Of a stretch of DNA of 64,000 nucleotides, positions 1 to 64,000 are shown in pieces; positions within the stretch are counted from its first letter, which is position 1; each line of letters begins with the position of its first letter. The translations under genes and the position numbers were made by a program. Under the pieces are notes generated by a model that saw nothing but the letters and a program-made list of their open reading frames with translations, ran no database searches and had not been told where the DNA came from. This stretch comes from Blastobasis lacticolella. Taxonomy: Eukaryota; Arthropoda; Insecta; Lepidoptera; Blastobasidae. The DNA lies in contig LR990060.1 in the NCBI GenBank assembly GCA_905147135.1, positions 14,028,001 to 14,092,000 of the forward strand, written 5' to 3'.

Positions 1-13
1 GTTCTCCCATCAG

Positions 14-3000
14 GTGCCAGCCCACGTAGAGCTGGTTCCCATCCTGATGCTGCACGGCTGGCCAGGCTCCGTCAGGGAGTTCTACGAAGCGATTCCTCTG
101 CTGACCGCGTATAGGGAAGGGCAGGACTTCGCTTTGGAGCTCATCATTCCTAGCTTACCTGGATACGGATTTTCTGATGTGAGTATTTTGATTATTAAGT
201 AAATGTATTTGTTAGTCATTTTTCCATTCCTTAGCTTTATGCACAATCCAAGACAGTACTAGATCACCATCAGCTTGTCGCGTCATAATTCAGGTGGCCA
301 GGACTGCGACAATCCTGATTATCGCCCTAGTTTGGTTCTACACTACTTACATTCTTCATACCTGAGTGGTTCATGGTCTGCCACGCAAGAGGTCCCGGGT
401 TCGATTCCCGGCCGGGCAGAAATATAAATGATCAATTTTAATTTCTGTTACGGGTCTGGGTGTTCTATGTATAATAAGTATGTATTTAAAAGTATTTAAG
501 TAGTATATCAGTTATCTAGCACCCATAGTACAAGCTTTGCTTAGTTTGGGGCTAGATGGCGCTGTGTGAATTTGTCCACGAATATTTATTTATTTAATAT
601 TTATTTATATTGGGTTAATTTTATTCTGGTTTATAACGATAAGCTAGCCCGTAGCGTACAATAACAAAAGATTAGTCCTTAAGGTGACACAGTACCGCAG
701 GATACTTTGCAGAATATAATGCAAAGACGTGGGGACAGACCTGCGTTACTGCATTGATATATGTAATTAATGGAAGTTTCTTCTCATCATTATCATAAGT
801 AGATTCTCGCTCTTGTCGCTGGATAAACGCCATTTCACTCTATCATCCGTTTTTATTTTATTTCCTCACTAGTACACCCACTTCCTCCTTCACTTCCTGC
901 ACGTGTTTCTCTACTATTTACCTAAAATGCCACCAATTTAAATCCTCATATTACTATTATTTCAAATTATCAATATCTTTCATATTCCAGCCCGCTGTCA
1001 GACCAGGCCTGGGCGCAGCGGAAGTAGCTGTCGTCTTCAGGAATCTGATGCACCGACTTGGCTTCCAGAAGTTCTACGTCCAAGGCGGTGATTGGGGCGC
1101 CCTCATTGGGTCTAACCTTGTGACTTTGTTCCCCAATGTAAGACTTTTTTTATTTATCTGAGCGAGGAAAGCAATAATCAACCTTCAAGCATATAGACTT
1201 GGTAAACTTCTAAGTTCTAAGTTCTAAATCTAAGCTACCAATCCTCTTACTATTTTGATTCAAATTCTACGTGATGGTAAGTGGTCACTCTACCCATAGA
1301 TACCCGTAATATCGCCTTGGTCGCAGCGTGCTAAAGAATATGCTGGTTTATTTAAAGCTCTAACGTAGTATCTCCTTGAGAATACATTTGAAGCATCACC
1401 ATGTACTGTAATAATAGTTATATTTGCAAAATTCCTTTCAAAAACCTGCGTTTATTCCCACCCTGATAATTTCTGTTATTTTCTACAGGAGGTATTCGGG
1501 TTTCATACCAATGTAGGTGGTGCTACCCTCTCATCTTTATCGACATTGATACATGTATTTGGATCCCTGTTTCCTTCACTAGTCGTAGACGAGAAGCTCG
1601 CAGACAGGATGTATCCGTTAGGGAAGTTCTATTCCTTCATTCTACAAGAGTCTGGGTACATGCACCTACAGGCGACTAAACCTGATACTGTAGGTAAGTT
1701 CATGCGGACAGCTCTTTCATACACCTATATTAAAAAAAAAATCATCACGAGGCCCTAAACTGTTCAATCAGTCTCCACACAGTTCCGCCTGTTAGGCACT
1801 GGTCTAGTGTCCGTGTGCTTGCGAGACCGATAACTAAGGTTAAGCATGTCTGGGAACTAGATGGTTGACCGTTTCGTGCTTTGAGTCTAGTCGAACTTTA
1901 GTACTGTAACGAGCTCGTCACTCGGTAAGTGTGCCTCGTAATACTGTTGGCGGAAAGAGTCGCCAATGTCTTCCACGAGGTACCCAGAGACTGGTACTGT
2001 TTTATAATTATTTTTTATTGCATAGAAGAGGTATAGTGTTAGACGTTCTACCTGATGGAAAGTCGTTACTGACATCCAGAACATCAGCAACCGAAACAAA
2101 GCGGGCAGTGCCATTCTGACATGATGCAGCCAAAAGTCACAAACAGTATCATGTTTGGTCGCCTGTATATGCTGTATTCTACAGGATAGACTCTTGCAGT
2201 ATGAAGAGGAAAATGTTCTCATGGATCCTACATTCGCTCTGCGAGCTTCTTGTCGACGATCAGTGAAGGGAAAAGAGATTCGAAGACTTGACGAATCAGA
2301 GTCGATTGATTTAGGCAGGTTACACCGAAACCTTGGTATGGACTCAAAGTACGTCCTGTAGAAAGGGATGAAAATAAATTTGCCTGAAAATAGAAAGAGT
2401 TATTATAAGTGACATAGGTTCTGGCTTATATATAAGAAAATAATGTAAAATAAGGATATTAGTTGGGAAATAACTGATATTAATCTTCATGATTAAAATA
2501 AGTAAACTCAAATCGGAGGAAATGTTTAGATTCATGAAATAATGGTGGTAGGTAGCCATACAAATGAGTAATTGCGCATTACAGAGGGAGTAAAGAGACG
2601 AAGCTTGTGTTTTTTAACTTTCCTCTGTGGGATACGACATTTCCTCACAAACAGTTTACTTCTGTGATTTCTTTAAGAACATCTTGAATATTTGTCCATA
2701 CCTTTTCTCCGGATGAACATATTTATAAAGTGAACAGTTGTTACTAATGAACTTAATATTTTTTTTAAACTTCAACAATAAGCAAGATAATTATGAACCT
2801 GTCAATTTTTTAAATACACAGACTATTTATCATATCTGTTCTCCTCGACAGGAGGTTCTCGGCTTCCACACTAACTTAGCTTCAACTTTCACTGCTAAAG
2901 CATCACTGCTACATTTGCTCGGAGCCGTGTACCCTTCACTGATCGTGGACGAGAAACTTGCAGATAGAATGTATCCGCTGGGGAAGTTCTATTCGTTCAT

Positions 3001-5179
3001 GCTGCAGGAGTCTGGGTATATGCACATTCAGGCGTCCAAACCAGATACTGTTGGTAAGTTTCATAATTGAGTTTTATTTAAATAATTCATTAACTACTCT
3101 GTGTAAAAAGTACCGGGAAGTCATGCTGATAGTTTTTTTTTAATTAGTAATGGGGTTCAACTAGTACCCCGTGGTACCGGATTCGAACTCCAGTGCCAGT
3201 ATGTATCAATGACTCTTTTCTGACTATGTAGATTAGTTGAACACTAACCGATTCTCTTAAGAGAAAACATCGTGATGAAACCTGCATATTCAGGTGACAG
3301 AATGTGTAACCATGATCTAATCTGGTCAGGTCTCCCTGGTAGCAGCGTCACGGAGGTCAGATCGCAGTCGCTCCACTGTAATTACCTAATCTGCCAAATC
3401 CTGGATCATGGTCAAGGCAGACCCTTGGCGCGCGCGAGAGCACAACCAGGACATTAATGCCAATACGATTATTTTGTACAAGTCAGACCAAGAAACTATT
3501 CTGCAATCCCATACGGTATATTCGTTTCATTTTATAGCGGTGACCATAACTCAGCTTCACTATTTCCAGGCGTGGCTGTCTCCGACTCTCCAGCGGGAAT
3601 CATAGCCTATGTCCTGGAGAAGTTCTCGACGTGGACTGACAAGAACCAGAAGCCTCTAACGCAACTGTTCACAAAAGAGCAGCTGATAGATAACATTATG
3701 TGCTACTGGTCCACTAATTCCATGACCACCGCAATGAGACTGTACTCCGAGTCTTTCAATAAGAAACAGATGGGATACAAGCTTATGGAGTGAGTATTAT
3801 GAAAGAGATGGTTTGATTTCAGCCGTGTCGTATCCGGCAGAGTAGAATAGCACCAACCCCTTACAGTTTTGGGTGTCGTACAAGGCGAGTAATGCTTTTG
3901 AGGTAATAATCTTGGGTCTCCGTAGGCTGGAAAATGGACAGCAGCGTTTTCCATTGTTACATTTATAACAATGCGATCTAAAACTCATCTGCCAAGCGTG
4001 GATATTATGGCAATAGCCTCTTCTTTCGTGGGAGAGGCCCTAAGTCCTGCAGTGGACTGTTATGGGCTGGGATGATGATGATGATGATGAGTTCGGTTTG
4101 TGGTAGAGACTTTTTGCGGTTGGAGATAGCTAACTCTCTAATCTCTCAAGCTAATATTCTAAGTAAGTAAGAATAGCGCTAAAGTCTTATTTTAGTCATC
4201 TTTTACGTCACACATAGTTGAAAGGGTCTATGCCAGATTATGTGCTATTTCGTCTAATTTAATAAAGGTCAGTCTCAGGCACCCCAGTATTAAGAGGGTG
4301 AAATCACGAGTAGGAAGAAAATCGATTGTCAAGAACATTGAAAAATTCGTTCCATACTTCCGGGTGACACCTGTCAAACTTAAAGTTGAATGAATTTTTG
4401 GAGTCGGTTAATTAGGTTCGCAGATTACTTTCTGATACTGTGAAAATTCTTGTATAGTGGACATTCTAATAAAGTGGCCATTCTGATAAAGTGGACGTTT
4501 TACGGAGTAAATGTTTTAATACAGTAGACATTTTGATGAACCATACGAAACTAAAGGTTTCTGAGCCAGGTACAATCTTTCATCAATCGATCACAATCGA
4601 CAGGGGGTTCATCCTCACACCTTGGAGCCAAATTGGTTGCGAACTGTGCGGTTCCAAGGGAACTTTCTCCCACGCACACTAAGGTTGTGGAATGAACTAG
4701 CTGGAGAGGTTTTCCCTGGAGAGTACAACATGGAGTTCTTCAAGAAAGGGGTTAAAGGTTTTTACGGGGTGGGCAACGCGTGGGTAATGCCCCTGGTATT
4801 GCGAACGTCCATAGGCTGCGGTGACTGCTTACCATCAGGCAGGCCGCAAGCTTATTTGACATCCTAGTGGAATAAAAAAACAATCCGGTGGGTTATTTAG
4901 TTTCACTAAGGAGGCGTTTACTTTTGGTTAGAAAAAAACTTTCCTTCTTCTAGTATACCCACTTCAGTACCAACCTGGGTGGCCCAAGCGAAGTATGAAC
5001 TGGGATACCAGCCGCCCTTCATGCTACGGATGAAGTTCCCGAACCTCGTGAACGTGACGGTCCTGGAGACCGGAGGACACTTCTTGGCTCTGGAGCTGCC
5101 GAAGGAGTTCTCTGAAGACGTGGTCAGAGCTGTCACGGAGTTCAGGAAGATAAACAAGAAGGCCAAGACTGAGTTATGA
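14..5179 (+). CDS. Jheh: JHEH-A: juvenile hormone epoxide hydrolase, 5' end outside the window
   Basis: Alpha/beta-hydrolase epoxide hydrolase that would convert juvenile hormone to its diol at the ER membrane. Exons: 14-178 (HGWPGS oxyanion-hole motif), 991-1137 (GGDWG, the D being the nucleophile), 1489-1693 (exon 5a), 2852-3053 (exon 5b), 3570-3789 (MRLY, the proposed substrate-polarising Tyr) and 4954-5179 (GGHFLALE with catalytic His; acidic E 27 residues before it; TGA at 5177-5179). All boundaries have AG acceptors and GT donors, and the frame stays open using either 5a or 5b. The two N-terminal exons (membrane anchor and EHN domain) must lie left of base 1, since the same exon order is seen complete in JHEH-C. 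Introns and 3'UTR closely resemble JHEH-C, so this is a recent duplicate. An ATTAAA at 5258-5263 could be the polyadenylation signal. No disabling change is visible in the part present. Confidence 0.9.
361..610 (+). mobile_element. tRNA-derived SINE (family S1), only in the JHEH-A copy
   Basis: The head ends ggtcccgggttcgattcccg, containing a canonical box B (GGTTCGANTCC). A conserved body follows (ending ...gctagatggcgctgtgtgaatttgtcc in reading order), with an AT-rich tail of ATTTATTT units. The same family occurs on the minus strand near 15236, 47275, 59888, 60797 and 62790. In the otherwise matching intron of JHEH-C (about 25610-25625) the element is absent, so it inserted after the duplication or was lost from the other copy. 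Confidence 0.8.
1489..1693 (+). other. JHEH-A exon 5a (alternative exon)
   Basis: 205 bases. Acceptor ctacag, donor gtaagt. Enters in phase 0 and leaves one base into a Gly codon. It encodes a 68-residue piece beginning EVFGFHTN and ending KPDTV, and includes RMYPLGKFYSF. It is paralogous to exon 5b (2852-3053) and has one extra codon near the start. Confidence 0.85.
2142..2345 (-). pseudogene. Inverted, decayed copy of JHEH exon 5 between exons 5a and 5b
   Basis: Read on the minus strand, this stretch follows exon 5: a FPSLIVDKKLAERM segment, then later IQATKHDTV. The codon after RM, a conserved Tyr in working copies, is TAG, and a frameshift follows. The donor GT at the expected place is lost. 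It lies in the intron between two intact plus-strand exon-5 copies, so it cannot serve the sense transcript. The same remnant recurs in JHEH-C. Confidence 0.7.
2852..3053 (+). other. JHEH-A exon 5b (alternative exon)
   Basis: 202 bases. Acceptor tcgacag, donor gtaagt, with the same entry and exit phases as exon 5a. It encodes 67 residues beginning EVLGFHTN. The first half (STFTAKASLLHLLGAVYPS) differs from 5a, while the RMYPLGKFYSF and KPDTV parts are conserved. The single exon 5 of JHEH-D has this same length. Confidence 0.85.
3150..3463 (+). repeat. SINE-like repeat, family S2
   Basis: Contains a tRNA-like head (gattcgaact, box-B-like) and a body shared by many copies in the window (catgatc.aatctggtcagg ... 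ctggatcatggtcaaggc). It lies in the intron before exon 6. The JHEH-C intron has the equivalent copy at about 28133-28443, so this insertion predates the duplication. Confidence 0.65.
3825..4092 (+). repeat. Interspersed repeat, family S3, with GATGAT tail
   Basis: Starts near tagaatagcaccaacccctt and continues through ccattgttac, ggagaggccctaagtcctgc and a (GATGAT) tail. Present at the same place in JHEH-C (28848-29105), and elsewhere in both orientations. It behaves as a mobile SINE or retroelement 3' end; the class is not certain. Confidence 0.6.
4600..4885 (+). mobile_element. Non-LTR retrotransposon 3'-end fragment (family N2)
   Basis: The conceptual translation includes NFLPRTLRLWNELAGEVFP and GEYNMEFFKKGVKGFY, the conserved C-terminal tail of many lepidopteran non-LTR polymerases, followed by an A-rich end. 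Only this 5'-truncated end is present. JHEH-C carries the same fragment at about 29620-29910, and another copy is near 42680. Confidence 0.65.
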
Positions 5180-5299
5180 TTTGGAGAAAAGGTTAAAGAT
5201 GTAGATGTTGAGATTATGTAACAAAACTTTAAAAAAGTCATGAACAACGATGTATTTATTAAAATTTTTTTTTTGTTAGAATGTGCTTTTAATTTACCT

Positions 5300-5981
5300 T
5301 AAATTCTGTATTTGATCTTCAACAATATCGACTGTTGAAGATAGTTAAGAAAATATTTTTGGGTGCAATAGACATTTCAATGTCATTATTAATGGATATA
5401 TGTGGCTAGAACAAATGTTGAATTCGAGATGTCAGAGGGCAAGAATTAGGTAATTAGGCAATGAGGAAGTTTCCTAATTTTTTTTTCAACTGCATATAAA
5501 AATATGAGTAAAATGAAACAAAACGGTGAAATTTGTATTTTAATATCTCGAAAAACAAAAAGTTGCTATTTCAAGAATAATTTCGTTAGTACCGCGAATT
5601 CGTGCGTGACGTCACCAGGCCGGCAGCCCGGCCGCCACTATGGCGCTACCCAAACACTGATCTCTTGGTGACTATATCTTTGGATCAGCAGTAGCTAGAC
5701 AGTTGAAATTTTGTCAGATTATATGTTACTATGGCCGCTATAACAACAATCAATAATTAAAATAATATAATAAAAAGGAAGGGGGGGTCTCCATACACAA
5801 AACGTGATTTTATGACGTTTTCAGAGGAATTGTATGCCTAGGCCTGGTGATTAGTGGTGATGTCACAGCTAAATGACGGCAGCAATAATTTCGCAAAAAA
5901 ATATTTAAACTTAAATATTCTGTAACTCAGTCATTTATGGACTGATTTCAAAATAATTGTTTACTGGCTTGTTAGTTTTTT
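5300..5981. other. Unassigned AT-rich intergenic DNA
   Basis: The match to the JHEH-C downstream region stops near 5299. I see no exon-like sequence here, only AT-rich DNA with a small GC-rich patch at about 5600-5650. Confidence 0.4.
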
Positions 5982-6265
5982 TGGCGGTGAAGGGATTATG
6001 GTAGCCACCAATGTTGGCAAGCGAAGATGGGGAGAAGGTAGAAAAGGGTAATTACCCACCTGGCCGGGTGTTGTGACCAGGGGACCAAGGGTCCAACAGT
6101 TGATCGTCGGAAGTTGTATATATGCCGTGGAAGTTGGCACATTTCTCTAGCGCGATGTAGGATTGTTAGCGCCATCTATGTGCGGATGCTTGCCAACCTT
6201 GTGTTCGTGTACTCGTAATGTGAGTATCGTTGAGTTTCCCTAGTGGAGCGATAGATGTCGCTACA
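5982..6265 (-). repeat. LTR, downstream copy of the TRIM
   Basis: On the minus strand it starts TGTAGCG and ends ACCGCCA. It differs from the partner LTR by only scattered substitutions and small indels visible by eye, suggesting fairly recent insertion. Confidence 0.78.
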
Positions 6266-6569
6266 GTACTCCCCCCGGAGACTGGAGGTCGATACCGAAG
6301 CGAGAAACGCTGAAGCTGACGTATAAAGCGTAGTCAGTCTGGCGATGCGGTGAGCAATGGCGTAGCTCTGGCGTGAGGTTGCGCTGTGAGCTGTGCCGAA
6401 GCGATGCTGTTCCCAAGTCTGCAGTGAGTCGAGACTGGGTGGGGACAGTGAGATGCCGCAGGTGAACGACCAGGAAGCACGCGTCCGTGCCGACTATGGT
6501 CAAGGCTGTGACTGCTGTGTGCGGGAGTCAGGTAGGGAAGACGTAAGGATCACGTCGGGGTCACCACTT

Positions 6570-6852
6570 TGGCGGTGCAGGATAATGGTAGCCGCCAATG
6601 TTGGCAAGCGAAGATGGGGAGAAGGTATAAAAGGGTAATTACCCACCTGGCCGGGTGTTGTGACCAGGGGACCAAGGGTCCGACAGTTGATCGTCGGAAG
6701 TTGTATATATGCCGTGGAAGTTGGCACATTTCTCTAGCGCGATGTAGGATTGTTAGCGCCATCTATGTGCGGATGCTTGCCAACCTTGTGTTCGTGTACT
6801 CGTAATGTGAGTATCGTTGAGTTTTCCTAGTGGAGCGATAGATGTCGCTACA
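6570..6852 (-). repeat. LTR, upstream copy of the TRIM
   Basis: Same sequence and ends as 5982-6265, with the putative primer-binding site adjoining it at 6547-6566. Confidence 0.78.
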
Positions 6853-6939
6853 GTTTTTGTCTATATTTTAACACTAGCAATATCAACATTAGGAAACTTC
6901 CTCATTGACCGCCATCTCACCTCATCATCATCTTATCAT

Positions 6940-7133
6940 ATTACTAGCAGCCGCCCCGGCTTCGCAAGGGTACCACTACGGGTACACTGGTATATAGCCT
7001 ATTTCACCCGGGGATAGTGTAGCTTTCCAACGGTGAAAGATTTTTTTAAATCGGTCCAGTAGTTTCGAAGCCTATTCAATACAAACAAACAAACAAAAAA
7101 TCAAACCTTTCCTCTTTATAATATTAGTATAGA
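6940..7133 (+). repeat. Interspersed repeat ending aatattagtatagat
   Basis: Begins about agcagccgccccggcttcgc and ends with an AAAC-rich tract and the terminus aatattagtatagat, a layout common among lepidopteran interspersed repeats. Partial relatives begin near 15850, 57709 and 61195. No coding capacity. Confidence 0.5.
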
Positions 7134-8379
7134 TGGAAAGCTAAGTGGCAATTTACACAGAAGAGATGCGACGGAGGCACGCTGCGGTAGAGCGGCGCAG
7201 ACATTTGTCTGTAAAATTATACAGCACGGCTAGCAATCTCTGTATGGAAAGTATTTAAACGTCATAGAACGTCATTCATAAAAATAAATAAAAGTTATAA
7301 CAAACAATTTTATTTCTGTAGGATTGTTTATTTTCGTGAGTTATGAAAAATATGATAACATAATGGGCAAAACAATTAAAAAGGAATTGCGGGAGTAAAT
7401 TTTCAGCATGATCAATAATTTAGAGAAACTAAAAGTACAAGTTCAAGCCTAATAACTGAATTTTTAAAAGAAGGGCTGATAAGGACTGACAAGGACAGAT
7501 TATCCCCAGATTAAAGCCATATCCACATTTTATAATTTTTACTAATGTCAGTTAATACGGACTTATCGTGGTCCTATTATACTAAAGACACGACACGTGC
7601 CGTTTGGGCGACGGAGGCGTGTCGCCTGACAGTGGAGATGTCGCCTAGAGGCGCGGGCGAAATTCTCGTTATGACAAAAACGACGCTATGCAACATAAGT
7701 ATAAGGTTTATTTTTGGTTACTTTGGTTATCCGCCTCCGCCGCGTCTCTTCTGTATAAACTGCGCCTAAAGCATGAATGTGGAACAAATATTTCAGCAAA
7801 TGCAGGTCGGTTACCGCTGTAAGTCACAAGACTACCTTATTCAACAAATCGACAAAACAGTAACTCACCTATTATTACTTGGCAGCCGAACTAAGTAAGG
7901 ATGTAGGTAATTATTCCGGAGGGCTCTTCATTCTTGCCGAATCTTAAAACCAGAACAAAATGGCGGCCATATTCATGAAATCGAAAAACAGAAATGTACT
8001 TATCCACTTCACGTACTTATTTAAAGTAATATTTTTAAGTTGATCACTTTCCATCAGGTGGCCCGTTTGCCTGTTTGTCTGCTGAGTAACATAAAAAAAA
8101 AAAGTTAGTAAATAATTTTTGCTATAGGCCGCGGTTTTCGAGTTATAAGAAAAAACTGGATGTGGCCGAAAATTCATTGTCTTTTTTATTTTTAACAATG
8201 ACCTTAAACTTGGATTTAACACCATAATATGAAAAACGCACAGATACTTGATTTAGTGCAGCGTTGTTGGCAATAAAGAAACTGAACGTAAAACCCTAAA
8301 ATCGTTGGCTTTTATTTAATCAAAATAATACGACTCCGCATATTAAGCAAAAGGATTATGAAGCAAACGAGGTACCTAC

Positions 8380-8620
8380 CATAATGTTTTAAACTATCGC
8401 GGTTATTATCACACATTTAAAAGGTTTATTCCGGGTTTCTTACCGCATACCTTTGTGGACAAGTAGTTGTTTGTCGAAATATCGGGCGACGTCAACAAAG
8501 GTACGCGGTAAAACCCGGAACGTACGTTTCGGGTTTCCTACCGCGTACCTACCTATAAAATGTGCGGTACCTACCGGTTAAAAAGGTAAATATAATGTTA
8601 TGGGTGATAGTTACCGCTTA
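8380..8620. repeat. MITE fragment related to the element near 63205-63612
   Basis: Contains taccgcgtacc and ccgggttt blocks in both orientations, and a tatcgcggttattatcacac flank that matches in reverse the right flank of the better preserved copy near 63600. Probably a decayed or rearranged non-autonomous DNA transposon. Confidence 0.55.
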
Positions 8621-8678
8621 TCAGGTGGTTCGTTTGTCACTGTAGGTACCTAATACAAAAAAAAATAAAGCTATATTG

Positions 8679-8911
8679 CGCGACTGAAGCTATAGCTTCC
8701 CCTTTCAACCCCAAGCATTATCACTCCACTTGTGTTTCCGCAGCCACGATTTTGCGAACACATCTGGGCATGTGAGATAACATTCCTGCCGTAATTGGAT
8801 TTTCCACCCTAGGGGATGAAGGCGTGTCATTGCCACGCCCCTTCTGGATAGAAAGGGATAGAGGGAGGGACAACAGAGACGGGGATATGTGGGTTGCACA
8901 AAATATAGAAC
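8679..8911. repeat. Block shared with 30794-31036
   Basis: A GC-richer block (containing ccccaagcattatcactcc and ggatgaaggcgtgtc) that recurs with few differences at 30794-31036, downstream of JHEH-C in the same orientation. It may be the continuation of the segmental duplication interrupted by later insertions, or a separate dispersed repeat. Confidence 0.6.
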
Positions 8912-9700
8912 AAAATGTACAACAAAATAAATAAGTCAAGAAATAGTTTATTATTTATTTACCTTTTGTATATGGTTCGTCTGTGACACCTGAGAGCTGA
9001 CAGACTGTAAGGGCGCCGTAGGTTATCGTACGCCATCTAGTAGTACATTATCTTTTTGTGGTGTACAAAAACTACCAAAAGGATGTGAGGCACCCCGGAG
9101 ACTCACAGACTACAAGGCATATTTTTAGAAAATTTTGCATACCTTTCGATTGTGATAAAAAAGGGCTTAACAAGTATGCCCAAAGTACTATGTTATGTCT
9201 GTTGCTTCTTCTTATGTGTCCTTGATCACTAGATTTTTTTTTATACTCCAGTACCTACACTATCTCTTTTTAGTTGACATAATCATCATAGATGATGTGC
9301 AACATTTATGTCGTGCATGAATTTGTTTATTTTCGGGATTCTAATCATTCTCTTGTATCTTTGAGCTTATGACTTGCAAATACAAAATCACAGTGATTGT
9401 CAAATTACAATCCGTGTGCAAAACGCAAAACATAACTATGTACCTAAAGTACCTACAAAGAGGATTTGCACAGGCGTTAAATGTTTTTTAGTTCTTGTTT
9501 CTAAGGCTTTAATTTTAATATATTGTAACATTTAGTGGAGGTACTAAAGATATACATGACGCCAATAGGGATTTTTTATTGCTTAGGGAGGTACACGGCC
9601 AGACGGTCCACCCGATGGAAAGCGATGACTGTTACAATAAGTAAATTACAAGTAAAACTAAACCTAAAAAAATTTAAAAAATTAAAAGCGGATGTTCCTA
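8912..9700. other. Unassigned DNA upstream of JHEH-B
   Basis: Searched on the plus strand for the N-terminal anchor and EHN exons of a JHEH gene (WWGP and YEHYKTNIQG type sequence). Nothing comparable is visible. AT-rich, no clear repeat except a short mobile-element-like piece at 9556-9630. Confidence 0.4.
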
Positions 9701-9703
9701 TAG

Positions 9704-12700
9704 GTGTCAAAGGATGTAGAAGTGGTTCCGCTACTGCTGCTGCATGGATGGTCAGGGTCTGTGCGGGAATTCTACGAAGCCGCACCTCTGTTAGCCACAG
9801 AGACCCCGAGCGGTGATTTCACCTTGGAGCTCATCATCCCCAGTCTCCCAGGATACGGATTCTCCGATGTAAGTGTGCTGAGAATCAGAGAACTGGAGAA
9901 CATCGGCTCAGTGCTTATTTGGCCTATCGACCAGATTTAATAATCGAAAATTAACTTTTAATGCAGTATTGTTAAGGCATAAATTTCTATCGTGTCCAAT
10001 GGTAGATAGGTCAGCAAGCACTCAGGCGTCGAGAAGTGAATTTTGCTTTGAGAAACTATATGGGCAGGGTGAGCAATCCAATTCGGTGTGTGAGGAGACT
10101 AACATTATTATCATCATCATCATCTCGGCTTTAGTCCCGGTTGTGATCTTGCGCGAGGACCAACAGAGTCTGAAACTATATGATAAAGTCATTTATTCTC
10201 AGGAACCACAAGGCCCATTATACAATTTGTCTGGTCTAAGTATTTTATGATTTACTAAAAGCCTTTTCCTTTTACCTTCCATTAAAATTTTTTAGTTTCT
10301 ATTAAAAATTACTCGAGCAACTAATGAGTTTTATATTTAAGGGCCCACAGTTTATTTAAGTAGCTATAGGTACCATTATTGTTTTTGTACCTAACTGTAT
10401 GTAACTTATTCTTATTCTCATTCTTATTATCATTCTTATTCTCATTCTTATTCTCATTCTTATTCTCATTCTTATTCTCATTCTTATTCTCATTATTATT
10501 CTCATTCCTATTCTCATTCCTATTCTCATTCTTATTCTCATTCCTATTCTCATTCCTATTCTCATTCCTATTCTCATTCTTATTCTCAGTCTTATTCTCA
10601 ATCTTATTCTTAATTGAACAGGCTGCGGTTCGGCCCGGTATGGATACGTCCCAAATGGCTGTGGTGATGCGGAACCTCATGCAACGGCTTGGCATCAAAA
10701 AGTACTACGTCCAAGGCGGAGACGATGGCGGAATGATCGCTGCGCTAACGACCACCATCTTCCCTGATGAAATTCTAGGCTTTCACAGCAACCTGGCTAT
10801 GGTTTACGTAAGTTACGTTTATCGTAATATTAAGCTGACGATTTTACTGAATATTCACTGCAGATAAGCACTTCGTAGCATACAATAATCCACAGACTTG
10901 AGCCTCCTGGACATTAATTTGTCGTAAGAATCACGCTTGAAGATATGCAAGCTTGGAGATAAAACAGTTTAACTTAGAAATCCTGACTTATCTGCCCCTA
11001 ACAAAGTAGTCGGCTTTTGCCACACCTATTAATGTGAGACCTTGATTGGCATTATCTTCTACTCTGGTATACGTCGCAGTTGTAGGTTCTAAAATATAAT
11101 TTGACAGATTGACGTCGCTGAGTCAGATGCAAGACCCAACAATTTAAATTTTTAAATATAAATTTTAAATTTTGATTACTTAAGGCCTTGCCACATACAA
11201 AGCTCGGCGCGAGCGCGGCGTGAGCGCGGTGCGATATTTGCTAGGCAACCATCGCGCGGCGCGATGGTTGCCTAGCAACTATCGCGCCGCGCGATGGTTG
11301 CCTAGCAAATAACGCGCCGCGCTCGCGCCGAGCTTTGTATGTGGCAAGGCCTTTAATCCAAATAAAAAGTTCATTTTCTTTTACAGACTCCAAGCACTGT
11401 CTTCAAAATAATACTCGGATCATTCTTTCCCTCTCTGGTCGTGGAACCTCACTTGGCCGATAGGCTGTATCCATTGTCTTCATTCTTTGCTCATTTAATG
11501 GAAGAGTTTGGGTACTTTCATATTCAAGCAACCAAGCCTGACACCGTGGGTAAGTTCTTGTATATTCTTGTTTAATAAATTAGTTTGTCCTCAACTGAAT
11601 TAAATAACGGTGGTATATTTTAATCTATTTGTAATCTGTCTTCGACCGAATTGTTGCTTCACATCCTGGTAATGCCTGCCTGACAAGCACTTACCTTATC
11701 TGCTGTTACATTTCCTTCTTATCATCGTTATATTTCTCCAAATCAATTCTACCATAACTAATTTGTTCTTCAGGGACAAGCTTATCAGATTCCCCTGCCG
11801 GGCTGCTAGCATATATTCTTGAGAAGTTCTCGACCTGGACTGTTCGGAACAACCGTCATAAGCCTGATGGCGGTCTCGAAGCTGGCTCTCGGTACTCTCG
11901 AAATCAGCTCATCGATAACATCATGCTGTACTGGACCTCCAACTCCATCACCACCTCAATGAGACTCTACGCTGAGTCAAATACCAAGAAGTTCTTGGCT
12001 TTGAATCAGGTCATGGATTTGTAAGTTGTTACCAATGTTTTTGTAAGTCTGTTGTTTAGCTTTGGTTGCAAATCTTTTCTGGATTTTATTCATTGTTTGA
12101 GGAGTCTATCTTTGGTGTCTGAGGTTAAAGCAACACAAAGGGCAAGTGGCTTGTGGCGACGTCAGCAGTCTCGCTATAATAGTTCATAGAATATTTTAAA
12201 TGCAATTAAAATTTAGTGCCTTTTTCCTACTTATGTAGATAAGCTGCCTCAGTTAAGCTGCTCTTAGTCCAAGGGCTCTCGTGAAACTATATGAGACACG
12301 TGTCAACTTTAGAACTATCATCAATTATATACACATATGTATGAGACATGGCCAGTATAAAGAGGACAATACAGTATCTACAACACATTTTAAAGAAAAG
12401 TCAGGTCAAGAGCTCCCCCTATGCAGACTACCATTTATAAAAATATCGATGAATGTGGAAGATGTGAAACAGATTTGTCAGCACCGTAGCAAGTGAATCA
12501 ATGTGATCTCTGCCTATCCGTATGGTAAAAAAAAACGATACAAGAGCAGTTTTCATATGTCATTGCCGGTGTATGCGCGTCATCTTCTATGTGGATGAGC
12601 TCATATAAAGACCCCTTTGGTTTCCCATGGTATTTTGACGTTTATTAGGTTATACATATTATTTTATTGCATTTATTGAGTTTGACTCATATTTGATGTC

Positions 12701-13727
12701 TCTCCTACAGAACCAGGACCGCAGTTCCAACGTGGGTAATGCAAGCGAAAGAGGAGCTGTTCTACCAAACCCCTGCTATGCTCCGCACAAAGTATGAGCG
12801 TCTAGTAAATGTAACCGTCTTGGAAGATGGTGGACATTTCATTGCTATGGAATTGCCAAAGGTTTGTACTTTTTACTAACAAAATGGGACCATAACTCCT
12901 GTCCAATACATTACGTTATTTGTACGAAAATTAGAAAGAATATTACCCCACAATATTCAAAAAGGCACAAGAAAACAGAATTAGAAAACATAGACATTAT
13001 TTATTTTGACATAACAAAAATCCATAAGCATTTACATATTCAGAGAATTTACTGCCATTCCCACAAAATAATAAAAAATTACAAGATTTTATTCAGTTTC
13101 ATGCGTCCCGGTGTCAGCAATAAAATCTTGCAAATCAATGTCCCACCGGTATCCGATTGACCTGAAATTTTGCATACTAATATTGTAAGTTTTGTGACAA
13201 TACAATGTTATGATGCCATCGAGCTGATCTGATGATGGAAACTATACATGATAAATCCCCAGTATTTGGGCTCACATGATATGACCCAATATTCTTAGGA
13301 TCTTTGTGTGAGAGACTCGAGAGACTTAGAAAGTATCACAACTTTTATAAAAACTCTCGATACTCAGAAAGAACGTGTGTTTTGTACTAGACGCTATGGT
13401 TCATACATTTATCTAGGTTTCATGTGAAAAAATGCCGCAGATGTGATATAACTTTGAGGGCTAAGCTACTACACCTAAAGCATGTAAATCTTATCATTCA
13501 ATTTGGATCACTACAACGCAAATATTGTTGGTTAGTAACGGATATAGATAAAGCCGGGGCAAATAGGGGCCCATTCAGATGGGATTAGGCTTGACTGAGT
13601 CCGGTTTGTATTCTATTCTATTTTTTCATATTGCTTCCAGGTTTTCGCCGAAGATGTCTTCAAAGCCGTGGAAGCCTTCAGAAAGCTGCCAAAGATCCAC
13701 CGTTACGACAAATATCAGGAATTTTGA
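9704..13727 (+). CDS. JHEH-B: divergent epoxide hydrolase paralogue, N-terminal exons not found
   Basis: Six exons join in frame to 332 codons: 9704-9868, 10622-10807, 11387-11549, 11774-12020, 12711-12861, 13641-13727 (stop TGA). All have AG/GT borders. It is an alpha/beta-hydrolase of the JHEH family but altered: HGWSG replaces HGWPG, and GGDDG replaces GGDWG (the nucleophile Asp remains). The acidic E and the GGHFIAMELP histidine are kept 27 residues apart, and MRLY is kept. The cap exon has extra residues. Gene structure differs from the other copies: exons 4 and 5 are fused up to MVY, a new intron splits old exon 5, and another splits the last exon. No membrane-anchor or EHN exon is visible between 5180 and 9703. 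It may therefore be a truncated gene, or one fed by upstream exons of JHEH-A through readthrough splicing. The open frame through six exons argues against old decay. Confidence 0.8.
10406..10614 (+). repeat. 12-base minisatellite abutting a splice acceptor
   Basis: About 17 units of ATTCTTATTCTC with C/T variants end a few bases before the AG acceptor of JHEH-B exon 10622-10807. The tract is pyrimidine-rich on the coding strand, so it forms most of the region where the polypyrimidine tract and branch point would lie. The long frames through it are artefacts of the repeat. Confidence 0.85.
11184..11352. mobile_element. GC-rich palindromic MITE with TTAA flanks
   Basis: A nearly perfect inverted repeat: the left arm starts GGCCTTGCCACATACAAAGC and the right arm is its reverse complement. 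Internal blocks of GGTTGCCTAGCAA and CGCGCCGCGCG also alternate in orientation. TTAA lies on both sides (11180-11183 and 11353-11356), as expected for piggyBac-type insertion. It sits in a JHEH-B intron just before exon 11387-11549 and contrasts in base composition with the AT-rich surroundings. Confidence 0.75.
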
Positions 13728-13729
13728 AT

Positions 13730-14395
13730 ATCGTTGTTTTGTAAATAATATTCCATAATGGGATTCCAATCGGCTCCTGAGACTGTTCAACCAGCCTCGG
13801 GGTTCCATGCGGAAGACCTTAGTCAGCCTCTTTTCGCCATCGGTTCACCATTGCGGTGCGGAAGTTCGATTAGCCTCAAAGTACGAAATGGTTACCTATC
13901 CACTTCCCGGACTCTGCCAGCGTACCTTGGTTAACGGTCTCTCAAGCACGCTGCCACTAAACCTCTACCATTTCCTATTTTTAAATTTTTAGACTATAAA
14001 ATAATGAATACTATCTACTTAGGTAGCAATTATTGTTGTATGATTTTTTTGTTTCTAATAAAAAATGTTTAAAGCGACCAATGTTTCTTACACTTTTAAA
14101 TACTAATCTGTCTGTTACATTACTCCCTGCCTTTACCACTATTCTCTATTTTTTATTACTAGCTTTTATTTAACTTGCACTGGTCGTATGTTACCGTCAA
14201 AGTTTGCAAACAATTTTTCGACCATTGGTTGGTATTCGATCGAGCTGAAATTTGGTATACCAATGTAACTTGGAAGACAATGCATTCATAAGTTACCATG
14301 GAGCTGGTCGGTTGATGGACTCGGAATGTGGTCATAGGAACTAATGAACACAATAGGATCGTGTTTGGGCTCTTTTGAATATGGGTCATGATGAG
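13730..14395. other. 3' flank of JHEH-B, nothing assigned
   Basis: Contains the likely 3'UTR. AT-rich beyond about 13990, with an AATAAAAAATG near 14057 that could end the transcript. No further exon-like sequence seen. Confidence 0.35.
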
Positions 14396-14790
14396 TAGGT
14401 ACTATTAAAGTAGCTTGTTATTAAATTATTATTTTTCATTTGAGAGATTAGTACAATAACAACAACAACTGCCAGTTGCCAACAAGCATTAAAAAATGCT
14501 TTTACATAATCAAACAAAATGGCTGGCGACGGATTATCAGACCTGGTGTAGCTATATGTGTGTAGGTCATGTACAACACAATAAATTGTCAAGTAATTGT
14601 CGTTGCTTACATGCTTCACTTCTCTTTTGTGTAGAATGGCGTCTGTATTTTTTTTACGTTTTGGCTATGTAACAACAAATAATGAATTGTAAACGTTTTG
14701 TACCAATTAAATTATGTCCATGTCTATTATGTAATAAAGTCTTTAGTCCAGCAGTAAGCTGTTATGTACTGTTGATGTGATCTGATCTAT
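14395..14790 (-). repeat. Dispersed repeat related (inverted) to 19180-19515
   Basis: Blocks such as ttacatgcttcact and cagcagtaagctgttatg occur here and as reverse complements at 19180-19300. Class unknown. Confidence 0.5.
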
Positions 14791-14948
14791 ATAAACTTCT
14801 AACATTACTTCAAATCGTTAAAATGATTTTGCTCGTAACAAATCCAAAGCAAATCTGCTTCTTTCGTTGGATTATTCAACTTTATTAGATTACTTTCTAA
14901 ATAGTAGACAATCAAAATATCTATTTTTTTTATTCTACGTATTTATTA

Positions 14949-15115
14949 TAAAAAAAAAAAAAAAAAAAAAAGGCCTACCTCAAGGTGGACCGATGACCTG
15001 GTAAGGATCGCAGGTACCGGCTGGATGCGGAAAGCACAGGACCGGCCTTTGTGGAAATCTCTGCGGCAGGCCTATGCCCAGCAGTGAGCTTCTTCTGGCT
15101 GATATGATGAACCAA
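14949..15115 (+). mobile_element. RTE-type retrotransposon 3'-end fragment next to an A-run
   Basis: After a run of about 23 A (14950-14972) comes sequence whose translation includes TRWTDDLVRIAGTGWMRKAQ, the C-terminal tail found in the RTE element at 53435-55290. The A-run lies on the 5' side of the fragment, so it may belong to another insertion. Confidence 0.6.
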
Positions 15116-15235
15116 AATACAGAACCGTAGGTGCGCTGTCACTGACGACTAAGATGAAATGTCACATGCCTGTTATTTCGCTGGCTACCTTATCCTTCAA
15201 AGCAGAAAACAACAATGCTGCTTTTCGGTAGAAAT

Positions 15236-15492
15236 AAATAAAATAAATAAATAATCGTGGACAAATTCACACAGCGCCATTTAACCCCAAAGTAAGCAAA
15301 GCTTGTGTTATGGGTGCTAGATAACTGATAAACTACTTATATACTTTTAAATACATACTTATTATACATAGAACAGCCAGACCCGTAACAGAAATAAAAA
15401 TTCATCATTTCAGTTTCTGCCCGGCCGGGAATCGAACCCGGGACCTCTTGCGTGGCAGATCACTGTTGACCACTGAGCCACTCAGGTCGTAA
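15236..15492 (-). mobile_element. SINE family S1
   Basis: On the minus strand it shows a box A (TGGCTCAGTGG), box B (ggttcgattcccg) and the same body as at 361-610, ending in an (ATTT)n tail on the plus-left side. The tRNA-like head is best seen in this copy. Confidence 0.8.
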
Positions 15493-15849
15493 ATAAATAG
15501 GGCTTCAGTACTCACCCAAGCCGACTCCTCAGGCTTGACAGAGTCCTACCACCTGATTAAATATCTTTAGCTGTACTTATAAATATACATATAGTTATTG
15601 TAACTATGTGATCCATAACGCCAACAACTTTTCGCTTATGCGTGTGTTCTCTGAGGAAGCTAATGTCTATTAACCTACACATCGAGTCAAGGCTAAAACA
15701 ATAACAGGTAACCACATAGAGACCAGTCGCTGTATTAATAACTTGTTTATTATTTTTACTTCCTATACTTATTTAATTATATTATTACTAAACGGAAAAA
15801 TAAATATTTAAAATAAAAAAAAATGGCGCGGCATTTTTTCTATTATTGT

Positions 15850-16400
15850 ATTACATACTGGCTTTTACCAGCGACTTCGTTTTTATGGCAGTTTATCTGT
15901 TTTCCGAACGACCATTTTAAATGACCTCCCCAATGTATCAAAGCTAGTACGACGGAGAGGTCAAGCTGTATCTCTGGTTTTATCCAACCGAATTAGATGA
16001 AACATGGCCTATATTTTAAGTTGGACCCCAAACTACCAATCTGCGAAAACCCCATCAAGATCTATTCGCCGCCATTTTCATATTTCTTATGGTTTAGCTG
16101 ATCTGTTATGGTATCACTTGTTTTAGTTTCCAAAATGAATTATAGGCTTTATGTTGCCCAGGCTTAACAACTACACAACAAAAAAGCTTCATTAAAATCC
16201 TTAAAGTAGTTCCGGAGATTAGCGTCTACAAACTGATATACAGACAAAACTTTAAAAAATCTTATTTCTTCATCGCCCTTAATATATTTTTTGTAAGGAA
16301 ATATATTCAATGTATAGGTATACATGACCAGGCATTTGAAACGGTATGTGACGATGGGACCGAACATCAAGCAAGATGCCTATTCAGAATGAATCAGCAT
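15850..16400. repeat. Composite repeat region, partly repeated at 57965-58200
   Basis: Segments such as attttaaatgacctc and aattagatgaaaca are shared with 57995-58200. The start (gcttttaccagcgacttcgt) resembles the start of the common repeat seen at 57709. No gene recognised. Confidence 0.45.
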
Positions 16401-16654
16401 AACGCTGTCTTGAAGGTTATACTAACTGTTTAAACTCATTTTATTTCTGGGTCGTACGTAGGAATTAGTAGGTATATATGTGAGAACACTGCCGGTTCAT
16501 TACAGATTGGAGTATTATTACTCTAATATTGTTATTAACGCGCTACGCGTCAGGTATAACTCGGGTACAAGCTTGTTTAATAGGCCAGTGATCAAGAGTA
16601 CACCCATTGAAACCTGGAACGCAATAGAGAGGTAGGGTATAGCGGAGTATACCG

Positions 16655-16967
16655 TTCGAATTGGAGCCGCCCGACTGGGGAACTACCTCCACCCTACAGA
16701 ATACCGCACCTAAACAATACTCTTTTAAATAGTATTGTGTTTCTGCCGGTGATTAAGGTCTCCAGTGCTCCATGGGGTGGGGATTTGGGGAACCGAGGCT
16801 TTGGCAGTGCAGGGGCATTTGCCTTTTTGCTGCCAGATCAACGTGTTATAGAGATGGGCAACGCATTGGCGATACTCTTGTCTTTGCTGATGTCTATAGG
16901 CAGTGGTGACTACTTCCCATCAGGTGGCCCCCTTGCCTGTTTGTCTACCGTATGTCATAAAAAATAG
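16655..16967 (+). mobile_element. Non-LTR 3'-end fragment, family N1
   Basis: Contains ttctgccggtga, ggggaaccg.ggctttggca, ttgctgccagatcaacg and ends ccgtatgtcataaaaaata. The same family occurs near 46835 and 58365 (+) and, reversed, near 20028 and 23905. It is the 5'-truncated end of a retroelement and carries no complete gene. Confidence 0.65.
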
Positions 16968-18740
16968 GGACCCTTTTATGATTATTCCGTCATTGTTAAT
17001 AGCTTTTCGTTCTTCAAACAGGCCACAAAACTCTCCATCTTGTCAGGGGTAATCGGACTATTCATAGGTTTGGAGGAAGATGATTGTGGGTCTTGCTAGA
17101 CATATTATTGAAATAACAACACCAACGGTCTTCAATGTTGAGTTTGTACTTTGAGCAACACGTTCTCCATGCTTTTTATGGCAATTCAACTTGAGACATC
17201 TAAACTGACTAGACTTAATGTAATTCGGTAACTTATTACATAGTCTTACAGACATGGCCAATGGACTTGTTGAGTGTAGCGTGAGAGAAGTGTGGCCGAA
17301 GATAGACCATACCTGTCTAAGTAGAGCCTTTTCATTTTAGCGTTGGAGGTAATAGTATATTAATATCACTATCATCACTACATAATACAAAACAAAGTCC
17401 CAATGCGCTACTGTCTGTCTGTATGTTCGCGATAAACTCAAAAATAACAGAATATATTGACACCAATAGGCATGAGGAAGGTTTCTACCCGTGCGAAGCC
17501 AGGGCGGGTCGCTAGTTATAATCATGAGCCTAGATAACAACAATCAGACAGAAGATATTCGAGTAATAGGCTATGTCGTTGATAACAGCGTGACTCGCGC
17601 TTCGCCGGTCGTCGTGATCAGTTGTGAAGTCTCGTGCGATTGTGCCGCTTGTTTATCGGAGTGTTTTTCACCAAATTTTAAAAGGTAAGACTCCATTTTT
17701 ATTGTAGCATGTAGGTATTATAGTCTATTTTTTAATTGTTGTCGGATGAATTACATATTTGGAAACCTTTAGTTAATTAGTACTGAATATACTCAGAGTA
17801 AACATGTTCAGGAATTTGTGATATTTCGTTCAGAAATGTTTGTTTTATTTGGCTTTTTTTTTATGAGCCTTCAGTGTCCTACTGCAGGGCAAAGGCCTCT
17901 CTCCCATTTTTCCACGTAGACCTATTTCTTGCCAGGTCTCTCCACTCTTTCGCATACGCCTCTAATTCGTCATGTCATATTTTTCGAGGCCGGCGATATT
18001 TGGCTTGCTATAGCTTTAATATGTAATAAATACCTTTAAATAACATTAAAATTAGACTTAAATACCATATAGTGTGACACATGCATCCGACCTGAATCTG
18101 AGAAACGGCTATGCGTATCAACTTCACCGCTCTTAGAATATCAACACGATACTACACGCTAAAAAAACTGTTTGGCAACTTATGCCGAGTTCTACGTCAT
18201 AGAACGATACTTTCGATGTTTCATATAAAAAATTGAATAGTAACCTAAATTTAATGTATCAAAATGTGTTTCTCGTACTATAATCCCTTTGTGAGCACAA
18301 GGACTGACAAGGACAGATTATCCAATCGATATCCACACTTCATAATTTTTACCATTGCCGACTTTGCCACTTTTTTGTCAATGCCGACTTATCGTGATCC
18401 TATTCAACATGCTTTTTATGAAAGTGTGGAGTGGTCCTTCCTATTCTATCAGTCAGATTTATAAAGAAAAAATATTTTTTATTTTATGTTAATGTGGATT
18501 TTTGAAAACCGCTTACGCATTTGAGACTTCTTACATTTTTGTCATGGAAGGTAGTCACCTTGTACTTACCATAAGCTTTGTAGAGATTGTATGGCTTCCA
18601 GTCTCATTAATGTACAGCTATTTTGCCAGACACCCGCATAAGGAGGCGACAAATATTGTTGAATAATGGTAATAGATATCTATTTAGATGTGTTTTTGTA
18701 GAGATTGTATCAATAGGAGACTAACAATGAAGAAATTTTA
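16968..18740. other. No gene recognised
   Basis: Contains an exon-like stretch ending aaattttaaaag|gtaaga at about 17685 (preceded by a Cys-rich frame), which might be the first exon of an unseen gene or a repeat. A retroelement-tail fragment lies at 17865-17980 (cctactgcagggcaaaggcc). Otherwise AT-rich. Confidence 0.3.
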
Positions 18741-18744
18741 ATAA

Positions 18745-19150
18745 ACATGGACAGTACAACATGGACTTCTTCAAGGAAGGGATGAATAGATTTTTACGGG
18801 GCTGGCAACGTGTAGGTATTGCAAACGTCCATATTCTGCGATGACTGCTTACCATTAGGCAAGCCTGTTTCAATTTCAATTCTTTATTAGCTTTAAATAT
18901 GGTACATAATTACAACACTTATTCATATATTTGTCCGTTTGGTGTCCGTCAGAGTAGAATAACACCAACCCTTAATACTCATGGGTGTGGAGTATCCGTA
19001 GGCTAGAGAATGAGCAGCAGCGTTTTCCATTGTTACATTTACAATACTGCAATCTTCAATCCGCCTGCCGAGCGTGGTGATTATGGCAATATCCTATCCT
19101 TACGTGGGAGAGGCCCTAAGTCCTGCAGTGGACTGTTACAGACTGTTACA
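18745..19150 (+). repeat. Retroelement fragments (N2 piece, then S3)
   Basis: 18750-18865 matches part of family N2 (acaacatggacttcttcaag). 18945-19150 is an S3 copy ending ccctaagtcctgcagtggac. Confidence 0.55.
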
Positions 19151-19272
19151 TGATGTAGTAATGTTAGAAAGTTTATTCAGATCAGATCATATCAACAGTC
19201 CATAACAGCTTACTGCTGGACTAGAGGCTCTTTTACAGTAATAGAGCCAAGGACGTAAAGAAAAATACGGAC

Positions 19273-19516
19273 GCCATTTTACGCAAAAGAGTGAAGCATG
19301 TAAGTAACGACAATTGCTGAGATGATGATTATGATTCTCATATTTAGTCAGAGCATTGAGCGTTGAGTGCGGAAACATATTAATTACCAGCCTTAATTGC
19401 CATTTTACGCAAAAGAGTGAAGCATGTAAGTAACGACAATTGCTGAGATGATGATTATGATTCTCATATTTAGTCAGAGCATTGAGCGTTGAGTGCGGAA
19501 ACATATTAATTACCAG
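19273..19516 (+). repeat. 126-base tandem duplication
   Basis: gccattttacgcaaaagagt begins at 19273 and again at 19399. The two units appear essentially identical, including gtaagtaacgacaattgctg. It produces a repeated reading frame on the minus strand, but the sequence is part of a dispersed repeat also seen near 14600, so it is not taken as a gene. Confidence 0.8.
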
Positions 19517-20027
19517 GCGCATGCCTGGTATTTCTAGAATATATTTCTTTTGCGGTTTTAAATTGCTCCTAGGTACAATTTACAAAATGGCATATTTCGA
19601 ATACAATTATAAGCATGCCAGAGATTTTATAAATTAATTCAATATGATTTATGTCCTTCTTACTTGCTTCTAAATTGTTATTTTTTACTTGTAGTCGCTG
19701 TTAAGGAAATTATTTCCCACCTTAGTAGTATAACATTGCAATTCAGTAGTTCATACTGACCGAAATCACTGCCATTGCAAAGCAAGTACATGATAGTACT
19801 TACTTTGTTGTCTTTGCGTGTTCTTACAGTTTATCTAAACCTAACACAATAGATTTTACCATTCGCACGCGTTAGACCGTAGTTTCGTAACTGGTTTCAA
19901 AACCATTTGAAAACATTACACAAGTCTTCATGGAGCACACCTTTACGAGTATTTACATTTACCTAGATTATCTCCCAAAGTATATTCATTGTGTGTTTTT
20001 ATGATATTATTATTTACTTATGCCATA

Positions 20028-20450
20028 CGATACGCAACCAGGCAAGCGGGCCACCTGATAGAACGTGGTCACCGCTGCCTATGAACATTATCAACACTAG
20101 AGATGTCGCCAATGTATTGTCCTCCTCTACAACACGTTTCTCTAGCAGCTCTGGTACGATTTGGATGTGGAATAAGCTCCCAGCCACAGTGTTTTCTTTG
20201 TCCTATGACATGGGATCATTCAAGAGGTATATTAGAGGTCTCTTCAGAGGCGGGCAACGCATTTGTGACTCCTCCGGTGTTGCTGTTGTCCATAGGACAA
20301 ATCCAATAAAAATGAGTTTGTCTGCCGCATACAAAAAATAAACAGGCAAATGGCCCTCCACTGCCAAAGCCATTCCCCAAAACCCATGAAGCGTTAGAAA
20401 CCTTACTCACCGGTAGGAACGCACTACTATTTAAAGTATTGTTTGGATGT
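20028..20450 (-). mobile_element. Non-LTR 3'-end fragments (N1-like; both orientations)
   Basis: Begins with ccaggcaagcgggccacctg, the reverse of the N1 end, and finishes with ccattccccaaaacccatg. The middle (20100-20340, plus strand) reads like a non-LTR C-terminal tail (NKLPATVFSLSYDMGSFK). Probably two nested fragments. Confidence 0.55.
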
Positions 20451-20639
20451 GGTATTTTGCGGTAAACGTTGGTTCGATCTTTTCAATGCGTACGGCTAAT
20501 TAATTTATTTCTAGCAACAAGATCCTATAGATATAATACACAGCATTACATTTATAATAGGTAATAAACGAATACAATATTAACGACAATAAAAACTATA
20601 CATAAAAATATAAAAACAACAAACTAATTTATAAAAGTA

Positions 20640-20812
20640 TACAATCTACACAAGGAATGGAACACGTTGCCTGCGAGTGTGTTCCCTCATTATAAGCTGG
20701 ACGCCTTCAAGGCTAGAGTGAATAGGCTGTTCCAAGACGGGCATGCTCCATCTTCGGCCGCATCGTCACTTACCAATAGGTGAGATAGCGGTCAAATGCC
20801 TGTCTTATCTAA
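20640..20812 (+). mobile_element. Non-LTR 3'-end fragment, family N3
   Basis: Contains ggaacacgttgcctgcgagt and ends ccaataggtgagatagcggt. The same tail appears at 22240-22400 (+) and, reversed, at 46655, 47985, 57784 and 60884. Confidence 0.6.
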
Positions 20813-21307
20813 AAAAAGAACTATCTCATTTACACAATATATTATTATGATGTGTGAAGTGATATAATATGTAGTTATGATGATTAGTTTATTACAATGG
20901 AAGTGTTTTTCGTATAAGATTGGTTTCTATGACGTCGTAGTGGATGGCGGCATAATGTAATGAGAAAAGTGCAAATTATTCGACTTTGAACAAAAGATTC
21001 TTCCAGAATTACGCATATTTTCTTTACATAGTCTTTAACAAAGTCGCTTCCCGCTGTCTGCCCCTCTGTAACTATATGTGTACGCTTAGATCTTTTATAC
21101 AACGCAACGGATTTTAATGCGGTTTACAACAATAGAAAGAGTGATTCAAGGGATTATAGGGTAGGACAACATGCGAATAAAGTCGAGCTCATCATGTTAG
21201 TAAGATTATCAAGGACTTCATTCCTTATCAAAAATTAGTACAAACCGTAATTTAACTTACGTTTTTCGATATGTTCTCTGTAATGTTTTAAGCAATGCAA
21301 TGTTAAA

Positions 21308-21890
21308 ATGTAAAAGGAGCATCGGTGGTAGAGTGGTTAAGGTAAGACTCGTAAGCGAGAGGTACCGGGTTCAAACCTCACTGCGACCATAAATCAATGA
21401 CTCTTTTCTGAGTTACGTATATTGAATACTAACCGATGCTCTTACGGTGAGGGATAACATCGTGATGAAACATGCTCTTTCAGTCGCCTGAATGTGTAAC
21501 CATGATCCAATCTGGTCAGATTCCTCTTTTAACAGGGTCACAGAGGTCAGATGGCATTTCATCACAGCCCGTAACAGTCCACTGCAGGACTTAGGGCCAC
21601 TCCCACGACAGGACAGGGTATTGCCATAATCTCCACGCTTGGCAGGCGGGTTGGAGATCGCAGTGTTTAAATATAACAATGGAAAATGCTGCTGCCCATT
21701 TTCAAGATTACGGAGACTCTTGATCTTTTGCCTCGAAAACATTAGTCTCACTGTCAATCATCATTAGTCAACTCGTGAACATTTGCCTAGAAAACAGATG
21801 GCATTTGTTCGATTGTAATTATCTAATCTGCCAAATCCTGGATCACGGTCAAGGCGGACCCCGGGCCCTCGTGCGCAAGAGCACAATTTA
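21308..21890 (+). mobile_element. SINE S2 split by a nested S3 insertion
   Basis: The S2 head has tRNA-like boxes (gtggtagagtggttaagg; gggttcaaacct). The S2 body is interrupted at 21560-21795 by an S3 copy in the opposite orientation. An 11-base direct repeat, AGATGGCATTT, flanks the insert at 21549-21559 and 21796-21806, after which S2 resumes. This shows S3 as the younger element here and as a mobile unit. Confidence 0.75.
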
Positions 21891-22194
21891 ATGGTAGACA
21901 CCGGTAGAGTTACGTAATTAATTAATTATCTTGTATTTTTAATACGGCGAATTATCAGCGTTTTTATCTATTGGCCACGTACTATAGTTTAGTTTGTGGC
22001 TGATAAGCGTTCGATGGAAGGTGTAAACGATATATCATTGATCCGCCAAACATAATATCGTGGTAAAAATAAAAAAATAATAGAAATGATATACCGTCAC
22101 GGGGTGCCAATCAGCTCCATTGACTGTTAATCCTGTCACAGGGGTCCCAGCATAAATTAGTCGCTTCCGCAATAATTTTTCAATACCCTTCATC

Positions 22195-22400
22195 GTTCCA
22201 GCTATCCACACGAGCCGCTTTAGCTCGACCTTTATAATGCGTACGGTTAAGGAGTGGAACACGTTGCCTGCGAGTGTGTTCCCTGATCAATATAATCGGG
22301 ATGCCTTCGAGGTGAATAGTATGTTCCAAGACGGGCATTGTCCATATTCGGCCGCATCGTCACTTACCAACAGGTGAGATGGCGGTCAAATGCCTGTCTA
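22195..22400 (+). mobile_element. Non-LTR 3'-end fragment, family N3
   Basis: Contains cgtacggttaaggagtggaac and ends ccaacaggtgagatggcggt. 5'-truncated. Confidence 0.6.
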
Positions 22401-22679
22401 GCCTAATATATTAAATAAAAGTGGCAATACTCACCAATAATCTTGAGGAGGCTCAAATCCGGACTGTTATGGGATGTGGATTATTGTGATATAACTTCGT
22501 CTTAATTCGAAAGACTATAATGACACAGTCTATTCTCTAAGGACAATAGCATCGGAGCCACATTCTAGTCGTCTTGCCTGCAAGTGTGATAATTATAATT
22601 AAGACGCCGAAAATGAATAGGCAACGGTCACGTCAAAGACAGTCATTTAAATAAAAATTATTCTATCAAGCGTTGAACT

Positions 22680-22850
22680 CACGTTTAACGAGTGTATAAC
22701 AGTCTTATGTCAAAATACTTTTGGCCTATGCAACAAACTTATCTGATCCATTGACAACGTCGCTGTTGTTGAAATTGGCGTGACATTTCAAAATGGCGAC
22801 ACTAGTTTCAGCTTTGGCCACCGGGTCAGATAGTTTGTGGACTTATTATC
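22680..22850. repeat. Repeat shared with 61665-61770
   Basis: aaacttatctga, gacatttcaaaa.tggcga and ggccaccgggtcagatagt occur in the same order near 61665-61770. Class not recognised. Confidence 0.5.
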
Positions 22851-23398
22851 TCGGAGAGACCAGCGCCGACAGTTAGCTTCTGTCAAGCTACATACACTTC
22901 ACTATAAACTTATTTCCAAAACTGGAACTAAGTGTAGCCAATTAAAATATCATTTTGCGGCAAGAATAAATTCAACAGCAGCGACGCTGTCATTGGGCCT
23001 GGACTATATTGTGCCTTTGCAGATAAATTTGTATCGGTGTACAGGCCGTGTAACTCAACGGCTGTGTTACATACAGGCATGATCAATAATATAATCAATA
23101 AGATCAGTTCTTTTTTATTAATACGACGGCTGGTAAATATCTACATACATACATACATAAAGCTCACGCCTGTGTCCCACAGGTGTAGGTAGAGACAATT
23201 TAATTCTTTATTTCGCGAAATTCTACCTGTGGTATTGCGAAGTAGTTAATAGACATTATTGAAACTTGTGTAAATGTTTAGGGACACATGTTAACTATTT
23301 GAGCAAATACAAAAGTCACATCGTTTTGGAGTTCGGACATAGGTCTGTAAAATGTAAAACTCATATTAAAATACATAAATTCTTCTCTCAACCGCTAG
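22851..23398. other. Upstream region of JHEH-C
   Basis: Contains a (CATA)n run followed by aagctcacgcctgtgtccc (23140-23200), a repeat also seen near 31640 and reversed near 46350. The sequence just before the JHEH-C ATG is cgctag, as in JHEH-D, so a spliced 5' leader ending at the ATG is possible. No clear TATA box was identified. Confidence 0.35.
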
Positions 23399-26300
23399 AT
23401 GGTGCGACTACTCTTCATAGCGCCTATACTGGCGCTAGCGGCTATTCCGCTATACTTCTTCCTGCAAGGACCCCCGCCTCTGCCCGACCTGCCTCTGGAC
23501 GAGTGGTGGGGCCCTCCGTCGACCAAGGGTAAAGCCAGTGAATCCATTAAACCGTTCAAGATCAAGTTCAAGGAAGAAGTGAGTGCCTTGATTTATTTTA
23601 ATACTGTATGTACAAAGTAGGTGCCTATTTCAGCCGTGTGGTTTCCAGGGGAGTAGAATCCAGCACCCATCGAGGCGATATATGGCATTAATGAACATTA
23701 TTTTGTGTCTCCAGGGACCAGTAACAAAGCAACAGCGTTTTTTTGTTGTGAGGTTTCGACGCCGCAACCTCCAACCCGCCTGTCAATTGTGGAGATGATG
23801 GTAAAACTTATCGAGGATGGTCGACCGCAATAAAAGATTACTACGCGCTGAAGATAAAATGTATGCCTTCTTTGTGGGGTATCGATCCGATTTCTGACAT
23901 TCGGTAGGTAAACAGGCAAGCGGGCCACCTGATGGGAAGTAGTCACCACTGCTTATAGACATTAGCAACACTAAGAGTAACGCCAATGCGTTTTCCCACC
24001 TCTATAACACGTTGCTCTGGCAGCAAAAAGGCAAATGCCCCTCCACTACCAAAGCCACGATTCCCCCAAATCCCCACCCCATAGATCACTGATATAATAC
24101 AGTGATAGAAAATTCGAAAAATGTTTGCAGGTTGACGTCCTTTGGCGTACATAACACGTGTGAATCTGTGTATATGAACTGCGATGTAAGTCTCTGTAGT
24201 GGCTAACCAAAGAAAATAGTGAATGCCAATAGGAGTGAATGCCAAAATGACGAGTGTTACGATTACTTGGAAGCAAGGAACATGATAAGCCGACCCCACC
24301 TGGTGTGATAAAGGGCTGAGGGATGATAATGTAGTCCAGTTCTGCTCGTAACAGTCAAGTGCCATCTAAATCCCGTATTTCTCATTTAATGTCACAACAT
24401 AGAGTTTGCATTCTTGTGTTTTTAGTTTTAACTGAAAACAGAAAGAAAGGCTTAACCCTCTGTCTGCATGAAGATTTCCGCTTTGATTCAAGAGTGTTTC
24501 TTACAATTTATGACGTTTGTTCATATTTACTATACGATCTTCCAGATGATCCAAGACTTGAGGCAACGCATCCAGATAACCCGCTCGCTCCCAGCTCCCC
24601 TGGAAGGAGTCAACCACGAATATGGGTTCAACTCCAATCAGGTCAAAGACTGGCTCAAATACTGGTCTCAAGACTACGACTTCGCTGAACGACAGAAGTT
24701 CTTCAACCAATACGAACATTACAAGACCAATATTCAGGGGCTCAATATACATTTCATCAATGTTAGGCCTGAGGTGAGTCCATTATATTTAGTAAAAGGC
24801 GATAAAAAAAATATTTTAAAGCATCTGTTAAGACAGATCTAACATACGAGTATATTAAAATGCTGACTTAATCAACCAATAAGTCACTAATCTTTGCTGT
24901 TTGGGTATACAGCTGGGTATAATATGCACTTTCACTGACAAATTTCAGGCCTTTGTTCTACTCATAATTCCTTCAAAAGGGAGCCTTGATCTACTCATCA
25001 TTGTTTCGGCCTTATGTCCCAGTTGTGAATACGCGGTGGAGTACGTGAGGGCACAGGGTCCACCTTGACTCCAGAATTTCGCATATGAGACGATGTCATA
25101 CGGGTTATTAGATGGCTGTGAAAGTACTACTCTCCCACAATTCGGTCTGGTGCGCTCCGTATGACCGTGATGTCAGTAAGACCATTATGGTATCGTAACC
25201 GGTCTATGAGACAGTGAGCCAGTGGTTATGGTAAGATTATTATTTCGGAAGACTTAATTAGTTCTCCCATCAGGTGCCAGCCCATGTAGAGCTGGTTCCC
25301 GTCCTGATGCTGCACGGCTGGCCAGGCTCCGTCAGGGAGTTCTATGAAGCGATTCCTCTGCTGACCGCTTATAGGGAAGGGCAGGACTTCGCTTTGGAGC
25401 TCATTATTCCTAGCTTGCCTGGATACGGATTTTCTGATGTGAGTATTTTGATTATTAAGTAAATGCATTGGTTAGGCATTTTTCCATTCCTTAGCTTTAT
25501 GCACAATCCAAGACAGTACTAGATCACCATCAGCTTGTCGCGTCATTATTCAGGAGGCCAGGTCTGCGACAATTCTGATTATCGCCCTAGTTTGGTTCCA
25601 CACTTTTAACATTCTTCATATTGAGTTAATTTTATTCTGGTTTTAACGATAAGCTAGCCCTTACAATGACAAAAGATTTATCAGATTAGTCCTTAAGGTG
25701 ACACAGTACCACAGGGTACTTTGCAGAATATAATGCAAAGACGTGGGGACAGACCTGCGTTACTGCATTGATATATGTAATTAACGGAAGTTTCTTCTCA
25801 TCATTATCATAAGTAGACAAACGCCATTTCACTCGATTATCCGTTTTTGATATTATTTCCTTACTAGTACTCCCACTTCCTCCTTCACTTCCTGCACGTG
25901 TTCCTCTACTATTTACCTAAAATGCCACAAATTTAAATCCTCCTATTACTATTATTTCAAATTATCAATATCTTTCATATTCCAGCCCGCTGTCAGACCA
26001 GGCCTGGGCGCGGCGGAAGTAGCTGTCGTCTTCAGGAACCTGATGCACCGACTTGGCTTCCAGAAGTTCTACGTCCAAGGCGGTGATTGGGGCGCCATCA
26101 TTGGGTCTAACCTTGTGACTTTGTTCCCTAATGTAAGACTTTTTTATTTATCAAAACGAGGAAAGCAATAATCAACCATGAAGCATATAGACTTAAAGCA
26201 TGTAAACTTAAATCTAAGCTACCAATCCTCTTACTATTTTTATTCAAATTCTACGTGATGGTAAGTGGTCACTCTACCCATAGATACCTGTAATATCGCC

Positions 26301-29300
26301 TAGGTCGCAGCGTGCTAAAGAATATGCTGGTTTCTTTAAAGCTCCAACGTAGTATCTCCTTGAGAATACATTTGAAGCATCACCATGTACTGTAATAATA
26401 GTTATATTTGCAAAATTCCTTTCAAAAACCTACATTTATTCCCACCCTAATAATTTCTGTTATTTCTACAGGAGGTATTCGGGTTTCATACCAATGTAGG
26501 TGGTGCTACCCTCTCGTCTTTATCGACATTGATACATGTATTTGGATCCCTGTTTCCTTCACTAGTCGTAGACGAGAAGCTCGCAGACAGAATGTATCCG
26601 TTAGGGAAGTTCTATTCCTTCATTTTACAAGAGTCTGGGTACATGCACCTACAGGCCACTAAACCTGATACTGTAGGTAAGTTCGGGCAGACAGCTCTTT
26701 CATATACACCTATATATAAAAAAATATCATCACGAGGCCCTAAACTGTTCAATCAGTCTCCACACAGTTCCGCCTGTTAGGCACTGGTCTAGTGTCCGTG
26801 TGCTTGCGAGACCGATAACTAAGGTTAAGCATGTCTGGGAACTAGATGGTTGACCGTTTCGTGCTTTGAGTCTAGTCGAACTTTAGTACTGTAACGAGCT
26901 CGTCACTCGTTAAGTGTGCCTCGTAATACTGTTGGCGGAAAGAGTCGCCAATGTCTTCCACGAGGTACCCAGAGACTGGTACTGTTTTATAATTATTTTT
27001 TATTGCATAGAAGAGGTATAGTGTTAGACGTTCTACCTGATGGAAAGTCGTTACTGACATCCAGAACATCAGCAACCGAAACAAAGCGGGCAGTGCCATT
27101 CTGACATGATGCAGCCAAAAGTCACAAACAGTATCATGTTTGGTCGCCTGTATATGCTGTATTCTACAGGATAGACTCTTGCAGTATGAAGAGGAAAATG
27201 TTCTCATGGATCCTACATTCTCTCTGCGAGCTTCTTGTCGACGATCAGTGAAGGGAAAAGAGATTCGAAGACTTGACGAATCAGAGTCGATTGATTTAGG
27301 CAGGTTACACCGAAACCTTGGTATGGACTCAGAGTACCTCCTGTAGAAAGGGATGAAAATAAATTTGCCTGAAAATGGAAAGAGTTATTATAAGTGACAA
27401 AGGTTCTGGCTTATATATAAGAAAATAATGTAAAATAAGGATATTAGTTGGGAAATAACTGATATTAATCTTCATGATTAAAATAAGTAAACTCAAATCG
27501 GAGGAAATGTTTAGATTCATGAAATAATGGTGGTAGGTAGCCATACAAATGCGTAATTGCGCATTACAGAGGGAGTAAAGAGACGAAGCTTGTGTTTTTT
27601 AACTTTCCTCTGTGGGATACGACATTTCCTCACAAACAGTTTACTTCTGTGATTTCTATAAGAACATTTTGAATATTTATCCATACATTTTCTCCAGATG
27701 AACATAATTTTCGAGTGAACAATTGTTACTAATGAGCGTAATATTTTTTTTAAACTTCAACAATAAGCAAGATAATTATGAACCTGTAATTTTTTTAAAT
27801 ACACAGACTATTAATCATATCTATTCTCCTCGACAGGACGTTCTCGGCTTCCACACCAACTTAGCTTCAATTCTCACTGCTAAAGCAGCACTGCTACATA
27901 TGCTCGGAGCCGTGTACCCTTCACTGATCGTGGACGAGAAACTTGCAGACAGAATGTATCCGCTGGGGAAGTTCTATTCGTTCATGCTGCAGGAGACTGG
28001 GTATTTGCACATACAGGCGTCCAAACCAGATACTGTTGGTGAGTTTCATAATTGTGTTTTTTTTTAATAATTCATTAACTACTCTGTGTAAAAAGTACCG
28101 GGAAGTCATGCTAATAGTTTCTTTAATTAGTAATGGGGTTCAACTAGTACCCCGTGGTACCGGATTCGAACTCCAGTGCCAGTATGTATCAATGACTCTT
28201 TTCTGACTATGTAGATTAGTTGAACACTAACCGATTCTCTTAAGAGAAAACATCGTGATGAAACCTGCATATTCAGGTGACAGAATGTGTAACCATGATC
28301 TAATCTGGTCAGGTCTCCCTGGTAGCAGCGTCACGGAGGTCAGATCGCAGTCGCTCCACTGTAATTACCTAATCTGCCAAATCCTGGATCATGGTCAAGG
28401 CAGACCCTTGGCGCGCGCGAGAGCACAACCAGAACATTAATGCCAATATGATTATTTTGTACAAGTCAGACCAAGAAAGTATTCTGCTTTCGAATTGTAT
28501 CTCCATTTCATTAAACGGTACTGTATGGTCCCATACGGTATCTTCGTTTCATTTTATAGCTGTGACCATAACTCAGCTTCACTATTTCCAGGCGTGGCTG
28601 TCTCCGACTCTCCAGCGGGAATCATAGCCTATGTCCTGGAGAAGTTCTCGACGTGGACTGACAAGAACCAGAAGCCTCTAACGCAACTGTTCACGAAAGA
28701 GCAGCTGATAGATAACATTATGTGCTACTGGTCCACTAATTCCATGACCACCGCAATGAGACTGTACTCCGAGTTTTTAAATAAGAAACAGATGGGATAC
28801 AAGCTTATGGAGTAAGTATTTTGAAAGAGATGGTTTGGTTTTAGCCGTGTAGTGTCCAGCAGAGTAGAATAGCACCAACCCCTTACAGTTTTGGGTGTCG
28901 TACAAGGCGAGTAATGCTTTCGAGGTAATAATCTTAGGTCTCCGTAGGCTGGAAAATGGTCAGCAGCGTTTTCCATTGTTATATAACAATGCGATCTCCA
29001 ACCCGCTTGCCAAGCGTGGAGATTATGGCATTAGCCTCTTCTTTCGTGGGAGAGGCCCTAAGTCCTGCAGTGGACTGTTGTGGGCTGTGATGATGATGAT
29101 GATGAGTTCGGTTTGTGGTAGAGACTCTTTGCGGTTGGAGATAGCTAACTCTCTAATCTCTCAAGCTAATATTCTAAGTAAGTAAGAATCGCGCTAAAGT
29201 CTTATTTTAGTCATATTTTACGTCACACATAGTTGAAAGGGTCGATGCCAGATTATGTGCTATTTCGTCTAATTTAATAAGGGTCAGTCTCAGGCACCCC

Positions 29301-30213
29301 AGTATTAAGAGGGTGAAATCACGCGTAGGAAGAAAATCGATTGTCAAGAACATTGAAAAATTCGTTCCATACTTCCGGGTGACACCTGTCAAACTTAAAG
29401 TTGAATGAATTTTTGGAGTCGGTTAATTAGGTTCGCAGATTACTTTCTGATACTGTGAACATTCTTGTATAGTGAACATTCTAATAAAGTGGCCATTCTG
29501 ATAAAGTGGACGTTTTGATAAGGTAGACATTCTGATGGAGTAAATGTTTTAATACAGTAGATATTCTGATGAACCATACGAAACTAAAGGTTTCTGAGCC
29601 AGGTACAATCTTTCATCAATCGATCACAATCGACAGGGGGTTCATCCTCACACCTTGGAGCCAAATTGGTTGCTAGCTGTGCGGTTCCAAGGGAACTTTC
29701 TCCCACGCACACTAAGGTTGTGAATGAACTATCTGGAGAGGTTTTCCCTGGAGAGTACAACATGGAGTTCTTCAAGAAAGGGGTTAAAGGTTTTTACGGG
29801 GTCGGCAACGCGTGGGTAATGCCCCTGGTATTGCAAACGACCATAGGCTGCGGTGACTGCTTACCATCAGGCAGGCGGCAAGCTTGTTTTCCACCCTATT
29901 GGAATAAAAAAACAATCCGGTGGGTTATTTAGTTTCACTAAGAAGGCGTTTACTTTTGGTAAGAAAAAAAATCTTCCTTTCTTCCAGTATACCCACTCCA
30001 GTACCAACCTGGGTGGCCCAAGCGAAGTATGAACTGGGATACCAGCCGCCCTTCATGCTACGGATGAAGTACCCGAACCTCGTGAACGTGACGGTCCTGG
30101 AGACCGGAGGACACTTCTTGGCTCTGGAGATGCCGAAGGAGTTCTCCGAAGACGTGGTCAGAGCTGTCACGGAGTTCAGGAAGATAAACAAGAAGGCCAA
30201 GACTGAGTTATGA
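23399..30213 (+). CDS. Jheh: JHEH-C: complete juvenile hormone epoxide hydrolase
   Basis: Microsomal epoxide hydrolase opening the juvenile hormone epoxide. Exons: 23399-23578, 24546-24773, 25274-25438, 25986-26132, 26472-26676 (5a), 27837-28038 (5b), 28592-28811, 29988-30213. With 5a the protein is 456 residues, with 5b 455, the usual JHEH size. A hydrophobic anchor lies at about residues 2-22, WWGP at 36-39, and the EHN domain runs to about 136. HGWPG is at 150-154 (oxyanion hole), and GGDWG has nucleophile D225. A Tyr follows RM in exon 5, and MRLY has Y367. The acid is E397 and the His is H424 (5a numbering). The start is the only ATG giving the hydrophobic anchor; cgctag before it may be an acceptor. 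Exons 3-7 and introns mirror JHEH-A. Family and active-site roles come from known insect JHEHs; substrate in this species is inferred. Confidence 0.93.
23620..24090. repeat. Repeats in JHEH-C intron 1 (S3-like, then N1 reversed)
   Basis: 23625-23790 resembles family S3 (gagtagaatccagcacccat). 23905-24090 is the reverse of the N1 end (taaacaggcaagcgggccac ... caaatccccaccccat). Neither adds to the coding sequence. Confidence 0.5.
26472..26676 (+). other. JHEH-C exon 5a (alternative exon)
   Basis: 205 bases, acceptor ctacag, donor gtaagt. Encodes the EVFGFHTN...KPDTV segment with the same protein sequence as JHEH-A exon 5a, as far as I can see by eye. Confidence 0.85.
27127..27330 (-). pseudogene. 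Inverted exon-5 remnant in JHEH-C
   Basis: Counterpart of 2142-2345, with the same TAG after the RM codons and the same frameshift. It therefore existed, already dead, before the A/C duplication. Confidence 0.7.
27837..28038 (+). other. JHEH-C exon 5b (alternative exon)
   Basis: 202 bases, acceptor tcgacag, donor gtgagt. Begins DVLGFHTN (GAC where JHEH-A has GAG) and shows several amino-acid changes from JHEH-A 5b (ILTAKAALLHML, ETGYLHIQ). It is open and in phase. Confidence 0.85.
28133..29105 (+). repeat. S2 and S3 copies in JHEH-C introns
   Basis: S2 at 28133-28443 and S3 at 28848-29105 flank exon 6 (28592-28811). They correspond one for one to copies in JHEH-A (3150-3463 and 3825-4092). 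Confidence 0.6.
29620..29912 (+). mobile_element. Non-LTR 3'-end fragment (N2) in the last JHEH-C intron
   Basis: Same fragment as 4600-4885. Translates to GEVFPGEYNMEFFKKGVKG. Shared insertion inherited through the duplication. Confidence 0.62.
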
Positions 30214-30339
30214 TTTGGAGAAAAGGTTAAAGATGTAGATGTTGAGATTATGTGACGAAACTGTAAAAACAGTCATGAACAACGATATATTTATTAAAAT
30301 AATGTTTTTGTTAGAATGTGTTTTTAATTTACCCCATAT

Positions 30340-31330
30340 CTAATGGAAATCTAAGCGGTAGTTTACACAGAACAGAAGCACAGAGACGCGTGGACATTTG
30401 TCGCCTTGCCATCAAATTATACAGATGGGATGGTACCCACCTATCCCGCCGGACTCTTGACACAATTCTAGAAACAGATCAATTATATGCATGATCTCCA
30501 ATCTACATAATCCTCTGAATAGATTCCCAAGATAGAGAAAAACGAGCAGGTAAGCGACATAGGGCCGAAAGGATAATATTTAATGACAGCTGTCATCATT
30601 TCCTTGCATCCATGACATAAAGGGCATATTTACGTTGTAAAACGAATTGGGCTGTCTGTTTGTCACGGTAGTATAAAAATATAAAGGTGGATAGTGGTTA
30701 TAGGTTATTTATTCTCATTAAAGACAAAATACTTACAAATAATATCATTTGGCGCTTAGAGTTATTAGTAAAATCACCACTTCATTCACTAGGTATTGCG
30801 CGACTGAACCTACGCTCGTATAGCTTCCCCCTTCAACCCCAAGCATTATCACTCCACTTGTGTTTCCGCAGCCCCGGTTTTCCGAACACATCTGGGCATG
30901 TGAGATAACATTCCTGCCGTAATTGGATTTTCCACCCTAGGGGATGAAGGCGTGTCGATGCCACGCCCCTTCTGGATAGAAAAGGATAGAGGGAGGGACA
31001 ACAGAGACGGGGATATGTGGGTTGCACAAAATATAGAGAATAGTACGTCGCTAGGTTAAGACGCTTCATACGTTGAACGTGGCCGTGTGGTGTCCGGTAG
31101 AGTAGAATAGCACCGACCCCTTACACTCGTGGGTGTCGTACAAGACGACTAATGTCATAGAGAAAAGATCTAGAGGCTCTCTCCATAGGCTGGAAAATGG
31201 GCAGCAGCGTCTTTCATTTGTTATATTTATAACACTGCGATCGCCAAATGGCCTGCCAAGCGTGGAGATTATGGCAATAACCTCCCCTTTCATGCAGTGA
31301 ACTGTTATGGGCTGCGATGATGGTACGTTG
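30340..31330. repeat. Repeats downstream of JHEH-C
   Basis: 30345-30420 resembles 7130-7200. 30794-31036 matches 8679-8911. 31080-31325 is an S3 copy. The order parallels the region after JHEH-A but is much more compact, since about 3 kb present after JHEH-A (including the TRIM) is absent here. Confidence 0.5.
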
Positions 31331-31629
31331 AACGAAAGGTAGGTGCAATTTTCGCGGATGGTTTACTGATTTTTAACCCCTGAAGGATCAATAATTATTT
31401 TTTAGTGCACAAAGTAGTACAGTGGCAGACTTCAAGCTAAAATAGCCTCATCTACCAGTCAACTAGGAGAAACTAAACCTGAGAAGATGAAAGCTACAAG
31501 AATAAAATATGCTACAGGGACAACGCATCAGCGATTCTGCATTTTGTTACATGAAACCTAGTCCACTAGGAATGTTATAGGCAACATTTGCCGCTTTCCA
31601 TCAGCGGGTTGTCTGTTTGTTTGTCTATG

Positions 31630-31985
31630 AGTTACATACATAAATACACATACATACATACATAAAGATCACGCCAGTGTACCATACATGGGGTAGACAC
31701 AGACTATGGACAGCCACATTGCTGTCTGTTTTTTTTTACGCTGGGAATGCATTACGCACGATACCCTCCGTAGGTGGACGGAAGGCCTGTGTAAGACTCC
31801 CGACAGTCGCCGGTGTACCCACTAAACCCCGCGGCGCTCCTGCATCGCCTTAATGGCGGTGTCATGGGAGTAGCCGAAACCTACTTTGCTTTGTCCTGAC
31901 ACAACTCCCTAGCCTCGCATATATCCACAACTCTTTTCATACATCTCCTTTTATTCTTGCCATTTCGGAAACAAAAAAATTGTTT
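31630..31985. repeat. Retroelement-tail repeat
   Basis: Starts with a (CATA)n tract and aaagatcacgccagtgtacc, and ends near ctccttttattcttgcc. It reappears reversed at 46195-46380 and in part at 23140-23200. No coding potential. Confidence 0.45.
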
Positions 31986-32041
31986 GTTGTTTTGTTTCTT
32001 TAAATAACTACTATTTGGTAGATACCTTCTTTAATTAGGGA

Positions 32042-32284
32042 TAATGCACTTATTACACATTCCTAAATTCACAGACTGAATTTAAAAACAAAAAGCGTGA
32101 GAGCAACTCAAAGTGCAATCTGGAAAATCCCGGATTTTTGAAAAGCGGAGCGACGCGTGACTTAATATAAGTGTTGCTAAAAAGGGCCTTATTGTATGAG
32201 CAATACATTCCACTTTGATTTGCTCTCACGCTTTTTGTTTCTGAATTCAGTCACTGAATTTAGGAATGTATAATAAGCGCATTA
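32042..32284. mobile_element. MITE with long terminal inverted repeats
   Basis: Left arm TAATGCACTTATTACACATT and right arm (reverse) TAATGCGCTTATTATACATT. Second inverted blocks contain aaaaagcgtgagagcaa. A relative lies at about 52533-52836. Non-coding. Confidence 0.7.
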
Positions 32285-32974
32285 AGTAGGGCTAGTAATA
32301 GAAAAATAAATTATTGTCAAAGTTTAAACATATTTTAATAATATTATAAACTGCAAAACCCGTAGGTAGTTAAATTATAATATATTTACAAAATAATCGT
32401 CAATAAAAAACAATCCACGTATTTGGTATCGCTTAAACAGTTCAAAACAAAACAAATTTGTAGGTTATCTTTGGCACTATCAAATTTGATAACACGTATA
32501 AATGGCACGCTTATAACTAACATTGTAATGAACAACATAAACTATAATAATATTAGGAGACACACCTAACGTGGTGAGTACATTGCGGTACTGAAGTTTG
32601 ACTAGCCTCAAACTACAAAACATATAAATTATTGAATATTGTTGTAACCTCTAGGCGAACAATGTAACTCTGTTGCGAACAGTTCTTTAATTATAATTAT
32701 TGAAATTATTACTATTGCGATTACGTATGATCAATTTAAGAGTTTCAGTTTATTGCAATGGAACTGTGTTAGCAACTGAACCCATGAAAATGATGGTATA
32801 AAATCGCAAAAGAAACTATTGCAATAATTGAATTGTTGGCAACAGAGTTATGTAATTAGCCTACTGTATCATAAACATATTTTCGTAATTCAAACTCTTT
32901 TATTAATATTACCTATGTTTTAAAAGCAGTAGTACTTCTACTGCTAAACTTCTACTACATAGAATAAAATATGC

Positions 32975-34826
32975 TCACTTATTCCCACCATCCTTCACAT
33001 CTTTCTCCTTGAACCCACCCTTTACTTCATCTTTATTCTGTGCTGGTGCAATCATCAGCAAATTATTCCCGTTTCTGTCAGCCAAATTCCTGAACGGAAT
33101 TGTTGGACGCCATTTGGGGTAATAATACTGATTTCTGAGAAAGCGAAGGTGCTCCTTGCTGAAATATAACTCCTTACTGAAACCTCTTTGGAAGCATCTT
33201 CTGAATTCTTCGTTTTCGTCGTTGCCACACTTCTGATAGTCATTGTCGATGAAGACTTTGCTTCTGGGGTAGTCTTCTTCATTGAAGAATGGTCTCTTCA
33301 AGCGTAGTCTACGAGATTGAGGGCTAAGAGGTGACTCACATTTGACGGCCAGGTTTGAGTTCTCCTTATTGGTCGACAGTCCCTGATTCTTCTGCCACTC
33401 TAGCACTTCGCATAGCAGGCCGATGTATCTGTAAAGAATAGAAATTAAGACCTTCTTCTTTGTGGTGGTAGTTTTTTTTTATATTTAATTATGTAATATT
33501 TACGTGCCTGTCAATATGGATCTAGGGTTATGTACCTAATTGGAGTTTTAGATTTTTAGATCACTTAAAACGGCATGCTTTAATCTTATTTAATTGCGAG
33601 CTCATAACATCAAAAGAGTCATATTCTTTTTGTGTAGTGAGGCAAACGGACGGATAGTCCACCTGATGGAAAGTGGCCACCGTCGTCCAGAACAGTACAG
33701 GTAGACATGCCTTTTGAAAAACCCTTACAGGGCACCCGTATTCACAATCGAATAGCTTTCGGTCCTTATCAGTTGGAACGTTTGTTGTTAGTTGTAACAC
33801 TGAACGATCGCGCTCATGTGAGATCTCATACTAACGTTTCTAAGCACGGGTGTTAGAGACAGACCACCTAGGATCTCGCAGATCAGGAAAAGAATACCTA
33901 GCAGAGATTTCTTTGTATGTTTTCAACATTCAAAGAAAACTCTGTTAGTCAAGGGTGAAGATTATACCATGCAACTAATATCCAAGACTGTTATGTCCAT
34001 ATAGTCCTATACATAAATAGTATTATCACATATTATATGTGATATTATGTATCTATAAAAGTACCTGATAGCCATCCTTAGAATCTCGTTCTTAGACAGT
34101 TTCTTGTCTGGAGGATGCGTCGGCACCAGTCTCCTCAGCTCAGCGAATGCTCCGCTGACATTCTGCTGCCTCCAGCGCTCGCGACAGTTGGTGAACAGCT
34201 TTCGAGGAGGGCGCAGCAAACAGGAATTCAGTTGGGTGATATCCTCGGTCAGGTTCTGAGAGGATTGGAGGCTTTTAGGAGACTGGTCCGAAAATGTTCA
34301 ATCGTCTTTGTAAGAAACTTATTTGGGGAACATATTTGCAGGTAACGCAGTGTGCGGTGACTATTATATGCGAGCACTGCGCGTTTGCTGACTGACAACA
34401 AAAATAAGCTTTCAGCCATTAGCATAGAAACCAAAATTTCGCATAATTTTCCATGTTATGAGACAGGAGCGTCCGGTACCGGGTTCGAATCCCACTGCGG
34501 CCATGTACCAATGTGTCTATTCTGAGTTATGTACATTAGTTGAACAAAAACCGGTGCTCTTACCGTGAGGAAAAACATCGTGATGAAACCTGCACATTAA
34601 GGCGACTGAATGTGTAACCATGATCAAATTTGATTAGGTTCCCCTGGTAGGAGAGTTATTAACGCAAAGATGATGATGATTCCATCGAGTATGTCTATAT
34701 GGGCTATAGTTGTCATACCTGAAGTCTCCCAGACTGCCGCTCATCGTCGCTGTCAGGCAGACAGAAGTCGTCGCTGAGCATCTCGCTATCAGGCTCCTCG
34801 TCAGAGCAGGAGTCTTCGGACGCCAT
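32975..34826 (-). CDS. HLH3B: TAL1/SCL-type bHLH transcription factor (HLH3B-like)
   Basis: Three exons on the minus strand: 34826-34719 (36 codons from ATG, very acidic, SDEEPDSE and DSDDE), 34255-34065 (bHLH), 33428-32975 (stop). Together they encode 250 residues in one frame. The bHLH reads [16 protein letters not shown], then an FAELR helix, the loop [13 protein letters not shown] and helix 2 continuing across the splice ([15 protein letters not shown]). The [10 protein letters not shown] basic region and [13 protein letters not shown] loop are hallmarks of the TAL1/LYL1/Drosophila HLH3B group, which bind E-boxes as heterodimers with E proteins. The C-terminal tail is charged and unrecognised. 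The first intron is short, and exon 2 has a good pyrimidine tract before its acceptor (cctccaatcctctcag). It sits between JHEH genes without an obvious functional link. An upstream non-coding exon cannot be excluded. Confidence 0.88.
34465..34680 (+). repeat. SINE S2 copy in intron 1 of the bHLH gene
   Basis: Box-B-like gggttcgaatcccac, then atgtaccaatgtgtct and catcgtgatgaaacctgcac, ending with a (GATGAT) tail. Opposite in sense to the host gene. Confidence 0.6.
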
Positions 34827-34949
34827 GCTGGTACAACCTGGTGGAGGTTTGGAGACTCAATTGGTTGTCATCGACCTCCCAGTCACTGGGATTTTTCAAG
34901 AGATACTTGAGTAGAGAAGGGGGAGGACAGGAGGTCTCTTAAAAGGTGG

Positions 34950-35220
34950 ATAAAACACAGGCGACGCACAGAACTAGTACGCTAAAGTGGCAGTGAGCTG
35001 GCCATATCTGCCGACGAACTGACAACCGCTGGGGTAAACAAGTTCTTGAATGGAGACCGCAACTCGGTAAGCGTAGTGACGCCCTCCGGCCAGATGGAGT
35101 GACTATTTTAAAAAGGCTGCGGGTGGACGCTGGATACGGCAAGCTTCAGACAGGATGCATTGGCGATCATTGAGGGAGGCCTATGTCCACTAGTATATGC
35201 TGTAGATGATTATGAAAAGC
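34950..35220 (+). mobile_element. RTE-type 3'-end fragment
   Basis: Translation shows pieces like QVLEWRPQLGKRS and ends taggcctatgtccactag plus a GAT-rich tail, matching the C-terminus of the RTE element at 53435-55290. 5'-truncated and decayed. Confidence 0.55.
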
Positions 35221-35551
35221 CACCACCACCACCACTAGCGACCAGCGTAGCGTTTAGGGGATATTTATAGGCGCCGGTGACCACATTCCATCAAATACCC
35301 TGTTTGCCTGTTTGACTGCCGTTTATCATAGAATAACAAAACCGACAGAAAAAGTTCAGTCAAGTTTCAATCTTATAAGCATTATAGTACTGTAGCTTTA
35401 CTGCTTTTACGTAGTTTTATAAGATTAAAAAGAAATAAAACAACTTTAAATTAATAATTTTTATTTCAATAGTAAATATCAGAAATTAACGTTATAAATA
35501 AGTTTACATACTATCTGGGGTTAAATCTATGTCCATGATAACATTTAGTTT

Positions 35552-36113
35552 CTACTTACATGCTATCAAACTTCTTAGTACTATCAATAATGAAGAAAAA
35601 CACTTATAACCCAAACTTTCACTCTCACTATCGCTACTACTAGTGTACGGCTGATCACAATTTGCATCGTATTTCAAAACTATATCCATCATCTCGGTAT
35701 CATCTCGCTTATGTGTCATCTGGTAAGCCGTCAACTCAGCATAGTTTCTAGCTTCTAGATCCACGGTAGGCTGCTGACAGAGCCAAGTTGCAAGCTCGTA
35801 ATCCTCATAGCAGACGGCGATATGAAGTGCAGTAGCCCCTGAGGTTCTATCCCGGGCGTTCAAGTCTGCTCCTAAGTCTGCTAAGATTTCCAGTAGTCTC
35901 ACAGCATCTTGTTGTCTGTCTTCTTGCAATGATGTGAACGCACTGGTTCCCTTCATAGTCAAATTCTTGCAGAAGAAATTCATTTGTTTGGTCTAACCAC
36001 CATCCAGCTCTGAGCAGCAATGACAAGCACCCATGTCTACAGATATCATGAAACATGTTCTCCTTTCGGTGGTTTATAGCACCAAAAACTTCAGCAAATG
36101 CAAGAGATTCCAT
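35552..36113 (-). pseudogene. Bracovirus-type IkB-like ankyrin gene (vankyrin), frameshifted
   Basis: The minus-strand reading begins at an ATG ending at 36113 and runs through an N-terminal part containing MFHDICRHG and QCVHIIARR. It is then thrown out of frame around 35915-35935 and continues in another frame as ankyrin repeats: an LLEILADLGADLNARD unit, TALHIAVCYEDYELATWL, then an acidic Ser-rich tail. Such short, intronless ankyrin proteins resembling the inhibitor domain of IkB, but without its signal-response regions, are typical of polydnaviruses of braconid wasps, where they dampen NF-kB signalling in the host caterpillar. The host gene cactus is longer and intron-containing. With one frameshift this copy cannot make the whole protein unless the shift is a sequence error. 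The virus-like PTP next to it supports joint arrival. Origin is inferred from family resemblance. Confidence 0.72.
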
Positions 36114-36119
36114 TGTTTA

Positions 36120-37200
36120 AAAAAAGTAATAGCTTCGAAAATTACACGGTACCGTACAGAAGTAATTCCGATGTAAGACTGAAACGATTAATATCTAGAG
36201 CGTAAAATGTAGTATATTATTATCCTACGGGAACTTCAAATAAGTACTGATAAAGGTATTGACCGTGGTAACAAACCCGATAATATGTGTAGTGAAAGTG
36301 TAGTGAATAACCACGAAAGTCTTAAAACCTATATTAAAGGTATTGAACTAGCAATTGTGTTTTTAAAGTGTATGGGTTTTCTCGTACTAGTAAACTTTTA
36401 TTTTAGGTACCGCATAATTATCACCAACTGTTTTCCTTTTACATATTGATTACATTGTTTGTAGCAAAGAAATTGGAATGCTAGCGACCTTCCTATAACC
36501 ATGAAGGTCGCTAACATTCCAATATCTTTGGTTTGTAGCTATCTAAATCATGTAAAAATATTCCCATGACTAATATAAATAAATATAGTACAATTTTAAA
36601 TTCAATTAATGAAGTAAATGTATCTAGATAGTTTAAATGATTAATACATTATTACAATATTATCTTTATTACAACTTAAACCATGATTTCAAGGTGGATT
36701 TAAACTTAATGCGTAACAGAGATCATACTTTCAAATGAACACAAATTCATAGCAACATTAAATCACTAACATCTATTGCTGGGAACTTTGCCTTATTAGG
36801 AACTCAAGTTTTGATGTACCCTAAGTCCGTACTTCTCGAGGAACGAGCGAGCCGAGCGTTTAAAAGCTAAAACAAAAATATCCAGTTTTAATACAGATTC
36901 AGGAAGAATTTTAGCTACCTGTTCTAACAGTTAATGCCATAAATTCAATTATCGAGATCATTGTAAAGAGTACTTAAAATTCAGTGGCTAAACTGGAAAT
37001 GATATTACTAACCTAAAATGGCTTATTTATAATCCATAACAAATACCTATACCTATCGTTATCCTGTTCTAATACAATTTCAATTAATATATTTTCCCAA
37101 TTAACTTATTCAAAAAAGACCCTCATGCGAAATGATACTTCTAAACTTTTATTTTTACTAGACATTCTTTCGCTAAGCTGAACCATCTCAATATTTAATA
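36120..37200. other. AT-rich spacer between the two virus-like genes
   Basis: No gene seen. A short inverted repeat occurs near 36475-36530 (attggaatgctagcgacctt and its reverse after a short loop). Composition is notably AT-rich, as between genes of bracovirus circles, but also as in host DNA. Confidence 0.4.
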
Positions 37201-37210
37201 AAATTAAAAT

Positions 37211-38101
37211 TTATCGAGTACACCTCATACCCATTTCTTCATGAACATAAATATGGAGAACTTGACAACAGAAAGTATAGTCCTCCAAGCAATTTAGACG
37301 ACTATACTTTTGCTGTTGTATCCTTTGAAAAGTGTTGGCCACCGACACTAGCCCCGTTTCCCTAAATTGTATGACGCAGATATCTACAATTTCCTTAAAT
37401 TGTATGACGCAGGTACAGTACACTGTCGACCTACTAACTCCATCATGACAGTGAACAAGTATGGGTCCAAGTTTAGCATTAGGTAGTTTTTTTTCTAAAC
37501 TAATATTAATTTCATTCAGGCGGGTTACAAAATCTAAAAAGGCACTTGGGTCTCTTAATTCTTCCGCGGTGTATCTGTAATGTGATATCTGGCGTTCTCG
37601 GCCAGTGCGGTCAGTCAAAGCCAACATAGTTAAAATAAAATATGGTTCAACACTAATTTTTAGAGTCTTTACTGTAAATTCTTCACACTCTACTTAACCT
37701 TCTTCACTTGCACACCAGTGTTCATAGTTTCCTTTTTCACGAGGATTAGAAATTCATCACAACACTCCGAACTTTTTTGCACCAGATCATTCTCAAAAAT
37801 TTTGAAGACTTATTCGAATGTCTTATGCAGATATATTTGCGCTAGCCTTCGAACCTTTCATAACCCTTGATAAAGCTGGTCATCTGGTATTCTTCATTTG
37901 TACAAAAGGACAATAGCGAACATAGCTTAGCAACAAAAGACATCCGGCATAGCGAGGCTCCTCACTTCTACTTTTTTCTAGTCTTTTAGTCTCATTCATC
38001 ACTATTTGGCGATATTCTTGAGCGATGAGCTTAAAAGCATCTGGTTTGTCTATGAATACCAATAAATCAATCGCATAAATGTTCTCAAACTTCGTTCCCA
38101 T
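37211..38101 (-). pseudogene. Bracovirus-type protein tyrosine phosphatase, broken
   Basis: Two detached parts on the minus strand. 38101-37880 is an N-terminal segment (LIAQEYRQIVMNE) that ends at a stop. 37627-37211 is a C-terminal catalytic segment with DRTGRERQISHYRYT and the signature VHCHDGVSRST, which fits the HC-x5-R phosphate-binding loop of PTPs. The middle third of a normal PTP domain is missing or unreadable, with several stops between. In the second part an in-frame 33-base tandem duplication (around 37363-37411) repeats DICVIQF. PTPs are the largest gene family of wasp bracoviruses. The intronless form, the neighbouring ankyrin gene in the same orientation and the AT-rich spacing all point to inserted bracovirus DNA. 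It is a pseudogene as it stands, though the second segment alone is an open frame of 138 codons. Confidence 0.75.
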
Positions 38102-38109
38102 GATTTAAA

Positions 38110-38670
38110 CGTAAACGTATTATTTTTGTTTGATGAATTAAATATTTTATGTATGTGTCTCTAAGTTAAAACTGAAGCTTATGAAGCAGGTCTCTACCCG
38201 AAAGCTCTGCTTTTTTATCTGAATACTGTTTATTATACAGTCCTAAAAAGCCCCAGGTATTTAATTAATTATTAGTACACCTACTGACACGAGAACCATA
38301 AAATTCTTCCAACAACTGAAAAGTTTAATTACGCTTGTAACAATAAAACACAGCATGTAAATGAAATTTTTGTTACTCAATATATTTATACGAAACTGCC
38401 TTGTCGGAATTACGATTTAAACTAAACCACTTCTTAGTAAACAAAGAGGTTTTTAAACTCTGAGAAAACCTACACCTACATTTTTAGTATGAGCTAGTGA
38501 TTATTATTCTACCCATTTATGTCTGCTCATTGAAACATAATTTCATTGTATTTTATTAATAGATTTTCTGAGTATATAAAACAATAATAAAACAAATAAT
38601 GTAATTATCTCACGTATACAATAAATAATAATAAAGACCAAGGAAAAGAAAAATGATAATACTTACTTCA
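38110..38670. other. AT-rich DNA, nothing assigned
   Basis: No coding signal or clear repeat seen. May include the edge of the inserted virus-like segment. Confidence 0.3.
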
Positions 38671-38850
38671 TTAAATTTCTACATCGCTTTCTACAAATCT
38701 TTCACGAGAGCATATAACTTGTAATTCACGCCGCGCAAAATCATAATCTGGCTTTAAACGCTGTAAACCCCTCTCAATTAGTTCTTTGTTACATCCTGGA
38801 TTATCAAACTCCTTCTGCAGCTCCAGGGCTTGATCTTTTAAATAAAGGAT
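38671..38850 (-). CDS. Unrecognised exon-like frame
   Basis: A minus-strand frame of about 59 codons ends at TAA (38671-38673) and includes ELQKEFDNPGCNKELIERG and DYDFARRELQVICSRE. An AG at 38835-38836 could be an acceptor, and a gtaagt directly follows at 38661-38666, just past the stop in this frame. It has protein-like composition unlike the surrounding AT-rich DNA and is not an obvious repeat within this window. It could be the last coding exon of a host gene, part of the virus-like insertion, or a remnant. Function unknown. Confidence 0.3.
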   Translation of the reverse strand: MLYLKDQALELQKEFDNPGCNKELIERGLQRLKPDYDFARRELQVICSRERFVESDVEI

Positions 38851-39324
38851 TTATACTGTTAGACTCTTACGTTCGGCTTGCGAGTACATTTTCCGTAATG
38901 TTGATTGCACAAATATAAAATTATGGAATAAGCCATGGTGTTATATTTTTTTTCGATGCCCTAATTATTCAATTTCCCTATTAGGAATTTTTAATTAAAT
39001 AAATACATTTCATTTTCCTTATTTAAAATACATTATGGTAGACCTATTAATAACTTTTCAGTAATTTTATAATACGTCAACAAATAGTGTTATTCTCAAC
39101 TCAAAAGCCTCCGATAGAACAAATTTATAACTATCACGTAGGTAAAATTATCTGAGACCTAATGATGTCAGTTTATTAAGTGAAAGATTATTTGATTTAG
39201 TAAAATTTTAGTAAACCTGTCTCGCGGTATTAGATACTCAACACTCGTGCAACGGAACTATTTGACAGCCGGTGTCACACCTGTTAGATTTGGTTCATTT
39301 TTTAAATATTATAGATATTATTAA

Positions 39325-39555
39325 GATTTAAATTGTATCCGGAAGAGTAGAATAGCACCAGCCTACACTCATGGGTGTCGTATAAGGCGACTAAGAGTCT
39401 CCGTAGTCTGGAAAACGAGCATTTTCCATTGTTATATTTAAACACTGCGATCTCCAACCCGTCTGCCAAGCGTGGAAATTATGGCAATAATCTCTCCTTT
39501 CGTGGGAGAGGCCCTAAGTCCTGCAGTGGACTTTTGCGGGCTGTGATGATGTTTA
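39325..39555 (+). repeat. S3 copy
   Basis: agtagaatagcaccagccta ... gagaggccctaagtcctgca, ending in gatgatg. Confidence 0.6.
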
Positions 39556-39857
39556 AGAATTAAGAAGTATTAAAAGTCTCAGAGTTAAACACCCTATAAC
39601 TCAAAAATATCTCATCAAAGAGCGCTGATTCTATCGAAAGGCAAGGAATGAAGCTAACCCGTACTATCCTATAACTAAGAAGTCAACTGTTGTCATTATA
39701 ACTTAATATATACTCAAAATACTGTGTAATGTTTATCACTTCATCGAAAAAACCCAATATACTTAAGTTCAATGGGGGTTATTATTTGATAATTAGAATA
39801 AATATAACTTACAATATGAAAGTATTTACATAAATTTATTTCAGGAACTGGTGGAAA

Positions 39858-40248
39858 TGTCGCAGCCAAATGGTTAAATTAGCCGGTTAATTAAACGGCT
39901 AGCTATTTAAGCAGTTATTTAATTGAAAATTGGTCAAATTCATGAACTTTGAAAGTAAAGTCAAATGAACGATATTGCCTCGAGTTTACGGAGCTCTTCC
40001 ATTCATTGTCATAATGCTAACCTAAACTAACCGAATAGAAACCTAATGCAAACTATTATTATACTTTGAAGTTATTGTGGGTTAGTTAGCATTGGAACAA
40101 TGTGTGGAAGAGCTGCATAAACTCGAGGCAATATCGTTCTTTCAACATCACTTTAAAATCTTATGAAACTAACAAATTTTTAACTAAATAATTGCTCATA
40201 GAGCTAGCCGTTTAGTTAACCGGCTAATTTAACCATATGGCTGCGACA
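39858..40248. mobile_element. Palindromic MITE, 391 bases
   Basis: Terminal inverted repeats begin TGTCGCAGCCAAATGGTTAA on the left, matched by the reverse of the right end (TGTCGCAGCCATATGGTTAA). Inner arms also pair (cctcgagtttacggagctct against agctgcataaactcgaggca). GAAA flanks both sides (39854-39857 and 40249-40252), a possible target duplication. Confidence 0.72.
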
Positions 40249-40904
40249 GAAATATATAGAAAAAAAAACAAAATATAAAATATAAAATATGACAGTCAAT
40301 AGTAATCCCGTGTGCTGCTGAGCTGCTCTGTGGAGGTTTATTATTGCTCTTAAACCATTTTGGTATACATCATAATCGAGGATCCCAATATGACCTATCA
40401 GTTTTTTTACCAAAATACCAGTCAAAAGTCCAGCACCACTGCAAAGTGATCAAGGGACATGGTCGTATCTTTCCCCGAGCGATTTTGAACTCGTTATGCT
40501 GGACAGCTCGTTCATAAACCCTTTTTATTATTCACTTGTAATAAACCTTTATAGCAATAAACGATAGTCGAAATTAGTGTCAATGTGCGAAAATGCGTTA
40601 AAATTAATACTATGGGTCATAAAACTAATGAATGTTACTCATTAAACTCATCCTTCGAAAAAACTCATAAAACAATAAAAAATTAATCATACACCGTTAG
40701 TATTAGGTTTCTAATATTCTATTCAGGATTATTGTTCAAATTTTATAAAGCTGATAATATGAATTCTATTCATAAGTAGTTCAGCACTGATACATCAATA
40801 GAGAACAATATATTCATTTAGTAAATTCGCCTCTATTATTTTTGCCAAGTCCCGTAAATTTCGACTCGGCAAGCTCTCCTACGCGAAAGTCATGGCAGCC
40901 ATAT

Positions 40905-41165
40905 TCATCATCACAGCCCGTAACAGTCCACTGCAGGACTTAAGGCCTCTCTCACGAAAGGTTATTGGTTATTGCCATAATCTCCACGCTTGGCAGGCGG
41001 GTTGGAGATCGCAGTGTTTAAATATAACAATGGAAAATGCTGCTGCCCATTTTCCAGACTACGGAGACTCTTGGTCTTTTGCCTCGAAAACATTAGTCGC
41101 CTTGTACGACACCCATGAGTGTAAGGGTTTGGTGCTATTCTACTCTGCCGGACACCACACGGCCA
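40905..41165 (-). repeat. S3 copy, reversed
   Basis: Starts tcacagcccgtaacagtcca and ends tactctgccggacaccacac, the mirror of S3. The 134-codon frame through it is a by-product. Confidence 0.6.
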
Positions 41166-41639
41166 GCCATATTACAGAAATTATATTCAAACATAAGTGC
41201 TATACAATTATATTTCAAGTGAAGTTAGTTTCACTGTTACTAAATATTTTTGCTTTAGTGCCCGCCATTTTCGTCGTACAAACGACATTTTTATAAATAT
41301 CCTTAATATTATTTTTGCTATCAGGATTACCTACCACTTCATTGGAACAACAAATGCCACTGTGACTAATTATAGTCAGCTTTTTGTCGTATCGCCGGAT
41401 ATTGTTATCGGCGGAAACGCTATATTTACACGAGACATTTATTAATTAGCTATTTTACCTACATGTGTAACAGACTGCGGTTTCCATACTGTTCAAAGGT
41501 TATTATTGTTTTTTTTTAATATATGTAAAATGCTGTTTCGGAGAGACTTCCTTCTAAGTGCAATTAGGTTTTGGAACAAGCTCATTCTGGATAATTTGGT
41601 TGGGTTTGTAAGAGACGCGTGCTGAGCCAACTGAATAAT

Positions 41640-42680
41640 GGTGACACTATCCAAAACTGGCCATGAATGTACCATAAGTGAGACGTAGACGAGAGGTCCT
41701 GAGGTAAACCTATTTAGCGACTGAATGTGTAACCATTATCCAATCTGGTCATACTCCAGTGCTAACAGTGTCACGGAGTTCAAATAGAAGTCGGTCCACT
41801 ATAATTACATGAAATCTGAAAATCAGTGCTGCAGGGTATTAGCCCTCAGCGTAAACTAAGACTGTGCTCTTCCACGCAAAGCTTTTGATTAATATTATTA
41901 TCTTATTTTGTATGTACCCTAGGTATAAGGTCCTAATATACAAAATGTATTACGTTATTATTGTGTGGAAAAATAAATATTCTTATTCTAATTCATAATT
42001 TACAAACGTAGTTTGATTATATTTTCAATATTACGCTATTAAAGCCAATGAAATTTTGTAGACGTGATCCAGAAACGAATGTCAATGCTTTGACAATTTT
42101 TTATTTAAATATGTCGTTTTTAAGTTGCGCGGGATCTCGTGTATGTAGCCATTCACTATGACAAAATAATTGTGTAAAAGGGCCAAAGAGCACGTTTCGG
42201 GGTACCCCGTCATTTTTGTTTTATTATTTGCTGTTCTAAATATACAGGTCTGTGACAGACAGACCGCGGAAGCTTAGTAAATGGGATATGTGCACTGTTC
42301 GGGTACCTACGCAGCCCTAGAAAGAATGGTTCTATCTAGTACCTATGATCTGTATAAACTGACTTGTCTTATTTGGTAAACAAACAGTGACCAAAATCAC
42401 GACTTGCCGTATCAATCACGCTACGTATATTGTGTATAGATGTCGAGAATTATAAAAGAAACACATAGAATGTGAATTTCAATGAAGCAACACATTATCC
42501 ATTTGAATACATAATTTCCTTAAACAAATAAGACAAGTCAGTATGGACAGATTATATGTAGCTTTGAACTATATCCACGCTTTGGCTTGAGTAGCAACCG
42601 CGCCTTGAATCCTCACTTATTTATTACATGGAATCCTAAAAGAAGGACTACATTCTATCATTGCAGCACTCGACACCGTC
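41640..42680. other. S2 remnant and unassigned DNA
   Basis: 41700-41880 contains decayed S2 pieces (gactgaatgtgtaaccatta). The remainder to 42680 shows no gene. Confidence 0.35.
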
Positions 42681-42960
42681 AGGGAATTAATCCTCATACC
42701 TTGGAGCCAAATTTGTCGCGAACTGTGTTCCAAAGGAACTTTCTTCCACGCACACTAAGATTGTGATAGAAATTACCTGGAGAGGTTTTCACTGAAGAGT
42801 ACAACAAAGAGTTCTTCAAGAAAGGGGTATAAAGGTTTTTACTGGGTCGGCAACGAGTGGGTGATGCCCCTGGTATTGCAAACGTCCATAGGCTGCGATA
42901 ACTTCTTTCCATCAGGCAGGCCGTAAGCTTGTTTACCACCTGTTATATAAAAAAAAGGAA
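42680..42960 (+). mobile_element. Non-LTR 3'-end fragment, N2
   Basis: accttggagccaaatttgtc ... gagttcttcaagaaaggggt, ending in an A-rich tail. More decayed than the copies in JHEH-A and JHEH-C. Confidence 0.55.
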
Positions 42961-43997
42961 TGGATGCAGCTGGTTGCCGGCGTTTATCGACAGACTGGTA
43001 AAAATTGTTGTTTAAAAATGGAACTTACCGTTATTTCCTGTAATATCCGTCACGGTGGGCATAAAAAGCGATTTCTCCAAACTGTAAATTAAACCACTCT
43101 AACAAATTCATAGACTTTCACAAAATCACGTCACAATGTATCTCTTCATACTGATACAAACATACAGAAAAAGCTATACAATGATAATTGAATTACTGGC
43201 TTCAATTTAATTTGAATAACAATTACATGTTACCCGCACAAAGGTTGGATAGCGACTGCGGGATTTTGTTAAAAAATACAATTCAAATTTGGAACAGGGG
43301 TTGGAGGGACGTGTTGCCATTGGTCGGGAAGGTTCGCGTAGCAACCAATGAGGGAAGAAGGCGGGCGGAAAATGAATAGGACTAAATGGACTTTGGGAAA
43401 ACTGAGGATTGTATAGAATTATTTATTTAAATAGCAATGAATTGCGTGAGTCAGACTTATGATCCGATTTAACTACTTTATTATTTAAATTGATTACTTA
43501 ATTGAATTATTCGTCCTATTCCGTTTCATAAAATCAATATTAAGTAAGACACTTTCGGGGTTAACGTAATTGTTCTTCGTCCAGGCTTGTGGATTTTTGT
43601 AATGTCAAAATAAATCAAGTCCATGTCTATGTCTACGTAATGGACTTTTAACAGAAATTAATTAATCATATTCACACGTTCATCCACAAGTTTTATGAGT
43701 GGATCCTGTTGGTCCTGGCACGGGCTTACGTCCAGTTTCTGAAACGCTTGTCATATTTACAATATTTACAATACAATTCATCATATATATGGACAACGAC
43801 AACGACAACGGACAACGACAAGGACAACGAACCAGAAACGGGTCGTTAGACCATAATAATAGTTCTTTACATTTATATTTGAGTGTATCTTTATCCAAAA
43901 TAAGTAGGCTAGAAGAAGTTCTTCGGTGTTTCTTTACTTTAATATGCATGTATTATACTTATAAACCTTCCGAGCGGAATTCTCTGAATCATACTAA
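42961..43997. other. No gene recognised
   Basis: AT-rich with a short (GACAAC)n tract at 43790-43830. Confidence 0.35.
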
Positions 43998-44312
43998 TTC
44001 ATCATCATCTTGGCTTTAACGTCTGGGTTGTGTTCTCGCGCACGAGAGCCCGGGGTCCGCCGTGACCATGATCCAGGATTTGGCAGGTCAGATAATTACA
44101 GTGGAGCGACTGCCATCTGGCCTCCATGATCCTGCTACCAGGGGAACCTGACCAGATTGGATCATGGTTACACATCCAGTCGTCGGAATGTGCAGGTTTC
44201 ATCACCTTGTTTTTCCCTCACCGTAAGAGCATCGGTTAGTATTCAACAAATGTACATAACTCAGAAAACAGTCACTGGTACATGGCCGGAGCGGGATCTC
44301 AATCATACTGAA
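43998..44312 (-). mobile_element. SINE S2, reversed
   Basis: Begins (minus-sense) at the 44300 end and runs to gttaatgtcc-like sequence at 44020. Contains cgtgaccatgatccaggatt and gtgcaggtttcatcacc. A fairly complete copy. Confidence 0.6.
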
Positions 44313-45040
44313 TACCGCATCAAAATTTGTTGCGTGGTTATGGAGAAGTTAACGAAAGCGACTTCATTTTATACTATGTAAGGATAAAGGTAAGGATAAT
44401 AAAAAAGAAATCATTAACACCAGAAAAACATCTTAATCATCAGTGGTGCGGTTCTCTAAGAAACATTCTTAATTGCAACGATGAACTTTAGGATGTTCTC
44501 TCGAATTGTAACAATATTTAAATAGAAATTTACGCGTTGCTAGAACCTGGCCACGATCTGTCATGTATCATTGTTCCGCTCACGGATGTTGTCTTAGAGA
44601 ATGACATAGCTGCACAGAAATATTGATCTTCAAGTCAAGCACTTATGCTATTGTATTGTACATGGTCAACAATTTATTATCCTTCTACGCGAGTTAAGTG
44701 AACTAAATTCAAAATTACGAACACCAAGGGGACTGTCAGAGGGTAGGGGTGGCGTTGACACCCGCTCATTTGCGCCTAATACCCTTGGGAAGGGATTAAG
44801 AAGATTATGTTGGTACTTTATCTTTGATGGCCGATATTTATTTTAATTTGTAAGGGCGTCGGTGGCCGAGTGAGTGTTACTTTTAGTCTGTTTTATGTTC
44901 TTTTATCTTCTTCTTTTGTAGCACCGCCTTGTAATTTTTGGTAATTGTTCTCTGGTTGACTGGTAGAAAAAGCTACGTAGCTTTAAGTCCGTCATGGTAC
45001 TGTAATGTGCATGAAGTTTTAAATAAATAAATAAATCAAT
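44313..45040. other. No gene recognised
   Basis: AT-rich. Ends in an (AAATA) tract at about 45020-45035, next to the following S2 copy. Confidence 0.3.
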
Positions 45041-45044
45041 ATAT

Positions 45045-45360
45045 CCGACTCGTAAGCGAGAGTATCGTGTTTGAATTCCACTGTGGCCATGTCCCTATGA
45101 CTCTTTTCTTATATTAGTTGAAAACGTGGCCCTGTGGCCCTGTCCTAATGACTCTTTTCTGAGTTAAGTATATTAGTTTAATACTAACCGATATTAATGT
45201 ATAACTATGATCCAATCTGTTCACGTTATTCTGTTAACAGGGTCACGGAGATCAGATGGAAGTCGCTCCACTGTAATGATCTGATCTGTCAAACCAGGAT
45301 CATGGTCAATTCGGACCCCGGGCCTTCCTACGCGAGTGTGAAACTGGGACATAAACGCTA
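45045..45360 (+). repeat. SINE S2 copy, with internal rearrangement
   Basis: Head gactcgtaagcgagagtatc; the block ccctatgactcttttct occurs twice (near 45095 and 45145), so a short internal duplication is present. Confidence 0.55.
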
Positions 45361-45544
45361 AGATCTAGTGGCAAAAGTAGCTAGCTTTTTCCACGTACCA
45401 ATGCTAATGTCATTTCATTATTTAAATAAAAAAATTAACATTTACAAAAACATTTGTTTAATAAATAGATTGTTATCCTGAATTTTTACATGTCATTTCG
45501 ATTATCCACCTTCACTTCAACATCCTTAACCCTACTTCTTCAAC

Positions 45545-48500
45545 TCATAACTCAGTCTTGGCCTTCTTGTTTATCTTCCTGAACTCCGCGACAGCTCTGA
45601 ACACGTCTTCGGAGAACTCCTTCGGCAGCTCCAGAGCCAAGAAGTGTCCTCCGGTCTCCAGGACCGTCACGTTCACGAGGTTCGGGAACTTCATACGCAG
45701 CATGAAGGGTGGCAGGTGGCCAATTTCGTACTTCGCTTGGGCCACCCAGGTTGGTACTGGAGTGGGTATACTGGAAGAATTTAATTTTATTAAAACATGG
45801 ATGCAGGCGGTACCAGCTAAGTACGAGGTCTGACTAGAAAGGATATATGAGAATGTACCGATTTTGGAATAAAATTAGTATTTTGTTCCTGCCGGTGAAT
45901 AAGGTTTCTGATGCTCCATGGGGTAGGGATTTAATCAAAATATGAGAATGTTAGCTTCCTTCATGTAGACAGGCAATTTTTGTTGCTCTGTGGATTAAAT
46001 GAACCGTGTCTTTAGTAATGGAGGAGCATTTGCCTTTTTGCTGCCAGAGCAGCGTGTCATAGACGACGATACCCCTGGTGTTTCTAATATCTACAGATAG
46101 CGGTGACCACTTTCCATCAGGTGGTCCGCTTGACTGTTTGCCTGCCGTATGGCATAAAAAATTTCGAACCATATCCACCAAATCAAATGCTCCAAATCAC
46201 CAAGGCAAGAATAAAAGGAGATGTATGAAAAGAGTTATGGATATGAATAAATGAATGAACACTTTATTGCATAAATAGAAGATGTGTCAGTTGTGTCAGG
46301 ACAGAGCAAAGTGTCGATCCATAGACTCTGCAAACCCCACCTGTGGGGCACAGGCGTGGTCTTTATGTATGTATGTATGTGATATTCACCAAAATACTCA
46401 CTCCATAAGCTTATATCCCATCTGCTTCTTATTCAGAGTTTCGGCGTAAAGTCTCATTGCGGTGGTCATGGAATTGGTGGACCAGTAGCACATGAGGTTG
46501 TCTAGCAGCTGCTCTTTGGTGAACAGCTGGTTTAGAGGCTTCTGGTTGTGATCGGTTGCGGTCGGGAACTTCTCAAAGACATAGGCCAAGAGGCCGGCCG
46601 GAGAGTCTGTCACGGAGACACCTGCAAATAGTTTTTTTTAATTAGACTAACAAGGCATTTGACCCCCATTTATCTGATAGTGAGTGACGACGGGGCCCGT
46701 AGTGGAGCATACCTGTCTAGGAATAGCCTATTCACTCTAGCCTTGAAGGCGTCCAGATTAAAATGTTTAGGTAACATACTCGCAGACAACGCGTTCCATT
46801 CCTTAGCCGTACGTATTATAAAGATAGAACTAAAGCGGCTCGTGCGGATTTCTCCTCCTCCACCTTACAGAATATCGCAGCAAATTATTCTCTTTTAAAT
46901 AGTATTGTGTTTCTGCCGGTGAGTAAGGTTTCCAGTGCTCCATGGGGTGGGGATTTGGGGAACCGTGGCTTTGGCAGTGGTGTGGCATTTGTCTTTTTGC
47001 TGCCAGAGCAACGTGTTATAGAGGTGGGCAACGCATTGGCGATACTCTTGGTGTTGCTAATGTCAATAGGCAGTGGTGACCACTTTCCATCAGGTGGACC
47101 GCTTGCCTGTTTGCCTACCGTATGATAAAAAAAATAAAAAATAAAAATTTCTGGAAGATCCACAACATAAGCGTTCCAGCTTTGACAACCAAATTGATTG
47201 TCAAGCTGACATTTGGCACGCATTTTACCCAGCCATGAAGTTAAATATCCAATATTTTTGGTCAATGATATAAATAAAATAATTAATAAGTAAATAAATA
47301 ATCGTAGACAAATTCACACAGCGCCATCTAGCCCCAAACTAAGCAAAGCTTGTACTATGGGTGCTAGCTAACTGATATACTACTTATATACTTTTAAATA
47401 CATACTTATTATAAATAGAACACTCAGACCCGTAACAGGAATTAAAATTCATCATTATATTTTCTGCCCGACCGGGAATCGAACCCGGAACCTCTTGCGT
47501 GGCTGACTGGCATGTTGACCACTGAACCACTCAGGTCGTCGTATTAATAACAACTGTACCCAGCTATACTAATAAAACACTTTTACCAATATATTGTTCT
47601 TATATTGGGAGCCTCAGTAGTGACAATAGAAAGTACTTCCAGGTTTTGACAACCACTCACCTACAGTGTCAGGCTTGGTCGCCTGTATATGCATATACCC
47701 AGTTTCTTCCAGGATGAAGGAGTAGAACTTCCCCAATGGATACATTCTCTCTGCGAGATTCTTGTCAGCAATTAGTGAAGGGAACAAGGATCCGATTGCA
47801 TGTATCAGCGTCGTCTTGAGGGTATGTACTGCTGGCATATTGGTATGATAGCCGAGGACCACCTAAGGAAAAGAATTGGGGCTGGTAATAAACAGACATA
47901 GGGTCAATCATCTTAACGTTAATGTCCCTGGTGTTAATATTCAACTAATGAACATAACACTTTTTTTTTGTTACTAATTTACTAGCCAGGCATTTGACCA
48001 TCACCTTACCTGGTGGTAAGTGACGATGCGGCCGATGATGGAGCATGCCTGTCTAGGAACAGCCTATCCACCCTAGACTTGAGGCATCCAGATTATATTG
48101 ATCAGGGAACATACTCGCAGACAACGCATTCCACTCTTTAGCCGTACGCATTTTAAAAGTCGAGCCAAAGCGGCTCGTGCGGATAGCTCCACGGAAAGAT
48201 CCACAACATACGGATTCGCGCTCGCCCGGATCGCGTCTCCCGATGGCGGAAAGGGGCCGGCGGAATGAGGTCGTGCAACTGCTTCGCACACTCTCCGAAG
48301 TGCAACCTGTAGAAGACCAACAAACGCGCAATCCTACTCCGATGCTCGAGGCTCTGCAGCTTAGCTTCAATCAACTGCGGACCACAAATTAATTTCTTTG
48401 CAAGTTTTTCCACCGAATCCAAAGCAGCCAGTTGGTATTTGGCTGATCCATCCCAGAGGTGGCAGCAGTACTCCATGCAAGATCGGACTTGTGCTTGATA

Positions 48501-51500
48501 TAACTGAAGCAACTGTCTTGAAGTGAAGTACCGCTCGACCTTCAAGAAAATTCCAAGTTATTTAGCTGCAGTCTTGGCTTTTGATTCGATGTACTGTCCT
48601 AAGTTGAGATTGGTTGATAGCTCAACATCCAGGAGCTGTATGTAGGTTGTCGGTAGTTTCCACAGATACGCTTCGGTTCTACAACAACTCAAAGAAGAGT
48701 CATTGATACATTGCGGCACTGGGTGTTCGTGCCTCGGGGTATATGAAGCATTCTAATAATATAAAGAAAAAATGTATGTGACAACATTACTTAGTAGGCG
48801 AAATTGAGAAAAAACTCGCTAGTTAAACAATTTAAAATATTCTGCATGCTTGGCAGGCGGTATCTTCTTGACTACGTAAATCCTATACTGTTACTAGAAA
48901 GACTACGTATAGCATGTCTTGACTTTTAAATTTCTTGTAGTGCATTCACTTGTGGCGAGAAAACTTACTTCGGGGAACAAAGTTGCGATGTTAGTTCCGA
49001 TGAAGGAACCAAAGTCGCCTCCCTGGACGTAGAACCTCTTGAAGCCAAGGCGATGCATCAGGTTCCTGAACACGACAGCCGCCTGCGGTGCACCCAACCC
49101 TGGTCTGACGGCGGGCTAAAATTCAGACGATGTAAATAAAAAATAAAATGGAATAGCAAGTAATAAAATGGAACAGAATGGAAAGAAATTAAACGAAAAT
49201 CGGTTGCTAGTTCTTCGGCAAGCTTGAGGAGTCCTCCTGGGTAAGTCACTATGACAGCCCATAACAGTCAACTGCAGGATTAAGGGCCTCTCCTACGCAA
49301 GGGGAGGTGCGTGCTATAATCTCCACGCTTATGGCGGGTTGGAGATGGTAGTGATAAAAATACAATGGAAAACGCTGGCGCCCATTTTCTAGTCTACGGA
49401 GACTCTAGATCTTCTGCCTCGAAAACATTAGTCGCCTTGTACGACACTCACAAGTGTAAGGGGTTGGTGCAATTCTACTCTGCCGGACACTATATGGCCG
49501 AGTAAGTACCATCACCTTGTCTATTTCTGCCGCCAAGCAACAATGCTTGCATTGTTATGTTCTGACTTACAGGATAAGGTAGCCAGCGCAATTACAGGTA
49601 TTTTATATCAGACCTCACTGTGAGAACGCACCTGCGGTTCCGCATGTTTGTTGCCTGCAACCTAAATGCGTGAATCGTAGTTGTTATTAAATTAAATTAA
49701 ATTAAATATCATTTATTACAAGTTTCACAGACTCATATTCTTATTACATTTCATTAATAATTATAGTTTATAATAATAAATACATTCATCGTCAGCATTA
49801 GAGCGTCACTTTAGAATTAATTCATGTCATAATCATAAAACAAAAATAAACATAGGTATATATGTCAGATAAAGTTATACAAATGTCAGCCGTTAAATAA
49901 TATGTATTGCATGTCAAAAATATGGAGATCAATTAATTTATAAGTAGGTACATAATCAATAACAATGTCAAAATAAAATCAAATTATGGATATGAAAATG
50001 TCAGAACTAATCACAAACGCACGCATCATGTTATGCCTGATAGTTACTACGGGTGGGTTATTCAGAAACGAGCAGTCACTTGTCGCTGCGTAGCTTTAAA
50101 AACAGGACAAGGAAAGGATCGGATTACACCAGCGGTTGTTAATTATTTGGCAAATATTGCCACAGGCCAGTCCCCCTGCCCCTTCAGCTTACTAGCTAAA
50201 GCTTACTTTGCTTCGTTTGGTTCCTTCTTCTTCTTCCTCCACCTTCTTCTACGCAATGCTGAGTACCTATAGGTCTTCTCCATGATTCTACACAATGACC
50301 GGTCGGGTATTTTCGTTAGTGATTGGTGAATGCCTACTCACATCAGAAAATCCGTATCCAGGCAAGCTAGGGACGATGAGCTCCAAAGCAAAGTCCTGTC
50401 CTTCTCTATACGCGGTTAGCAGAGGAATCGCTTCGTAGAACTCCCTGACGGAACCTGGCCAGCCGTGCATCATCAGGACGGGAACCAGCTCAACGTTGGC
50501 AGGCACCTGGAAACGGAAATTGAAATAAAAATAAAATAATTAATTTATATTATATATTTATTGTCTGAAAGAATTATTTTCACCAGCCGAGCTCGGTTAT
50601 TTACTAAGCACCCGCTCTGAGACCCTCAGGGAAAAGGTTGCTCAGACTTCTCCTCATTATTAGTTCAGGTTCTGACTACTTTCTTCTGGCATCGTAATCA
50701 TTTACCTTATTCATAATTAAAAATAACTCACCTTAGGCGTAACATGGATGAAATGTATATTGAGTCCCTGAATATTGGTCTTGTAGTGTTCGTATTGGTT
50801 GAAAAACTTCTGTCGTTCAGCAAAATCGTACTCTTGCGACCAGTATTTGAGCCAGTCTTGGAGCTGGTTGGAGTTGAACCCATATTCGTGTCTCACTCCC
50901 TCCAAGGGAGGTGGAGGCGACCGAGAGGAATTGATGCGACGTTTCAAGTCTTGGATCATCTGCAAGATGGAAAAGCAAGTATAAGTGATATGACAAAGCT
51001 ACATCAGCACGTTAACCGATAGCACCGGGCGATTCTTGCGCTGTGACATCTTAAATTCCACATTTTCTCAGTCAAAAAACTGTATTAAAGCGTCACTAAA
51101 ATTGATTTTCACAAAATACAACTGTCGAAAATAGTTGAGAAAATATTTATTGGCTGCAATAATCATTTCAAGGTCCTTATTAATGGAGATTTGTGGCTAG
51201 AAAAAATGTCTAATTCGAGATGTCACAGGGCGAAAATTAGGCCCGTGCAATATTCAATGTTCGCAACACCTATGCCATGGATGAGAAAGTAGCTACGACA
51301 ATTTCCTACCTCTGCCGTTATTTGCAAAGTGTGCGTTGGTGTTGTACTCACCTTCTGTTTTACTTTTTTTATTGTTCATCATTTTCATCATCATCATCAT
51401 CATCTTGGCGTTAATGTCCCGGTTGTGCTCTCGCGCACGAGGGCCCGGGGTCCGCCTTGACCATGATCCAGGATTTGGCAGGTCAGGTAATTACAGTGGA

Positions 51501-52338
51501 GCGACTGCCGTCTGACCTCCATGACCCTGCTAACAAGAGAAACTGACCAGATTGGATCATGGTTACACATCCAGTCGCCTGAATGTGCAGGTTTCATCAC
51601 GATGTTTTCCCTCGCCGTAAGAGCATCGGTTAGTATTCAACTAATGTACATAACTCAGAAACAGTCATTGGTACATGGCCGGAGCGGGATTTTATTCATC
51701 ATCTTCACGATGTCTCTATATTCCGCTATGTAGTGTTGGCGCAATATGTTCTTTTTTTCTTATGATTTTTTCCAGATTTCAAATGCTGACCCTGAGACTC
51801 GGGAGCCGATTGCCACCCCATGACGGATTTCATCATCATCATCATCATCATATCAGCCAGAAGATGCCCACTGCTGGGCATAGGCCTTCCCCAGAGATCG
51901 TCCACGGCAGCCGGTCCTGTGCATTCCGCATCCAGCTGGTACCTGCGATCCTTACCAGGTCATCGGTCCACCTTGTAGGAGGCCTATCCACGCTGCGTCT
52001 TCCGGTACGTGGTCGCCACTCGAGAACTTTACTTAAGCAGAAATAATAAAGCACATGGAGGTCCGATGGTAGTCGCTTCACTGTAATTACCCGATCTGCC
52101 AAATCCTGGATCATGGCCTAAACCCCGAGCATAACCGTGTAATGCCAAGACCACTTACATCTTCCTTGAACACGATCTTGAATGGTGTGATAGCTTCGCT
52201 GGTCTTGCCCTTGGTGTCCGAAGGGCCCCACCACTCGTCTAGAGGTAGGTCGGGCAGTGGCGAAGGGCTTTGCAGGAAGAAGTATAGCGGAATAGCCGCT
52301 AGCGCCATCATTGGCGCTATGAGGAGCAGTCGCACCAT
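45545..52338 (-). CDS. Jheh: JHEH-D: complete juvenile hormone epoxide hydrolase, reverse orientation
   Basis: Seven exons on the minus strand: 52338-52159, 50959-50732, 50506-50342, 49115-48969, 47862-47661, 46621-46402, 45770-45545 (TGA at 45547-45545). They join to 455 codons with the same lengths and phases as JHEH-C. Hydrophobic anchor at residues 2-22, WWGP at 36-39, HGWPG at 150-154, GGDFG with nucleophile D225 (Phe where A and C have Trp), MRLY Tyr, acid E396 (KYEIGH) and His423 (GGHFLALELP). Only one exon 5 is present, of the 202-base type. The bases before ATG again read cgctag, a possible acceptor of a leader exon. Introns are full of SINE and non-LTR fragments. The protein is clearly diverged from JHEH-C, so it is an older copy than the A/C pair. 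Likely an active ER epoxide hydrolase; substrate preference unknown. Confidence 0.93.
45893..46380. repeat. Repeats in the last JHEH-D intron
   Basis: 45893-46160 is an N1 fragment (ttcctgccggtgaataaggt ... cttgactgtttgcctgccgt). 46195-46380 is the repeat seen reversed at 31630, ending in (GTAT)n. Confidence 0.5.
46655..47130. mobile_element. N3 (-) and N1 (+) fragments in a JHEH-D intron
   Basis: 46655-46850 is the reverse of an N3 tail (gcctgtctaggaatagccta). 46895-47130 is N1 with ttctgccggtgagtaaggtt and an A-rich end. Confidence 0.55.
47275..47540 (-). mobile_element. SINE S1, reversed
   Basis: (AATA)n tail at the left, body cacacagcgccatctagccc, box B complement gggaatcgaacccg and box A region to 47540. 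Confidence 0.78.
47985..48560 (-). mobile_element. Non-LTR retrotransposon polymerase C-terminal fragment (N3 family)
   Basis: The minus-strand translation includes QLYQAQVRSCMEYCCHLWDG and SLEHRSRIARLLVFYRLHFG, the conserved region after the reverse transcriptase in Jockey/CR1-like elements. It then runs into the N3 tail (gtaagtgacgatgcggccga). It lies in JHEH-D intron 4, in the same sense as the gene. The frame is broken near the end, so it is a dead 5'-truncated copy. Confidence 0.75.
49245..49505 (-). repeat. S3 copy, reversed, in JHEH-D intron 3
   Basis: tgacagcccataacagtcaa ... tactctgccggacactatat. Confidence 0.58.
51390..52130 (-). mobile_element. S2 and RTE fragments in JHEH-D intron 1
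   Basis: 51390-51690 is a reversed S2 with box-B complement near its right end. 51828-52025 is a reversed RTE 3' end: a (CAT)n tail then ccactgctgggcataggcct and rccaccttgtaggaggcc-like sequence. 52050-52125 is another S2 piece (ctgccaaatcctggatcatg), suggesting RTE inserted into or beside S2. Confidence 0.62.
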
Positions 52339-52532
52339 CTAGCGATTGGGGGAAGAACTATTATAATATCTTTGAACAAATTGTGAGAGTTGTGAGAGTG
52401 TAAAGCCGTGAGGCAGGAATATATGAGGTCTGTCGAGACTATCAAAGTGGAGCTATCTGTTACTTGCTGTTGCCAGTGTAAGAAAGGAGTACTAAAAAAT
52501 CCGCAACATGGGGGCACCTCATATATTCGCCC

Positions 52533-52836
52533 TTATGCGCTTTACTAAATGCATAGACTATATTCAGAAGCAAAAAGCGTGAGAGCAAATCACAGTGGAA
52601 TGTATTGCTCATAGAATAAGGTCCATTTTTGTATTACTTATATTATGTTACACGTCGCTCCGCTTTTCAAAACCGTGATACAATAATGGACCTTATTGTA
52701 TGAGTAATACGCTCCACTTTGATTTACTCTCACGCTTTTGTCTCACACCGATGTTACAAATAAATGACTTTGAACTTTGAACTTTTTGGTTCAGAATTTA
52801 GGCTATTAAATGTAGTCAAATGTAATAAGCGCATTA
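52533..52836. mobile_element. MITE, relative of 32042-32284
   Basis: Shares aaaaagcgtgagagcaa and its inverse, and the right end taataagcgcatta. It carries an extra block (aaatgactttgaactttgaa) not in the first copy. Confidence 0.65.
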
Positions 52837-53004
52837 GCTAGAGTAAGGTCCAGTTAAGATTGCTTTAAGGTAATGGCGTCCTTGTCATGGTTTTTATTGT
52901 GAGTCGTTCTTGTTGGCTGTCTGTCAAATTTAGTTCCTTGGTCATCCGCGAGCAATACTTACTGATAACTAGTTTAGCTGCGGATATATGGAGTCTGGTG
53001 GATA

Positions 53005-53200
53005 TGTGGTGTGTGGTGCCGCCACTTAAAATAATAGCACCACCCCATCTCTTCCCGTGGGTGTCGTAAGAGGCGACTAAGGGAATAAACCGAAAGATGG
53101 GCTGCAGCATCTTTCGGGTACATTTACATCTACTGCACTGCGATCACCAACCCGCCTGCCAAGAGTGGCGATTATGGCAACCCCCCCCCGATGACAAGCA
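53005..53200 (+). repeat. S3-like copy
   Basis: ataatagcaccaccccatct ... caacccgcctgccaagagtg, then a C-run and GC-rich sequence to about 53340. Confidence 0.5.
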
Positions 53201-53434
53201 CACACAGGCCCCCAGTACCCGGCGGCCCCGCAATTCCGGACTATGGTAGCGGTCACGGTAACGGCGGGGCAGGGGGTGCGAAGAATCACCGGATGCGACC
53301 AGGCTACCACAAAGCACGACCACTGGCCCTGGCTTATGACATTAACATTGTGATATCCTTTATCTGTTGTAACATTATTTTAAGAATAATGACTACTCAA
53401 TAATTTGATGACATTTGACGTGTAAATTTATGTT

Positions 53435-55295
53435 ATGAACTCATTTTTCAGGAAGCCGGATCATCGCAGATGGACGTGGGTTAGTCCCGATGGTGTCACA
53501 AAAAATGAGATTGACTTCATCCTATCTACGAAACGGCATATATTCAATAATGTTTCGGTGATCAATAGCGTTAAAATTGGCAGTGATCACCGCTTGGTAA
53601 GAGGCACATTGAATATTAATCCCCAGCTGGAAAGATCGAGATTGATGAAGTCCACGCTCCGGCCTATACCCATCCAAATCCAAAACCCCGAGAGCTTTCA
53701 ACTCGAATTACAAAATCGCTTCGAGTGCCTAGGAGAGTGCGTCGACGTGGACGACTATAATAACAGGTTCGTGGAAACTGTCTATACGGTTGGGTCAAAG
53801 TTTTATAAGGCCTGCCGTACAAAAAGAACAAACAAAATCTCTGACGATACCCTCAAACTCATCGAAGAAAGACGCGGAATGACTCTGCAATCCCCTGATG
53901 ATGTCTCTCAATTTAGGCGACTTAATCGGCAGATCTATGCTTGCTTCTGTGCCATGCACAGAAGCATAGTCATATTGTTCTTCAAGAAAGGTGATAAGGC
54001 TCTCTTGAAGAACTTCAGACCAATATCGCTGCTGACCCATGTCTATAAGCTGTTTTCGAGAGTCATTACGAATCGTCTCACACGCAGGTTTGATGACTTC
54101 CAGCCTCCCGAACAAGCCGGATTCCGAAAATGTTTTAGTACCATAGACCACATACATACGCTGCGGCAGGTTGTACAGAAGACCGAAGAGTATAACCGGC
54201 CATTATGTTTGGCGTTTGTGGACTATGAGAAAGCCTTCGATTCGATCGAAACTTGGGCGGTGCTCCAGTCTTTACAGCGGTGCCAAAGTGACTTTCGATA
54301 TATCGAAGCACTGAAGTGTTTGTACGAAAACGCCACCATGTCAGTTCGTCTCCAGGACAAGACCACATAACCTATTCAGCTGCAGCGAGGTGTTAGACAA
54401 GGTGATGTCATATCACCGAAGTTGTTCACCGCTGCACTGGAGGATATCTTTAGGCTTTTGGACTGGGACGGACTTGGCATCAATATTAACGGCGAGTACC
54501 TCACGCACCTCAGATTTGCTGACGATATCGTAGTCATGGCTGAAACCCTGGAAGACTTGGGCAAAATGCTCGATGACCTCTGTAGTGCCTCTCAACAAGT
54601 AGGTCTTAAAATGAACATGGACAAGACGAAAATTATGTCAAATGTCCATGTTGTGCCTACTCCAGTGACAGTTGGAGGCACACCACTTGAAGTTGTTGAC
54701 GACTATACATACCTAGGACAAATAGTCCGGCTAGGTAGGTCCAATTTCGAGAAAGAGGTCAATCGACGAATCCAACTCGGTTGGGCAGCGTTCGGGAAGC
54801 TACGCCACATATTTTCGTCCCAATTACCGCAGTGTCTCAAGACGAAGGTCTTTGACCAATGTGTGTTGCCAGTGATGACTTACGGATCTGAAACGTGGCC
54901 ACTCACTATGGGCCTTATAAGAAAGCTCACTGTTACCCAAAGGGCACAATGGAAAGAGCTATGCTCGGAGTTTCTTTGCGCGATCGACTCAGAAATGAGG
55001 AGATCCGCAAGCGTACCAAGGTCACCGACATAGCTCTAAGGATTGCCAGACTGAAATGGCAGTGGGCAGGGCACATAGCTCGAAGAACAGATGGCCGATG
55101 GGGCAGTAAAGTTCTCGAGTGGCAACCACGTACCGGTAGACGCAGCGTGGGTAGGCCTCCTACAAGGTGGACCGACGACCTGGTATGGATCGCAGGTACC
55201 AGCTGGATGCGGAAAGCACCGGTTTATGTGGAGATCTCTGGGAGAGGCCTATGCCCAGCAGTGGGCGTCTTATGGCTGATATGATGATGATGATG
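53435..55295 (+). mobile_element. RTE-clade non-LTR retrotransposon, internally deleted
   Basis: First frame 53435-54370: the end of an apurinic-type endonuclease domain (DFILSTKRHIF, GSDHRLV), then an abrupt join to a reverse transcriptase core (LFFKKGDKALLKNFRPISLL, QAGFRKCFSTIDHI, AFVDYEKAFDSI), ending at a stop. 54422-55033: the RT continues with LRFADDIVVMAE (the FADD catalytic box), then LGQIVRLGRSNFEKEVNRRI. A frame change is followed by the C-terminal tail in 54970-55284. The 3' end is a (GATGAT) tract, as in RTE elements. The join at about 53943-53965 lacks the linker and first RT motifs. Stops and frame changes show it is dead. Confidence 0.85.
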
Positions 55296-56150
55296 ATATG
55301 GAGTCTTTCTACGCTAAATGCTGCAAATCTGGTATAGTCAATATCACTTACGTAGGTACTTGTGCCGCTTGTCGTTTTCAGCTGAGGCTGTATTTTTTTT
55401 ATACTAGGCAGTGACAAACGAGCAGACAGCCCACCTGATGGTAAGCGGTAACTGTCGCCCATAACATCTACGATTCATGCATTTAGGTTGCATTCCACAA
55501 AAATACAGAACCGTATGTGTGTTGTTCTGTGGGGACTACGATGAAACTCATGTCTGTAATAGCGCTGGCTACCTTATCCTTCAAACCGGAACTTAACAAT
55601 GCAAGCATTATTGCTTGGCGGCAAAAATATGCTGCTGTATTTAAAAAGCTTATATGATTGCACTGAATATCGTCAAAGTAACTTACCTTTCAAACGTATA
55701 ATGAAGAACACAATAATTTGATAACTTTTTATGTTCTTATTACGATTGAACTAAATTCACGACCGACCGGCCGGCGTAACTGTAATCAATGTTTATCTAC
55801 AATCATCGCATAGTCATGATTACTGACTGTAGACTCTGCTATAGTAGCTGATTATTGGACCCAAACATAACCAGCGTTACTGTGCTCGCCAAGCGGCGAA
55901 AACATTATGATGAGGAAGGTCCACTTACGCTGGATGCCTACGAACAATGTCGTTGGGAACCTATTAATTGTCTTAGTGTTTTATGTAATTACTTAATTAT
56001 TACTTTTATATGTTGTTGTATTGTAAAATTTAGCAGCCAATGTTTCTATCTTTCTTTCTATTGTAACGAAAATTAATTCGAAATCGTTCAAGAATTCTTG
56101 CGTGTAAAATAGTAATCATCTATCCATGTTTTTACAAACTTTCGTATGGG
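55296..56150. other. Retroelement-tail remnant and unassigned DNA
   Basis: 55380-55470 reads like a non-LTR tail (cagacagcccacctgatggt). 55500-55640 repeats pieces also near 15120-15230 and 49500-49680 (gctaccttatccttcaaa). No gene seen. Confidence 0.35.
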
Positions 56151-56402
56151 TGGTATGAGTCACCGATTTCACCAAGTTCAATCCCCAACGCCGCCGTGTA
56201 CTTACCAATGACTTTTTCTGAATTTTATATCTACATTAGTTGAACACTAATCGATGTTCATCCGGTGAGGGAAAACATCGTGAGGAAAGTTGCATATTCA
56301 GGCGACCGAATGTGTAAGCATGGTCCAATCTGATCTGTCAAATCCTGGATCGTGGTCAAGGCAAACCCCGGGCACTCGCGCGCGAGAACATTACTGATGA
56401 TT
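56150..56402 (+). repeat. SINE S2 copy
   Basis: Body with ggtgagggaaaacatcgtga and ggatcgtggtcaaggcaaac, and a (TTA)n end. Confidence 0.55.
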
Positions 56403-56417
56403 ATTATTATTATATTA

Positions 56418-57706
56418 GTAGGGGAGACAGGGGCTTGTATTAACGGGGGTATGTATTAACAGGCCGATTGCCGCCAATCTATACATAAACGACTGAGGTA
56501 GATACAGTTATAGGCGTCAGTGAATGACCACAGACATGTTGCGACCTATCAGTCGCCAATGGCATGCCGCAGAGCAAGGTTATGTATGAGGCGTGAATTT
56601 TGTCACGTAAAAGAACATTATTTAACTCGTTGTTTTTTGATTTGTTGCTTAATTATTTACGTAAACGGGACTGAAATTATTTTAAATGGTAGTAAATATC
56701 ATCTCGTATAGTATTTTGTTTCCATTTAACCACATTATAAATGTACTTTTCTTTGATTTATATTTTTGTGATACATCTGCCTCTGGGGCAAGTGTTAACA
56801 AATCGTATGGGGCAAGTATTAACATGTTAATATTTACCCCCGTGTATTTTATGCAACATGACCGAGCGGTTAGGGTATCCGACTCGTAAGCGAGAGGTAC
56901 TAGGTTCGAATCCTATGCGGCCATGAGTTTTGTCCATTAGTTGAAACCTAACCAATGCTCTTACGGTGAGGGAAAACATCGTGACGAAACTTGCACATTC
57001 AGGCGACTGAATGTGTAACCATGATCCATTCAGGTCAGGCTCCTCTGGTAGCACGGTCATGGAGGTCCGATGGCAGTCGCTCCACTATAGTCAAGGCGGA
57101 CCCCGGGCCCTCGAAAGAGCACAACTGGGACATTAACGCTAAAAAGTTTTTTTATGCAACAAATACTCTTTTGAAAAATATTATAATAATCATTTTGGCG
57201 TTAATATCCCGGCCCGGGGTTTGCCTTGACCATGATCCAAGATTTGGCGGAGCGACTGCTATCTGACTCCGTGACCCTGGTACCAGGGCAACCTGACCAG
57301 ATTGGATCTTTTGTACTATTTGCCACAAATAGTACAAAAAATGAATTTAATATTACAAGTTGATAACTTTCTGATAGTATAAACGTTAAATATGATATAC
57401 TCTCTTTTATTTTCTACTCATATTTATGAAATATTATCATAATCATATCAAGGTACTATTGTTAATACTTACCCCAAGGTAGTTAAAATTTACCCCCAAA
57501 CTGGGGCAAATATTAACAAGTATCTTTTTTTATAAAACGTATGTTTGCGGCTAAAATACAAGGCATTAGTTGGGGTTTTTAATTAAAAATCATAGAGAGG
57601 TAGTTGACGCTTCAAAGGGTTTAAAAATTATATCCCTAGCTAGTATAAATTCCGTTCAATTGATGAAATAGTAAAATCTGTTAGTACATGCCCCTGTCTC
57701 CCCTAC
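56418..57706. mobile_element. DNA transposon with TA flanks and nested SINEs
   Basis: Ends are inverted: left GTAGGGGAGACAGGGGCTTG, right end reverse complement GTAGGGGAGACAGGGGCATG. TA directly flanks both (56416-56417 and 57707-57708), as with Tc1/mariner/pogo-type elements. Motifs like ggggcaagt.ttaaca recur inside. S2 SINEs lie within at 56853-57140 (+) and 57188-57310 (-). No transposase frame remains. Confidence 0.75.
56853..57140 (+). mobile_element. SINE S2 with the clearest tRNA-like head
   Basis: gaccgagcggttagggtatc (box A region) and aggttcgaatcctatgcggc (box B) show derivation from a tRNA. Inserted inside the TA-flanked transposon. Confidence 0.7.
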
Positions 57707-57783
57707 TAGCTTTTACCCGCGACTTCGTCCACGTGGATATAGTTTCTATGACTGTTTAACTGTTGTTTTCTTTTTATTACTTT

Positions 57784-57965
57784 TCTAGCCAGGCATTTGA
57801 CCGCCACCTCACCTGTTGGTAAGTGACGATGCGGCCGATGATGGAGCATGCCTGTCTAGGAACAGCCTATTCACTCTAGCCTTGAAGGCATCCAGATTAT
57901 ATTGATCAGGGAACACACTCGCAGGCAACGCGGTCCATACCTTAGCCGTACGCATTATAAAAGTT
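57784..57965 (-). mobile_element. Non-LTR 3'-end fragment N3, reversed
   Basis: tagccaggcatttgaccgcc ... cttagccgtacgcattataa. Confidence 0.6.
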
Positions 57966-58364
57966 GCCCGCGTAAGTGTAGTAAAGTGTTGCCCGCGTTA
58001 CCATTTTAAATGACCTCGGTATTGTATGAAAGCCAGTAGATACTAAGATGCCAGTAGATGCTAGGAGATCAAGCTGTATCTTTGGTTCTACCTACCCGAA
58101 TTAGATGAAACATTGCTTAGATTGTACCCTGGACTGCAAGCCACCAACCTATCATAAGAAAATCAATATCTTTTCAGTAGGTTTTGCGTGATGGGCAAAC
58201 AGAAATACCGTAAGACAAAAATTCCAAAAATATTATGTGGTCATAGTTACGTCTCAGAATCCTATCCCGACTATTTTTCCTGAAGTATTTTCAAACTAAA
58301 GACACCGCTTTTTTACAGTTTTATATAATAAAGATAGATATTACAGATACCGCAGCTAAACAAA

Positions 58365-58620
58365 ACTCTTATAAATAGTGTTTTGTTTCTGCCGGTGAGT
58401 AAGGTTTCCAGTGCTCCATGCGGTGGTGATTTGGGGAACCGTGGCTTTGGCATTAGAGGGGCATTTGTCTTTTTGCTGCCAGAGCAACGTGTTATAGAGG
58501 TGGGCAACGCATGGGCGATACTCTTGGTGTTGCTAATGTCTATAGCCAGTGGTGACCACTTTTCAGCAGGTGGCCCGCTTGCCTGTTTGCCTACTGTATG
58601 ACATAAAAAAACAAAAACAA
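58365..58620 (+). mobile_element. Non-LTR 3'-end fragment N1
   Basis: ttctgccggtgagtaaggtt ... ctgtatgacataaaaaaac. Confidence 0.62.
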
Positions 58621-59560
58621 AAACATATTTTATATAGGTACTTTCCTGTTTTCCTACAGAGTACATTCGATAATTCGACTCGTGGCTATGATATACATAA
58701 CTGCTTCGAAATATCAGGCTACTCATAAACTGAGATACGTTCATGAAATCCTATAGTTTTGGAAAACATCCCAATTATTGTTGAGCAAAGCAACAAAATT
58801 CCCAACAGTTCTAAAGCCAATGACCTTAGAATCGAATTTATTTTTGTGCGACAATCTTCAGTAGCGTTAGATGTTGTGTTTATTTTGTACGTAATTGCCT
58901 ACTATTACGATTACAAAACGATAAATACCAGTATATCGGTAGACTTTGAACGAAACGCGCGTTCGCTGTTCGTTTAAAAAAATGATTTACAAAAATAAAT
59001 TTGCGGTAGTAAATACCAGAAGTGATACCAAAACGTGATTTCTGAGTGAACTATTAGTGATTTCGTCTGCATTTCTAAGTTTGTCAGTGAAATTCTGGCT
59101 TCCGCAAACCAGCTATTATATCGCTTGAAGAATTCCTGGTACGGTTAGACTGCAATATTTTCACAGCTACTGTTTTGCTTGATTCTTTGAAAGTTATTGT
59201 GTTTCCTTATACAATTGATTTTGAGCGTTAACGTCTAAGATATTAGGTTGATTATCCTTAATGAATGTGGAAGCTAAATCGTACACTACACTGTCGCATG
59301 TTTAGTAATACGACCAAATGAAATGTACATACTTGACAATTGTTTGGTATTATCTCTTTCGACTCTTACACTTGGCCGGTTTATTCCATTATAATGTTTT
59401 ATGTAAACCATGTGTTGTTTGTTTTATATAAATAGACGCAAAACGTGTTTTAGAAACGTGAATTACTGCTACTTTATTGCGAATTGTTAACAGGATTTTG
59501 TACGAAAAGTAATAATATTTAATTAATAACAATTTTAATGCATACCTACTTAAGAATATT
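58621..59560. other. No gene recognised
   Basis: AT-rich. A short piece at 58685-58715 (actgcttcgaaatatcaggc) is shared with the MITE near 63538. Confidence 0.3.
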
Positions 59561-59563
59561 AGA

Positions 59564-60650
59564 TTGTATAGGTATAAAGGTTATCATTTAAGTGACCTAT
59601 TATTACATAGGTATAATCATAACAATAATATAACCGAGTCCACTGAAAAGGAAATAATAGACATCTGGCGAAGGAAGGAATTCCACGGTAGATATGACCT
59701 CGAACAGACGTATGTTGACTATAAAGTATCTAACAAATGGTTAAAGTTAGGATATTTTTTTCCCCGAAACTGGTTTTATGGTCGCTATTAAACACCAAGA
59801 ACTACAAAAAATACATTATAAAAGACCCTTATACACAGAATGATAAATGTAGAAAGTGCAACAGACAACCGGAAACTATACAGCATATAAATAAATAAAT
59901 AAATAATCGTGGACAAATTCACACAGCGCCATCTAGCCCCAAAGTAAGCAAAGCTTGTGTTATGGGTGCTAGATAACTGATTAACTAATTTTATACATTT
60001 TTAAATACATACTTATTTAAAAAAGACATAGAACACCCAGACCCGTAACATAAATTAAAATTAATCATTTCAATTTCTGCCCGGCCGGGAATCAAACCCG
60101 GGACCTCTTGCGTGGATGTTGACCACTGAATCACTCAGGACGTCAAATATAACTAGCGCATGCTCCCGCCTTGCTCAAACAGATTATACTCATCGTCATA
60201 ACCAAATAGTTAACATCATACACCAGAAACTCGCCATAAAACACAAACTGATACCTCCAACATCCTTACCATACTATCAATATATCCCAAAACCAAACGC
60301 GATAAATGAAATGAAACCTGTACTTGAGAGCGCTACTCACAATATGTACTTTGATAGAGCTATATTGACAGACAAAACTATACATTTTAACAGACCTGAC
60401 TAAACATTAATAGACAAACAGGAAAAACATGGATTTATTATAGATATTGCTGTACCGAATACGCATAATTTACAAAAAAAACTACTGCCGATAAAATTTA
60501 TAAATACGCTGATCTAAAAGAAGAAATAATGAGAATTTGGAAGATTGAAAAAGTGGATATTGTGCCTCTCGTGCTCTCCAGTACGGGAGTCATACCAAAA
60601 TATTTAAAACACTATCTAAAGACAATAGATTTACCATAAAACACGTTTAT
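59564..60650 (+). mobile_element. Non-LTR polymerase C-terminal remnant split by a SINE
   Basis: Left part (59564-59885) has STEKEIIDIWRRKEFHGRYD and ends near a CxxC-like motif (KCRKCNRQPETIQHI-type sequence). Right part (60146-60650) continues with DYTHRHNQIVNIIHQKLAIK, FDRAILTDKTIHFNRPD and DIAVPNTHNLQ, a conserved C-terminal region of some lepidopteran non-LTR elements. Stops and frameshifts are present. The SINE at 59888-60145 interrupts the frame. Confidence 0.65.
59888..60145 (-). mobile_element. SINE S1 nested in a non-LTR remnant
   Basis: (AATA)n tail, the S1 body and box-B complement. ATATAA occurs at both edges as a possible target duplication (about 59884-59890 and 60148-60154). 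Confidence 0.78.
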
Positions 60651-60796
60651 AAATATGCAGAAAGCTGCAATTTTAAATACTTGTCGTATTGTGCGTAAAT
60701 CCATTTAGGAAGATACGACTCGCAACCAGTTTGAAAGTGTAGCTCACTTGGAGTAATCCCGTGGGCGTCACTCATATCACCGGTCACATTAAGTGA

Positions 60797-61156
60797 CTGA
60801 GATAAAATAAAATAAACAAACAAATAATAAATGCTTGGACAATTCACACAGCGCAACTAGCCCCAAAGTAAGCAAAGCTTGGGTTTTTTTTTTATATTAT
60901 GACAAGACAGGCATTTGACCGCCATCTCACCTGTTGGTAAGTGACGTTGTTATGGGTGTTAGACAACTGATAAACTATTTATATATTTAAAAAAATACTT
61001 ACTTATTATATGTACATATAACATCCAGACCCTTAACAGAAATTTAAATTTCTTTCATCATTTCAATTTCTGCCCGGCCGGGAATAGAACCTGCTGATCA
61101 GCCAAGCAGAGGCTGATCGGCAGATGTTAACTACTGAAACACTCAGGTCGTCAGGT
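60797..61156 (-). mobile_element. SINE S1 interrupted by an N3 fragment
   Basis: S1 sequence runs to ...gcaaagcttggg, is broken by about 65 bases of T-run plus caggcatttgaccgccatct (60884-60950, reversed N3 end), and resumes at gttatgggtgttagacaact. Confidence 0.65.
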
Positions 61157-61304
61157 ATCTACGGCCCGAAGTGATTTCTAGTTACTTTCTATGAGCTTTC
61201 TAGCTTTTGCTGGCGACTTACATAGTATTCCCGCGGAAAGGTATATCTCTATATATGTCTCTATGAATACTGATAAAATATTCTGTAACAGGACTTCATA
61301 ACAA

Positions 61305-61618
61305 GGATAATAATAACCATCTTCGTTTCAATATCTCGGTTGTGCACTCGCGCGAGGGCCCAGGGACCGTCTTGTCTATTACCCAGAATTTGCCAAGCAA
61401 TTACCATAGACCGAATGCCATCTGACCACATGTTCTGTCATACAAATGTTCAAGTTTCCTAACGAAATGTTCCCTCACCGTTACAGCACCGTCATAGTGT
61501 TTGACCAATGTGCATAACTCAGAAAAGTCATTGGTATATGGCGGTACTGGGGATCGAACCCGGTACCTCTCGCTTACGATTCCGACCCGCAACCATTAAA
61601 CTAACAACGCTCAAAGCG
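61305..61618 (-). mobile_element. SINE S2, reversed
   Basis: Ends ggggatcgaacccggtacct, the complement of box B, followed by the head to 61618. Confidence 0.58.
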
Positions 61619-61994
61619 CTGTGGATCTGATGCGCATGCGCGCACGTGTACAAGTACTAAAGTCGCACAAACTTATCTGAACCGGTGACGACGTCGCTGC
61701 TTTTGCCAACGAAATGACATTTCAAAAATGGCGATAGTTAGTTCCAGTTTCGGCCACCGGGTCAGATAGTGACAATGTAGGTCTAATATCTAAGTGCCCG
61801 GTTCCAAGCCGGCGACATATGCTGTGCTAACGAGACTCGATTATCATACCAATTTACATATATAATTACAGTAGATAAATAAACAATTTGTTGCTCATAC
61901 AACACCGATAAACATATGGCAGTATACATGACACAAAGGTCCCGCATGTCCACTGGAGCCTAATTCTCGTAACATCTCGAATTCGATATTTTTT

Positions 61995-62165
61995 CTAATC
62001 ACATATCCAATTTGGTCAGGTTCCCCTGGTAGCAGGGTCACGGAGGTCAAATGGTAGTTGCTCCACTGTAATTACCTGACCTGCCAAATCCTGGATCATG
62101 TTCAAGGCGGACCCCGGGCCCTCGTCCTCGAGAGCACAACCGGGACATTAACGCTAAGATGATTA
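61995..62165 (+). repeat. S2 body fragment
   Basis: ccaatttggtcaggttcccc ... gcacaaccgggacattaacg; the head is missing. Confidence 0.55.
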
Positions 62166-62785
62166 TTTATTTTATTATCTCTTTTGATAATGACATAGAA
62201 ATTGCAGTAAAAAAATATTGTCTCAGCTATCTTATGAAACTGATCTAACATAGATCATTTTAGTGATGTTTCAATACAGATTTTTAGCTAGAGAAAAATT
62301 TGAGATGACAGCGTCAGAATGATCCCCCTGATCGACTGTACTACATTTTGCCATAGTCCTTAAGTAGGTAGCCATCGCAATGAGGATCAATCATAGGAAT
62401 GAAACCTAGTGTAAGAATGTTTGAAGTCCATTTTGAAATGCCAAAGTTCTATGGGATTGAAAGTAAATGGAAGGAATCGTTTTTTCACTTGGTGAAATTC
62501 AAATAAATCAAATTTTTGTCACTTGGAAGTAAGTGCAATAAACATGTTTACTTCACTTGACTATGTAAGTATTTTTTTTTACTTTATTCAGAACACCAAC
62601 AACAAGTTACAAGTTGACCATTAATAGGTAAGACATAGTATAATCAATAGTAATAATCAAAATTACCATTGACACATTGATTGATTTTAATCTGCCATCT
62701 TAAATCTATCTAGCATGTAAAATATGGACTACTATGTCTGAAAAGAATAATGTTTTTTTTAAATCATCCAAAATCGTTCGAACCC
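62166..62785. other. No gene recognised
   Basis: AT-rich DNA without recognisable repeat or frame. Confidence 0.35.
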
Positions 62786-62787
62786 CA

Positions 62788-63030
62788 ATAAAATAAATAA
62801 ATAAATAAAATATTCGTGGACAAATTCACACAGCGCCATCTAGCCCCCAACTAAGCAAAGCTTGTACTATAGGTGCTAGATAACTGATATACTACTTAAA
62901 TACTTTTTAAATACATAGTTATTATACATAGAATACCCAGACCCGTAACAGAAATTAAAATTCATCATTTCAATTTCTGCCTGGCCGGGAATTGAAACCG
63001 GGACCTCTTGCGTGGCAGACCGGCATATAG
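62788..63030 (-). mobile_element. SINE S1, reversed
   Basis: (AAAT)n tail, then acaaattcacacagcgccat and the complement of a mutated box B (gggaattgaaaccg). Confidence 0.75.
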
Positions 63031-63204
63031 ATCAACAGATTTCATATAGCAGAACATACCTACTTTCCCAGTAATCTATTTGCTAAAATAATCACGAGTA
63101 TTTTCCTCAACAGCTCGTTATCAGTTATTACTTTATGATCTGCATCAAGCCCCTGTTAATGTTAGGATTATAATTCCAATGTGGTTTCTAAACTAGATTT
63201 TGAT

Positions 63205-63612
63205 ACACATTTTAAGGGTATGTTCCGGGTTTCCTACCGCGTAGAGCTCGTCTAGTCTGAAATGACGCGCCCCACTACTTAGTTAGTTTATTTCGATGTG
63301 TGAGTGCAAATATTAATAACGACACTTCATCTGTGTGGGAGCGTCGACTGCTCCAATCAAACCACGCGAGCTCCTACGTTGGTGTCTCACCGGCTACTGA
63401 ATGACCAATTACAACGGCATTTGTATATGTATTGCGTCCATATTTTAAACTTGCTTGTGTGCGTTAATGCGATAGTGGGGCGCGTCATTTTAGATTAGAC
63501 GAGCTCTACCTGTGTCGTCCCGTGACCATGATGCATGCAACTGCTTCGAAATATCGGGCTACTCGTCAACAAAGGTACGCGGTAGGAAACCCGGAACATA
63601 CCCTTAAAATGT
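63205..63612. mobile_element. MITE with CACATTTTAAGGGTATGTTC inverted ends
   Basis: Left end cacattttaagggtatgttc plus cgggtttcctaccgcgta. The right end is its reverse complement at about 63573-63612. The middle holds a 64-codon chance frame. Related pieces lie at 8380-8620. Confidence 0.7.
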
Positions 63613-63689
63613 GTGATAATAACCGCGAAAGTTTAAAACATTGTTAGATTTTAATTAGTTATCTTTAACACAAGAGCCTCTTGTATTGT

Positions 63690-63880
63690 ACAGTGAGTTT
63701 CAACACGAATCGATAGTTTAGGGAAAAGATCGCGACGAAGGTTTCCGGCGACTGAATGTGTAACCATGATCCAATTTGGTCAAGTTTCACTGATAAGAGG
63801 ATAACGGAGGTCTACTGTAATTAACTGATAATTCTAATCCTGATAAAACCAAATCCTAGATCATGGTCACAACGAGGATA
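63690..63880 (+). repeat. S2 fragment
   Basis: gcgactgaatgtgtaaccat ... aaatcctagatcatggtcac; decayed. Confidence 0.5.
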
Positions 63881-64000
63881 TCGACCCCAAGTGATTTGTT
63901 AAAAAGAAAAGCCGCAACTTACCATGTAAAAGGAAAAAAATTCAGGAAGTTAGTGGTTGTTGCTGACATATGGTATAAAAATCCGCTAAACGAGTCAGGA

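What the first reader, a model, noticed from the sequence alone, without database searches (positions are those of the whole stretch)
35552..38101. Probable bracovirus DNA (ankyrin and PTP genes) inserted between host JHEH genes
Two intronless gene remnants in the same orientation, an IkB-like ankyrin protein and a protein tyrosine phosphatase with HC-x5-R signature, sit about 1.1 kb apart in AT-rich DNA. These two families are the hallmark genes of wasp bracoviruses, injected into caterpillars with wasp eggs. Finding both together beside a bHLH gene and a JHEH cluster suggests a germline integration of a wasp-virus circle. Similar transfers to Lepidoptera are known, but this locus may not be described.
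Basis: partly seen in the sequence, partly recalled or inferred. Interest (0 to 1): 0.82.

Follow-up and report, generated by a model that had tools for sequence, protein, structure and literature searches.

The report
Old bracovirus insert, one of many
A moth chromosome carries a decayed piece of wasp-virus DNA with two broken genes, and it is one old copy of a large family of similar pieces spread over the moth's chromosomes, some of them young and with whole genes.

Summary
In detail: broken, intronless ankyrin and tyrosine-phosphatase genes lie 1.1 kb apart on the minus strand. Nearest named relatives are polydnavirus vankyrins and a Cotesia vestalis bracovirus PTP. The bracovirus reading is supported, but this is no single integration: it is one old, left-truncated copy (about 35363-40882) of a dispersed repeat, matched at 14 fetched places. 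Six of these share an outer end that starts with the bracovirus host-integration-motif (HIM) border ACCAG; this end occurs 84 times in the genome, reversed control 0. The window's right end holds the inner HIM repeat TAAATTTC. A young family with similar ends and intact PTP and ankyrin genes has 40 left ends and a 3-bp target duplication in 7 of 7 copies with both ends read, which suits a staggered, DDE-type cut better than the Xer-type recombinase proposed in print. Whether copies multiplied inside the moth or came by repeated wasp injection is open. Bracovirus germline insertions in moths are known; copy number, mixed ages and the duplication stand out.

The parts
35363..40882 (-). Whole bracovirus-derived repeat copy, left terminus missing
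   Evidence: DNA matches to 14 loci L010-L023 starting at 35363, 35410-35413, 35487 or 35512-35513; blocks 72-95% identical; 12 of 14 match beyond the ankyrin block, 6 of 14 reach the PTP within the stretch fetched. Right boundary where copies on C25 and C13 stop matching (40881, 40885)
35552..36116 (-). Broken ankyrin (vankyrin-type) gene, two open pieces in different frames
   Evidence: nearest relatives polydnavirus vankyrins and a Cydia pomonella protein
37211..38104 (-). Broken PTP gene, pieces in three frames; catalytic piece 37211-37693 with C-x5-R
   Evidence: 43% over 87 aa with a Cotesia vestalis bracovirus PTP
40854..40882 (-). Right terminus, HIM-like; contains TAAATTTC at 40855-40862
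   Evidence: 21 of 30 match to the reverse of the family's left end; best other 1-kb piece of the window 18; 0 of 3000 shuffles of 40671-41670 reach 21. Over whole shuffled windows 21 is not rare
39335..39551 (.). Later insertion inside the copy (SINE-like)
   Evidence: L014, L018 and L019 match on both sides of it (39331/39553) but not across; inverted relative at 40905-41165
39858..40248 (.). Palindromic MITE-like insertion inside the copy
   Evidence: 164-nt arms, 83% complementary; 95% match in L026; skipped by the matches of L014, L018 and of the C25 right piece
34007..34826 (-). Neighbouring TAL1-like bHLH gene, first coding exons (host gene)

Best explanation
The feature is the decayed remnant of a bracovirus circle that was linearised at its host integration motif (HIM) and joined to a moth germline chromosome, just upstream of a bHLH gene. 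It carried a vankyrin and a PTP gene, both now broken. It belongs to a repeat family whose members begin with the HIM border (A)CCAGG..GAAACTTA and end with an inverted form of it. A younger sister family (ACAGG..CCTGT) is flanked by 3-bp target duplications with a T-N-A preference, so at least that family inserted by a staggered cut, as DDE transposases and integrases make. Shown: gene identity, family, ends, number of ends, duplication in the young family. Inferred: that the window copy inserted in the same way, and that much of the copy number arose by later copying inside the moth germline with the HIM ends acting as transposon ends (about even odds).
For: Gene pieces. Relatives: ankyrin nearest Hyposoter didymator ichnovirus Vank5 (44%), a Cydia pomonella protein (45%), Campoletis vankyrins, Glyptapanteles viral ankyrins; PTP nearest Cotesia vestalis bracovirus P0013, 83 bits (BLASTP), against 42 bits for the best solved cellular PTP (phmmer). 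Dispersed family: 150 ankyrin and 151 PTP matches with only 150 candidates scored each. Ends: shared left terminus in L011, L012, L014, L015, L016, L021 with different flanks; 84 genome hits against 0 for the reversed pattern; 18 of the 26 hits with 0-1 mismatch lie within 7 kb of a listed ankyrin or PTP match (counted by eye). Bracovirus HIM borders ACCAG/CTGGT with GAAATTTA/TAAATTTC (Cotesia) and ACTAG/CTAGT (Microplitis), ichnovirus borders different (passages). Young family: 40 left ends; 3-bp duplication 7 of 7; first base T 17 of 22, third base A 14 of 22. Old family: C25 copy CCA/CCA if the unit starts at CCAGG.
Against: No bracovirus or wasp DNA was at hand, so no colinear match to a circle; two scans of viral contigs found no relative. 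The best single ankyrin match is an ichnovirus protein. The window copy lacks its left terminus, and its right 5-mer reads CCTAC, not CTGGT. The old family's duplication is weak: C25 exact, C13 two of three bases, and only after the start was moved by one base once one search was seen; with the start at ACCAG it is 0 of 2. Copies may come from repeated injections rather than in-host copying: nested sublineages fit both. Other bracovirus gene families and the direct-repeat junction were not looked for.
Confidence: 0.75

Rival explanations
1. Every copy is an independent HIM-mediated integration from injected wasp particles; nothing moved again inside the moth.
For: HIM integration alone gives the same ends each time (passages). 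The 319-residue PTP frame is open in the 22 young copies compared, and nonsynonymous differences are rarer than synonymous ones (pN/pS 0.46, few events; old ankyrin piece 0.58 in seven comparisons with the window), as expected if the source lived under selection in wasps.
Against: 40 left ends on 19 of 45 sequences, copies without a substitution over about 1.9 kb on different chromosomes, and shared deletions in subsets need many fixed germline events from a polymorphic wasp source.
Confidence: 0.4
2. A native moth mobile element carrying PTP and ankyrin genes, from which bracoviruses took their genes.
For: High copy number, short terminal inverted repeats, target duplication; the nearest intact relatives are Cydia pomonella proteins (ankyrin 77%; PTP 70% over 59% of the query).
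Against: The ends resemble a bracovirus recombination site; PTP relatives occur in Cotesia and Glyptapanteles; no transposase: the five ATG-started frames of 100 aa or more in L030, which holds all but the left 785 bases of the C11 copy, are PTP or ankyrin genes.
Confidence: 0.08
3. Source was a banchine ichnovirus (Glypta, Apophua), whose wasps attack leafroller moths (recalled) and which also carry PTP and ankyrin genes (recalled).
For: Best single ankyrin match is an ichnovirus vankyrin, though from a campoplegine wasp.
Against: No HIMs were found for GfIV and AsIV in print, and ichnovirus HIM borders differ (passages).
Confidence: 0.07
4. Contamination or misassembly.
For: None found; read depth could not be tested.
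Against: Different flanks with matched target triplets in the young family; later insertions nested in the window copy; decayed genes.
Confidence: 0.01

Closest known systems
HIM-mediated germline integrations of polydnavirus circles in Lepidoptera (Heisserer et al. 2023, msad050: not held; seen only as a citation in PMC11676520, passages; further details recalled)
   Same: Circle DNA joined at HIM ends in the moth germline
   Different: Here 124 HIM-type ends in one genome (84 + 40), in families of different age, with 3-bp duplications; whether that paper reports the like could not be checked
Bracovirus insertions in Danaus, Bombyx, Spodoptera (Gasmi et al. 2015, PMC4574769, passages)
   Same: Bracovirus genes fixed in moth and butterfly genomes
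   Different: The passages tell of BEN and lectin-type genes in few insertions; the words ankyrin and PTP do not occur in the main text
Non-autonomous DNA transposons (inverted ends, 3-bp duplication; recalled)
   Same: Short inverted ends, 3-bp duplication, near-identical copies
   Different: The young unit is about 10 kb and carries phosphatase and ankyrin genes; no transposase seen in the C11 copy

Membership tests
HIM-integrated bracovirus circle | 5-nt HIM border ACCAG/CTGGT (or ACTAG/CTAGT) at both ends | tested here: inconclusive
   Left, six relatives: ACCAG in four, GCCAG in L014, ACTAG in L021. Right: CCTAG in two relatives, CCTAC in the window. The window's left end is missing.
HIM-integrated bracovirus circle | Inner inverted repeat GAAATTTA/TAAATTTC | tested here: met
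   Window TAAATTTC exact at 40855-40862; left GAAACTTA in relatives, 7 of 8
HIM-integrated bracovirus circle | Virulence gene families of bracoviruses (PTP, vankyrin) | tested here: met
HIM-integrated bracovirus circle | Colinear DNA match to a circle or proviral segment | not testable with these tools
   No wasp genomes held; viral-contig scans gave no relative
HIM-integrated bracovirus circle | Single internal direct-repeat junction | not tested
   -
DNA transposon | Terminal inverted repeats and target duplication of fixed length | tested here: met
   Young family: ACAGG/CCTGT, 3 bp in 7 of 7. Old family, to which the window belongs: 1 of 2 exact, post hoc; window itself not testable
DNA transposon | Transposase encoded by the unit | tested here: not met
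   In the C11 copy the ATG-started frames of 100 aa or more are PTP or ankyrin genes; an autonomous partner elsewhere was not sought

The most novel reading that the evidence does not exclude
A bracovirus circle has become a transposon of the moth: its HIM ends are recognised by a DDE-type enzyme, it inserts with a 3-bp duplication at T-N-A sites, and over long times it has spread intact wasp virulence genes through the moth germline in several waves. The window holds a fossil of an early wave. It would follow that HIM integration itself is a transposition-type reaction rather than Xer-type recombination.
Probability: 0.45. Interest if true: 0.88.

Novelty: new variant of a known kind. Interest (0 to 1): 0.68.

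Why it matters
Transfer of wasp-virus genes to moths is known, but how the circles join host DNA is debated: Xer-like viral recombinases and host retroviral-type integrases have been proposed (PMC8460044, PMC8549517, passages). A constant 3-bp target duplication at paired germline ends is evidence about that chemistry which unpaired junction reads do not give. A high-copy family carrying intact PTP and ankyrin genes also shows that virulence genes of parasites can become part of a host's repeat load, open to domestication. Both points can be tested with public moth and wasp genomes.

Tried and rejected
Unique insertion: rejected. Ordinary host PTP or cactus gene: rejected by copy number, absence of introns and relatives. 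The 1.3-kb segment shared by the C13 and C22 copies looked at first like a moth transposon that would prove copying inside the moth; it holds a PTP-like frame, so it is rather a deletion in the other copies, and that test failed. Left terminus of the window copy: none above chance. Scans of viral contigs: nothing. Papers: searches (listings) and passages. The words 'target site' and 'TSD' do not occur in PMC8549517, nor 'target site' and 'duplicat' in PMC8460044. In what I saw there is no report of a target duplication at HIM junctions nor of a high-copy bracovirus family in a moth; but Heisserer 2023, the most relevant paper, is not held, so absence from print is not shown. A planned test (pattern TAA plus the young left end, predicted to hit only C12, C13, C16 and C18 among the copies whose right flank was read) did not complete.

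Full report
Observation. On the minus strand, open pieces 35552-35992 and 35847-36116 make up a broken ankyrin gene, and 37211-37693, 37690-37809, 37842-37961 and 37880-38104 a broken PTP gene. Pfam gives Ank (2.4e-7) for the first piece and Y_phosphatase (5.2e-14) for 37211-37693; the other pieces give no ankyrin or PTP match. The distance between the genes is 1.1 kb. The flank on the left is a TAL1-like bHLH gene whose start codon lies about 540 bases away. A JHEH exon is 25 kb to the left; no JHEH on the right was tested.

Relatives. The ankyrin piece finds nine proteins: Hyposoter didymator ichnovirus Vank5 (44%), a Cydia pomonella 'cactus-like' protein (45%), two Campoletis sonorensis ichnovirus vankyrins, two Glyptapanteles viral ankyrins, and three without a name. 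The PTP piece matches a Cotesia vestalis bracovirus PTP best among the 124 proteins held at that point (43% over 87 residues, 83 bits by BLASTP); the best solved cellular PTP scores 42 bits by phmmer. The intact young PTP has its nearest named relatives in Cydia pomonella (70% over 59% of it), Cotesia glomerata (53%) and Cotesia vestalis bracovirus (51%), and the intact young ankyrin protein in Cydia pomonella (77%). The moth is not named by any tool; chromosome-sized contigs numbered to C30 in 577 Mb and the Cydia matches suggest a tortricid (inference).

A repeat, not a single insertion. The genome search gives 150 matches to the ankyrin piece, 151 to the PTP piece and 151 to the Pfam PTP model; only 150 of 414, 651 and 963 candidates were scored, so these are lower bounds, and distant family members are among them. 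DNA of the window matches 14 fetched loci (L010-L023) in blocks of 72-95% identity. Twelve of the 14 match beyond the ankyrin block, in the order of the window, and six reach the PTP within the stretch fetched; L016 and L023 match only the ankyrin block. In the ankyrin block the window differs from seven relatives that cover it by 7-11%. Relatives form subgroups with different left extensions. A second family with intact 181-residue ankyrin frames and, in four of five fetched members, intact 300-residue PTP frames has the same layout; members on C2 (two), C18 and C8 (two) agree at 97.5-99.3%.

The ends. Six relatives with different flanks begin at ACCAGGGGAGCTTTTCAAGTCGAAACTTAG or within two changes of it. 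Bracovirus HIMs, the sites where circles open to join host DNA, have borders ACCAG/CTGGT with GAAATTTA/TAAATTTC in Cotesia, and ACTAG/CTAGT in Microplitis; ichnovirus HIMs differ (PMC8460044 and PMC7843510, passages). The pattern occurs 84 times in the genome with up to three mismatches, against 0 for the reversed control. Of the 26 hits with none or one mismatch, 18 lie within 7 kb of a listed ankyrin or PTP match and 8 do not; I counted this by eye, and those lists are capped. Homology between copies ends on the right at an inverted form of the same motif. In the window this is 40854-40882, with TAAATTTC exact; the score of 21 of 30 was reached in 0 of 3000 shuffles of the kilobase that holds it, and the best other of 63 1-kb pieces of the window reaches 18. 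Over whole shuffled windows 21 is not rare (mean best 19, largest 22 in 60 shuffles), so the argument rests on the place, where the copies stop matching.

Young family. Five copies of a roughly 10-kb unit were compared piece by piece. The C11 copy holds PTP frames of 343, 343 and 318 residues and an ankyrin frame of 169 on one strand, and a PTP of 319 on the other. It begins ACAGG and ends CCTGT. In all 7 copies with both ends read the flanking triplets agree: TGA, TAA, ACA, AAA, TCA, TTA, TAT. For an eighth copy the stretch I fetched did not reach its left end (one search shows where it lies). The right end is at the same base in 22 of 25 copies examined; the other three do not show it within the stretch read. 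The first target base is T in 17 of 22 and the third A in 14 of 22. The left end occurs 40 times, on 19 of the 45 sequences, reversed control 0. Its likeness to the old family's left end is 20 of 30. Twenty-two copies of the 319-residue gene give pN/pS 0.46 from few events (a twenty-third, L047, was dropped because my script picked another frame). Twenty non-coding tails differ by 0.64% on average, and two pairs of copies show no substitution over about 1.9 kb on different chromosomes; C13 and C22 form an outlying pair.

Old family duplication. For two old copies both ends were read. If the unit starts at ACCAG no 3-bp duplication is seen (0 of 2). In one search the base before CCAG is A in only 48 of 84 hits (my count), while changes within CCAG are far rarer, so the unit may start at CCAGG. 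Then the C25 copy is flanked by CCA and CCA, and the C13 copy by ACG and GCG. This shift was made after seeing the data and counts as weak support.

Mechanism. Most likely: a circle opened at its HIM, its ends joined to a staggered cut in moth DNA, and gap repair made the 3-bp duplication. This is what DDE enzymes do; tyrosine recombinases of the Xer type do not leave such duplications (established knowledge). The excess of 1-2-bp microhomologies reported at junctions (PMC8549517, passages) would follow from a T-N-A target preference beside ends that carry A and T (inference). Whether the units then spread by themselves is open. Near-identity, nested sublineages and shared internal deletions suit spread inside the moth; constraint on coding sequence and repeated parasitism suit repeated injection. 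My attempt to separate these with a shared 1.3-kb segment failed. Other bracovirus gene families and the internal direct-repeat junction were not looked for.

Known and new. Bracovirus DNA in moth germlines is known (PMC4574769, passages; Heisserer 2023, not held, cited in PMC11676520). The window locus alone is a new member of that kind. The number of HIM-type ends in one genome, the coexistence of dead and intact families, and a constant 3-bp duplication in the young family make it a variant worth a specialist's look; how far Heisserer 2023 already reports these I could not check.

Noticed in passing
G000:C8:16525530-16564070: A tandem array of near-identical 343-residue PTP frames on one strand, most of them spaced about 1.4 kb or 2.8 kb.
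   Followed up: no
G000:C8: C8 carries an unusually large share of the listed PTP and ankyrin matches (7 of 40 young left ends, 9 of 84 old ones); it may be a repeat-rich or special chromosome.
   Followed up: no
window 39858-40248: Long palindromic MITE-like element inserted in the copy; 95% match in L026.
   Followed up: partly
window 39335-39551 and 40905-41165: Two inverted copies of a SINE-like repeat, one inside the insert and one just outside its right end.
   Followed up: partly
window 53426-55033: Two adjacent open pieces of a reverse transcriptase (RVT_1), probably a LINE.
   Followed up: no
L010 (C1) and L017 (C15): 98% identical over their whole 3.4 kb; HIM-type left ends lie 5-6 kb away (C1:25203396, C15:15822667), so these are longer units than the window copy.
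   Followed up: no
window 36465-36531: A short self-complementary insertion in the spacer between the two genes; several relatives match on both sides but not across it.
   Followed up: no
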